From Thermophilibacter provencensis (GTDB lineage Bacteria; Actinomycetota; Coriobacteriia; Coriobacteriales; Atopobiaceae): 64,000 bases of DNA. Under the pieces are notes generated by a model that saw only the letters and a list, made by a program, of their open reading frames with translations, was not told where the DNA came from and did not search any database. The stretch is taken from contig NZ_LT671417.1 in NCBI RefSeq assembly GCF_900128445.1, positions 248,001 to 312,000 of the forward strand, in the 5' to 3' direction. Positions 1 to 64,000 of this stretch are shown one piece after another. The translations under genes were made by a program, and so were the position numbers. Numbering within the stretch: position 1 is the stretch's first letter; every line of letters starts with the position of its first letter.

Positions 1-401
1 ACGCGTCCGTTGCGGCGCACGCTCAGCAGCGCGCCCGATCTGCCGAGAAGGACCTCGGTGCCGCCGGCGGCCACCACGAAGGCGCCGCCCTCCTCGCGCA
101 CGCGCACCGCGGGGTGCGCGTAGCGCTCCGAGTCGTCCGGCTGGGCCGGGATGCGCGCCGCGTGCTCCGGGCAGACGGGCTTCGCGTACGGCGCAAACGC
201 GCCGGCGGGATCAACCACGTAGCGCACGACGTCCTCGTCGAGAAACGCGATGCGCCCCTCCACCGCACGCGGGGCTGCGGGCGCGCCGTCATTCTCGCCA
301 GATGAAGTGTCCTCGGCGGCGGCAAACGCGACGACGGCCACGTTGGGCCGCAGCGGGTCCGGCGCGACCGAGGTCACGCCCGTCAGGGTTATGCGACTCA
401 T
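1..401 (-). CDS. Glycoside hydrolase family 31 (alpha-glucosidase-like), N-terminal part, cut by the window edge
   Basis: Only the first 133 codons lie in the window; the gene continues beyond base 1. The ATG at 401 has an AGGGGG ribosome binding site about 6 nt upstream and follows the patatin gene stop by 9 bp, so the two may be co-transcribed. The sequence reads like the N-terminal beta-sandwich of GH31 enzymes: a segment FLDEDVVRYVVDPAGAFAPY near residues 53-72, an ARIPAQPDDSERYAHPAV stretch, then a strand-rich segment ending in LLSVRRNG. GH31 enzymes hydrolyse alpha-glucosidic bonds in maltooligosaccharides or related sugars. The catalytic barrel is outside the window, so substrate and completeness cannot be judged. 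The family call rests on remembered N-terminal motifs only. Confidence 0.6.
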   Translation of the reverse strand, partial: MSRITLTGVTSVAPDPLRPNVAVVAFAAAEDTSSGENDGAPAAPRAVEGRIAFLDEDVVRYVVDPAGAFAPYAKPVCPEHAARIPAQPDDSERYAHPAVRVREEGGAFVVAAGGTEVLLGRSGALLSVRRNGR

Positions 402-410
402 GGGTGCCCC

Positions 411-1313
411 CTATTCTGCGCAGAGAAACGCGTCGATCTCCGCCAGGCGCGCCTCGGCCTGGCGGCGGCCGGCGACGTAGAGCCTGAGGAGCGGCTCGCC
501 CGAGCGCTCCGAGCTGCCGATGGTCACCGGCTCCTCCGGGGCGATGACGAGGCAGCGCCCCTCGGCCTCGAGCTCCCAGAGGAGCTCGCGCTGGGCGTTG
601 TAGCGCTCGCCGCGCGTGGCAAGCGCCTCGAGGTAGTACGGGTAGGCGTCGTAGAGGTGGGACTTCAGCGCGATGGCCTCGCTGCCGGCGCCGCGCACGA
701 AGCCGCGGTCCTGCGTGAGCACCACGAGGGCGCGCTCTGCCGGGACGTGCCCCTCAATCTCGCGTGCCCCGGGCAGGCCCATCGCCGTCTCGAAGGGGAT
801 GGAGTCGGTGGTGCCACCGTCGAGGTAGCGCTTGCCGTCAATCTCCACGATGCGCGAGACCATGGGCAGGGAGGCCGACGCGCGGACGCGGTCGATGTCG
901 TCGGGGAAGCGGCGCACAGGCAGGTAGTCGGGTGTGCCAAAGGTCACGTCTGACACCACGGCGTACATGGGCAGGTCGCTTGCGTTGAAGGTCTCCACGT
1001 CGCAGGGGTCGATGTGGTTCTGGACCTCGTCGTACATGAAGTCCGCGCCCGCCATGTTGCCCGTCGTGGCGAGCGACCAAAGGGACATGAAGCGTTTGTC
1101 GTCGCGGAAGGCGAGCATGTCGCGCATGGTGCGGCCGATCTGGCGCGAGCGGAAGTTGGACGCGTTGATGGCACCGGCCGAGACGCCCCACACGCTGGAG
1201 AAGTCGTACAGCCCGCGCTCCTGGAGCACGTCGAGCACGCCCGCCGTGAACAGGCCCCTGAACCCGCCGCCCTCGAGCACGAGCGCCGGCACGTTGGTCT
1301 TCTCGGTTGGCAT
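411..1313 (-). CDS. Patatin-like phospholipase family protein (YjjU/RssA type)
   Basis: 300 aa from the ATG at 1313, chosen because GAGGGGAG lies just upstream; a longer start at 1346 has no such site. The patatin hallmarks are present in order: the oxyanion loop EGGGFRG near residue 13, the nucleophile elbow GVSAG near residue 43, and the catalytic Asp motif DGGTTDSIP in the middle of the protein. These proteins are Ser-Asp dyad lipases or acyl hydrolases, usually cytosolic or membrane-associated, with poorly known natural substrates in bacteria. No signal peptide is seen. A paralogue with the same architecture lies at 59852-60805. The family is firm; the substrate is not known. Confidence 0.9.
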   Translation of the reverse strand: MPTEKTNVPALVLEGGGFRGLFTAGVLDVLQERGLYDFSSVWGVSAGAINASNFRSRQIGRTMRDMLAFRDDKRFMSLWSLATTGNMAGADFMYDEVQNHIDPCDVETFNASDLPMYAVVSDVTFGTPDYLPVRRFPDDIDRVRASASLPMVSRIVEIDGKRYLDGGTTDSIPFETAMGLPGAREIEGHVPAERALVVLTQDRGFVRGAGSEAIALKSHLYDAYPYYLEALATRGERYNAQRELLWELEAEGRCLVIAPEEPVTIGSSERSGEPLLRLYVAGRRQAEARLAEIDAFLCAE

Positions 1314-1471
1314 GGTGGCTCCCCTCGTCCGCGTTTTTCTCGGCACATTGTCGCACGACCAGAGCGTGCGGGGCGAGGCGTGGCGCCCTTCGCCTCGTTT
1401 TCATGCAGAATCCGATTGCGCTTCATTTAAGCAAGGAGGCAGAGCGGGGCTTTTCGGTTTTTGCGCGTTAG

Positions 1472-1762
1472 TCACTGGCGACGCGCCCGGCGGAGCCCCC
1501 TCACGTATCGGACGAGAGAGATTGCCGAAAGGGCAGTGGAGCTGGCCATCAGCGCCGCCCCTCCAAAAAACCACCCGTTCACAGTATCAAGAATTGATGA
1601 GACGTCAACTCGGGTATTCGACCACAGGATGAAGAGGAAGCAGAGGGACGAGAGGAAGAAACTCAGAGCAACAAGCAACATAGAGCGCTCTGACGGCCTC
1701 ATCACGGCGGCAGCCAAGGCAAAGGCTATCGAGGCGATCCCCAGATACAGGGCAAGAACCAT
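1472..1762 (-). CDS. Small integral membrane protein, function unknown
   Basis: 96 aa with a good ribosome binding site (GGAGG, 7 nt before the ATG at 1762). The sequence contains three hydrophobic stretches, about residues 1-20, 28-47 and 60-85, and ends in an Arg-rich cytosolic-type tail (RYVRGLRRARRQ). I do not recognise a family. It lies downstream of the DUF2442 gene on the same strand with 56 bp between them, so it may be co-transcribed. The hydrophobic pattern and the ribosome binding site support a real gene rather than a chance ORF. Confidence 0.6.
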   Translation of the reverse strand: MVLALYLGIASIAFALAAAVMRPSERSMLLVALSFFLSSLCFLFILWSNTRVDVSSILDTVNGWFFGGAALMASSTALSAISLVRYVRGLRRARRQ

Positions 1763-1818
1763 TGTCCAACCTCCGCTTCTCCGGCCGACCCACTTCTCAC
1801 TCGCTGACGTTCTTCCGC

Positions 1819-2064
1819 CTAGGCAATCCTCTCGTACGCGTAGCTCATCTTGTACATGGTCTCGGGGGCAAGGTCGATGTCTCCGCCCGCCCAGCTTACC
1901 GCGCCGTGGTCAATCGCAAACCCGGAGAAGACCTCGTTGCTTCTAAGGGGCGCGAAGACAGGCATCTCCAGGAGGGGCGACGCATCAAAAAGACGCGTCT
2001 CACCCGTGGAGAAGGTCACCAGCATTGGGAGGTCATTGACCACCTTTGCCGCAACCACCCTCAT
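1819..2064 (-). CDS. DUF2442 family protein, possibly truncated at the N-terminus by an in-frame stop
   Basis: 81 aa starting at an ATG with GGAGG immediately upstream. The body (LPMLVTFSTGETRLFDASPL, then FAPL, AVSW..GDIDLAPETMY) matches what I remember of DUF2442, a small family often found beside DUF4160 or toxin-antitoxin-like genes; its biochemical role is not established. Directly upstream and in the same frame is a 13-codon ORF starting at ATG 2112 (MFVVDGVAYAGEL), which resembles the usual N-terminus of this family, closed by TAG at 2071-2073. So either the gene carries a nonsense mutation and is rescued by the internal ATG at 2064, or the short ORF is a leader. No DUF4160 partner is visible. 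Confidence 0.7.
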   Translation of the reverse strand: MRVVAAKVVNDLPMLVTFSTGETRLFDASPLLEMPVFAPLRSNEVFSGFAIDHGAVSWAGGDIDLAPETMYKMSYAYERIA

Positions 2065-2144
2065 GTCCTCCTACAGCTCCCCCGCATAGGCAACGCCATC
2101 AACCACAAACATGGGAACCTCCCAGGAAAGCTAAGGAGCCAGTC

Positions 2145-2176
2145 AAAAAAGCCGGGGCCCATTCGGACCCCGGCAC
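2145..2176 (-). terminator. Rho-independent terminator of ssrA
   Basis: On the minus strand a GC-rich stem (GCCGGGG...CCCCGGC) with a loop of roughly 10-12 bases is followed by six T residues, about 12 bp after the tmRNA 3' end. Confidence 0.85.
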
Positions 2177-2187
2177 AAGCGTGCAGG

Positions 2188-2553
2188 TGGAGGTGCGGAG
2201 AATCGAACTCCGGTCCAAAGCAGATCCCTGACAGGTGTCTCCAGGCTCAGTCGCCGGTTGGGTCTCGGAGGCCGCGCACCCGGTGACCCGCGCTTGGCCT
2301 CCCAGTCGGTTCGGTCTTAGCGCACGGCATACCGACTACGTCCGCACGCGCATCTCCCTGAAATGACGTCGCCCCGGGAACGGGAGCAATCCCCGGTTTG
2401 ACGCGCCGCTATCTAATTAAGCAGCGAGAGCCAGCTGAGGCTCGTAAGAGTTGTTGTCGTCAATTCAATTTGACGGTACCCCTGTTTAGCGTGGCGAGGA
2501 GACCACGGCCTGCTGCCCATCTCAGACCCACCCTGTCGAAACCAGTCACCCCC
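2188..2553 (-). ncRNA. ssrA: Transfer-messenger RNA (tmRNA)
   Basis: The RNA rescues ribosomes stalled on broken mRNAs and tags the nascent peptide for proteolysis, working with SmpB. The 5' end reads GGGGGTGACTGGTTTCGACA, the classic tmRNA start, and the 3' end carries a T-arm GGTTCGATTC-like segment (GAGTTCGATTCTC) and an acceptor CACCTCC-A that pairs with GGGGGTG (one G-U). The tag reading frame lies at 2417-2461 and ends ...NNSYEPQLALAA followed by TAA; the ALAA end is the usual protease signal. The CCA is not fully encoded: CCT follows the discriminator, so the tail must be added after transcription. About 366 nt long, normal for one-piece tmRNA. smpB is 1 kb away on the same strand. Confidence 0.96.
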
Positions 2554-2620
2554 GGGTGGAATGGGAAGACTGCCACCATGCGGCTGTCAACGTACGGGCC
2601 GCTCGCGCGACCGTGGGGTC

Positions 2621-2626
2621 ATTCTA
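2621..2626 (-). promoter_or_regulatory. Possible -10 box of ssrA
   Basis: TAGAAT on the minus strand, about 68 bp before the mature tmRNA 5' end, preceded by an A-rich run. No good -35 hexamer is seen 17 bp upstream, so this is a weak call. A TTGACA at 2585-2590 lies closer but has no -10 box at the right distance. Confidence 0.3.
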
Positions 2627-2715
2627 CCCGTTTTTCTCGATGCATAGCCACGGCGGCCCGCGCACATCGCCGACGAGAAGAGCATACCGGCCACAGTCGC
2701 CCTTCTCGCCCACGC

Positions 2716-2747
2716 AAAAGGGGCGGCCTCCCACGGGAAGCCGCCCC
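2716..2747 (-). terminator. Terminator after the rubredoxin gene
   Basis: Minus-strand stem GGGGCGGC...GCCGCCCC followed by TTTT, 25 bp downstream of the rubredoxin stop codon. Confidence 0.75.
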
Positions 2748-2771
2748 ACGCACCGCTCCTAGCGAGAAGGA

Positions 2772-2912
2772 CTACTCCTCGACGAGCTCAAACAGGTCGG
2801 GGCCGACGCCGCAGACCTCGCAGACAAAGTCCTCAGGCAGCTCGGGGGTGTCAACGGTGACCTCCCAGCCGCAGACGGTGCAGCGGAACGTGTACTTCTT
2901 CTCATCTGCCAT
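2772..2912 (-). CDS. Rubredoxin
   Basis: 46 aa. The Fe(Cys)4 ligands are all present: CTVCGW near the N-terminus and CEVCGVGPDLF near the C-terminus, the two knuckles of a rubredoxin. The spacing between the knuckles is short and the usual Trp before the second knuckle is replaced by Phe (DFVCEVC). The start ATG at 2912 has a GAGAGGAG ribosome binding site. Rubredoxins carry single electrons, in anaerobes mostly to oxygen- and peroxide-reducing enzymes. The next gene upstream on the same strand (3004-3516) is a flavin reductase; in Moorella-type Hrb proteins these two domains are fused in one chain, so the pair may work together here. Confidence 0.9.
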   Translation of the reverse strand: MADEKKYTFRCTVCGWEVTVDTPELPEDFVCEVCGVGPDLFELVEE

Positions 2913-3003
2913 GGTGCTCTCCTCTCACTTGGTCCAACGTGCCCTGTCGAAATGCTATCACAACGGTGGCGTTTCTCGCCCCGCGTTGCGCCAGATGGGA
3001 TGC

Positions 3004-3516
3004 CTAGCTCAGGCCCTCCACGTAGGAGGAGGCCTTCGCCGGGGTCTTGCCCTTCAGCGTGCCGTGGTAGTACGCGTACGTCATGGGTGGCTCGCCCGAG
3101 AGGTTTCCGGCGTCGACGACCCGACCGACGAAGGTGAGGTGCGTCCCCACGTCCGTGGTCTGCACAACCTCGCACGCGACGTAGGAGCAGGCATGCTCGG
3201 CGGGGTACGGGTCTCCGGTCGATGCCACGGCGCTCTGGATGCCCTCGAACTTGTCGAAGTCCACCGAGCTCCTGAAGCCGAAGCGCCCGACGAAGGGCAT
3301 GTCGGCCGACTCGTCGAGCACGGCGAGCGCGAAGTGCCCCGCGCGCTCGATGGCGCCGCAGGTGAAGTTTTCCTTGTTCACCGTCACCGAGACCTGGAGC
3401 GGCTCGGCGGTCACCTGCAGCCCCGTGTTCACGAGGCATGCGCCCGCCCGCTCGCCGTCGTCCGCCGAGACCACATAGAGGCCCGACGAGAACTTGAACA
3501 GTGCCGATGCGTCCAT
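3004..3516 (-). CDS. Flavin reductase-like FMN-binding protein
   Basis: 170 aa; split-barrel flavin reductase fold. Family features: LYVVSADDGERAGACLVNTGLQV near the N-terminus (the FMN-binding strand and turn), then PLQVSVTVNKENFTCGAIERAGHFALAVL, and HLTFVGRVVDAG in the C-terminal half. Start chosen at ATG 3516, 5 nt after a GAGGAG motif; a GTG two codons earlier lies too close to that motif. These proteins reduce flavin, or pass electrons from NAD(P)H to a carrier. The adjacent rubredoxin gene makes a role as rubredoxin reductase module (as in Hrb) a reasonable inference, with oxidative-stress defence as the likely purpose. Confidence 0.85.
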   Translation of the reverse strand: MDASALFKFSSGLYVVSADDGERAGACLVNTGLQVTAEPLQVSVTVNKENFTCGAIERAGHFALAVLDESADMPFVGRFGFRSSVDFDKFEGIQSAVASTGDPYPAEHACSYVACEVVQTTDVGTHLTFVGRVVDAGNLSGEPPMTYAYYHGTLKGKTPAKASSYVEGLS

Positions 3517-3563
3517 TCCCACTCCTCTCCGATGAGCCAGGGAGGCGGCCCCCTCCTGGCCCG

Positions 3564-4076
3564 CTACCGGTTGAGCTCCTTGAGGGCGCGGGCTATCTCG
3601 CGGTCGGAGTCGCGTCGCGCCATGTCTGCCCGCTTGTCGTAGAGCTTCTTTCCGCGCGCAAGGCCGATGGCCAGCTTCACGCGGTTGTTCTCGTCAAAAT
3701 AGATCTCAAGCGGCACCAGCGCAAGCCCCTTCTGACGGAGCTTCGCGTCAAGGTAGTCGATCTGACGGCGATGCAGGAGCAGCCGCCGCTTGCGGTCCGG
3801 GTCAACGTTCCACACGCCGCCGTTGGAGTAGGGATGGACGTGCACGCCGTGCAGCCACGCCTCGCGTCCGCGGATGAGACAGAAGGCGTCCGTGAGCTGG
3901 CACGCGCGCTCGCGCAGGCTCTTCACCTCGGTGCCCGTAAGCTCGATGCCGGCCTCGAAGGTCTCGTCGATAAAGTACTCGTGGCGGGCGGAGCGGTTCT
4001 TGGCGATGGTCTTCTTGCCCGGCTTGGCCTGACGCTCCGCCTTCGCCGCCTGGCGCAGCACCTTACTCTTCGCCAT
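3564..4076 (-). CDS. smpB: SsrA-binding protein SmpB
   Basis: 170 aa, full family length. SmpB binds tmRNA and places it in the A site of stalled ribosomes. Conserved elements are visible: NRSARHEYFIDETFEAGIEL, GTEVKSLRE, HGVHVHPYSNGG and the basic tail region GLARGKKLYDKRADMARRD. The ATG at 4076 lies inside the end of the upstream TPR gene (14-bp overlap), indicating translational coupling. The partner RNA gene ssrA is about 1 kb downstream, separated by the rubredoxin/flavin reductase pair. Confidence 0.96.
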   Translation of the reverse strand: MAKSKVLRQAAKAERQAKPGKKTIAKNRSARHEYFIDETFEAGIELTGTEVKSLRERACQLTDAFCLIRGREAWLHGVHVHPYSNGGVWNVDPDRKRRLLLHRRQIDYLDAKLRQKGLALVPLEIYFDENNRVKLAIGLARGKKLYDKRADMARRDSDREIARALKELNR

Positions 4077-4920
4077 CGGCATCCCCCTCGGCGGCGTCGC
4101 TCTCGCGGATGAGCTCGAGGAGGGCCTTCGCGGCGGCCTCTCCCACGAGGTCGCGCGCCCGCAGCGTAAGGTTTGCCGCCACGTCTCGCGCACCCGCGGC
4201 GGCGGCATCGCTCGCGCACATGAGCAGGCAGACCGCGATGTCCGCGTTGGCCCCGTCGGGCAGCCCCTCCTCGGCGAGAAGCGCCTCGACCTCGTCGTCG
4301 GAGACGAGGTCGGGGTCGCGCTCGGTGCCGGCGGCCTGGTCGAGGGCCGCATCGACGGACGAGTCGCGCACGTCCAGGGCGCGGGCGGCGCGCAGGGCCG
4401 CGGCCGCGGTACGCGGCTTCTCGGACGCCTGGAACCAGCCGGAGAAGTTCACGAAGGCGCGCGCGAGGTGGCGCGCGTCGCTCGCCCGCTCGAAGACGCT
4501 ATAGGTGAGCGCCAGGTACTCCTGCATGTCCCCCGCCACGCGATAGAGGTCGGCGAGGTTCAGGCGCGACCCGCAGTCCATGGGATTCCAGCGGATGGCG
4601 CTCTTGAGGGCGGACATCGCGGCATCGTAGTCCCCCGCGTGCACGTTGGCGAGGGCGAGGTCCCCGTAGAGGCGGTCGAGCGGCTCGCCCACGTCGCGCA
4701 GCTCGCGCGGGTCCTTCTCGACGCGCCGGTATGCGAGGCGCTCGAAGAGCGTGGGAAAGCTGAACCACTGGACCTCGTCGGTGGTGGGGCAGTTCTTGTC
4801 GACGTACTCCTCGGCATCCTCGGCGAGGCGGGCGAGAAGCTCGACCGCCCGCTCGGGCTGGCCCTGGAGCATGAGGCCCTCCGCCCGCTCGAGCTCGTCC
4901 GTCATCTCTGTCTGGATCAT
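4063..4920 (-). CDS. TPR-like helical repeat protein, function unknown
   Basis: 285 aa from ATG 4920, which follows a GAGGAGG ribosome binding site. The protein is acidic and mostly helical. A recognisable TPR unit is LALANVHAGDYDAAMSALKS with the following AIRWNPMDCGSRLNLADLYR, and the N-terminus has a partial repeat (EGLMLQGQPERAVELLARL). No catalytic motif or membrane segment is seen. It sits between rnr (55 bp upstream) and smpB (overlapping), so it is probably in one transcript with genes of RNA quality control. A scaffolding role is a guess only. Confidence 0.75.
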   Translation of the reverse strand: MIQTEMTDELERAEGLMLQGQPERAVELLARLAEDAEEYVDKNCPTTDEVQWFSFPTLFERLAYRRVEKDPRELRDVGEPLDRLYGDLALANVHAGDYDAAMSALKSAIRWNPMDCGSRLNLADLYRVAGDMQEYLALTYSVFERASDARHLARAFVNFSGWFQASEKPRTAAAALRAARALDVRDSSVDAALDQAAGTERDPDLVSDDEVEALLAEEGLPDGANADIAVCLLMCASDAAAAGARDVAANLTLRARDLVGEAAAKALLELIRESDAAEGDADGEE

Positions 4921-4974
4921 ATGACCTCCTCGCGGCCGTGGCCGCGCACGCATGCTAGGTGGTTAGTCTTCCCA

Positions 4975-7047
4975 TTATCGCCCACCGCCAACGCGGGGAC
5001 GCCGAGGGTCCCGCGGGCGGTCCCCATCCTGGGCGAGCACGAAGTCAATCTGCCCGCGCGCCACGTTGACGCCCGCAACCTCCACCGTCACGGGACGGCC
5101 GAGGCGCCACACCTCCCCCGTCTCCTCCCCCGTAAGCGTGAGGCGGGCCTCGTCGTAGGCAAACCACTCCTGGCCGAGCGCCCGGACGGGGAGAAGCCCC
5201 TCGGCGCGCGTGTCGTCCAGGGTCACGAACACGCCATAGCGCTCGCATCCCGAGACGGAGCCGCGCGCGACCTCGCCCACGCGCCCAGAGAGGAGCTCGG
5301 CCGTCTTTACCTTCTGCGACGCCCGCTCGGCCGCGTCGGCCGCCCGCTCGCGCTCGGAGCAGGCCTGGCAGAGCTGCGGGAGCGCCGCGGCCTGGTCGCG
5401 CATCTCAGCCCCCTTCGCCCGCCCCGCGAGGAGGGCCTTGAGCGCGCGGTGCACGAGCACGTCGGGATAGCGCCTGATCGGCGACGTGAAGTGGCAGTAC
5501 GCCGCGGCCCCGAGCGCGTAGTGCCCGTCGTTGTGGGGAAGGTAGACGGCCTTTCGCTGGGCCCTCAGCAGGAGGGCGCTCGTCGCCGCCTCCGCCTCGG
5601 TCCCCGACGCCCGCCCGAGCGCCTCCTGAAGCGCACGTGGCTCTCCCGCGAGCAGGCCGGCCGCAAGCCCTCCGTCAAGGACGCCGAGCTCGCGCAGGGG
5701 CTGTACGCAGGCCTTGAGGTCGTCGGGTGCGGGCGGCTCGTGCACGCGGAACGCGGCGGGCACGTCCTTCTCGGCGAGCATCCTGGCCACGCACTCGTTT
5801 GCCACGAGCATGGCCTCCTCGATAAGGCCCGTCGCGCGCGTGCGCCGTCGAACGCGGACCCCCATGGGGCGTCCCCGGTCATCCAGGTCCACCTTCGCCT
5901 CGACCGTGGGGAAGTCGATGGCGCCGCGCTCCCGCCGCACGCGCTCGCGCAGCGCGCGGATCTCGTCGAGCGTGCCGAGAAGCACGTCGACCTCAGAGGC
6001 GCGCCCGGGCGCGCAGGGAAGCGCGTCCGCCGCAGCGCGGCCGTCGAGGAGGGCGTCGACCTCGTCATAGCTCAGCCGCGCCGCCGACCTGATGGCGGAC
6101 GCCATCGCCTTGGCGGAGACGACCTTGCCCCGGCCGTCCAGGCGGGCGACGATGGAAACGGCGAGACGGTCCTCCCCGGGCCGCAGCGAGCACACGTCGT
6201 TGGAGAGGCGCTCCGGCAGCATGGGTATGACGCGGTCCGCGAGATACGCCGAGCAGCCGCGCGCGCGTGCCTCGTTGTCAACCGAGTCGCCCGCGCGCAC
6301 GTAGTGCGTGACGTCGGCGATGTGCACCTCGAGCTCGTAGCCTCCCCCCGGGAGGCGCCGGGCGCCCACGGCGTCGTCGAAGTCGCGTGCGTCGGCGGGG
6401 TCGACGGTCACGCAGAGCTCTCCGCGCAGGTCGCGGCGGCGCGGGTTGCGGGCCATCTCCTCGTCAACGTGCGCCTCGATCTTCTCGGCGGCGGCGAGGG
6501 CGGACGGAGGGAAGTCCCCGGGCAGGCCGAAGGAGGCGATTACCGATTCCATGTTGAGGTCAACCGCATCGGACGGGCCCACGCGACGCTCGACGGTCAC
6601 CACGGCCGCGCTCTTCCGCGTGGGGTACTCGGTGATTCTCGCCACCACCACATCGCCGGGGGCGACGCCCAGCCGGCTCGGGCTCGGGTCCTCGGGAACC
6701 ACGAAGAAGTCGTGGCCCAGCCGCGCGTCGAGCGGGACCACCGCGCCGAGCGGCCCGGCGATGTCGAAGCGCCCGAGAAAGGTCTGCGTCGCACGGACCA
6801 CCACCGAGCGAACGACGGCGCGCGGGGCGCGGTTGCGGGCACTCACGATCGCGACCTCGACCTCATCCCCGTTCATGGCCTCGCGCTGGCCATGGCGCAC
6901 GAGCTCGAAGGCGCCCTCCTGGGTCTCGACCCGCGCCACGCCCGGCCTTGATACCACGAGCCTGCCCGTAAGCGTCTGGTGCCGCTCCCGGGGCCCGCCG
7001 GCACGCCCGCGCCGCCTGCTCCCATGATGCGCCCTCTTACGGCCCAT
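4975..7047 (-). CDS. rnr: Ribonuclease R, RNB-family 3'-5' exoribonuclease
   Basis: 690 aa. The enzyme degrades structured RNA processively from the 3' end and takes part in tmRNA maturation and decay of mRNAs released by trans-translation. An Arg/Lys/His-rich N-terminus leads into a cold-shock type domain (about residues 26-70), a second OB-like segment (to about 155), the RNB catalytic domain with the metal-binding motif DPADARDFDDA at 216-226, and a C-terminal S1 domain (GRVGEVARGSVSGCERYGVF). It is shorter than the E. coli enzyme because the N-terminal helix-turn-helix is missing. Start ATG 7047 follows a G-rich ribosome binding site. smpB and ssrA lie downstream on the same strand, which fits the functional link. 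Confidence 0.95.
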   Translation of the reverse strand: MGRKRAHHGSRRRGRAGGPRERHQTLTGRLVVSRPGVARVETQEGAFELVRHGQREAMNGDEVEVAIVSARNRAPRAVVRSVVVRATQTFLGRFDIAGPLGAVVPLDARLGHDFFVVPEDPSPSRLGVAPGDVVVARITEYPTRKSAAVVTVERRVGPSDAVDLNMESVIASFGLPGDFPPSALAAAEKIEAHVDEEMARNPRRRDLRGELCVTVDPADARDFDDAVGARRLPGGGYELEVHIADVTHYVRAGDSVDNEARARGCSAYLADRVIPMLPERLSNDVCSLRPGEDRLAVSIVARLDGRGKVVSAKAMASAIRSAARLSYDEVDALLDGRAAADALPCAPGRASEVDVLLGTLDEIRALRERVRRERGAIDFPTVEAKVDLDDRGRPMGVRVRRRTRATGLIEEAMLVANECVARMLAEKDVPAAFRVHEPPAPDDLKACVQPLRELGVLDGGLAAGLLAGEPRALQEALGRASGTEAEAATSALLLRAQRKAVYLPHNDGHYALGAAAYCHFTSPIRRYPDVLVHRALKALLAGRAKGAEMRDQAAALPQLCQACSERERAADAAERASQKVKTAELLSGRVGEVARGSVSGCERYGVFVTLDDTRAEGLLPVRALGQEWFAYDEARLTLTGEETGEVWRLGRPVTVEVAGVNVARGQIDFVLAQDGDRPRDPRRPRVGGGR

Positions 7048-7092
7048 ACGCCCCCCTTCCCGTCACCCTCTCAATCCAGAATACCCAACATC

Positions 7093-7132
7093 AAAAACCC
7101 GGCGGTTAGGTCCCTAGGACCCAAACGCCGGG
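7093..7132 (-). terminator. Terminator downstream of ftsX
   Basis: Minus-strand two-part stem CCCGGCG...GGTCC TAG GGACC...CGCCGGG followed by five T residues, located between ftsX and rnr. It directly follows a longer hairpin at 7131-7194. Confidence 0.8.
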
Positions 7133-7194
7133 AGCCCCCGCCACTCGCGCAGAGGTTCCGCAAAGCGCACCTCTGCGCGAGTGGCGGGGGCTCC
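7131..7194. repeat. 26-bp perfect inverted repeat between ftsX and rnr
   Basis: Arms 7131-7156 and 7169-7194 are exact reverse complements, with a 12-base loop. The stem is very GC-rich and begins ggagcccccgcc. It lies 20 bp after the ftsX stop and next to a conventional terminator, so it could act in termination or transcript 3'-end protection, but it is far longer than a terminator needs. Confidence 0.9.
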
Positions 7195-7214
7195 CCACCT
7201 AACGGTTGGCCGCC

Positions 7215-8141
7215 CTAGACCTTAAGGTAGCGTCCCATCGCGATGGCAGATCCAAACAGTCCGATCAGCACGCCGATGCCCAGCAGGCTGGCGTACGTGA
7301 GGTAGAGCGTCATCGGCGGAATCTCGAACGAGAGGAACGAGAGGTTCTCGGCAAGCGCGGGCAGAAGGGTGTGGACGCCCGCGGCGAGCGCCGCGATGGC
7401 GAGAAGCGCGCCGAGAATGGCCTCGATCGTGCCCTCCATGATGAACGGCCCGCGAATGAAGCCGTTGGAGGCGCCGACGAGACGCATGATGCCGATCTCG
7501 CGGCGACGCGCCGTGATGGCGAGGCGAATCGTGTTGTTGATGAACACGAAGGCCACGAAGGTGAGCAGCGCCACGAGCGCGGCGGCGGCTATGCGGATGT
7601 ACACCGAGACGCTGAAGAGGCGCTCGACGGTCCCCTGGCCGTACTGGACGTCGCCCGCGGGATTCTCGGGGTCGTCGCAGATGGACGCGAAGTCCGGGTC
7701 GCTCATAATGCGCTCGGCCGTAGACTGGACCTGCGAGGGATCCACCATCCTGATGACGAGGGAGGCGGGAAGCGGGTTCTCGCCGTCAAGGGCGGTCACC
7801 GCATCGGCGGCGTTGCGGTTGGACATGGAGGTGCGGAACTCCTCGAGCGCCTGGTCCTTCGTCTTGTACTCGACGGACTCGACGTTGTCCCATCCCTCGA
7901 TGGTCTCGCGATACGCGTCGACGGCCGTCTGGTCGGCGTCGTCGGAGATGAACGCCTGAATCGTGACCTGGTCCTCGACGCCGCCGAGCATGCTGTCGAC
8001 AAGCACGGTGGCGACGACGAACAGGCCGATGATGAACAGGGACAGGAAGATGGTGACGACAGCGCCGAGCACCGTGGTCCAGTTGCGCCGGAAGTGGTGG
8101 CCGCACTCGCGCAGCGAGTAGCCAAAGTTAGAGGGCACCAT
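7215..8141 (-). CDS. ftsX: Cell division protein FtsX
   Basis: 308 aa from ATG 8141. FtsX is the membrane partner of the ATPase FtsE and passes division signals to peptidoglycan hydrolases outside the cell. The topology is typical: an N-terminal cytosolic segment (NFGYSLRECGHHFRRNW), a first transmembrane helix at about 25-48, a large extracytoplasmic loop to about residue 170, and three more helices in the C-terminal half (AAAALVALLTFVAFVFINNT, IEAILGALLAIAALAAG and LLGIGVLIGLFGSAIAM). The start overlaps the end of ftsE by 14 bp, as in many genomes. Confidence 0.95.
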   Translation of the reverse strand: MVPSNFGYSLRECGHHFRRNWTTVLGAVVTIFLSLFIIGLFVVATVLVDSMLGGVEDQVTIQAFISDDADQTAVDAYRETIEGWDNVESVEYKTKDQALEEFRTSMSNRNAADAVTALDGENPLPASLVIRMVDPSQVQSTAERIMSDPDFASICDDPENPAGDVQYGQGTVERLFSVSVYIRIAAAALVALLTFVAFVFINNTIRLAITARRREIGIMRLVGASNGFIRGPFIMEGTIEAILGALLAIAALAAGVHTLLPALAENLSFLSFEIPPMTLYLTYASLLGIGVLIGLFGSAIAMGRYLKV

Positions 8142-9138
8142 AGTAGCCGTAGCCTCCCCTCTCCTGGTCGCGGACGATGTGGCCGGCCTCCAGGGCGATG
8201 ACGCGCTTGCGCATAGAGTCGACCATCTCGCGGTCGTGGGTCGCCATGACAACGGTGGTGCCGGCACGGTTGATGCGGTCGAGCAGCTTCATGATGCCAA
8301 GCGAGATCGCCGGGTCGAGGTTGCCGGTCGGCTCGTCGCAGACGAGCAGCGGCGGGCGGTTAACCATGGCCCGGGCAACGGACACGCGCTGCTGCTCGCC
8401 GCCGGAGAGCTGGTCGGGGAAGTGCTTCATGCGCTCACCGAGGCCAACAAGGCGAAGCACCTCGGGGACCTGCGCCTTGATGACGGACTTGGGCTTGCCG
8501 ATGCACTCGAGGGCGAAGGCGACGTTCTCGTAGACCGTCTTGTCGGGAAGCAGCTTGAAGTCCTGGTAGACGGTGCCGATCTGACGACGAAGATACGGGA
8601 CCTTGCGGTTGCGCATCTTGGTGAGGTCCTGGCCGGCAACGATCACCTGCCCCTTGGAGGCACGCAGCTCGCGCGTGATGAGGCGCAGGAGGGATGACTT
8701 GCCTGACCCCGAGTGGCCGACGACGAAGACGAACTCTCCCGGGTAGATGTCGAGGCTCACATCGTCGAGTGCGGGCTTGTTGGGCTGGGCCGGGTAGATG
8801 AGTGTGACGTTTTTGAACGACACGGTGGGGGTGCCGGTGCGGGAGACCGCCGGCGCGTCGTCGCTCGCGAGAGGGGCGAACACGCTGGTGAACCCGGGCT
8901 GCTCGGTGGGGTCCGCGGGCTCCGCCGCGGTGACCACGTGAACGGCCTCGAGCGACTGGCCATCGGACTCGGGCGCCTCGACGCCCTCCCCCTGGCTGAC
9001 GCCGCCCGCCGCAAGGAAGGCGCCGGTGTCCTCCGGCGACGCAGCCGTCGCCTGAGAAGCCCCGTCAGGAACGCTCGCGAAGTCGAGCGGCGCGCCCTCC
9101 GACCCCTGTCGCTCAGTGCTGCGAAAGTGACTGGCCAC
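8128..9138 (-). CDS. ftsE: Cell division ATP-binding protein FtsE with a long N-terminal extension
   Basis: 336 aa from a GTG at 9138, which has AAAAGGAG 6 nt upstream; a TTG further upstream has no such site. The C-terminal 230 residues are a standard FtsE ABC ATPase: Walker A GHSGSGKSS (about 141-149), signature LSGGEQQRVSVARAMV, Walker B LLVCDEPTGNLD and the switch His in MATHDREM. The first ~104 residues are an extra low-complexity, acidic, Ala/Pro/Ser-rich region with no recognisable fold. FtsE normally has about 225 residues. It sits directly upstream of ftsX and drives that complex by ATP hydrolysis at the septum. Confidence 0.95.
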   Translation of the reverse strand: MASHFRSTERQGSEGAPLDFASVPDGASQATAASPEDTGAFLAAGGVSQGEGVEAPESDGQSLEAVHVVTAAEPADPTEQPGFTSVFAPLASDDAPAVSRTGTPTVSFKNVTLIYPAQPNKPALDDVSLDIYPGEFVFVVGHSGSGKSSLLRLITRELRASKGQVIVAGQDLTKMRNRKVPYLRRQIGTVYQDFKLLPDKTVYENVAFALECIGKPKSVIKAQVPEVLRLVGLGERMKHFPDQLSGGEQQRVSVARAMVNRPPLLVCDEPTGNLDPAISLGIMKLLDRINRAGTTVVMATHDREMVDSMRKRVIALEAGHIVRDQERGGYGYYGAL

Positions 9139-9277
9139 AGAAGCTCCTTTTCTTGTGCTCTCAACGGACAAATACGCCCATAGTCTAGCAAAGGGGCAGC
9201 TCGGTTCCGAGATTCAACGAGAAGCCCCGACATAAAGCAGAACCTCCCCACACGCGGTCAACGCTGCGTTGTCGGGG

Positions 9278-10153
9278 TCAGCCCTCGATCCTCTTGAAGC
9301 CCTCCCCAAAGACCTCGTGCACCTCGGAGATGATCACGATGGCCTCCGGGTCGATCTCGGCGACGATCTGCTTGAGGCGCATGCTCTCGGAGCGGCCGAG
9401 CACGCAGAGAAGGACGGGCCGGCTGTTCCCGCTCCACACCCCGCGGGCCTGAAGCTCGGTACACCCGCGGTTGAGCGTGTAGAGGATTTCGTTGGCGATC
9501 TCGGCGTGCTCGGTCGAGATGATGTAGGCCGCGCGGGCACTGCGCGGGCCGTCGACGACGGCATCGATGACCTTGCCGCAGATGAACATCGCCACCGCCG
9601 CGTAGAGCGCCTGCTCCACCGAGAACACCGTCGCGGAGAAGGCGATGATGACGCCGTCTACGATGATGACGGCGGTGCCCATCGGCATCCCCGTCTTTCT
9701 CGCCAGGATCTGGGAGACGATGTCGGTGCCCCCGGTGTTGCCTCCGCTCCTGAAGACGAGGCCGAGCCCGGCGCCGGTGATGACCCCGCCCCAGAGGGCG
9801 CAGAGGAGCAGGTCGCTCTCGCCGACGCTCGCCGGCAGGAAGGGGACGAGCGCGTCGGTGAGGACGCCGCACGCAATGATCCCCGCCACGGTACGCACGA
9901 TGTAGCCCTTATCGCCCGAGCGGACAACGAGCGTCATGAGCAGGGCGTTCATGACGATGGTCTGAAGGCCGACGGGAAGGTAGAAGCCGAACGAGTCGGC
10001 GATGGCGGAAAACACCGTCGCAAGGCCGGTCACGCCGCCCGCGGCGAGCCCGTGGGGGATCTCGAAGATGTCAACGCCGACGGCGAACACAAACGAGCCC
10101 GTGATGATGAGCGCCGCGTCACGCAGCGCCACGCGCCAGGGGACGCGGCTCAC
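9278..10153 (-). CDS. YitT family membrane protein (DUF161/DUF2179)
   Basis: 291 aa. Five or six hydrophobic helices occupy the N-terminal two thirds, including LIITGSFVFAVGVDIFEIPH and the family motif FRSGGNTGGTDIVSQIL. The last ~90 residues are a soluble DUF2179 domain (AYIISTEHAEIANEIL...LNRGCTELQARGVWSG..RPVLLCVLGRSE). Function in bacteria is not settled; transport or sensing at the membrane has been proposed. The GTG start at 10153 overlaps the prfB stop by 4 bp (GTGA), so the two are translationally coupled. Confidence 0.92.
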   Translation of the reverse strand: MSRVPWRVALRDAALIITGSFVFAVGVDIFEIPHGLAAGGVTGLATVFSAIADSFGFYLPVGLQTIVMNALLMTLVVRSGDKGYIVRTVAGIIACGVLTDALVPFLPASVGESDLLLCALWGGVITGAGLGLVFRSGGNTGGTDIVSQILARKTGMPMGTAVIIVDGVIIAFSATVFSVEQALYAAVAMFICGKVIDAVVDGPRSARAAYIISTEHAEIANEILYTLNRGCTELQARGVWSGNSRPVLLCVLGRSESMRLKQIVAEIDPEAIVIISEVHEVFGEGFKRIEG

Positions 10154-11267
10154 GACGCGTCACCCTCGCCGCCCACCACCCACCGGTGGTAGCCGACGAC
10201 GAAGTCGTCGAGGTCCCCGTCATCGAGCACGGACTCGACGTTGCCCGTCTCCACTCCGGTCCGCAGGTCCTTGACGAGCTGGTACGGATAGAGGACATAG
10301 CTCCTGATCTGGTTGCCAAAGCCGATGTCACGCTTGGGGCCGCGCAGCTCGTCGAGCTCCTCGGCTCGGCGAGCGAGCTCCATCTCATAGAGGCGGCTCC
10401 TGAGAACGCTCATGGCAAACGCCTTGTTCTGGAGCTGGCTGCGCTCGTTCTGGCAGGTGACCACGATGCCCGTGGGGAGGTGCGTGATGCGCACGGCCGA
10501 GTCGGTGGTGTTGACGCCCTGGCCTCCATGGCCGGACGCGTGGTATACGTCAACGCGCAGGTCGTTGGGGTCAATCTCGACCTCGATGTCATCAGGCAGG
10601 ACGGGAAGCACCTCAACGCCAGCGAAGGTGGTCTGACGGCGCTTCTTCGCGTCGGTGGGCGAGATGCGAACGAGGCGGTGGACGCCCTGCTCCGCGCGGA
10701 GCATCCCGTAGGCGTTCTTTCCGCTCACGGTGAACGTCGCGCGGTCGAGCCCGATGGCCTCGCCGGGCACGGCGTCATTGACGGTCACCTTCCAGCCTCG
10801 GCGGTCGCAGTAGCGCTGGTACATGCGGAAGAGCATCTCGCACCAGTCCTGCGCCTCGAGGCCGCCCTGCCCCGGCGTGATGGTCACGATCGCGTCGCCG
10901 TGGTCGAGCTCGTCGGTGAACCAGCTCGAGAGCTCGAGCTCCGAGAGGTCCTGCTCCAGGGAGGAGGCGAGCTCGGCGGACTCGGCGAGAAGGTCGCCGT
11001 CCCCGGTCTCGTTGCCCAGCTCGTACGCGGCGATGGCGTCATCGAGCTTCTCCCTGGCCGCCTCCATGCCGGAGACGTCGTCTCTGGCGGAGGAGAGCTG
11101 TCCCATCACCGCTCGGGCGCTCTCGGCGTCATCCCAGAAGCCAGGCTCGGCGCTTCTCGCCTCGAGTTCGGCAATCTTGTTCTTCTTCTCGTCGAGACGC
11201 AGGTAGCCCTCGACCTCCTCGAGCCTCGCGGCGAGGGCCTCGAAGTTCGACTTGGCGACGTCGGCCA

Positions 11268-11268
<1 letters not shown>
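10150..11268 (-). CDS. prfB: Peptide chain release factor 2
   Basis: 372 aa from GTG 11268, with GGAGG 8 nt upstream. RF2 reads UAA and UGA and triggers peptide release; the catalytic GGQ is in GHGGQGVNTTDSAVRITHLP. The recognition tripeptide region is not assigned here, but the N-terminal helical domain (GYLRLDEKKNKIAELE...PGFWDD) is typical of RF2 rather than RF1 (prfA is at 52548). The gene has no internal UGA frameshift site of the E. coli kind. Its start shares one base with the TAG that ends the zinc-motif frame of secA. Confidence 0.95.
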
Positions 11269-14140
<2,872 letters not shown>

Positions 14141-14254
14141 GAGACTCCCTGCTAGTTCCGGGGGACAATCCCCCCTGCACACTCACCCTCAACACTTTAC
14201 CCATCGGCATGCTGGCCGACGTCCACGGCACGACCCTCTCACCAAAAGCGCACC

Positions 14255-17233
14255 TCATGATGCGCAACTTCGCTCCTTGAAGGTCACCTCCACGCTGCTC
14301 TCATCGCTGAGGCGCCTCCCTCGCTCCTCGCCGATTCCCGCAGCCCTCCTCAGCAGGCGAGAAGGGGGTCGATTGGCGGACTGCATGAGCCTGCGGGCGT
14401 AGCGCTGGTACTGCCGATCAGCCTCGACGTTTCTCCCGCTCGCCCTCAGTGCCCGGACCATGGACACGACGGCGTCCTCGCGCATGTCGTCGGACGTCAG
14501 GGCATTCATCGCAAGGCGCGTGGCGGTGCGCTTCTTGCCCAGGCGCAGCGCGGCGTCCGAGCCCGCCACCATCGCATCGCCATACAGCCGTCTCAGCTCG
14601 TCTCTCGTTGTCATGACGTAGCCGGTCGCGTCCACGGGCGGCACATAGAGGTCCCCCACATAGAGCCGCTCGGCGCGCCGGGCCATCGCAACCGCACGGG
14701 CGTCGTCGCCCGTGTCCGCCGCCTCCCGCGCGCAGGCCCGAAACTCGTCGACGTCGCATCTGATGATTCCCATGTCCAGAGACACCGCCTTCGTAGCGCG
14801 GCTCAGCACAAAGGGGTCAAGGTCGCTGTCAATCTTTGCTATTGCTGCTCGCAACGTACTCGTTGCCTGGTAGGCACGGTTGAAGCCCATGCCATAGTCG
14901 GCCTCGGGCCACACCTGCTCAACGATCTGATAGCGCTTCGCCGTCGCCCCGCGCCGCAAGAGAAGGTACTCGAGCATGGACTTCGCGTTTCTGTGCTCGA
15001 GCTCGCCGTCGGGGACCCTCTGTCCCCGCACCGTCACGGAGAAGCCTCCCAGGAGCCGTATCTCGATCGGGGCGCCGTGCCCGTGCCGGGACGCCGCCGC
15101 ATCAGGCCCCGTGTCGATGCCCGGCGCCTCTCGCGCCCCAAGCGCCTCATCCCTCCACCTTGGCCTTGCGATCATCAGGGCGTGCCTCCAGGCGAGCGGA
15201 AGCATCTCGTCGAGACGGGCCGACAGCGCCCCCATCCCCTCGCCTAAGACAAGGAGCAGCCAGACGGCATCGCGCGGGGGCTCCATGTCCTCTCCCTCAT
15301 CGAAGAGCACCACGTCCTCCTCAACGAGCATCGCCGCGCGCACGAGGGCGCTCGCCCTCCCCAGATCGTCTTGCGGCACGTCATCGCGCCCCGCGCGAGG
15401 CGCCTCGCCCAGAAGAAAGCGGGCCACCTCGCCAAGCAGCGTTGCGACGCGAGCGATATATCCCAAACCTGCCCCGCTCGCGACCGCGGCGGCAAGCTCG
15501 GCCCTAACGCTTGCGCGCGCGAGGGCCCTTCTGCGCAGGTCTATCACCGTGCCACCAACCAGCGAAAGGGCCTGGACAAGCCGGTCCCCTGCCCGCTCGG
15601 CACGGGAAACGAGCTGTTCGACCTCCGGGTAGGCGCCCTCGTCCGACAAGATGACGGCTCTGATTACCTCAAGGCAGCTCGTGTAGCCCTCGAGCCCGGC
15701 AAGCTCCGGGGATGACAGGGCGTCAATGGCTCGCTCGACAGATTGAGCGCTCGCCGAAGAGGCGTCACAGAGGAGAAGACGCGTGATCTCAGCGTCAATC
15801 GTCAGCAGCGCCTCGGATACGCTGCGTCCCCCATCGTCGCAGGGGTTTGCGATAAGCAGCCTCGTCGCCGCCGACAATCTCCCCTCAGCCATGAGGCCGC
15901 ACGCCTCAATATGGACGAGAAGCCTCCTTCCGAGGGCATCCAGCCTATCAACCGAGAGGGGCTCCCTGGGGCGCCTCGCCCCCAGGGCCTTTCGCGCCTC
16001 CGCAAAAAGCGAGAGGTCAAGCAGCTCCGCGGGGGCATTGTCCGATATGGTTGCGCCGACGGCCTCGGTCAGCGCAGCGCGCTCTCCCAAGGCGCCCACG
16101 GCGGCATCCAGCAGACGGATGTGCCCCTCGGCAAGTTCCAGGCCGAGGTAGGGGGCGAGCTCGCATGCAGCCGACCTCACGGCGTCGACTGAGCCGGCGT
16201 CGAGAAACGATGACGCATGAACCAGCAGAAGATTCTTTCGCCTCTGACCGCCCGGCAGCTCAAGAAGGCTTGCGACGCGGCCATATCTTCCTCGAGCAGC
16301 AAGGAGCCCTATGACGGCATCGCATACGTCGGGGAATAGGGCGCACGACGCGTTCAGATGAGACTGGCAGACCTCAAGAAGCGCGTCATCGGCATCCAGC
16401 GGACAGGAAAACGAGCCCGTAGAGACGCCCACCTCGAAGAAGGGGGCATTGGTTCTCAGCCCCTCGAGAATCTCCTTGGGGACGAAGCCGGCCGCAATTT
16501 CAAGATCATCGCTCGACCCATGGCCCAGGAGCAGCATCGCGAGCCTCATCCTAAGCTCGTCGTCACTTAGGGTAAGCCGAAGAGACTTTCCCACAAGATC
16601 CTGAAGCGCATCAAGATATGGGGCGCATTTGAGCGGGTTGGGCCTCGTCCCGTCCGGGTTCGGGGGAAGGGCATCCACAAGCGATGGGACACCCTTCGTG
16701 TATCGCCTGCGCCAATACGAGAAATCGCCTGACTCAATCTCGGCGACAGTTCTGACCACAAGGTCGGAGGCGGTGACACAAGAGCACTCCGGAAGCGCGT
16801 CAAGCAGCTGAGACCCCTCGGGAGGCAGCGAGAAGACCGTGTGGACGCCTGCCTCCCACATCCTCTTCAGCGCACGTGCCTGGCGCCGAACGCATGCCTC
16901 GTCAGAGGGAGGAAGCTCGTCAAATGCGACCAAGCTCGGCTCGGAGCGACGCGAGGACTCACGGGCCACCCGAACGATAAGCGCGGACGCGGACTCTGAA
17001 TCCCTTGCAGACAGGTCATGACGATGGATCCTGAGACCCTCTTTCGAGGCAACGCAAACCAATTGCGTGATGAGGCTGCGTCGTCTCATGCCAGGCTCAG
17101 CGCATATGCCAATCATGCGCGTTCGCCTGCCGCCATCAAACAGCATGCTCGCTAGGCAATCAAGCGCGTCACGAGATTCTGCGCCGCGATCCGTGGACGC
17201 CCCTTTACTGGGGTTGGTAGGCAAGGAAGTCAT
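14255..17233 (-). CDS. Large transcriptional regulator with C-terminal BTAD (SARP-type) domain
   Basis: 992 aa from ATG 17233 (GGAGGG upstream). The last ~250 residues carry a winged-helix/BTAD module: IEIRLLGGFSVTVRGQRVP, then a DNA-binding segment LEHRNAKSMLEYLLLRRGA with WPEADYGMGFNRAYQATSTL, then the helical BTAD repeats (ARAVAMARRAERLYVGDLYVP, DELRRLYGDAMVAGSDAALR). The N-terminus has a STAND-like NTPase layout but a degenerate P-loop (GICAEPGMRRRS), so ATP binding is doubtful. The middle 500 residues look like helical repeats. Such proteins are usually ligand- or pathway-specific activators. No obvious target operon is adjacent: it stands alone between secA and the rRNA array. Confidence 0.8.
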   Translation of the reverse strand: MTSLPTNPSKGASTDRGAESRDALDCLASMLFDGGRRTRMIGICAEPGMRRRSLITQLVCVASKEGLRIHRHDLSARDSESASALIVRVARESSRRSEPSLVAFDELPPSDEACVRRQARALKRMWEAGVHTVFSLPPEGSQLLDALPECSCVTASDLVVRTVAEIESGDFSYWRRRYTKGVPSLVDALPPNPDGTRPNPLKCAPYLDALQDLVGKSLRLTLSDDELRMRLAMLLLGHGSSDDLEIAAGFVPKEILEGLRTNAPFFEVGVSTGSFSCPLDADDALLEVCQSHLNASCALFPDVCDAVIGLLAARGRYGRVASLLELPGGQRRKNLLLVHASSFLDAGSVDAVRSAACELAPYLGLELAEGHIRLLDAAVGALGERAALTEAVGATISDNAPAELLDLSLFAEARKALGARRPREPLSVDRLDALGRRLLVHIEACGLMAEGRLSAATRLLIANPCDDGGRSVSEALLTIDAEITRLLLCDASSASAQSVERAIDALSSPELAGLEGYTSCLEVIRAVILSDEGAYPEVEQLVSRAERAGDRLVQALSLVGGTVIDLRRRALARASVRAELAAAVASGAGLGYIARVATLLGEVARFLLGEAPRAGRDDVPQDDLGRASALVRAAMLVEEDVVLFDEGEDMEPPRDAVWLLLVLGEGMGALSARLDEMLPLAWRHALMIARPRWRDEALGAREAPGIDTGPDAAASRHGHGAPIEIRLLGGFSVTVRGQRVPDGELEHRNAKSMLEYLLLRRGATAKRYQIVEQVWPEADYGMGFNRAYQATSTLRAAIAKIDSDLDPFVLSRATKAVSLDMGIIRCDVDEFRACAREAADTGDDARAVAMARRAERLYVGDLYVPPVDATGYVMTTRDELRRLYGDAMVAGSDAALRLGKKRTATRLAMNALTSDDMREDAVVSMVRALRASGRNVEADRQYQRYARRLMQSANRPPSRLLRRAAGIGEERGRRLSDESSVEVTFKERSCAS

Positions 17234-17409
17234 TGGCCCTCCAGCAAGCTCGAAACGGACAGTCGTTGCAAGTGCATGCTGAAAATACCATTAAAGGTAG
17301 TGGGCGTAATCTATTAGTTATCGTCAATAAATGAAAACGCAGAAAGTGAATCGTCAGCTAGGCGTCAGAGAAAGGCCCCCCGCGCCGCCGCGACGCAAAA
17401 TGCCCCTTG

Positions 17410-17529
17410 TTGGTCAGCGACGTCCTGCTCTCCCACGGACTACTCCGCAGTACCATCGGCGCTCGGGGGCTTAACTTCCGGGTTCGGAATGGGACCGGGT
17501 GTGCCTCCCCTGCCATGGTCGCTGACCAA
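17410..17529 (-). rRNA. rrf: 5S ribosomal RNA, copy 1
   Basis: About 120 nt. Terminal stem TTGGTCAGCGAC / GTCGCTGACCAA and the conserved loop CCCATTCCGAACCCGGAAGT identify 5S. The pairing extends past the mature ends (CCTTG/CAAGG), giving a processing stem. Exact ends are estimated. Confidence 0.95.
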
Positions 17530-17629
17530 CAAGGGGCATTCTGCTGTCAGGGGCGGCTCCGCGCCGTGCCCTGGGGGCCGCACAGCGTGACGTCGGACGC
17601 CCTCTCGGGATCGCTCGGGCCTGATGAAG

Positions 17630-22308
<4,679 letters not shown>

Positions 22309-22585
22309 AAGTGCCAGGCGGCTCGTGCCGCCGTGCGTTTCGGTTGGTGCGTCCGTCCCGTCCTAAGATCCCGCTGATCTCGGATTCGCTGAAATTGACG
22401 TCTCTGTGTGTCAGAGATTCGAATTTCGCTGGTCTGTCTTCGTCGATCTCTCGATCGCAGTATCCGGTTTTCAAGGTTCGCCGCGCTGGTCGGGGGCGCC
22501 TGCCCCGTCGCTGCGCGGGGATTAACTATACGCACCCGGCGGCCCCGCGGGGGCGGGAATCGCGAGGTTCACGTTTCCTCCACAA
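22309..22585 (-). promoter_or_regulatory. rRNA operon leader 1, with likely promoter and boxA
   Basis: 277 bp identical in all three operons. In copy 3 this block starts only 20 bp after the stop of the upstream gene, so the promoter should be inside it. The best -10 candidate is TATAGT at 22525-22530 (GTGCGTATAGTTAAT), an AT island in GC-rich DNA, with no clear -35. Downstream, CCTTGAAAACCGGATAC (about 22459-22475) looks like a boxA antitermination site. A 16S-flanking stem GGCGGCACGAGCCGCC follows. Confidence 0.6.
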
Positions 22586-23964
22586 CTGGGCCCGCGAGCC
22601 GGGGGCCGAGCAGTACGTCCGTGCAGCTACAGCGGTAAAACGATCTGACAGAGATGAGGTCCGGCATGGTTCGTGCCTCTCAAGCAAGCAGCGTGCCGGA
22701 AGTTGGCAGCACCCAGCCTCATTGCATGTTCGGGCGGGGGCGGACCTACGCATCCTCATCAGAAGTGACGCCGAGGGTCTGCGCGGGCGCGCTCTTGGCA
22801 AGGGCGCGAACATCAACGTCGATGCGGGCCGCGAGCGATAACCCATTACGCTCTTTGACGCAATCACGATTTGCGAGCCAAATCCCAATGATCGCGCGCC
22901 GTGCATCGGTAACCGCGGAGCGCTATCCGCACCGGAAGCCTCGGTCGAGGATCGTCATCGGCAAGCGCCCCGCGGCCGTCTCTTTCTGGCACGCTGAATA
23001 CGCTGACGAGGCTCCATGGAGGGCAGGGTTAACGGCCCAGGCTGAATTAAAGGTGAGGGAAGGGGGTCCGGGATATGAAGGCAAGGAGGAGCGGACATCT
23101 TGGGCACACGCCCCTTGTCGCTTCACACAAGACGTGACCGCAGGGATGGCATGAGGGTGTCATGAGAAGGCGGCCGTGAGGGCGGCAACAGCAACGGGGG
23201 CATGCGGCGATATCGCTTGCAGGGGGCTCGCGGTAGGCCCAATTGCTCCAGGAGGTCACTTTCATCAAACGAGCTCCGCGGCTCGCGCGAGACCAAGATG
23301 CTCACCAAATCAGGATCCGGCCTGGACGCCTCAACCGCCAAGGTGCCCCACGACTCCGCCCAGCAGCGCTATCCTAGCCTCCCCCACCGTAACAAGCCAA
23401 CAAAGGCGCTGAGGTCCGGCTAGTCGGTCGACATGGCGATGCCAGAGGCAGCCTATGCAATAGACACAAGCGCGGCGACCTGAACCAAGGCGCTCGTGAC
23501 GACCTCGGAGCCAAAGGAATCTCTGCTTGAGAATGGCGTCAGAGGCACACACACGGGGCAAAAGGATACGCTGGCGCACTGGCACTTAGCACTGGCGAAA
23601 CAGACCGCGTCGCACCAATAAAGTAGTCGTTCACCAGGGCAGCAAAATACGCAGACAGCACGCGCGGTCTGGGCCGCCCCTGGTACGAGGCTCGCCCACG
23701 TGCCCGTGGATGCAAAGGGTCGCGCGTGCACCCGAGGGCACATGAGGCTTTGAGACGCCAACTGAACGTAACGCTGCAGGAGGGTTTGCGTCATCGTATG
23801 CCGAGCATACGAAGCGTGAGAAAGCAGGCAGGGTCCTTGACGGCGCCGACTTCCACGTCAGCCCCATGAAGACCTTGCTAAGGCGCCGAGGCGAGCCGCG
23901 GCGGCAAAGACCTGTGGAGTGCAGATACAGGCTGAATTGTAAGCTGGATTCCGCGGGCCGGGCG
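22586..23964. other. Inter-operon spacer A, no gene recognised
   Basis: 1,379 bp between the leader of operon 1 and the 5S end of operon 2. GC content looks lower than in the neighbouring protein genes. ORFs occur on both strands but none has a good ribosome binding site, plausible protein composition or a recognisable motif. No tRNA-like cloverleaf or T-arm consensus was seen. It does not resemble spacer B. It may be a decayed gene region or an extended regulatory region. Confidence 0.6.
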
Positions 23965-23998
23965 CCCCCCGCGCCGCCGCGACGCAAAATGCCCCTTG

Positions 23999-24118
23999 TT
24001 GGTCAGCGACGTCCTGCTCTCCCACGGACTACTCCGCAGTACCATCGGCGCTCGGGGGCTTAACTTCCGGGTTCGGAATGGGACCGGGTGTGCCTCCCCT
24101 GCCATGGTCGCTGACCAA
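23999..24118 (-). rRNA. rrf: 5S ribosomal RNA, copy 2
   Basis: Identical to copy 1. No clear rho-independent terminator is seen downstream in the first 100 bp. Confidence 0.95.
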
Positions 24119-24218
24119 CAAGGGGCATTCTGCTGTCAGGGGCGGCTCCGCGCCGTGCCCTGGGGGCCGCACAGCGTGACGTCGGACGCCCTCTCGGGAT
24201 CGCTCGGGCCTGATGAAG

Positions 24219-27154
<2,936 letters not shown>

Positions 27155-27382
27155 GATGGCTCGAACATACTTAAAGTCTCGCGGCGGCTGGCGCCGCCGC
27201 GTCTTCAGATGCGATCTTCTTTGAGGAAAATCTTTCGTCACGCTATGCAGCTCTCAAGGTACGGCGAGGGCGAGCCCTCGAGACCGGACACTGCGCGCCC
27301 CGGGGGGCGCGACGAAGGCATCAGCGGGACTGGCGGGGACGTCCGCCGTCATGTTGTTCTCTTCTAAAGAGGCGATTCTCCC

Positions 27383-28897
<1,515 letters not shown>

Positions 28898-29174
28898 AAG
28901 TGCCAGGCGGCTCGTGCCGCCGTGCGTTTCGGTTGGTGCGTCCGTCCCGTCCTAAGATCCCGCTGATCTCGGATTCGCTGAAATTGACGTCTCTGTGTGT
29001 CAGAGATTCGAATTTCGCTGGTCTGTCTTCGTCGATCTCTCGATCGCAGTATCCGGTTTTCAAGGTTCGCCGCGCTGGTCGGGGGCGCCTGCCCCGTCGC
29101 TGCGCGGGGATTAACTATACGCACCCGGCGGCCCCGCGGGGGCGGGAATCGCGAGGTTCACGTTTCCTCCACAA
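28898..29174 (-). promoter_or_regulatory. rRNA operon leader 2
   Basis: Same 277-bp leader as copy 1, with the TATAGT candidate at 29114-29119 and the boxA-like element near 29048-29064. Confidence 0.6.
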
Positions 29175-30505
29175 TTTGGGATCGCTTTCGACTTCATGGA
29201 TTGCCCTGCGAAAGAATCCGGCCGCGTCGTGCCCTAACGATGGGCCTCCGATTCCTTCGGATTTCGACATGGGCGGCTGGGGTACGTTATCACCCCTGAC
29301 TCTTGATGCCCGCGGACGAACCGCATACGGGGCCGCATCCCACCCAATCGCGCATGTGACGTCGAGCCTCTTTCGCACCTCACCCCAGAGACTCGAGGCG
29401 CCCTATCCCTTCGACCCCACTCCTCCTCGTATCTTTCCGAACCTGTCCCTTTTGCTGATGAGCGCATTGCGGCGAAGTATCGTTAGGTGCTTGATGCACT
29501 TGTTCCTGCGACGATGCAAGCCGTTGACCTAATGCCAGCCCCGACCCGTTATCGGAGCGCGCTATCCCGCGGCAGCTCGCCAGGCCGTCATGCCCGTAGA
29601 CCATCGAGAAGTCGATAAGGGGGGCAGGGCATTTCGATTTAGTCCGAACCTAGACGCCATGAGCTGACGCTCGTATACCTCCTCGCAAGAACGTGACCCA
29701 CGAGGGGTTTGTCCGGTTTTGTGATTTGTCCGCCTCCGACATGTCAACCTCGCGGGCGGTTACCCCGCCGTAGCGTACTCCACCAGTCGGAGCCCCCACG
29801 AGCGCAACGACACGAGCTCATCCACGCAGAGACACCCGCGACGTACGCAGATAACGTTGTAACGCCCTCACCACAACGAGAACCGATTGGACGGACCACG
29901 GGACACCACGCGCGAGGCGGAGGTCGACGAGTTGCGCGACCTTCCCTCGGGGGAAGAGGGTTTTATAGACCGCTCAAAATCGGGGCGCCTCGATAAGCAT
30001 CGCATGACGCCACTCCGGTCGGTGCGCGACGAAGTTGAAATCACGCCACGCCCCAAGATCAGTGGAATCTCAATTACCCATTAGGGCTTCTTGGCAGAAA
30101 TATAAAGGCGTCCTGCATCACACGCGCGCAGAGACGATTGCCTCGACGTCGGCCTCAACGGCCGCGACTACTCAAAGGACATGCAGTAAGGCTGCCCCAC
30201 GGAGTAGCAGACAAGCAGAATATGGCTTACCCGCATGAGGACAACGGCGCCGGTGCCGGCGCGCTCGTACGGCCAGGTGGTCCGACTCCATCAATTAGCC
30301 GCTACGACAGGCCATCCCCTACAGCCAAGCCCCTGTCTTCGCGAGGTGAAAGACATAAGCGTCTCCCCAGAGAGTCGCCCAGCGACTCCCCCAGAGTCGG
30401 AGCAAACGGCATTGTAAGACGACGGGCAGATACAAAAAGAGCCGACCTTACGGACGGCTCAAACTGTGATGCAAGGAGTGCGAGGACCCTACGCAGAATG
30501 GCAAG
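29175..30505. other. Inter-operon spacer B, no gene recognised
   Basis: 1,331 bp between the leader of operon 2 and the 5S end of operon 3. It includes the operon 3 terminator at 30434-30460. A possible plus-strand hairpin with a T run lies near 29939-29965 (CCTTCCC...GGGGAAGAGGG, TTTT). ORFs are short, overlap randomly and lack motifs; no tRNA seen. No similarity to spacer A was noticed. Confidence 0.6.
30434..30460 (-). terminator. Rho-independent terminator of rRNA operon 3
   Basis: Minus-strand GAGCCG-TCCGTAAGGT-CGGCTC followed by TTTTT, about 80 bp after the 5S gene and outside the repeated unit. Equivalent clear terminators were not found for operons 1 and 2. Confidence 0.8.
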
Positions 30506-30539
30506 CCCCCCGCGCCGCCGCGACGCAAAATGCCCCTTG

Positions 30540-30659
30540 TTGGTCAGCGACGTCCTGCTCTCCCACGGACTACTCCGCAGTACCATCGGCGCTCGGGGGC
30601 TTAACTTCCGGGTTCGGAATGGGACCGGGTGTGCCTCCCCTGCCATGGTCGCTGACCAA
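30540..30659 (-). rRNA. rrf: 5S ribosomal RNA, copy 3
   Basis: Identical to copy 1; followed by the terminator at 30434-30460. Confidence 0.95.
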
Positions 30660-30759
30660 CAAGGGGCATTCTGCTGTCAGGGGCGGCTCCGCGCCGTGCC
30701 CTGGGGGCCGCACAGCGTGACGTCGGACGCCCTCTCGGGATCGCTCGGGCCTGATGAAG

Positions 30760-33695
<2,936 letters not shown>

Positions 33696-33923
33696 GATGG
33701 CTCGAACATACTTAAAGTCTCGCGGCGGCTGGCGCCGCCGCGTCTTCAGATGCGATCTTCTTTGAGGAAAATCTTTCGTCACGCTATGCAGCTCTCAAGG
33801 TACGGCGAGGGCGAGCCCTCGAGACCGGACACTGCGCGCCCCGGGGGGCGCGACGAAGGCATCAGCGGGACTGGCGGGGACGTCCGCCGTCATGTTGTTC
33901 TCTTCTAAAGAGGCGATTCTCCC

Positions 33924-35438
<1,515 letters not shown>

Positions 35439-35715
35439 AAGTGCCAGGCGGCTCGTGCCGCCGTGCGTTTCGGTTGGTGCGTCCGTCCCGTCCTAAGATC
35501 CCGCTGATCTCGGATTCGCTGAAATTGACGTCTCTGTGTGTCAGAGATTCGAATTTCGCTGGTCTGTCTTCGTCGATCTCTCGATCGCAGTATCCGGTTT
35601 TCAAGGTTCGCCGCGCTGGTCGGGGGCGCCTGCCCCGTCGCTGCGCGGGGATTAACTATACGCACCCGGCGGCCCCGCGGGGGCGGGAATCGCGAGGTTC
35701 ACGTTTCCTCCACAA
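35439..35715 (-). promoter_or_regulatory. rRNA operon leader 3
   Basis: Same 277-bp leader. It begins 20 bp after the stop of the phosphohexomutase gene (35735), leaving no room for a separate upstream promoter outside that gene. TATAGT candidate at 35655-35660. Confidence 0.6.
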
Positions 35716-35734
35716 TTTGAGGATGGACCCCGTC

Positions 35735-37120
35735 CTATATGCCTCGCCTCACGACGCTGCACGCTGCGGTGAGCAGCTCGTCTCTGTCCTGCTTCGTCGG
35801 CGCCTCCGCGTACACCCGAACCACGGAGCTCGTCCTCGAAGGGCGAACGAGCACCCAGGAGTCGTCGTCGAACTGCAGCCTCAGGCCGTCCGCATGAGAG
35901 ACCTCAACGGGACTTCTCCCTGCCAGCTCCCCGGGATTGAGCCCCGGAAGGACGTTTCTGAACGCCTGGGTCGACGCCGCGTCGAGCCTGAGGTCACGTC
36001 GCGCATAGCACATCGTCCCCACGGACCCCTCGAGCTCCTCGGCCATTGTCGACACAGACTTGCCCGAGCGCGCCACCATCTCAACGGCGAGCAGGGCAAC
36101 GAGCAGTCCGTCCCGCTCCCGCAGATGCGTGGGCACGCAGACGCCCCCGTACTCCTCGACCCCCATGATCACGTCAGCGTCGAGCACCTCTCTATAAATC
36201 CTCGAGAAGCCGACCGGCACCGACGTGATGCTGCAGCCGAGGCGCAGCGCCTCGCGCGCTATGCACGCCGAGCACGTGAGCGTCGTCACGACGCGCCCGT
36301 GAATCCCGTGACCCATCACGAGGTCGCCCAGCAGCATCGGAACCAGAACGCGTGCAGGGAGGAGCCGTCCTCGCTCGTCTATGACGGCAGCGCGGTCGGC
36401 ATCTCCGTCGAGGGCGATGCCCATGTCGGCCCCCTGCGCCACAACGGCCTGCTCGCACGCATCAACCCACGGCTCTACCGGGTCGGGGTGAATGCCCCCG
36501 AAGTCCTCGCGCGGTTCGACATGCATCTCCACCACATCGCACCCAAGGTCTCTCAGCAGGCGCGCGAGGTGCGTGGTGCCCGACCCATACATGGCGTCAA
36601 CGACCACGCGCGGGGCCCGCCGCGCGATGGCGCCACCATCCACGACCGAGGCGAGGTCCTTCAGGTAGGGTCCAACGAGGTCGCACTCCTCGAACGCGCC
36701 GCGCGACTCCGGAGGGGCAAGCGATATTGCCTGTTCGACCTCGTCGAGAAAGCGCCTTGAGACCGGCCCCCCGTCCGCCCCGCGAACAAGAAGCCCGCCG
36801 TACTCGCACGAGAGCTCGCTCGCCGTGAGCATGATCGCGCCGCACGCCTGCTCGTCGCGCGCGCAGCTCCAGCCCACCGTCGCCGTGGGGCACGCAACGT
36901 CCGACACGCGCACGACGAGGCCATACGAGGAGAGGATCCCCGCCGCGAGCCGTGCGAGCTCGCGCGACTCGTGGCGGGTGTCAAAGCCCACATATACGAC
37001 CGTCCCCGGCGCGGCGTCCGACCAGACGAGCCCAAGACCGTCCGCAACGCGAGCGACGCCCTCGGCGTCGAACCCGTCCTCGTAGCGCGCCCTCCAGCCG
37101 TCGCTCCCGAAGCGGATGAT
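35735..37120 (-). CDS. Phosphohexomutase (phosphoglucomutase/phosphomannomutase family), probable AUC start
   Basis: 461 aa if read from ATC at 37120. The family interconverts hexose 1- and 6-phosphates through a phosphoserine. Seen in order: IRFGSDGWRARYEDGF, the phosphoserine region MLTASELS (family form TASHNP, so Ser is kept but His-Asn-Pro is lost), the metal loop ALDGDADRAAV, the sugar loop VEEYGGV (usual form EESGG), and the phosphate loop RPSRTSSVVRVYAEA. The start is odd: a perfect AGGAGG at 37127-37132 lies 6 nt before ATC ATC CGC where homologues have Met-Ile-Arg; in-frame TTG codons at 37162 and 37138 are badly spaced. The AGGAGG overlaps the galU stop, so the two genes are coupled. 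GalU and this enzyme together would supply UDP-glucose. Confidence 0.85.
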   Translation of the reverse strand: MIRFGSDGWRARYEDGFDAEGVARVADGLGLVWSDAAPGTVVYVGFDTRHESRELARLAAGILSSYGLVVRVSDVACPTATVGWSCARDEQACGAIMLTASELSCEYGGLLVRGADGGPVSRRFLDEVEQAISLAPPESRGAFEECDLVGPYLKDLASVVDGGAIARRAPRVVVDAMYGSGTTHLARLLRDLGCDVVEMHVEPREDFGGIHPDPVEPWVDACEQAVVAQGADMGIALDGDADRAAVIDERGRLLPARVLVPMLLGDLVMGHGIHGRVVTTLTCSACIAREALRLGCSITSVPVGFSRIYREVLDADVIMGVEEYGGVCVPTHLRERDGLLVALLAVEMVARSGKSVSTMAEELEGSVGTMCYARRDLRLDAASTQAFRNVLPGLNPGELAGRSPVEVSHADGLRLQFDDDSWVLVRPSRTSSVVRVYAEAPTKQDRDELLTAACSVVRRGI

Positions 37121-37130
37121 GTCGCCCCTC

Positions 37131-38036
37131 CTATCCAAGAACCGCCGTGCCCTTCTCGCCAAACTCCTCGCGGAACGCCTCGCTGAAGGAGGGGTCCTCG
37201 AGGGCCATGCGGGCGTTCGTGGCTGCCCAGGCGGCCGGGGTGCCGGTATCGCAGCCCTCTGCGGGGTCGACGACGAGCGCGTACATCTCCTCCTCGGCGA
37301 GCAGGCGCTCCATGGCGTCGGTCAGCTGAATCTCATTGCCGGCTCCGGGGCCCTGCGTCGCAAGCAGCTCCATGATGCGCGGGGAAAGCAGGTAGCGGCC
37401 CACGATGAAGAGGTGCGAGGGGGCGTACTCCGGGCGGGGCTTCTCGACGAGCCCCGTGACCTTCCAGACCGCGCCCTCCTGCTCGCCCTCGGCCTCGGTG
37501 CCCGGGAGGCACCCCACGCACTCGCCCGCGATGATTCCGTAGCGGCTCACCTGGTCTGCGGGCACGGGCGCGACGGCAATGACCGAGGCGCCGCCGTGCT
37601 CGCGGGAGACCTCGGCCATGCGGACGCACATCTGGCGGTCGGGAACGAAGTAGTCGCCGAGAAGGACGAAGAACGGGTCGCGGTCGATCTCGTCGGCAGC
37701 TTGGAGGACGGCGTGGCCAAGGCCGCGGGCCTCGTCCTGATAGACGAACGAAACGGGAAGCGTCGAGGCCTCGTGGACGCGGGCGGCCTCTGCGGTCTTG
37801 CCACGCTTGCGCAGCGTTGACTCGAAGGCGTGGTCAACGGAGAAGTAGGACTCGATCTGCGGCTTCTCGTGAGAGTTGACGATGACCACGCCGTCGACGC
37901 CCTCCGGCTCGAGGGCCTCCTCGACCACGTACTGGATGACGGGCTTATCGAGCACGGGGAGGAGCTCCTTGGGAGTGCACTTGGTCGCGGGGAGGAAGCG
38001 CGTCCCGAGACCGGCGGCGGGGATGATTGCCTTCAT
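37131..38036 (-). CDS. galU: UTP-glucose-1-phosphate uridylyltransferase
   Basis: 301 aa from ATG 38036. GalU makes UDP-glucose from glucose 1-phosphate and UTP, for cell-surface glycans. The nucleotide-binding start AIIPAAGLGTRFLPATK and KELLPVLDKPVIQYVVEEA are diagnostic, as are VYQDEARGLGHAVL and GLVEKPRPEYAPSHLFIVGR. Length is normal. The downstream phosphohexomutase, which can supply glucose 1-phosphate, is coupled to it (its ribosome binding site overlaps the galU stop). A -10-like TATGTT lies about 50 bp upstream with a poor -35. Confidence 0.95.
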   Translation of the reverse strand: MKAIIPAAGLGTRFLPATKCTPKELLPVLDKPVIQYVVEEALEPEGVDGVVIVNSHEKPQIESYFSVDHAFESTLRKRGKTAEAARVHEASTLPVSFVYQDEARGLGHAVLQAADEIDRDPFFVLLGDYFVPDRQMCVRMAEVSREHGGASVIAVAPVPADQVSRYGIIAGECVGCLPGTEAEGEQEGAVWKVTGLVEKPRPEYAPSHLFIVGRYLLSPRIMELLATQGPGAGNEIQLTDAMERLLAEEEMYALVVDPAEGCDTGTPAAWAATNARMALEDPSFSEAFREEFGEKGTAVLG

Positions 38037-38150
38037 GGGGTTTCCCTTCGGTAGGTTCGTTGCGGCGCCGCCCGACCCAGTCCGGCGGCACAAGAAACAT
38101 ACCCCATCGGGCCGCTGACGGAACGCCCTTCTCTGCAAGCGGGCGAAGAA

Positions 38151-38177
38151 GCGCGCCCTCCGCAGAGGAGGGCGCGC
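38151..38177 (-). terminator. Hairpin after the DtxR-family gene
   Basis: Stem GCGCGCCCTC / GAGGGCGCGC with a 7-base loop, followed on the minus strand by TTCTTCG. The T tract is weak, but position (about 40 bp after the stop) fits the end of the atp-murA-regulator transcript. Confidence 0.55.
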
Positions 38178-38218
38178 AAGCCACACAGTGAGTTCACATG
38201 TCTGGAGATGCCGTGCAG

Positions 38219-38644
38219 TTAGCTTGGGACGTCGATGCCCTGTCGCTCAAGATAGGAGATGAGCCGCTCCATCGTGTCCTCGGACAGGACGTGCTCCATG
38301 AGGCACGCCTCCTGGTCGGCGACCTCCGGCTCGACGCCGAGGTCCGACTCGAGAAACGTCCTGAGCGCCCGATGCGCCCGCCACACGACGGCGGCGTAGC
38401 GGCGGCCCTTCTCGGTCAGCGTCACGCGACCGTAGCGGTTCTGCGCGACCATGTCGGTCTCCTTGAGCATGGAGAGCGCCTTGTTCACGCTCGCCTTGGA
38501 GACTCCCAGCTGCTCGGCAACGTCCACGGAGCGGACGGAGCCGTCCGCAGAGCCCCCCTCGGTGGACAGGCGGTAGATCGCCTCAAGATAGTCCTCCCCC
38601 GCGCGGGTGAGGGCGTGGTCGCCCTGGACGCCGTTGTTAATCAT
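38219..38644 (-). CDS. DtxR/MntR-family metal-dependent transcriptional regulator
   Basis: 141 aa from ATG 38644, preceded by GGGAG; an ATG 12 bp earlier lacks spacing. The N-terminal winged helix is clear: EDYLEAIYRLS, then VRSVDVAEQLGVSKASVNKALSMLKETDMV (the helix-turn-helix) and the wing YGRVTLTEKGR. The dimerisation/metal domain follows with EACLMEHVLSEDTMERLISYL, which holds His and Glu residues expected for Mn(II) or Fe(II) binding. Family members repress metal uptake genes when the metal is abundant. No metal transporter is adjacent; it lies 32 bp after murA and may be the last gene of that transcript. Confidence 0.9.
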   Translation of the reverse strand: MINNGVQGDHALTRAGEDYLEAIYRLSTEGGSADGSVRSVDVAEQLGVSKASVNKALSMLKETDMVAQNRYGRVTLTEKGRRYAAVVWRAHRALRTFLESDLGVEPEVADQEACLMEHVLSEDTMERLISYLERQGIDVPS

Positions 38645-38676
38645 GTGGTCTCCCATTTCCTACGTAGCTGCGGGGC

Positions 38677-39957
38677 CTAGAGGTCGTCGTCCTCGCACTC
38701 GATGCTCGTGCGCCGCACGCGCGCGCCCAGCGATGCGAGCTTCTCGACAAAGCCCTCGTACCCGCGGTCGATATGATGGATGCCCGAGACGGTGGTGATG
38801 CCGTCGGCCACGAGGCCAGCCATGACCAGAGCCGCTCCTCCGCGCAGGTCGGGGGACTTCACCTGCGCCCCGGAGAACCCGTCGACGCCATGGACAATCG
38901 CATGATGGCCCTCGATCGTGATGTTCGCGCCCATGCGAGAGAGCTCGCTCGCAAGCATGAAGCGGTTCTCGAAGACGTTCTCCGTGATGATGCAGCTCCC
39001 CTTGGCAAGGGCGAGCAGGCACATGGTCTGCGCCTGCATGTCCGTGGGAAACCCGGGGAAGGGAAGCGTCTGGATGTCGGTCGGAACGAGCGGGCGCTCG
39101 CGCCAGGCGGTGCAGACGCGCTCGCCGCACTCAATCCTCACGCCCATCTGCTCGTACTTTCTGAGGACGAGCCCGAGGTGCTTGGGCTCAAACCCGCGAA
39201 CGGTCACGGGATCGCCGGTGAGGGCGCCGATGGCCAGGAAGGTCCCGGCCTCGATGCGGTCGCCCACGACCTTGTGCGTGACCGGGCGGAGCTCGGAGAC
39301 CCCCTCGATTTCGATGACGGGAGAGCCGGCACCGCTGATCTTGGCACCCATCTCGTTCAGCAGGTTGGCGAGGTCAACGATCTCAGGCTCGCGAGCCGCA
39401 TTGTCGATGGTGGTGACGCCCTCGGCGAAGACCGACGCCATCATGAGGTTCTCGGTGGCACCGACGCTCGCAAAGGAGAGCGTGACGGTCTCGCCCTTGA
39501 GGCCGTGCGGGGCGCTCGCGTGGATGTTGCCGTGATCGACCTTGAACTCGACCCCGAGCGCCTCGAGGCCGAGGATGTGCATGTCGATCTTGCGCGCGCC
39601 GATGTTGCAGCCGCCCGGCATGGCGACGACCGCCTTGCCAAAGCGGGAGAGCAGCGGCCCTAGGACGGCAGTCGAGGCTCGCATTTGGGCAACGAGGTGG
39701 TAGGGCGTCTCCCACGAGTCGACGGTCGAGGTGTCGATCTTGAGCTCGTGCTCGTTAACGACCTCAATCGTGGCGCCGATGTTCTTGAGCACCTTCCCCA
39801 TGACGTGGACGTCTGCGATGTTGGGGACATTGGTGAGCGTGGTCACGCCGGGCGCCATGATGGTCGCGGCCATGAGCTTGAGGGCCGAGTTCTTGGCCCC
39901 CTCGACGCGCACCTCGCCCGTGACGCGATGCCCACCCTCAATCTGAATGACGTCCAT
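38677..39957 (-). CDS. murA: UDP-N-acetylglucosamine 1-carboxyvinyltransferase
   Basis: 426 aa. MurA transfers enolpyruvate from PEP to UDP-GlcNAc, the first committed step of peptidoglycan synthesis in the cytosol. The N-terminal VEGAKNSALKLMAATI holds the conserved Lys/Asn, and the catalytic Cys is in MPGGCNIGARKIDMH (the residue attacked by fosfomycin). The two inside-out alpha/beta domains have normal length. It follows atpC by 12 bp on the same strand, an arrangement common in Actinobacteria, and is probably co-transcribed with the ATP synthase genes. Confidence 0.96.
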   Translation of the reverse strand: MDVIQIEGGHRVTGEVRVEGAKNSALKLMAATIMAPGVTTLTNVPNIADVHVMGKVLKNIGATIEVVNEHELKIDTSTVDSWETPYHLVAQMRASTAVLGPLLSRFGKAVVAMPGGCNIGARKIDMHILGLEALGVEFKVDHGNIHASAPHGLKGETVTLSFASVGATENLMMASVFAEGVTTIDNAAREPEIVDLANLLNEMGAKISGAGSPVIEIEGVSELRPVTHKVVGDRIEAGTFLAIGALTGDPVTVRGFEPKHLGLVLRKYEQMGVRIECGERVCTAWRERPLVPTDIQTLPFPGFPTDMQAQTMCLLALAKGSCIITENVFENRFMLASELSRMGANITIEGHHAIVHGVDGFSGAQVKSPDLRGGAALVMAGLVADGITTVSGIHHIDRGYEGFVEKLASLGARVRRTSIECEDDDL

Positions 39958-39969
39958 GAGGCCTCCGTG

Positions 39970-40404
39970 CTAGCGCTGGCCCGAAGCCGAGCCCTTGGTG
40001 ACTTGCTTGAGCAAAAGGTTACACCACCGGACCTTGCTCTCGTAGTAGGCGCGGCGGTGATCGCCCTCCTCAACCTGGTCGAGATGCTCGAGGGCCAGCT
40101 CGCGCGTCTCGCGAACCTTGTCCGCGTCGATGTCGTCGACGCGGCGGGCGTGGTCGGCGAGGATGATGACGCCGTCGTTGTCTATCTCGGCGTATCCTCC
40201 GGAGACCACGACGTCATACTCGTGTCCGCCGTCGCGCTGAAGGGAGGTGATGCGCACGACGCCGTCGCCAAGCGCGACGATCTCCGCCGCATGTCCCGGC
40301 CAGACGCCAAGCTCGCCGGCGTAGGTGACGAGGATGAGGTGGTCGACGGGCCCATCAAACATGAGCCCGTCGGGCCGCACGAACTGGCAGTTGAGCTCAG
40401 CCAT
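39970..40404 (-). CDS. atpC: ATP synthase F1 epsilon subunit
   Basis: 144 aa. The N-terminal beta-sandwich has the typical LNCQFVRPDGLMFDGPVDHL, GELGVWPGHAAEIVALGDG and VVVSGGYAEIDNDGVIILAD. The C-terminal part is a two-helix segment. Epsilon belongs to the central stalk and can inhibit ATP hydrolysis. It ends the F1 gene order and lies 9 bp after atpD. Confidence 0.95.
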   Translation of the reverse strand: MAELNCQFVRPDGLMFDGPVDHLILVTYAGELGVWPGHAAEIVALGDGVVRITSLQRDGGHEYDVVVSGGYAEIDNDGVIILADHARRVDDIDADKVRETRELALEHLDQVEEGDHRRAYYESKVRWCNLLLKQVTKGSASGQR

Positions 40405-40413
40405 CTCGCTCCC

Positions 40414-42806
<2,393 letters not shown>

Positions 42807-42812
42807 CGGGCA

Positions 42813-44462
42813 TTACTCCTGACCGAGCGAGGGCGCGCCGGCGTGGTCGACCGTCGGCTCGGCGTTCTTCTCGACGTCCTCGCGCACCTTGTTGGGGTGC
42901 TCCTTGAGAAACTCCGCCTTGAAGTGGGCGATGTGCGTGCGCAGGCGGTGCTGCTGGTCCTCGCCGATCTTGCCCTCGAGCAGCGAGTCGCGCAGGCGCG
43001 GGTGGCGCTCGGCCATGTAGCGGGCGAGCCCGTCGCGGAACAGGTTCACGTTGCCGAGGTCGATGTCGTCGAGGAAGTCCTCCTTGGCGGCAAAGATGGC
43101 GATGATCTGGTCGCGCACGTCAAGCGCCGAGTAGCGCTGCTGCTTGAGCAGCTCCATCATGTGGGCGCCGTGGTTGAGCTGGTACTGCGTCGTGGCGTCG
43201 AGGTCGGATCCGAACTGCGAGAACGCCTGCTTCTCGCGGTAGGCCGCCAGGTCCAGACGCAGCGTGCCCACGACCTGCTTCATGGCCTTGACCTGCGCGT
43301 CGCCACCGACGCGGGACACCGAGATGCCCACATCGACCGCAGGGCGCTGACCCTGGAAGAAGAGGTTGGACTGCAGGTAGATCTGGCCGTCCGTGATGGA
43401 GATCACGTTCGTGGGGATGTAGGCGGAGACGTCGCCCTCCTGCGTCTCGATGATCGGGAGCGCCGTGAGCGAGCCGCCGCCGTTGGCGTCGGAGAGCTTG
43501 CAGGCGCGCTCGAGCAGGCGCGAGTGCAGGTAGAAGATGTCGCCGGGGTAGGCCTCGCGTCCGGGCGGACGGTGCAGCGTCAGCGACATCTGACGGTAGG
43601 CCACCGCCTGCTTGGAGAGGTCGTCGTAGACCACGAGGACGTGTCCGCCGGGGTGCTCGGCGTCCGCGGGGTTGCCGTGCTCGTCGTTGTACATGAAGTA
43701 CTCGCCGATGGCGGCGCCCGCCATGGGGGCGATGTACTGCATCGGGGCGGAGTCGGCGGCCGTGGCAGCAACGATGACCGTCTTGTCGAGGACGCCGCGC
43801 TGCGAGAGGGACTCGCGGATCGTGGCGACCGTGGAGGCCTTCTGGCCGATGGCCACGTAGATGCAGATCATGTCGGTGGTGCGCTGGTTGACGATGGCGT
43901 CGATGGCGATGGCCGTCTTGCCCGTCTTGCGGTCGCCGATGATGAGCTCGCGCTGGCCGCGGCCGATGGGCACCATCGCGTCGACGGCGAGAAGCCCGGT
44001 CTGGACGGGCTCGCACACGGGCTGGCGCTCCATGATGCCAGGGGCCTTGAACTCGATGGGGCGACGATGCGTGGTGCTGATGGGGCCGAGGCCGTCGATC
44101 GGCTGGCCGAGCGGGTTCACCACGCGGCCGAGCATCGCGTGCCCGACCGGGATGTCCATGACGCGGCCAGTGGTGCGGCACTCGTCGCCCTCCTTGATGT
44201 CCTCGACATCGCCAAAGAGGACGGCGCCGACCTCGTCGCGGTCGAGGTTCTGGGCGAGGCCGAAGACGTCGCGCCCGGTGAGAGAGCTCGTGAACTGGAG
44301 AAGCTCACCGGCCATGGCGGTCTTGAGACCCGAGACATGCGCGATGCCGTCTCCGACCTCGGTCACGACGGAGGCCTCCTGGCGGTCGACCGTGGCGCTG
44401 ATGGAAGCGAGCTCCCTGCGGAGGGTGTCCATGATCTTCTGCGAGCTGATGGAGTCCGTCAC
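42813..44462 (-). CDS. atpA: ATP synthase F1 alpha subunit
   Basis: 549 aa. Regulatory nucleotide-binding subunit with P-loop [15 protein letters not shown], the [12 protein letters not shown]-terminal motif and the signature [18 protein letters not shown] charged C-terminal extension ([20 protein letters not shown]) goes beyond the common end. Its start overlaps the atpH stop by 4 bp (ATGA). Confidence 0.97.
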
Positions 44463-44932
44463 TTCTCCTCACCTCCAATGAACGAAGAGGAAAGCGTCTT
44501 TCTGATGTTTGCGAGCTGGGCGCGGACCGAGGCATCGTAGCGCTTGCCGCGCACCTCGAGCATGATGCCGCCGATGATGGCGGGGTCCACGCGCTCGACG
44601 AGGTAGATCGGGGCGTCGAGGTCATGCTCGGCCTTCTCGCGCACCTTGGCGCGGAGCGCCTCGTCCATGGGGACGGCGGTGGTGACCGTCACCGAGACCG
44701 TCCGGTCCTCGGCGTCGAGCAGCTCCTTGTACTGCTTGGCCACCTCCGCCACGAGGTCGAGGTCGTCCTCTCGCTGCATCGCGGCAAGGGTCTCCAGAAC
44801 CTCGGGGGAGAACTTCTTGGCATGCTGCCACTGGACGAGGTCCGCGTTTGCGCGACCCTCCGAGCGGGCCGCCTCGATGAGGGCCCGGGTGTATGCCTCG
44901 ACCCTGTCGGCGTCGGAGCGCTTAGTTGCCAT
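44459..44932 (-). CDS. atpH: ATP synthase F1 delta subunit
   Basis: 157 aa from ATG 44932, which lies inside the end of atpF (11-bp overlap). The N-terminal helical bundle is rather divergent ([19 protein letters not shown]). The C-terminal part has the family features [24 protein letters not shown] and [26 protein letters not shown]. Delta links the F1 head to the b-subunit stator. It is shorter than the usual ~175-180 aa. Confidence 0.92.
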
Positions 44933-45533
44933 TTGAGGTGCCCACTTCCGCGAGGTACTTCTCAGCAAGGCGACGCTGCTGCTCCTCGGTGAGGTCGTTG
45001 CCGATGATCTTGCTCGCGATCTCCACGGAGAGGTCCACCACGGAACCGGAGAGCTCGATCATGGCCTTGTGACGCTCGGAGCTCACGGCGCCATGCGCCT
45101 TGGCGATGATGTCAACGGCCTCCTTCTGGGCCTTGGCGAGGATGCGCGAGCGCTCCTCCTCGGCCTCCCTCTTCGCCTTGGCGACGATGGCCTCGGCCTC
45201 GCGGTGCGCCTCGACGATCTTCTCGTCATAGGCACGGGCCTGCTCGGCGGCCTCGACCTTGGAGCGCTCGGCGGCGTCGAGGTCGGACTGGATCTTCTCC
45301 TGGCGCTTCTCCATCATCTGGAGCACCTGCGGCCAGACGAGCTTGGCAAGGACGGCCCAGATGATGAGGAAGGCGATGAGGGCCGGGACGAACTCGGCCA
45401 CCTTGGGAATGAGGATGTCGGCGCCGACCGCGGACTCCTCTGCGAGCGCCACCGTCGGCATCGCCATCAGCGCGAGGGAGATGCCCCCGGAGAAGGCCGC
45501 TGCCGAGGCGGCTCTGTGTGCGGTGTTCTTCAT
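44922..45533 (-). CDS. atpF: ATP synthase Fo b subunit with an N-terminal signal-like segment
   Basis: 203 aa from ATG 45533. The protein begins with a signal-peptide-like stretch (SAAAFSGGISLALMAMPTVALA, with a cleavable-looking VALAEE), followed by a second hydrophobic helix (FVPALIAFLIIWAVLAKLVWP) and a long charged coiled coil rich in EKRQEKI, AEEERSRILAKAQKEA, ending DLTEEQQRRLAEKYL. The second helix and coiled coil are the standard b-subunit stator. The extra N-terminal segment lengthens the protein by about 35 residues over the common form. The gene lies between atpE and atpH. Confidence 0.93.
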   Translation of the reverse strand: MKNTAHRAASAAAFSGGISLALMAMPTVALAEESAVGADILIPKVAEFVPALIAFLIIWAVLAKLVWPQVLQMMEKRQEKIQSDLDAAERSKVEAAEQARAYDEKIVEAHREAEAIVAKAKREAEEERSRILAKAQKEAVDIIAKAHGAVSSERHKAMIELSGSVVDLSVEIASKIIGNDLTEEQQRRLAEKYLAEVGTSNGN

Positions 45534-45564
45534 GCGTGCCTCCAACTCGCTCGTGCGACAGCCC

Positions 45565-45768
45565 TTACTTGACGATGAGGCTGACGACGAAGCCGATGAG
45601 GGCGAGCGCCTCGACGAACGCCGAGCCCAGGATGAAGACCGTGAAGAGACGGCCCTGGACCTCGGGCTGGCGAGCCATGCCCTGAGCGACACCGCTGGCG
45701 GCAAGGCCGATGCCGATGCCCGCGCCGATAACGCCGAGACCATAACCAACGACACCGAGAGCTCCCAC
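45565..45768 (-). CDS. atpE: ATP synthase Fo c subunit
   Basis: 67 aa from GTG 45768, which has a strong AAAGGAGG upstream; a longer ORF start is unsupported. Two transmembrane helices form a hairpin with the conserved loop ARQPE; the ion-carrying Glu sits in the second helix (GSAFVEALALIGFVV), with a GxGxGxG-type first helix (GAGIGIGLAASG). No sodium-binding Gln signature is obvious in helix 1, so protons are the default coupling ion, but this is not certain. Confidence 0.95.
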   Translation of the reverse strand: MGALGVVGYGLGVIGAGIGIGLAASGVAQGMARQPEVQGRLFTVFILGSAFVEALALIGFVVSLIVK

Positions 45769-45870
45769 TGTTCCTCCTTTGACATCCGCCCCGCGCTCCT
45801 GTCGCGCACGTTGGGGCGAGTTCAAACCAAACGTACTATGCACTGCGGGCGTGCCCGCGAGTTGCCGCTG

Positions 45871-46686
45871 CTACTCCTCGTCCGACTCCGCGATCTGGAT
45901 GTAGACCGCAGAGAGCAGGGCGAAGACATATGCCTGGATGGCGGCGACCATGATCTCCACCACGTAGATGACGAGCAGGATGCCGACCCACAGCACGGAC
46001 GCGCCGGCCTGGATCGCCGTGGCCACGGAGAAGGCCTGGATCATCGGCTCGAAGAAAAGAGAGGCCAGAATCGCAAAGGTGCCCATGACGACGTGGCCCG
46101 CGAAGAGGTTGCAGAAGAGTCGGACGGCGAGCGTGATGAGGCGAAGGATCGTGGAGAAGACCTCGATGAGCCACACCAGCGCGTTGAGCGGGAAGGAGAC
46201 CCCCTCCGGGGCGAGGCTCTTGACGTAGCCGAGTGCGCCCTTCTTCTTGATGCCGCACACGATGAAGTAGACGAACGAGCAGAGCGCGAGCGCGGCCGTC
46301 GTGGAGATGGTGCCCGTGCCCGGCTTGCAGCCCGGGATGATGCCCACGATGTTGTTGGCGAGCACCACGAGGAAGATCGACGCAATGAACGGGAAGTGGC
46401 GCTTCCAGGACTCGCCGAGCAGCCCCTTGCACATGTCGTCGCGGACAAACTCGACGAGGTACTCCATGCCGTTCACGAAGACGCCCTTGGGAACAAGACC
46501 GGCCGCCTGACGCTTCTTAAACGCAAAGAGCACGACGAGCATCAAGACGATGGCCACGGCAAACCAGAACGAGTACTGCGTGAATCCGGCGACGTCGAGA
46601 TTGCCGAAGATTGCCTGGGACTTAAAGCTCCCGACGAGCTCGTTGACCTCTTCGCCCAGGCTGTCCAGCGGATTGCCCACGCTCAT
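45871..46686 (-). CDS. atpB: ATP synthase Fo a subunit
   Basis: 271 aa, multi-spanning. The essential stator Arg lies in RLITLAVRLFCNLFAGHVVMG, and the C-terminal helices (ASVLWVGILLVIYVVEIMVAAIQAYVFALL is split over about residues 225-255) are conserved. The N-terminal domain has NGMEYLVEFVRDDMCKGLLG. The a subunit forms the two half-channels against the c ring. Its ATG overlaps the stop of the upstream AtpI-like gene by 4 bp. Confidence 0.95.
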   Translation of the reverse strand: MSVGNPLDSLGEEVNELVGSFKSQAIFGNLDVAGFTQYSFWFAVAIVLMLVVLFAFKKRQAAGLVPKGVFVNGMEYLVEFVRDDMCKGLLGESWKRHFPFIASIFLVVLANNIVGIIPGCKPGTGTISTTAALALCSFVYFIVCGIKKKGALGYVKSLAPEGVSFPLNALVWLIEVFSTILRLITLAVRLFCNLFAGHVVMGTFAILASLFFEPMIQAFSVATAIQAGASVLWVGILLVIYVVEIMVAAIQAYVFALLSAVYIQIAESDEE

Positions 46687-46991
46687 CCTTCCCTTCTATG
46701 CGGGGAACGGCCGTTGGCCGCCCTCCAGGCGCGAATCGCCTCGACCGCCCAAAAGAGCAGGAACGAGCCGACCAGCGCACAACCGAACTCCAAGAAGCCT
46801 GCGTTCGTGGCAGCATACACCACGAGCAGGACAACGGTAAGCACGAGAAACGACATGCTTACCGCCGCGAGGCCAGCGGCGAGCGACGCCCCATGGCCTC
46901 CCCTCAGAGCCCGCTCGAACAGCACCGCAGGCGCGACGCACCCAAGAAGACCAAAGAGCGCGCCGGAGGCGATGGCGACCTGAGGTTCCAA
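46683..46991 (-). CDS. AtpI-like small membrane protein
   Basis: 102 aa from TTG 46991 with GGGAGG 7 nt upstream. Four hydrophobic stretches, then a short basic tail. It occupies the position of atpI (uncI), upstream of and overlapping atpB by 4 bp. AtpI proteins assist c-ring assembly or cation supply in some species. Sequence identity to known AtpI cannot be judged by eye; the assignment rests on size, topology and position. Confidence 0.7.
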   Translation of the reverse strand: MEPQVAIASGALFGLLGCVAPAVLFERALRGGHGASLAAGLAAVSMSFLVLTVVLLVVYAATNAGFLEFGCALVGSFLLFWAVEAIRAWRAANGRSPHRREG

Positions 46992-47029
46992 GCGCGCGCC
47001 TCCCGTCCGAGCGAATTAAGGACATTCGA

Positions 47030-47057
47030 AGTCTAGCGCGACCGCGAAATAGGTCAA
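47030..47057 (-). promoter_or_regulatory. Probable promoter of the ATP synthase operon
   Basis: Minus-strand TTGACC (47052-47057), 16-bp spacer, TAGACT (47030-47035), about 40 bp upstream of the first gene. A TAGACT of the same form precedes ftsE near 9183, so it may be a preferred -10 variant here. Confidence 0.6.
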
Positions 47058-47368
47058 GCAGCGCCCATCCCGCCCCCGATTCGTCACAATCGGGCGCACG
47101 CGCCGCCCCTTCCGACGAAAAAGCATCGCCACGGCGCGGATCGAGGGGCACGGGGAGGCCGCGTTGCCCCTTGGCGTGCCCGAGGCGCCAACTGCGGCCG
47201 TCGAGAAATCCCGGCAGCCGGGGAGATGCCGTCGCCTGCCCTGGAAAGCGGGCCCATGGCAGACCTGCTGCTGCTATGGGCCCGAACCGCACGACGCAAA
47301 TCCCCGGTCAGCTGCCGCTGTCGCGGCCGCGCAACGCGCGGGGCGAGAGGGGAGACGTCCCGGAGTGC
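47058..47368. other. Intergenic stretch between upp and the ATP synthase promoter
   Basis: About 310 bp, GC-rich. It contains a hairpin at 47250-47283 (GGGCCCAT / ATGGGCCC, with further gcag/ctgc pairing) that may end the upp transcript; the T tract after it is weak (GCTTTCC). No credible coding region or known riboswitch consensus seen. Confidence 0.5.
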
Positions 47369-48016
47369 CTACTTGGTGCCGTAGATGCGGTCGCCCGCGT
47401 CGCCGAGTCCAGGCAGGATGTAGGCGTGGTCGTTAAGCTGGCGGTCGAGCGCGCAGGTGTAGAGGCGCACGTCCGGATCGAAGTCCAGCGTCGCGCGCAC
47501 GCCCTCGGGCGCGGAGACGAGCGTCAGGCAGCGGATGTCCTTGACCCCGGCCTCGCGGAGGAACTGGATGGCCGCCGTAAGCGAGCCGCCGGTGGCGAGC
47601 ATGGGGTCGACGACCAGGCAGGTGCGGTTCTCGATGTCAGGCGGGAACTTGCAGTAGTACTGATGCGGCACGTGCGTCTCGGGGTCGCGGTACATGCCCA
47701 CGTGGCCCACGCGCGCGGAGGGGACGAGCTGGAGCAGGCCGTCCACCATGCCGAGGCCGGCGCGCAGGATCGGGATGATGGCGACCTTCTTGCCGGAGAG
47801 CCTGCGGCAGGTGGTGACCTCAAGCGGCGTCTCCACCTCGACGTCCTCGAGCGGGAAGTCGCGCATGGCCTCATAGCCCTCAAAAATCGCAAGCTCGTTC
47901 ACGAGCTCGCGGAACTGCTTGGTGGGCGTGTCCTTGTCGCGCAGGATGGAGAGCTTGTGCTGCACGAGCGGGTGGTCGATGACGGTGAAGCGTGCCGGGT
48001 CGAACTCCTCTGCCAT
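47369..48016 (-). CDS. upp: Uracil phosphoribosyltransferase
   Basis: 215 aa from ATG 48016. Salvages uracil to UMP with PRPP. Seen: [38 protein letters not shown] (flexible loop region), the PRPP-binding motif [12 protein letters not shown] and the uracil-binding end [17 protein letters not shown]. Length is normal (about 208 aa in E. coli). The region between its start and glyA holds a paired palindromic element (48031-48098), which lies in the upp leader if transcription starts further upstream. Confidence 0.96.
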
Positions 48017-48030
48017 TTCTGCTCCTTTCC

Positions 48031-48098
48031 GCAAATTGGGGACAGTCCCCAATTTACATAAAACATTTCTGCTAATTGGGGACTGTCCCCAACTTGCA
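48031..48098. repeat. Paired palindromes in the upp leader
   Basis: Two short palindromes, each with core ttggggac-n-gtccccaa (about 48035-48053 and 48076-48092), arranged so that the whole segment is itself an inverted repeat (gcaaattgggg... / ...ccccaacttgc). The sequence catttctgct precedes both. It could be a mobile repeat or a regulatory leader of upp. Confidence 0.8.
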
Positions 48099-48100
48099 GA

Positions 48101-49357
48101 CTAGTCGAGCTCGGGGTAGAGCGGGTGCTCGGCGAGCAGCTCGCGGACCTCCATGCTGATGCGATCCATGAGGGCATCGTTGCCGTGGCCCGCGACGACG
48201 TCGCCGATGAGCTCGCCCACGCGCTCGCACTCCTGCTCGCTGAAGCCGCGGGTGGTGACGGCGGCAGAGCCCACGCGGATGCCGCTCGTGACGAAGGGCG
48301 AGCGCTTCTCGCCTGGAATGGTGTTCTTGTTGACCGTGATGCCCACCGAGTCGAGCAGCCCCTCGGCGTCCTTGCCCGTGACGTCCCCCGCCGGGGTGAG
48401 GTCGACGAGCAGGAGGTGGTTGTCGGTTCCGCCGGAGACGAGGCGCAGCCCGCGCGACTCCATGCCGCGCCCGAGCGCCTTGGCGTTGGCGAGGATGGCG
48501 TCGGCATAGGCGGCGAAGTCCGGAGAGAGCGCCTCGCCAAAGGCGACGGCCTTGCCGGCGATGACGTGCTCGAGCGGTCCGCCCTGGCTTCCGGGGAAGA
48601 CCGCGGAGTTGAGCTTCTTGGCGAGGTCCGCGTCATTTGCCAGGATGAGGCCGCCGCGCGGCCCGCGCAGCGTCTTGTGCGTGGTGGAGGTGGTGACGTC
48701 CGCAAAGGGCACGGGGCTGGGATGGCGGCCCGTGGCCACGAGGCCGGCGATGTGTGCCATGTCGACCATGAGAGACGCGCCGACGGAGTGGGCGATCTGG
48801 GCGAAGCGCTCAAAGTCGATGATGCGCGGGTAGGCCGAGGCGCCGGCGATGATCACCCTGGGGCGGTGCCGCTCGGCGAGCTCCGCCACGACGTCGTAGT
48901 CGATGCGCTCCGTCTGGGGGTCGACCCCGTAGGAGACGATGTTATAGAGCTTGCCGGAGAAGTTGGCGGGCGAACCGTGCGTGAGGTGGCCGCCGTTGTC
49001 GAGCGCCATGCCCATGACGGTGTCGCCGGGAGCCGCCAGCGCCGCGAGGGCGGCGTAGTTTGCCTGGGCGCCCGAGTGCGGCTGCACGTTGGCAAAGCCG
49101 GCGCCGAAGAGCCTGCAGGCGCGGTCGCGCGCGAGGTTCTCCGCCCGGTCGACGGCCCAGCAGCCGCCGTAGTAGCGCTTGCCCGGCAGGCCCTCGGCGT
49201 ACTTGTTGGTGAGGGGCGACCCCACGGCCTCCATGACGGCCAGGGAGACGAAGTTCTCCGACGCAATGAGCTCGACGGACGAGCGCTGGCGACGCAGCTC
49301 GTCCTCGATCGCGGAGAAGACCTCGGAATCGGACGATCTCAGGTGCTCGCAGAACAT
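48101..49357 (-). CDS. glyA: Serine hydroxymethyltransferase
   Basis: 418 aa. Interconverts serine and glycine with transfer of a one-carbon unit to tetrahydrofolate; needs PLP. The N-terminal [35 protein letters not shown] is the family signature (given as positions 31-65), and the PLP Lys is in [15 protein letters not shown]. The active-site region [11 protein letters not shown] is intact. Start ATG 49357 follows GAGGAGG. It links to the folate gene folP-folK at 57407 in pathway, not in operon. A TATATT -10-like box lies at about 49453-49458. Confidence 0.97.
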
Positions 49358-49496
49358 GGGACCTCCTCTGGTTGGGAGCCGCCCCGAGCGCCATCACGCG
49401 ACCCGCGCGGCCCAGCTCGCCGGTCCGCAGGATGCCCCTGCGGCGTGCGCAAAATATAGCGTAGCACGATGACGCGAGGTCTCCGTGGGCGCCGTG

Positions 49497-50147
49497 TTAC
49501 GCCTCGCGAACGGCGAGAAGGACCTCGTCGCGCGTGAGGGCGCCCTCCCTCAGCACGCACGCCTCGGGCCGCGTGGCGTCCACGATCGTTGAGGCCACGC
49601 CCACCGGGGCCTCGCCGCCGTCGAGGGTGAGGTCCGCCGCGTCCACGATCTGGGGCTCGACGGAGCTGCCACTCGTGGCCGATGGCGCGCCATGCGTGTT
49701 GGCGCTCGTCTGGGCAAGCGGCGCGCCAAGGGCGCGGACGACGGCCCGGTCGAGCGCGGAGCCGGGGACGCGCAGGGCGATCGTGGCGCCGCCCTCGGCG
49801 GGCTGCGCATACTCCGGCGGCACCTCGTCGGAGGCGCGCACGACGACCGTGAGCGCGCCCGGCCAGTAGCGCTCGGCAAGCCGCTCGGCCCACGCCGGGA
49901 CATCCTTGCCGTAGCGCGCGAGGTCCGAGGCCTCGGCGATGAACCACGGGAGGGTCTGGGCGCGGTCGCGGCGCTTGATGTCGAAGATGCGTCCGTGGGC
50001 GGGGTTGCCCGGCGTCGCGGCGCAGCAGATGCCGTAGACCGAGTCCGTGGGGAGCACGGCCACGCCGCCCTCCCGAAGGACGCCCGCGACGCAGGCGATG
50101 GTGCCCTCGTCCGGAGCCTGCTGGTCAACCGTGAGAACGCGTCCCAT
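49497..50147 (-). CDS. Sua5/YciO/YrdC-family threonylcarbamoyl-AMP synthase
   Basis: 216 aa. Family members make the threonylcarbamoyl-AMP needed for the t6A base of tRNAs. The RNA/nucleotide-binding fold is recognisable from GGVAVLPTDSVYGICCAA, FDIKRRDRAQTLPWFIA, RYWPGALTVVVRA and APLAQTSANTHGAPS. The KxR/S pattern is KRR here. It begins 3 bp before the stop of prmC, in the prfA...prmC-sua5 order that is frequent in Actinobacteria and Firmicutes, although here prfA is separated by the glycerate kinase gene. Confidence 0.9.
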   Translation of the reverse strand: MGRVLTVDQQAPDEGTIACVAGVLREGGVAVLPTDSVYGICCAATPGNPAHGRIFDIKRRDRAQTLPWFIAEASDLARYGKDVPAWAERLAERYWPGALTVVVRASDEVPPEYAQPAEGGATIALRVPGSALDRAVVRALGAPLAQTSANTHGAPSATSGSSVEPQIVDAADLTLDGGEAPVGVASTIVDATRPEACVLREGALTRDEVLLAVREA

Positions 50148-50149
50148 CT

Positions 50150-51085
50150 CTACTCCTCCCGTATGGCCACGAGCACGCGCGGACGATGCGTGAGGTCCTC
50201 CCGGACCTCGACCGAGGACCAGCCGCCCTGGGCGCGCGCAAGCGCGGCGGCATCCTCAAGAGAGCCCTCGAAGAGCTCTACCGCAAGCATGCCCCCGGGC
50301 ACGAGGGCGCGAGGGGCGAGGTCAAGCAGGCGGCGAAAAACGTCGAGCCCATCGTCTCCGCCGTCGAGCGCAAGCTCCGGCTCGTAGTCCGCCACCTCTG
50401 CGGGGACCTCCTCGCGCAGCACGGCAGTGGGGATATAGGGCGGGTTTGAGACAAGCACCGAGAAGGACCCCATGGGATCAGGATCAACCCCCTCCGCGAG
50501 GTCCGTCTGGACGATATCCACCGCATCCTCGAGGCCAAGTGCCTCACGGTTGCGGGAGGCGAGCTCGACCGCGCGCTCGGAGAGGTCGGTCGCGACAACG
50601 TGCGTCCCCGGGCGCTCCGAGGCGATCGAGAGCGCGATGCAGCCCGTGCCCGTGCCGACCTCGAGCACGCGAACGGGGTCGCCCGCAGGCTCGTCCTTCT
50701 CGCCGTCCGCGCCCCTCCCACCTCGCCGTGCGAGGGCCGCGTCCACGCCCTCGAGGGCGGCATCCACGAGGACCTCCGTCTCGGGGCGCGGAATGAGCAC
50801 GCCGCGCCCGCACTTGAGGACGATGTGGCGGAAGGGCATTTCGCCGGTCACGTACTGCAGGGGCTCCCCCGCCGCGCGTCGCTCGATCGCCGCGTGCATG
50901 GCGGCGAGCTCGTCGGCCTCCAGCGGCTTGTCGTAGTTGACGTAGAGCTCCACGCGCGAGAGTCCGGTGACGTTGGCGAGCAGCCACTCCGCCGAAAGGC
51001 GCGGGTGCTCGTCACCTTTACGCTCAAGGTAGCCGCTCGTCCAGTCGAGTATGTGCTTGATGGTCCAGGGCTCGCCGTGTGGCAT
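50150..51085 (-). CDS. prmC: Peptide chain release factor N5-glutamine methyltransferase
   Basis: 311 aa from ATG 51085 (AGGGAGC upstream). PrmC methylates the Gln of the GGQ motif in RF1 and RF2, both of which are encoded in this window. The N-terminal helical domain (EHPRLSAEWLLANVTGLSRVELY) is followed by the methyltransferase: PRPETEVLVD, the SAM loop EVGTGTGCIALSIA, and the catalytic NPPY in LVSNPPYIP. A 15-residue Gly/Arg/Glu insert (ARRGGRGADGEKDEPAGD) separates the first two motifs. A longer ORF upstream of 51085 is not coding. Confidence 0.95.
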   Translation of the reverse strand: MPHGEPWTIKHILDWTSGYLERKGDEHPRLSAEWLLANVTGLSRVELYVNYDKPLEADELAAMHAAIERRAAGEPLQYVTGEMPFRHIVLKCGRGVLIPRPETEVLVDAALEGVDAALARRGGRGADGEKDEPAGDPVRVLEVGTGTGCIALSIASERPGTHVVATDLSERAVELASRNREALGLEDAVDIVQTDLAEGVDPDPMGSFSVLVSNPPYIPTAVLREEVPAEVADYEPELALDGGDDGLDVFRRLLDLAPRALVPGGMLAVELFEGSLEDAAALARAQGGWSSVEVREDLTHRPRVLVAIREE

Positions 51086-51172
51086 CGTGCTCCCTTCGCT
51101 CGCGGGCGTCACTGCATCATAGCGCGGGAGAGACGTCCCGGGGCGGGAGGCCGCAGGCGCTGCGGGAGGAGT

Positions 51173-51275
51173 GTCGCGAGGGGCCCGCACGGCACTTGCG
51201 CGGGGGTTTGGCGACGGACGGGCCGCAAAAGCGTCGCGATGGCTCCGCACGGCGTTTAAGCGGGGCCCTCGCGAC
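51173..51275. repeat. Imperfect direct and inverted repeats between glycerate kinase and prmC
   Basis: Two 33-bp units at 51173-51205 and 51233-51265 (gtcgcga...ccgcacggc...gcgggg) match at about three quarters of positions, and the second is followed by ggccctcgcgac (51264-51275), the reverse complement of the start of the first. The result is a strongly structured, GC-rich intergenic element. Confidence 0.65.
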
Positions 51276-51290
51276 AGCCGCGGCGGCACC

Positions 51291-52430
51291 TCAGGCCCTG
51301 AGCGACGCCCCGAGGAAGACGAGCCCGAGCGCCCGGCGGACCGCCAGCCGGTAGAGCTCCTCCGCGTGCTCGAGCGAGTGCGCGAGCCCCAGGTCGGGGT
51401 CGACCGCCGTGGGGACAACCGCCGCAAGACCAGGCAGCTCCGGCGCGCCGAGGTCGAGGGAGCCCGTGATGGCGACGCACGGAACCCCCACGCGGGCGCA
51501 CGCGCGGGCAACCCCGGCAACCACCTTGCCGCGGATGCTCTGCGCGTCGAGCCGCCCCTCCCCCGTGATGCAGAGGTCGGCGTCGGCGAGCCTTCCCTCG
51601 AGCCCGACGAGCGAGGCCACCCGCTCGACGCCGGGGACGGGCGTCGCGCCGAAAAACGCGACGCAGCACGCCCCGATGCCACCCGCCGCGCCGCTTCCGG
51701 GAACGTTCTCGACGTCGATTCCGAGCTGATCTCGGATGACCGCGGCGTAGCGATGCATGCCGGCGTCGAGCCGGGCGACGTCCTTTGGGCCCGCGCCCTT
51801 CTGGGGCCCGTACACCGCGGCTGCCCCGTCCGGCCCCGTCAGGGGGTTGTCGACGTCGCACATGACGTGAAACTCCGTCCGGCCAACGCGCTCGTCCAGG
51901 CCGGAGAGGTCTATGCGGGAGATGCGCCCCAGCTCGTCGCCCGTCCCCTCGAGCTCCTCTCCCGCGACGCTGAGAAAGCGGGCGCCCAGGGCGCGCAGAA
52001 TCCCCGTCCCGCAGTCGTTGGTGGCGCTTCCGCCGAGGGCGAGCGTGATGCTGTCGCACCCCTGGTCCAGGGCGTCGAGGATGAGCTGGCCCGTTCCGAG
52101 GCTCGTGGTCCGCCCGGCATGGCGCTCCTCGGGGGCGAGCAGCGGAAGGCCGGACGCCGCGGCGACCTCCACGGCCGCCCTGCCCGACCCGAGCAGGGCA
52201 TACGACGCGCGCACGGGGCGCCCGAGGGGGTCGAGCGCGTCGACCTCCCGGATCTTGCCCCCGCAGGCGGAGGCAAGCACCTCGGCCGTGCCCTCCCCGC
52301 CGTCGGCCATGGGGACGGCGTCCACCTCGGCCCCGGGGATGACGCCCGGCGCCTCCTCGGCAACGAGACGGGCGATCTCGACGGATGAGAGCGTGCCCTT
52401 GAACGAGTCGGACGCCACGACGATGCGCAT
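51291..52430 (-). CDS. Glycerate kinase (GlxK/GarK family)
   Basis: 379 aa from ATG 52430 (AGGGGAG upstream). Phosphorylates D-glycerate, usually to 2-phosphoglycerate in this family. Conserved features: N-terminal RIVVASDSFKGTLSSVEIA, VPMADGGEGTAEVLA, ALGGSATNDCGTGILRALG, the central CDVDNPLTGPDGAAAVYGPQKGA (residues about 213-235) and LCITGEGRLDAQSIRGK. Length matches the family (about 380). No glycerate or glyoxylate pathway partners are adjacent. Confidence 0.95.
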   Translation of the reverse strand: MRIVVASDSFKGTLSSVEIARLVAEEAPGVIPGAEVDAVPMADGGEGTAEVLASACGGKIREVDALDPLGRPVRASYALLGSGRAAVEVAAASGLPLLAPEERHAGRTTSLGTGQLILDALDQGCDSITLALGGSATNDCGTGILRALGARFLSVAGEELEGTGDELGRISRIDLSGLDERVGRTEFHVMCDVDNPLTGPDGAAAVYGPQKGAGPKDVARLDAGMHRYAAVIRDQLGIDVENVPGSGAAGGIGACCVAFFGATPVPGVERVASLVGLEGRLADADLCITGEGRLDAQSIRGKVVAGVARACARVGVPCVAITGSLDLGAPELPGLAAVVPTAVDPDLGLAHSLEHAEELYRLAVRRALGLVFLGASLRA

Positions 52431-52547
52431 GATCTCCCCTTGCTCACACGTGCGGCCAGACCGACACCGCACTCGATGGCAGGACGCCCCGTCGCCCGTC
52501 AGGGGCCACGGGGCGCCTAGGCCTACGCGTCTTGGACGATCGAACGA

Positions 52548-53612
52548 TCACACCGCCTGGGCGAGCTTCTCCGCTCGCTCGGCGGCCGCGAGAGCCTCGA
52601 TGACGCCCGACAGCGCGTCGCCCAGAAGGACTCCGTTGTACGTGCTGTTGAAGCCGATGCGGTGGTCGGTCACGCGGTCCTGCGGCTGGTTGTAGGTGCG
52701 GATCTTCTCGGAGCGGTTGCCGTGGCCGATCTGCGAGAGGCGTGCGGCCCCCTGCTCGGCCTGCTGCTTCTCGAGCTCCATCTCGTAGAGCCGGGCGCGC
52801 AGCATCTGCATGCAGACCTCGCGGTTCTGGATCTGCGAGCGCTGGTCCTGGGACTGCACCACGGTGTTGGTGGGCAGGTGCGTTATGCGCACGGCCGAGT
52901 AGGTGGTGTTGACGCACTGACCGCCGGGGCCGGACGCGCAGTAGGTGTCGATGCGCAGGTCGGACTGGTCAATCTGAATGTCGATCTCGTCGGCCTCGGG
53001 CAGCACCGCCACCGTTGCCGTGGAGGTCTGGATGCGGCCCTGGCTCTCCGTCTTGGGCACGCGCTGAACGCGATGCACGCCGGACTCGTACTTCATGACG
53101 GAATAGACCTTCTCGCCCGTGACCTTGAACTCGATGGTCTTGAAGCCGCCCGCCTCGCTCGGGCTGGACGAGAGGACCTGGATCTTCCAGCCGCGGCTCT
53201 CGCAGAAGCGCTGGTACATCTTGAAGAGGTCGCCGGCGAAGATGGCGGCCTCGTCGCCGCCCACGCCGCCGCGAATCTCCACGATCGTGTCCTTCTCGTC
53301 GTTGGGGTCGGCCGGAATGAGCAGGAACTTGATCTCGTCCTCGAGCTCGGGGAGCTTGGCCTCGTTGGCGGAGATGTCCTCCTGGAGCATGGCCTTCTCG
53401 TCGGCATCGGCCTCGTGGAGCATCTCCTTGGCGGCCTCGATGTCGTCGAGCGCGCCAAGGTACTCGCGGGCGCGGGCCACGAGCTCGGCCTGGCTCGCAT
53501 GCTCCTTGGCCAGGCGTGCGTACTCCTTGGGGTCGGAGACCACGGCCGGGTCCATGAGCTTCTGCTCGAGCTCCTCGTAGGCCTGGATGATCTTGGTGAG
53601 CTTGTCTCGCAT
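52548..53612 (-). CDS. prfA: Peptide chain release factor 1
   Basis: 354 aa from ATG 53612 (GAGGAG upstream). RF1 reads UAA and UAG. The catalytic GGQ is in SGPGGQCVNTTYSAVRITHLP, and the following NTVVQSQDQRSQIQN is typical of RF1. N-terminal coiled coil RDKLTKIIQAYEELEQKLMDP and the IRGGVGGDEAAIFAGDLF motif are as expected. Its modifying enzyme PrmC is encoded 1.5 kb downstream, with a glycerate kinase gene between them. Confidence 0.96.
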   Translation of the reverse strand: MRDKLTKIIQAYEELEQKLMDPAVVSDPKEYARLAKEHASQAELVARAREYLGALDDIEAAKEMLHEADADEKAMLQEDISANEAKLPELEDEIKFLLIPADPNDEKDTIVEIRGGVGGDEAAIFAGDLFKMYQRFCESRGWKIQVLSSSPSEAGGFKTIEFKVTGEKVYSVMKYESGVHRVQRVPKTESQGRIQTSTATVAVLPEADEIDIQIDQSDLRIDTYCASGPGGQCVNTTYSAVRITHLPTNTVVQSQDQRSQIQNREVCMQMLRARLYEMELEKQQAEQGAARLSQIGHGNRSEKIRTYNQPQDRVTDHRIGFNSTYNGVLLGDALSGVIEALAAAERAEKLAQAV

Positions 53613-53799
53613 TTCTTCTCCTCGTGGGGGCTTGGTGTCTTGGCATGCGCGATGGCGGGGTCTCCCCCCTTCACAGCCGCTAGAGCATGTCGAATCTCGC
53701 GTACACAGGACCTCCCCCGCACGTCTCTTTAACCGTCTTATCATACCCCGAGCCGCCGGTATGAGACACTAGAGCCCAGTGCGACCAAAGGAGAAACGC

Positions 53800-55254
53800 A
53801 TGTCGGCAGCTGACGAGAGCGAGAAGGACGGGCAGGAGGCGCGCGAGGCGGTCGAAGACAGGCCGGACGCGACGCCCGCGCCGGCCGATGTGGCGGAAGA
53901 CGCCCCCGGCGAGGACGACGTCGACGCAACGGTCGCGGGCAGAACCGCGACGCTCGGCGGGCCCCCGGCGGACGCCACGGAGCGCCGCCCGCCCGTCGCC
54001 CCCATGACCGGCGCCCCCGACGAGGGCGCCGCCGGCCCCGCGCTGCGCGACGTGGCGGGGACGATGGGCCGCTACCTGCGCGGCAGGGCGCAGGCAGTTC
54101 GCGACGCGCTGCGCGCCCACCGCATCGCGGCCGCAGTGACGGCGGCCGCCGCGCTCGTCCTTATCGCCGTGGGCATCGCGCTTGCCCTCCGCCCCCCGGC
54201 GGTCCCCGCGGAGGAGCTCGTCGCCGGGGACGCGCGCACGCGCCTGACGACGCCCGAGTATGCGCCCGGCGCCTTTGGCATCGATGACATCCTCGTCGCG
54301 CGGGGCGTCGAGGTCCGCTCGATCGCCCCGTCCGATGACGGGACGGCGCGGGCGGAGGTGCTCGTCACCTACGAGGGCTCAAACGCCGTTCGCGCCGAGA
54401 AGTCGGCCACACTGGGCTACGCGTTCCGGGACGGCGAGTGGGTCGCCACGGGAGAACCCGAGGACGTCCGCGTGTCATGGGCGCCGACCAACGGCATCAG
54501 CCGCGAGCGGCTCGCCGCGAACATTGGAGCCGTGCTCGAGCGCGCCGACCAGCAGCTCGGCGGCGGCGAGGGCGAGACGGGCCTCGAGGAGCTCTACGCG
54601 GGCGCCGAGCTGACCGTCGAGCGCGAGGAGTTCGACCCCGAGAAGGGAACTGACGTTCTGGACCTCGTGTGCACCCGCTCGGGGGTCTTCGAGTCCTACG
54701 AGTGCCGCCTGAGCGTGACCTTCTCCTTCCGCTCGTCGACCGGGCAGTGGGAGATCGAGAGCGTGCGGGCGTCCGAGGACGGCCGCACGCGCAGCCTGGA
54801 ACCCCTGGTGGGGACGTGGTCGGGCACCTTCTCACGCCAGGAGACCGACGGCACCAGGTGCCTTGCCGCGCGGGCGGCAGGGCTTGTCATCAGCGTTGAC
54901 CAGACGTGGACGGAGAGCGGCGTCACGCAGGTCTCGGGCTCCGTCGCGGGCGTCGCCCACTACCATGCTCACCCGGCCCAGGACGCCCAGGGCTGCAACG
55001 GCGACACGATGTTCCAGGAGGTTCCGTTCACGGCCACCCTCGTTGACGACGAGGGCGGGACGCTCGTCCTCGAGGCGACGCTTCCCGAGGACGTTGACGG
55101 CGTGGTCTCGCTCACGCTGCGGCTGGGAGGCCCCGACGACCCGACGTCCGCGACAGCGGAGGTCACGACGAGCTACGCGCGCACGGGCTCGTTCCTGTTC
55201 ATCCCCTACGACGAGACCCTCACGTACACGGACGTGTTCTCGCTGCGGAAGTGA
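53800..55254 (+). CDS. Membrane-anchored extracytoplasmic protein, function unknown
   Basis: 484 aa from ATG 53800 with AAAGGAG 6 nt upstream. Residues 1-85 are acidic, Ala/Pro/Asp-rich and probably disordered; a basic segment (GRYLRGRAQAVRDALRAHR) precedes one transmembrane helix (AAAVTAAAALVLIAVGIALAL, about 115-136), so about 345 residues should be outside. The exterior has two parts: an NTF2-like alpha/beta segment (VRSIAPSDDGTARAEVLVTYEG, WVATGEPEDVRVSW, ELYAGAELTVEREEFD) and a beta-rich domain beginning LVGTWSGTFSRQETDGTRC. Cysteines are few but could pair (CTRSGVFESYEC; C...QGC). I recognise no family. It is divergent from prfA and is the first plus-strand gene of the window. Confidence 0.8.
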   Translation: MSAADESEKDGQEAREAVEDRPDATPAPADVAEDAPGEDDVDATVAGRTATLGGPPADATERRPPVAPMTGAPDEGAAGPALRDVAGTMGRYLRGRAQAVRDALRAHRIAAAVTAAAALVLIAVGIALALRPPAVPAEELVAGDARTRLTTPEYAPGAFGIDDILVARGVEVRSIAPSDDGTARAEVLVTYEGSNAVRAEKSATLGYAFRDGEWVATGEPEDVRVSWAPTNGISRERLAANIGAVLERADQQLGGGEGETGLEELYAGAELTVEREEFDPEKGTDVLDLVCTRSGVFESYECRLSVTFSFRSSTGQWEIESVRASEDGRTRSLEPLVGTWSGTFSRQETDGTRCLAARAAGLVISVDQTWTESGVTQVSGSVAGVAHYHAHPAQDAQGCNGDTMFQEVPFTATLVDDEGGTLVLEATLPEDVDGVVSLTLRLGGPDDPTSATAEVTTSYARTGSFLFIPYDETLTYTDVFSLRK

Positions 55255-55339
55255 GCCTCGCGCGCCCCGGGCAACTGCGCGACGAGAACGGGCCGCCGGC
55301 CCTCGCGACGCATTGCCGGGGCGCGCGCCGGCCACCCGC

Positions 55340-55379
55340 GCAAAAAAGGGCGCCCCGCGGAGTGGTTCCGCAGGGCGCC
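55340..55379 (-). terminator. Terminator of rpmE
   Basis: Minus-strand GGGCGCCC-TGCGGA-ACCAC-TCCGCG-GGGCGCCC followed by TTTTTT, about 25 bp after the rpmE stop. It also separates the transcript from the convergent gene ending at 55254. Confidence 0.9.
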
Positions 55380-55402
55380 CTCTCATGCCATGATGCCTGG
55401 AG

Positions 55403-55822
55403 CTACTCGGCCTCGGTGGTCTCGGGCTCAGCAGCGACCTCCTCGGCGGGGGCGGCGGCAGCCTTGGCGGCCTCGGCCTCGGCCTTCTTGGCGTACTCGG
55501 CGGCACGCTTGGCCTTCTCGGCGGCCTTGGCCTCCTTGGCGGCCTTCTTGGCGGCGGCCTCCTCGGCGGCCTTGGCGGCCTTGGCGGCCTTGGCCTCCTG
55601 GGCCTTCTTCAGCTGCGCGGCAGCGGCGCCACCGAACTTGTCGGCGAAGCGCTGGACGCGACCGCCGGTGTCGACGAGCTTCTGGGTGCCGGTGTAGAAC
55701 GGGTGGCACTTGTCGCAGAGGTCGACGACGATCTCCTTCTTGGTGGAGCGGGTCGTCCAGGTGTTGCCGCAGGTGCAGCGGACCGTGCACTCCACGTAGT
55801 CGGGGTGGATACCTTGCTTCAT
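55403..55822 (-). CDS. rpmE: Ribosomal protein bL31 with an Ala/Lys/Glu-rich C-terminal tail
   Basis: 139 aa from ATG 55822. The first 70 residues are standard L31: [43 protein letters not shown], with the zinc ligands CxC and CxxC present (the zinc-binding form), and [11 protein letters not shown]. The next ~70 residues are almost only Ala, Lys and Glu ([20 protein letters not shown] and similar), predicted to be a long helix. The family is usually 65-90 aa. L31 bridges the two ribosomal subunits through contacts with the 30S head. The 5' leader has two paired hairpins (55844-55891), fitting autoregulation. Confidence 0.95.
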
Positions 55823-55843
55823 GGCAGGACTCCTCTTCTTCGG

Positions 55844-55891
55844 CCCTGGTTTCCGACCAGGGCAGGGGTTCGTCTTGGTTCCGACCAAGAC
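55844..55891 (-). promoter_or_regulatory. L31 ribosomal leader (Coriobacteria-type), two hairpins
   Basis: In the rpmE 5' UTR, minus strand: GTCTTGGT-CGGA-ACCAAGAC (55872-55891) and CCCTGGT-CGGAA-ACCAGGG (55844-55862). Both stems close over the shared GGTCGGAA. Ribosomal-protein leader RNAs have been described upstream of L31 genes, including a Coriobacteria group, and this arrangement fits; the match is from memory. L31 is the presumed ligand. Confidence 0.7.
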
Positions 55892-56005
55892 ACAATAGCC
55901 GTATGACTATATCAGAAACCACGTAGCGCATATGTGGAGATTTCCGCGTAAGATGAGGCGAGAAGAACGCGCCGCCGCGAGCGGCAGGCCACGGGGGAGG
56001 CACGC

Positions 56006-56779
56006 ATGTTCCTTGCCATCGACGTCGGAAACACGCAGACCACGCTGGGGCTCTTCCGCGAGGACGGCTCCCTTGCGCGCGGGTGGCGCATGTCCACGGA
56101 CGCGAGCGACACGGCCGACATGCTCCACGCCCGGCTCCTCTCCTTCTTCGCGAAGGACGGCCTCGCGCTTGACGACGCGAGCGAGGCGGGCGTGGCGTCG
56201 GTGGTTCCCGCGCTCGAGCGCGCGTGGGAGCGCTGCCTCACGGCACATCTCGGCAAGGCCCCGCTCGTCGTCCGCGCGAAAGAGGGGTATGGGATGGAGG
56301 TCGCCATGCCCGACCCGCGTCAGGTCGGGGCCGACCGCATCGCCAACGCCATCGCTGCGAGAGGAACCTACGGCTCGCCGGTCATCGTAGTGGACTTTGG
56401 GACGGCCACGAACATCGACGTCGTGGACCAGCGGGGGCGCTACCGCGGCGGAGCCATCTCTCCGGGGCTCATGCTCTCCGCGAACGCGCTCTTCTCGCGC
56501 GCGGCGAGACTCGCAAGCGTGCCCATCGAGGCGCCCGCCCGGACGCTCGGCGACTCCACCGAGTCGGCCCTGCAGTCAGGCCTCGTCGTCGGCGCCGCGG
56601 CGCAGGCCGAGGGGCTTGTGGCGCGCATCCGCGCCGAGCTGGGCGCGCCCGATGCGACGGTCGTGGGCACGGGCGGCCTGGCCGGAACCGTCGCGCAGGC
56701 GACGGACCTCTTCGACGCCGTGGACCCCGACCTCACCCTGCGGGGCATCCGAGAGATCTGGCTCTGGGAGCAAGCGTGA
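56006..56779 (+). CDS. coaX: Type III pantothenate kinase
   Basis: 257 aa from ATG 56006 (GGGGGAGG upstream). Phosphorylates pantothenate, the first step of CoA synthesis, and is not inhibited by CoA. ASKHA-fold motifs: DVGNTQTTLGLF (phosphate 1), GADRIANAIAA with the catalytic Asp, VVDFGTATNIDVVD (phosphate 2) and GGAISPGLMLSANAL. Length is normal. It converges on the BirA-like gene, with an 84-bp perfect palindrome between them. Confidence 0.95.
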   Translation: MFLAIDVGNTQTTLGLFREDGSLARGWRMSTDASDTADMLHARLLSFFAKDGLALDDASEAGVASVVPALERAWERCLTAHLGKAPLVVRAKEGYGMEVAMPDPRQVGADRIANAIAARGTYGSPVIVVDFGTATNIDVVDQRGRYRGGAISPGLMLSANALFSRAARLASVPIEAPARTLGDSTESALQSGLVVGAAAQAEGLVARIRAELGAPDATVVGTGGLAGTVAQATDLFDAVDPDLTLRGIREIWLWEQA

Positions 56780-56784
56780 CGAAG

Positions 56785-56868
56785 GCGTGACAGGGTGCCG
56801 GGGGAAAGTGTCATGAAACGGATTTATAAATCCGTTTCATGACACTTTCCCCCGGCACCCTGTCACGC
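56785..56868. repeat. 84-bp perfect palindrome between convergent genes
   Basis: Two 42-bp arms meet at gattta|taaatc (centre 56826/56827) with no spacer and no mismatch. The arms contain gtgacaggg and tgtcatgaa, cores shared with the palindrome at 60811-60907. It begins 5 bp after the coaX stop and ends 17 bp before the stop of the opposing gene, so it may act as a two-way transcription barrier. Confidence 0.95.
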
Positions 56869-56885
56869 TCCCCCCGGCGCGCCCG

Positions 56886-57416
56886 TCACTGGCACCTTGT
56901 CACGATGCGGCGAAGCTCCGCCTGCTCGGGGGCGAGCTCGAGTTCCCGGCCGTCAGCGAGCCGCACCGTAGCCCGGCCCCAGACGTCCACGGCCATGAGC
57001 GTCCCCTTGGCGACGGCGCGTCCCGCGCGCAGGACCTCCACGTCCTCCCCCATTGAGGCAAGGGCGTCAAAGTAGTCGGACAGCACGGGCGCGAGCGGAC
57101 CCGCGGCGGCCCGGCCGGCGGCGACGGAGGAGGCCCAGGCATCCACGGCCTCGCGGACGGCGCATGAGAGCGCCTCGGCATCGAGGTTCTTCTCGCCGCG
57201 CGGCACTATGTCGCAGGTCACGTAGATGCCCTCGTCATCGTAGCCGGCGCGGGCCCGGACGGACGCGATCGGGCCCTCGTCCGTGCCCACCACCTCATGC
57301 GGCCAGGCAACGCGCGCGTCGAGTGCGCCCGCCACGGCGAGCGCCGCCACGAACGGCACGCCGGTCACGTGCCCCATCGGCACCGCCGGGCGCAGCGTGA
57401 GAGAGGCTACTCCCAT
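56886..57416 (-). CDS. BirA-fold (biotin/lipoate ligase-like) protein, probably non-canonical
   Basis: 176 aa from ATG 57416, 5 nt after GGAGG and overlapping the folP-folK stop by 10 bp. The layout recalls the C-terminal two thirds of biotin-protein ligases: VPFVAALAVAGALDARVAWPHEVV (cf. AvadaLe...KWPNDV), then a strand where the enzymes have GIGIN but this protein has YVTCDIVPRG, then an SH3-like end (GRAVAKGTLMAVDVWGRATVRLADG). The N-terminal ATP/biotin loop GRGRxG is absent. So ligase activity is doubtful; it may be a binding or regulatory relative. Coupled to folP-folK by overlap. Confidence 0.6.
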   Translation of the reverse strand: MGVASLTLRPAVPMGHVTGVPFVAALAVAGALDARVAWPHEVVGTDEGPIASVRARAGYDDEGIYVTCDIVPRGEKNLDAEALSCAVREAVDAWASSVAAGRAAAGPLAPVLSDYFDALASMGEDVEVLRAGRAVAKGTLMAVDVWGRATVRLADGRELELAPEQAELRRIVTRCQ

Positions 57417-58861
57417 GCGACCTCCCCGAGGTCGGCGGTCACGAGGCCCACGCGCTGGTCGCGGGGGAGAATCTCCACGCCGCCGTGCGTGAGAAAGCGC
57501 ACCGGGTCGTGCATGAGGTCCTCCATGGGAACGATGGCGTAGTCGCGCTCGCCGAGGCGGGGGTGCGGCAGGGTGAGCCGGGACCCGGCGTGACGCTCGC
57601 CCTCGACCCACATGAGGTCGCAGTCTATGGTGCGCGGGCCGCTCCCGGGCTTCTTGGGGTCGCGCGTGGCGGCGTCCGTGCGGATGCGGCCGAGCTCGTT
57701 TTCCACCTCGAGCAGCTTGCCCATGAGGACGAGCGGGTGGAGCTCCGTGCGAATCTCCGCCACGGCGTTGGCCACGGGGGTGGCGATGCCGTAGGCGGGC
57801 TCGGTCTCGTACGCATGGCTCACGTTGACCACGCAGGTGAGGGGGATCTCGTCGATGAGCTGCGTTGCCCGCGCAAGGTTGGCCACGCGGTTGCCCACGT
57901 TGGAGCCCAGGCTCACAAACCCCTGGCGTGCGTCCTTGTGGGATACGGCCCAGTAGGCGTTCACCGCCTGAGAGACCCCGGCCACGTCATGGACGCGCAG
58001 GATGCGGGCGCCGTTCTCTATCGCCGAGATGCAGACGCCGGCCGTGGCAAAGTCGCGCGACGCGGCGTCGGCCACGCCGGAGACCGCCCCGACGAAGCGC
58101 TTGCGCGAGACCGCCGTGACCACGGGGTAGCCCATCGAGACCATCGAGCGCGTGGCGCGTTGGATGACCACGTCCTCGTCCGCCATCTTGTCGAAGCCGG
58201 GACCCGGGTCCACGCAGATCCGCTCGCGCGCGACGCCGGCGCGCATGAGCGTGCGCGCCTGGTCCCCCAGAAAGCCCATGACCTTGCGCATGATAGGTGC
58301 CTCTTCGGGCAGCGTGAAGCGGCGCTGGGAGGTGGCGGGGCGCTGGGCGGCAGATCCCATGGGGCGCGACTCGTCGAGAAGGACCTGGCGTCGCGGCGGG
58401 CGGGCGACGAGCGAGTCCTTGCTCCAGTGCATCACGACGCACCCGCAGTCAGTGTCCGCGGCGACCTGCACCATCTCGGGGTCGGTGAAGCCCGTCACGT
58501 CATTCACGATGGCGGCCCCCAGGCGAACGCACATGCGGGCGACGTCGGCATGGCGCGTGTCCACTGAGACGACGGCCCCCTCCGCGACAAGGGCGCGCAC
58601 CACCGGGACGATCCGCTCCGCCTCCTCCTTCGAGGGGACGGGGGTATGCCCGGGCCGCGTCGACTCGCCGCCCACGTCAATGATGTCCGCGCCCTCGTCG
58701 AGCATCTCAAGGCCGCGCGCGACGGCGGCCTTGGGGTCGAGGTTCTCCCCGCCGTCCGAGAAGGAGTCCGGCGTGACGTTAAGGACGCCCATGATGCGCG
58801 GGCGCGCGAGCGAGATCTCGTGCGCGCCGCAGCGCCAGATGGTGTGGTTCTCTCGAAGCAT
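57407..58861 (-). CDS. folP-folK: Bifunctional dihydropteroate synthase / HPPK
   Basis: 484 aa from ATG 58861, 6 nt after GAGGAGG (an ATG 6 bp earlier abuts the motif). N-terminal DHPS domain: RPRIMGVLNVTPDSFSDGG, DEGADIIDVGGESTRPGHTP, VVSVDTRHADV, IVNDVTG, VMHWSKDS and CVDPGPGFDKMADED. It also holds an insert (about 160-195) between the VMHW strand and GFLGDQARTLMRAGV. C-terminal HPPK domain from about 315: FVSLGSNVGNRVANLARA, ELGRIRTDAA..., GPRTIDCDLMW and LPHPRLGERDYAIVPM. The fusion catalyses two consecutive folate steps in the order product-substrate reversed on the chain. No folE, folB or folC is nearby. Confidence 0.95.
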   Translation of the reverse strand: MLRENHTIWRCGAHEISLARPRIMGVLNVTPDSFSDGGENLDPKAAVARGLEMLDEGADIIDVGGESTRPGHTPVPSKEEAERIVPVVRALVAEGAVVSVDTRHADVARMCVRLGAAIVNDVTGFTDPEMVQVAADTDCGCVVMHWSKDSLVARPPRRQVLLDESRPMGSAAQRPATSQRRFTLPEEAPIMRKVMGFLGDQARTLMRAGVARERICVDPGPGFDKMADEDVVIQRATRSMVSMGYPVVTAVSRKRFVGAVSGVADAASRDFATAGVCISAIENGARILRVHDVAGVSQAVNAYWAVSHKDARQGFVSLGSNVGNRVANLARATQLIDEIPLTCVVNVSHAYETEPAYGIATPVANAVAEIRTELHPLVLMGKLLEVENELGRIRTDAATRDPKKPGSGPRTIDCDLMWVEGERHAGSRLTLPHPRLGERDYAIVPMEDLMHDPVRFLTHGGVEILPRDQRVGLVTADLGEVAWE

Positions 58862-58893
58862 GGTCATCCTCCTCGGTCCGGCCGTATCCGACC

Positions 58894-58899
58894 ATTGTA
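58894..58899 (-). promoter_or_regulatory. Possible -10 box of folP-folK
   Basis: TACAAT on the minus strand, 33 bp before the start codon; no recognisable -35. The same hexamer precedes the aminotransferase gene at 63956-63961. Confidence 0.35.
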
Positions 58900-58947
58900 C
58901 CCGCCTCAGCCGGCGTGCCGCCGCGCCGCCGTGCCGTTGACGACAGG

Positions 58948-59685
58948 CTAGAAGTCGAAGGCTGCCGCGATGTCGCAGGCGCAGACGAGGTCTGCGACGT
59001 CATCCTGCGGGGTGCGGTCCCGGTTGACGATCACGAGGTCCTCCCCCTGGAAGTAGTTGACCAATCCCGCCGCGGGGTACACCACGAGCGACGTCCCCCC
59101 GATGACGAGCAGGTCCGCCTCGGATATCGCGCGAACGCTGGCGAGAAGGACGCGCTCGTCGAGCTGCTCTCCGTAGAGGACGACATCGGGCTTCACAAGT
59201 CCTCCGCACTTCTCGCATCGCGGCACGCCATCAGTTGCCATGACCCACTCTGCGGAGTAGGCCTCGCCACAGCGCGTGCAGACGTTGCGGTGCGTTGAGC
59301 CATGGAGCTCGTGAACCACGCGCGAGCCCGCCGCCTGATGAAGCCCATCGATGTTCTGCGTCACCACCGCGGCGAGGTGCCCTTCGCGCTCGAGCTCGGC
59401 GAGCTTCCGGTGTGCCTGGTTGGGGCGCGCATCGAGGCAGACCATACGCTCGCGATAGAAGTCGTAGAACTCGTCCGTGTGGGAGACGAAGAAGTCGTGG
59501 CTAAGCATCTCCTCCGGAGGATAGGCAAAGTGCTGGTGGTAGAGACCGTCCGCGCTGCGAAAGTCAGGGATGCCGCTCGCCGTCGAGACGCCCGCACCCC
59601 CAAAGAACACGGCACGGCGCGCGCGGGAGAAGCGCTCCGCAAGCTCCGGGGCGGCCTGGGCCGGATCGGCGATGGTCTTTGCCAT
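58948..59685 (-). CDS. NAD-dependent protein deacylase (sirtuin)
   Basis: 245 aa. Removes acyl groups from lysines using NAD. All landmarks are seen: GAGVSTASGIPDFRS, the catalytic His region TQNIDGLHQAAGS...VHELHGS, four zinc Cys (CTRCGEAY and CEKCGG), VKPDVVLYGE and GTSLVVYPAAGL. The start ATG 59685 has GAGAGGAA upstream. Likely cytosolic and class U or III-like; the exact acyl preference is not readable. It is divergent from the patatin gene at 59852. Confidence 0.95.
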   Translation of the reverse strand: MAKTIADPAQAAPELAERFSRARRAVFFGGAGVSTASGIPDFRSADGLYHQHFAYPPEEMLSHDFFVSHTDEFYDFYRERMVCLDARPNQAHRKLAELEREGHLAAVVTQNIDGLHQAAGSRVVHELHGSTHRNVCTRCGEAYSAEWVMATDGVPRCEKCGGLVKPDVVLYGEQLDERVLLASVRAISEADLLVIGGTSLVVYPAAGLVNYFQGEDLVIVNRDRTPQDDVADLVCACDIAAAFDF

Positions 59686-59851
59686 GTTCCTCTCCCCTCG
59701 TCGTTTTTCTCGCCATGGTAGCGCGAACGGGGACAGCGTGCAGGCGCCCCAGCGTCATGGAGAAACCGTCGACGGGGAATCCCCCAGCGCGGTTTGGGGC
59801 ATATAACAGGGTATTGCGCGCTGGAGCGTCAAATTGCGCGAAGGAGGTACC

Positions 59852-60805
59852 GTGAACACGCTCACCAACAACGTCTTCGACTGCGCCCTCGTGTTCGAGG
59901 GCGGCGGGTATCGAGGCAGCTTCTCTGCCGGTATCGCCAACGTCCTGCTGGAGCAGGGAATCCACTTTGACTACGTCTGCGGCCTCTCGGCCGGGGCGAG
60001 CAACACGATCAACTACGTCTCGCGCGACCGCACGCGCGTAAGAAAGTCGTTCATCGTGGACGGACCCGCAAAGTCTGCCGTGGGCCTGCGCTCCATCCTG
60101 CGCGGGAGGGGATACTTCGACGCCGACGCGCTCTATGAGGGCGCTCTCACCTCGGGTGCGCTCCCCTTTGACTGGGAGGCTTTCTCGGCCAACCCGGCAC
60201 GCGTCCGCATCCAGGCCTTTGAGCGCGACTCCGGCCGCACCGTTCGCTTTGGCCGCGAGGAGATGACCGACCCGACGCGCATGGTCAACATCGTGCGGGC
60301 AAGCTCCACCCTCCCGGGCGCAATGCAGCCCCTCCCCATCGACGGCGTGGTCTACTACGACGGCGGCCTGGGAACGGGCGCGGGTATCCCGCTCTGCATG
60401 GCGGAAGACGACGGGTTCGAGCGGTTCTTCTTCGTGGCCACGCGGCCGCGCGGCTACCGCAAGCAGCCCCCGACGGAGCGCGAGGCGCGGATCTATGCCC
60501 GTATCGCCAAGGACTATCCCTACCTGCGCAAGGCCCTTCTCTCGCGCTGGGAGCGCTATAACGTCGCCATCGAGCACGTGGAGCGCCTCGCCGCCGAGGG
60601 CCGCGCCTATGTGGTCTATCCCGACGAGATGACCGTCGAGAGCGGGACCGTGAGCACGCGCAGGCTGACGGCCTCCTATGAGGCGGCGCACGAGCAGGGC
60701 CTGCGGGACCTGCCGCTCTGGCGCACGTTCCTCTTTGGCGCGCCCGACGCCGGCCCCCGCCCGGAGGACCCCGACGCGGGAACCGGCTACATCACGCTCG
60801 GCTAG
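59852..60805 (+). CDS. Patatin-like phospholipase family protein
   Basis: 317 aa from GTG 59852, with AAGGAGG 5 nt upstream; an earlier TTG in frame is not needed. Motifs: EGGGYRGSFSAGI (oxyanion loop), CGLSAGASNTINY (nucleophile Ser in GLSAG) and YYDGGLGTGAGIPL (catalytic Asp). The later half has the region FEQFFFVATRPRGYRK-type seen in this family (here FERFFFVATRPRGY). No signal peptide. Same family as 411-1313 but on the opposite strand and clearly diverged. Substrate unknown. Confidence 0.92.
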   Translation: MNTLTNNVFDCALVFEGGGYRGSFSAGIANVLLEQGIHFDYVCGLSAGASNTINYVSRDRTRVRKSFIVDGPAKSAVGLRSILRGRGYFDADALYEGALTSGALPFDWEAFSANPARVRIQAFERDSGRTVRFGREEMTDPTRMVNIVRASSTLPGAMQPLPIDGVVYYDGGLGTGAGIPLCMAEDDGFERFFFVATRPRGYRKQPPTEREARIYARIAKDYPYLRKALLSRWERYNVAIEHVERLAAEGRAYVVYPDEMTVESGTVSTRRLTASYEAAHEQGLRDLPLWRTFLFGAPDAGPRPEDPDAGTGYITLG

Positions 60806-60810
60806 CAATC

Positions 60811-60907
60811 CCGGCGAGGGCTGGCATGACAAAGGTGACAGGGCAAACTGTCATGAATCCTTCATGACAGTTTGCCCTGTCACCTTTGTCATGCCAGCCT
60901 TCGCCGG
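60811..60907. repeat. 47-bp stem inverted repeat between convergent genes
   Basis: Arms 60811-60857 and 60861-60907 pair with only one G-T mismatch (60818/60900), over a 3-base centre. Shares gtgacaggg and tgtcatgaa with the 84-bp palindrome at 56785. Lies between the patatin stop and the xthA stop, 5 and 10 bp away. Confidence 0.95.
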
Positions 60908-60917
60908 CGCCGCCGGG

Positions 60918-61703
60918 CTAGAGCTCAATGGTGAGCTCCACGGGACAGTGGTCGGAACCGTAGACCTCGGAGAGAATCGAGGCGCCGGTCACGCGGTCCG
61001 CGATGTCATTGGACACGAGGAAGTAGTCAATGCGCCAGCCTGCGTTGTTCTTACGCGCGTTGAAGCGGTAGCTCCACCAGCTGTAGGCACCCGTAAGGTC
61101 GGGGTAACGTGCGCGGAAGGTATCGGTAAAGCCTGCATCGAGCAGGCGCGTGAAGCTCTCGCGCTCCTCGTCGGAAAATCCCGCGTTGCCGCGGTTGGGG
61201 CCGGGATTCTTGAGGTCAATCTCGTTGTGGGCAACGTTGAAGTCGCCGCAGGTAACCACGGGCTTCTCGGCGGCAAGACCGCACAGGAACTCGCGATACG
61301 CCGCGTCCCAGGCAAGGCGGGTGTCGATGCGAGCCAGCTCGTTCTGGGCGTTGGGCGTGTAGACGTCCACAAACCAGTAGCTCGGAAACTCCAGCGCACA
61401 GACGCGGCCCTCGTCGTCTGCGGCAGGGGCGCCTATGTGGTTGATTACCTGCAGCGGCTCCTCGCGGCTGAACACGGCCGTGCCCGAGTAGCCCTTGCGC
61501 TCGGCGTAGCTCCAGGTCTGGTGGTACCCGGGAAGGTCAAGGGAAATCTGGCCGGCCTGGAGCTTGGTCTCCTGAATGGCAAAGACGTCGGCGCCCGTGG
61601 CCTCAACCACATCCACGAAGCTGGGATCCTTCTTCATGACGGCGCGCAAGCCGTTGACGTTCCAGGAGACGAGGCGCAGCTCGCTGGTGTCAGTATGGGA
61701 CAT
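60918..61703 (-). CDS. xthA: Exodeoxyribonuclease III (AP endonuclease family)
   Basis: 261 aa. Cuts DNA at abasic sites and trims 3' ends in base-excision repair. EEP-fold motifs: RLVSWNVNGLRAVMK, FAIQETKLQ (metal Glu), YTPNAQNELARIDTR, TCGDFNVAHNEIDLKNP, the SWWSYRFNARKNNAGWRIDYFLVS block (residues about 213-236) and GSDHCPVELTI with the catalytic Asp-His. Length is normal. Upstream, an AT-rich region has repeats of GTAGTGTAC type. Confidence 0.95.
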   Translation of the reverse strand: MSHTDTSELRLVSWNVNGLRAVMKKDPSFVDVVEATGADVFAIQETKLQAGQISLDLPGYHQTWSYAERKGYSGTAVFSREEPLQVINHIGAPAADDEGRVCALEFPSYWFVDVYTPNAQNELARIDTRLAWDAAYREFLCGLAAEKPVVTCGDFNVAHNEIDLKNPGPNRGNAGFSDEERESFTRLLDAGFTDTFRARYPDLTGAYSWWSYRFNARKNNAGWRIDYFLVSNDIADRVTGASILSEVYGSDHCPVELTIEL

Positions 61704-61723
61704 GGGGCCTCCTTGGTCGTTAA

Positions 61724-61840
61724 TAGTGTACTTTTTGGAAATCCCCCGAGGTACACTACGTTTTTTCTTCAGTAGAATCGCTGGTAGAAAAATGTTACCT
61801 CATCGATAGTACTTGAGAAGTCCGCAAAAAAGCACACTAC
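61724..61840 (-). promoter_or_regulatory. xthA upstream region with three copies of a TAGTGTAC-type repeat
   Basis: AT-rich intergenic DNA. tagtgtac at 61724-61731 and gtacactac at 61751-61759 form an inverted repeat; gcacactac at 61832-61840 is a third copy near the stop of the PHP gene. TACACT on the minus strand could double as a -10 box. An operator is possible but unproven. Confidence 0.4.
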
Positions 61841-62682
61841 AAACGAACCTCAGGCTCAGGCATGGGCACATCCAGCCCGGCGCCTGCCATCGCAGCCAGG
61901 AATGCCTCGGCCGAGCGCGTGGCAACAAGCTCCTGCGGGAAGTGAATCTCCTCGAGCATGGCGAGTGCGTTGGGGGCGCGGCCCACGTCGCAGCAGATGT
62001 GGGCATCGGTGCTCACTGCCACCTGACAGCCAAGCTCGGCGCACGTCTCGGCAATCTGGGCGCAGCGGCCCCACGTGCGACCCCCGCGCCCACGGGACTC
62101 CAGACTGTGCTCGTTAATCTCGACGAGCTTGCCCTGGTGCGCGGCCTCGCCCACGACCTCGGCGACGTCGAACGCCACGCCGGCGCGGCCCGTATGCCCG
62201 AGCACGAGCACCTTGGGCTGCGCCAGCGCGCCGAGGTACATCTGGGTGGCCTCGGCGATCGTGGCGTCCTCGGCAAAGTCCTTGTAGTGCACGCTCGCGA
62301 TCACATAGTCACAGTTCTCCAAGGCGCGCTCGAAGAGCGACGCCGGACGGCGGTACGGCCGGCCCACGATGCTCACGTCCGCCGGCACGTCCTGGCCGAA
62401 GAGGCGTCCGTCGAGCGTGCGGATGTCCGCCTCCATGCCATGGAGCAGACGCACGCCCTCCCAGACGCGCGGCCAGACGCCCATGTTGATGAAGTGCTGG
62501 TAGTCACGCAGGCTTCCGCGCGTGAGGTCGGTGTTGGGGAAGAGCATGTCGCTGAAGTGGTCGGTCACGCCCAGGAGCTCGAGGTCGGCATCGCGTGCGG
62601 CGAGCACATTCTCGCGCACCGTGGAGTAGGCGTGGCGCGAGTAGAGCGTATGGGTGTGGACGTCACAGCGGTTCTGCAGCAT
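61837..62682 (-). CDS. PHP-domain phosphohydrolase (YcdX-like)
   Basis: 281 aa from ATG 62682 (GAGGAGAGCC upstream). The PHP metal site is clear: DVHTHTLYSRHAYST at the N-terminus, LLGVTDHFSDML, GMEADI, VIASVHYKDF, LVLGHTGR, VEINEHSL and VSTDAHICCDVG. PHP enzymes hydrolyse phosphate esters with three metal ions; the substrate of this clade is usually not known. Located between xthA and the aminotransferase, same strand. Confidence 0.92.
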   Translation of the reverse strand: MLQNRCDVHTHTLYSRHAYSTVRENVLAARDADLELLGVTDHFSDMLFPNTDLTRGSLRDYQHFINMGVWPRVWEGVRLLHGMEADIRTLDGRLFGQDVPADVSIVGRPYRRPASLFERALENCDYVIASVHYKDFAEDATIAEATQMYLGALAQPKVLVLGHTGRAGVAFDVAEVVGEAAHQGKLVEINEHSLESRGRGGRTWGRCAQIAETCAELGCQVAVSTDAHICCDVGRAPNALAMLEEIHFPQELVATRSAEAFLAAMAGAGLDVPMPEPEVRL

Positions 62683-62695
62683 GGCTCTCCTCAAA

Positions 62696-62728
62696 ATGGG
62701 TCAAAAGTGACTGTCACTTTTGACTCAT
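62696..62728. repeat. Short palindrome overlapping the aminotransferase stop
   Basis: 16-bp arms 62696-62711 and 62713-62728 with one G-T pair and a single central base; core gtcaaaagtgac-t-gtcac. It covers the stop codon of the aminotransferase gene. Confidence 0.8.
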
Positions 62729-63909
62729 CGGTAGCTGTCGGCGAGGGCGGCCCAGGCGGGCATGGAGTTGACGATGGTCTCGTGGCTCACGCAGTATCCC
62801 ACGCGAACCCAGCCCGGGCAGCCGAAGGAGTCGGACGGGACGGGCAGCAGCTCGAAGGTCCTGGCGCGCTCGAAGAACGCGTTGGCATCGGGCTCGAGCG
62901 CCCTGACCCACAGGTAGAACGCGCCCTCGGGCTCGATGAACTCATAGCCCAGCGCCGAAAGCCCCTCGGTGAGGGCGCGGCGGTTCTCGGCATAGGCCTC
63001 CACGTCGCTCGGGCAGTCCACGCAGTCCATAAGCACGCGCTGGAAGAGCGCCGGGGCGCAAACAAAGCCCAGCTTTCGGCCGGCACCGGCCACGGCGAGC
63101 ACCAGCTCGTCGTGCTCGGGGTTGGTGGGCGGCACCAGCACCCAGCCGATGCGCTCGCCCGGCAGCGACAGGCTCTTGGAGTAGGAGTAGCACACGATCG
63201 TGCGGTCGTAGACGGACGGCACCCAAGGCACCTTCGCGCCGTAGGTGATCTCGCGATAGGGCTCATCGGCCACGAGGTAGATGGCAGTGCCGAGGCGCTC
63301 CTCCGCCTCGTGGAGCGCGCCCGAGAGCGCCTCGAGGTTGGCGCGGGAGTATACCGATCCCACGGGGTTGTTGGGCGAGTTGATGACAACGGCCTTGGTG
63401 CGCGGCGTGATCGCCGCGGCAACGGCAGCCACATCCACCTGGAACGTGGTGGGGTCCGCGAGGACCTCCACGCAGGCGGCGCCCGAGGTCTCGATCCAGA
63501 CGCGGTACTCGGGGAAGTACGGCGCGATCACGATAACCTCGTCGCCCGGGTTGACGACCGAATGGAACGAGATGGAGAGCGACGCGGCGGCCCCGCAGGT
63601 GAGGTAGAGGTCCCCGGCAGACGCCACCCCCTCGCCGAAGCGGCGGCAGAGGCTTGCGGCCACGGCCTCGCGCGCAGCGGGAAGGCCGCTCGCCGGCGTG
63701 TAGCCGTGGAGCTGCGTGGCGGGCAACGTGAGGCTCTTCTCGATAGAGGCGCGCACGGCGTCGGGGGCGGGGATCGACGGGTTGCCGAGCGAGAAGTCAA
63801 AGACGTTCTCGGCCCCGATCTGGGCCTTGCGCTCCTCCGCGTAGGCGGAGATCTCTCGAATGGAGGACTTCTGCGCGCCGTAGGCGACGCTCTTCTCGTT
63901 AAGTGACAT
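62725..63909 (-). CDS. PLP-dependent aminotransferase (class I/II)
   Basis: 394 aa from ATG 63909, with GGAGAG upstream. Fold type I motifs: FDFSLGNPSIPAPDAV at the N-terminus, GAAASLSISFHSVVNPGDEVIV, VVINSPNNPVGSVYSRANLEAL (cofactor Asn-Pro), the region YLVADEPYREI with the PLP Asp, CYSYSKSLSLPGERIGWV with the PLP Lys, and a C-terminal Arg region (GCPGWVRVGYCV). Substrate is not readable; the group includes aspartate- and aromatic-type enzymes. Confidence 0.92.
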   Translation of the reverse strand: MSLNEKSVAYGAQKSSIREISAYAEERKAQIGAENVFDFSLGNPSIPAPDAVRASIEKSLTLPATQLHGYTPASGLPAAREAVAASLCRRFGEGVASAGDLYLTCGAAASLSISFHSVVNPGDEVIVIAPYFPEYRVWIETSGAACVEVLADPTTFQVDVAAVAAAITPRTKAVVINSPNNPVGSVYSRANLEALSGALHEAEERLGTAIYLVADEPYREITYGAKVPWVPSVYDRTIVCYSYSKSLSLPGERIGWVLVPPTNPEHDELVLAVAGAGRKLGFVCAPALFQRVLMDCVDCPSDVEAYAENRRALTEGLSALGYEFIEPEGAFYLWVRALEPDANAFFERARTFELLPVPSDSFGCPGWVRVGYCVSHETIVNSMPAWAALADSYR

Positions 63910-63955
63910 GCTGCTCTCCTCTCGCGGCACCGCCGCTCGCACGTTGCTGCGGCTC

Positions 63956-63961
63956 ATTGTA
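63956..63961 (-). promoter_or_regulatory. Possible -10 box of the aminotransferase gene
   Basis: TACAAT on the minus strand, 47 bp before the start codon, same hexamer as before folP-folK. No good -35 seen. Confidence 0.35.
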
Positions 63962-64000
63962 CTCGCGAGAAGGACCGTGAGGGGCGCTCCGCGGCAAGCC

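Follow-up and report, generated by a model that had tools for sequence, protein, structure and literature searches.

A perfect 84-bp palindrome downstream of coaX in Thermophilibacter provencensis is very probably one copy of a RAYT-linked family of inverted REP-like dimers

The DNA analysed here, called the window throughout, is the whole stretch of 64,000 nucleotides at C3:248001-312000 of the Thermophilibacter provencensis genome (the source genome, 2,633,422 bases in 3 contigs, labelled G000; other G-numbers denote genomes compared, and L-numbers denote loci fetched). At the locus under study, coaX and a convergent ORF face each other across a spacer largely occupied by a palindrome. The features of this locus, together with a second palindrome of the same family, are listed below.

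56006..56779, plus strand: coaX, encoding type III pantothenate kinase (Pfam/NCBIfam family matches); its 3' end abuts the palindrome, stop codon at 56777-56779
56777..56786, plus strand: degenerate outer arm part (TGACGAAGGC, cf. TGACAAAGG), containing the TGA that is the coaX stop (sequence and congener comparison)
56785..56868, no strand: 84-bp perfect palindrome of two inverted 42-nt arms with spacer 0, an inverted REP-like dimer (set beside 23 other genome copies)
56785..56816, plus strand: left arm, GTGACAGGG...TGTCATGA, a variant of the family arm (copy comparison)
56817..56836, no strand: centre of 20 nt (AACGGATTTA/TAAATCCGTT), wholly self-palindromic (comparison of 24 copies)
56837..56868, minus strand: right arm, inverted, same sequence as the left arm (copy comparison)
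56886..57416, minus strand: convergent ORF (start inferred), its stop end 17 bp from the palindrome (ORF list)
56890..56903, minus strand: possible leftover of one more arm (GTGACAAGGTGCCA), adjoining the stop of the convergent ORF (by eye)
60805..60913, no strand: second palindrome of the same family, with 54-bp arms, 6 mismatches and a 1-nt loop (window scan and genome pattern search)

In the window sequence, 56785-56826 is the exact reverse complement of 56827-56868, giving 42 of 42 pairs with spacer 0. An earlier sequence-only reading of this DNA had described a perfect, loop-free 84-bp palindrome filling the gap between convergent genes, and both points are borne out: of the 106 bases that separate the two stop codons, the palindrome takes up 84. 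The convergent ORF has no family match in Pfam or NCBIfam. The RNA of 56770-56890 has a folding energy of -94.6 kcal/mol; 200 shuffles averaged -38.2 (z -15.7), and 0 of them were as good. The arm of this copy folded singly is no better than shuffles (z 0.50). A known structured RNA was rejected, as the Rfam matches at the palindrome are all sub-threshold and fall to miRNA hairpin families; the same search of the window placed an L31-Coriobacteria leader at 55830-55863, away from the palindrome. Elsewhere, the window carries a tandem array of three minus-strand rRNA operons (17412-35438), about 6.5 kb apart, a long hairpin at 7125-7200 with 27-bp perfect arms and a 12-nt loop, unrelated in sequence to the palindrome family, and a 50-nt inverted repeat at 11413-11554 (94% complementary, spacer 42 nt).

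Searching the source genome with the pattern TGTCATGA-N0-30-TCATGACA yielded 24 matches, against 0 for a reversed control pattern. Both palindromes of the window are among these exact-core copies, on which all per-copy statistics given here are based. The 42/42 pairing, the 24 genome copies against a control of 0 and the fold z of -15.7 together rule out a chance repeat. The copies share one layout, in which the arm CTGACAAAGGTGACAGGGTCAACTGTCATGA is followed by a centre of 3-22 nt and then by the arm inverted; the copy after coaX is an arm variant, with TGCCGGGGGAAAG where most copies have TCAAC or a close variant. The total perfect arm has a median of 34.5 bp and a maximum of 44, compared with 42 bp after coaX. 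Two of the 24 copies are loop-free, the unpaired loop is 0-5 nt in 22 of them, and one other copy (L016) has a fully palindromic centre. Taken as a single unit, the consensus arm folds at -4.9 kcal/mol (z -1.43). According to a simple gene caller, 23 of the 24 copies lie outside called genes, and the remaining one (L034) overlaps a called ORF.

The family extends beyond the exact-core copies. The 17-mer TGACAAAGGTGACAGGG occurs within at most 2 mismatches at 71 + 74 = 145 places in the genome (control, 0), and a second pattern, built on the outer arm, matches 45 places. Counting inverted pairs from the two patterns together by hand gave at least 41 in the source genome, namely the 24 exact-core copies plus the 32 TGTCA-type among the 45 (13 of GGACGG type being set aside), minus 15 found in both. 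Among the 31 genomes of the genus, 7 have core palindromes (24 in the source genome, 23 in G018, 8 in G014, 7 in G013, 2 each in G012 and G028, and 1 in G016; the 23 of G018 lie on 22 fetched stretches), and the other 24 have zero. Outside the genus there were 8 core matches (7 in G033 and 1 in G046); their centres differ, and they seem to represent a different element. The outer-arm pattern has 48 matches in G014, compared with 45 in the source genome; many among the G014 matches listed belong to a sister subfamily whose arms carry TAGATTGTCACCATG, beside which there is an open RAYT.

The source genome holds four Y1_Tnp genes. One of them, the RAYT at C3:81971-82375, has the family arm on both sides, the upstream and downstream arms being oppositely oriented. 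With its first 135 residues as the query against 80 genomes (the source genome, 30 congeners and 49 others), matches at 1e-10 were found in 50 of the 80, many with several, and arms were counted at 30 RAYT loci fetched among these matches. The six loci at 72% identity or more (own, G018, G009, G028, G014 and G013) have 4, 4, 3, 4, 5 and 5 arms, respectively, and inverted flanking arms are present at 6/6 fetched loci of this close lineage. At the other 24 loci (52-66% identity), 22 are without an arm, L071 has one weak match (21/31) and L072 has one arm (27/31); shuffled RAYT loci gave a mean of 0.017 arms. The close RAYT is present in 5 of the 7 genus genomes having core palindromes, G012 (2 core copies) and G016 (1) being those that have such palindromes without it. 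The close RAYT of G009 contains one in-frame TGA, and that genome has zero core copies.

At the protein level, the RAYT matches PF01797 Y1_Tnp of Pfam at 51.4 bits, above the cut-off of 23. Its sole NCBIfam match is NF047646 REP_Tyr_transpos (66.5 bits, E 2.2e-18), for which all four RAYTs of the source genome, the first scored as the 135-residue piece, are below the cut-off of 80 bits. A sequence search for solved structures related to this piece returned zero matches. The gene in the source genome (L005, G000:C3:81500-82514) is frameshifted after about residue 135, while the frame stays open past this point in the closest relatives except G009. The frameshift may represent decay or a sequencing or assembly indel, so current mobility in the source genome is doubtful unless the indel is an assembly error. 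Each of the other three RAYTs of the source genome has a palindrome of its own close to the two ends of the gene:

RAYT L003, both gene ends: palindrome GTGCAAAAG...CTTTTGCAC
RAYT L004, both gene ends: palindrome GGACGGAG-N12-CTCCGTCC
RAYT L006, both gene ends: motif AATTGGGGACTGTCCCCAATT

Counterparts of two of these occur in the window. An inverted pair of the AATTGGGGACTGTCCCCAATT type lies at 48028-48100 and constitutes a second REP-like family there, and the palindrome GTCAAAAGTGAC-T-GTCACTTTTGAC at 62696-62728 is similar to those beside RAYT L003.

Comparison of the coaX site with relatives revealed the palindrome in 0 of the 19 congeners (of 30) for which 170 nt downstream of coaX were inspected. 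The coaX stop codon is TAG in 19/19 of these congeners versus TGA, within the outer unit of the element, in the source genome. The same neighbour-gene end is visible by eye within the 170 nt in 13 of the 19; G013, G015, G004, G001, G011 and G006, where the neighbour gene is unseen, are therefore weaker empty sites. In G012 (CoaX 98% identical) and G018 (94%), both flanks can be aligned and enclose 31 and 34 nt, respectively, versus 131 in the source genome. The site of the second palindrome is occupied in G018 by a 35-nt spacer with a short CTGACA/TGTCAG remnant, versus 113 in the source genome, and in G012 by other sequence; at C3:318943, G012 has 4 nt versus 102. Copies shared on both flanks were found at eight sites with G018 and at one with G012, and one further G018 site has a variant core. 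Absence from relatives weakens the earlier suggestion that so long a palindrome is rarely kept without a function. These comparisons also bear on an assembly artefact, a fold-back at a contig edge or a polymerase hairpin, which we regard as next to impossible and for which no supporting evidence emerged: the palindrome lies deep within its contig (about 2.63 Mb), its flanks align on both sides with two relatives, and the relatives' separate assemblies hold palindromes of the same kind with variants of their own.

One site points to exchange between copies. At L141 (G000:C3:110200-116700), a 6.3-kb segment lies between two palindromes, and G018 has one palindrome joining the outer flanks. The ORFs of the segment, named by eye as aldolase-like, PTS-like, ROK-type and regulator, are sugar-uptake-like. 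Compared by sequence, the two arrangements suggest loss or gain of the segment through recombination between copies. A recombination site, another of the roles put forward earlier, thus has one supporting case, located elsewhere in the genome and not at coaX.

Placement was assessed with gene calls from a simple codon-usage script rather than annotation. Twelve of the 24 copies lie between convergent genes, 11 between tandem genes and 1 (L036) between divergent genes; the gene junctions in the window, palindrome sites included, comprise 34 tandem, 3 convergent and 3 divergent. The centre is within 65 nt of a called stop in 21/24 copies, compared with 120/387 random intergenic points in the same loci. 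One copy is 920 nt from any called stop; it was kept in all counts, as were L036 and L034. Such placement would suit a bidirectional terminator or mRNA 3'-end stabiliser selected at convergent pairs, the family then being a shared terminator design, and so would the very stable RNA hairpin (-94.6 kcal/mol) and the second palindrome, which a consensus terminator scan called terminator-like once per strand. The same scan made no terminator-like call at 56785-56868, however, and at least 5 T in the 8 nt beyond the 31-nt arm occur on only 1 of 48 sides. No T-run follows the copy after coaX, and an intrinsic (Rho-independent) terminator, in which a T-run comes after a GC-rich stem, was accordingly rejected for it. 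Moreover, all 19 congeners do without the palindrome after coaX, and the family follows one RAYT lineage. The 3'-end placement is no discriminator and no proof of a terminator role, because published REPs, in the available part of PMC3733652, are placed in the same way. We consider selection as a terminator or stabiliser improbable, and the two-way terminator of the sequence-only reading is not supported as the nature of this copy.

A related reading is compatible with RAYT-driven spread, namely that a dimer spread by the RAYT has since been co-opted to structure the 3' ends of coaX and of the gene facing it. In its favour, the coaX stop codon comes from the element (TGA against TAG in 19/19 congeners), and the element, with its stable hairpin, occupies most of the spacer. 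Set against this, the congeners have other sequence or very short spacers after coaX. Co-option is conceivable, though we would sooner doubt it than assume it.

Taken together, the palindrome at 56785-56868 is very probably a member of a family of inverted REP-like dimers (REPIN/BIME-like) that is dispersed through the genome and linked to one RAYT, a HUH single-strand transposase of the Y1_Tnp type. What had appeared as an isolated oddity becomes a traceable repeat family of the mobile type. The earlier interpretation as a whole is partly supported; its mobile palindromic element comes out best, given the dispersed family, the RAYT with inverted flanking copies and the palindrome in 0/19 congeners after coaX, from which we infer the movement itself. 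We found no REP/RAYT description for this bacterial group in the open-licence PubMed Central literature.

This assignment enables us to propose a putative course of events. The copy after coaX was probably gained by insertion in the lineage of the window, not lost in the others. The RAYT would cut and paste single-stranded arm hairpins, replication forks being the probable place, and copies would persist just 3' of stop codons, where harm is presumably least. In this way coaX would have received a new stop codon from the element. Once inserted, the arms may stay identical because template switching takes place within their hairpin, or the sites may be re-used by new insertions. A lack of SbcCD could permit spacerless perfect dimers but would not alone produce them. 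Effects on mRNA 3' ends would be a by-product or a later co-option.

The two arms of a copy resemble each other more than they resemble the arms of other copies. Over arm positions 9-30 of the 24 copies, identity is 97.0% within a copy versus 80.6% between copies (0/5000 permutations), although the core search needs the inner 8 nt to be symmetric and thus passes over decayed copies, which may inflate the within-copy figure. Deviations from the consensus occur in both arms in 53 cases versus one arm in 16. Symmetry continues into the flank, with 61.3% within versus 37.6% between copies over the first 7 nt beyond the arm (0/5000 permutations) and 40.6% versus 30.0% over the following 8 nt (7/5000); farther out than these 15 nt, the 24 copies show none. 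Eleven comparisons with relatives gave 26 symmetric versus 5 one-arm differences at the compared sites, or 24 versus 5 once the L009-L114 row, not orthologous on the right, is set aside. In the pair L015/L130, the centre is inverted between species (GCCTT/AAGGC).

Divergence of this symmetric kind, as read from the aligned copies, suggests homogenisation by template switching or re-insertion. In the available part of PMC8604942, arm homogenisation and spacer inversion are given as marks of template switching. Re-insertion also gives symmetric differences, and because centres changed in 9 of the 11 comparisons it has to be kept in consideration. Whichever process is at work, the sites shared between species, with their symmetric divergence, allow arm homogenisation or the re-use of sites to be measured in bacteria.

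Template switching could also be invoked for the origin of the palindrome, made on the spot as an inverted duplication without transposition. The copy-specific symmetric flank (61.3% versus 37.6% over the first 7 nt) and the centre inverted between species (GCCTT/AAGGC) would fit such an origin, as would C3:318943, where by eye G012 has one version of the outer flank versus two inverted ones in the source genome. However, dozens of unlinked sites, and the surroundings of one RAYT, carry this arm as well, and template switching evens out or lengthens palindromes but does not disperse them. We hold an on-the-spot origin to be very improbable, and return to the RAYT-linked dimer family.

How such palindromes survive leads to SbcCD, which the sequence-only reading had proposed to check. 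A profile search for SbcD (TIGR00619) gave no match in the source genome, and none of the 31 genus genomes has a match above the cut-off: 29 are without any match, and 2 have sub-cut-off fragments (E about 8e-4 to 9e-4). The same profile matched 13 of 14 control genomes, 8 over the cut-off, and exceeded the cut-off in 14 of the 80 genomes, all of other genera. For SbcC, weak partial matches (E 6e-8 to 6e-5), taken as SMC-like, are present in all 31 genus genomes. Strong matches (E < 1e-30) are confined to other genera, where 15 genomes have them, G066 and all 14 that are SbcD-positive; the SbcC profile discriminates more weakly than SbcD, its family cut-off being reached in 0/80 genomes and 1/14 controls. 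The SbcC picture is consistent with SbcCD absence but is not proof of it. Absence of SbcD is at most permissive for the palindromes, because 14 of the 18 genomes from other genera of the family likewise show no SbcD above the cut-off and because 24 of the 31 genus genomes have no core palindrome. An 84-bp palindrome is near the lower limit of strong palindrome instability in E. coli, so its tolerance may not require the loss of SbcCD.

Two facts nevertheless stand side by side: SbcCD was not found in the genus, and near-perfect long palindromes are many in some of its species. We also advance a tentative proposal, which we rate as possible though rather unlikely, that in a genus without SbcCD a RAYT-coupled family moved to spacerless perfect dimers, and that template switching in the hairpin would continually rewrite one arm onto the other, every copy then evolving symmetrically as one unit. 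If true, these genomes would be a natural test of whether it is SbcCD that keeps REP dimers unequal or spaced. In the available part of Di Nocera et al. (PMC3733652), unequal dimers are suggested to survive through escaping SbcCD. Perfect homodimers in an SbcD-less genus fit this idea without being a test of it, and the genus would allow the suggestion to be tested by comparison and in E. coli.

The family is reminiscent of several known systems, which we compare here as far as the accessible portions of the cited papers go. Like the REP/BIME and RAYT 'REPtron' of Nunvar et al. 2010 (PMC2817692), it is a dispersed extragenic repeat, two inverted copies flank a RAYT gene with a Y1_Tnp (Pfam01797) domain, and repeat variants and RAYT variants go together. 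It differs in its host, a member of the Coriobacteriia, in its single arm, a weak imperfect hairpin whose dimer is a near-perfect long palindrome, and in lacking the GT(A/G)G head of the REPtron. Within the arm plus 10 nt outside, GTAG occurs in 1/48 arms, GTGG in 2/48 and CGTC in 6/48 at differing positions. With no tag found at the arm ends, a classical GTAG- or CGTC-tagged REP was rejected.

The tagged REP dimers of Di Nocera et al. 2013, as described in the part of PMC3733652 at hand, likewise include dimers arranged head to head, close to the 3' ends of both ORFs of a convergent pair, and stop codons supplied by the element termini; some lie within larger palindromes, and a few families have 1-2 bp spacers. 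They bear a GTAG/CGTC tag, whereas the present family has neither, and their unequal dimers are suggested in that paper to escape SbcCD, whereas perfect homodimers occur here where SbcD was not found. TnpA-REP (PMC8266576, in part) is a transposase of the same kind, and its strand-specific recognition of single-stranded hairpins is by analogy assumed for the present family; that recognition needs a GTAG motif, which the present arms do not have. The template switching of quasipalindromes (PMC8604942, in part; see also PMC8794818) was described for coding inverted repeats of yeast and for hairpins of RNA, and a REP family of bacteria is not among these cases. Patterns like both of its marks, arm homogenisation and spacer inversion, are seen here.

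Finally, the REPIN of Bertels & Rainey 2011 (PMC3116915, in part) also consists of two inverted REPs forming one long hairpin, and occurs as many dimers tied to one RAYT. In the Pseudomonas GI REPIN, 71 bp separate the two 16-mers, whereas the loop is 0-5 nt in 22 of the 24 present copies, and the present arms differ between copies while matching within a copy. Mobilisation in trans by the RAYT, as in REPINs, would account for the same site being empty in relatives, a sequence comparison that supports it indirectly.
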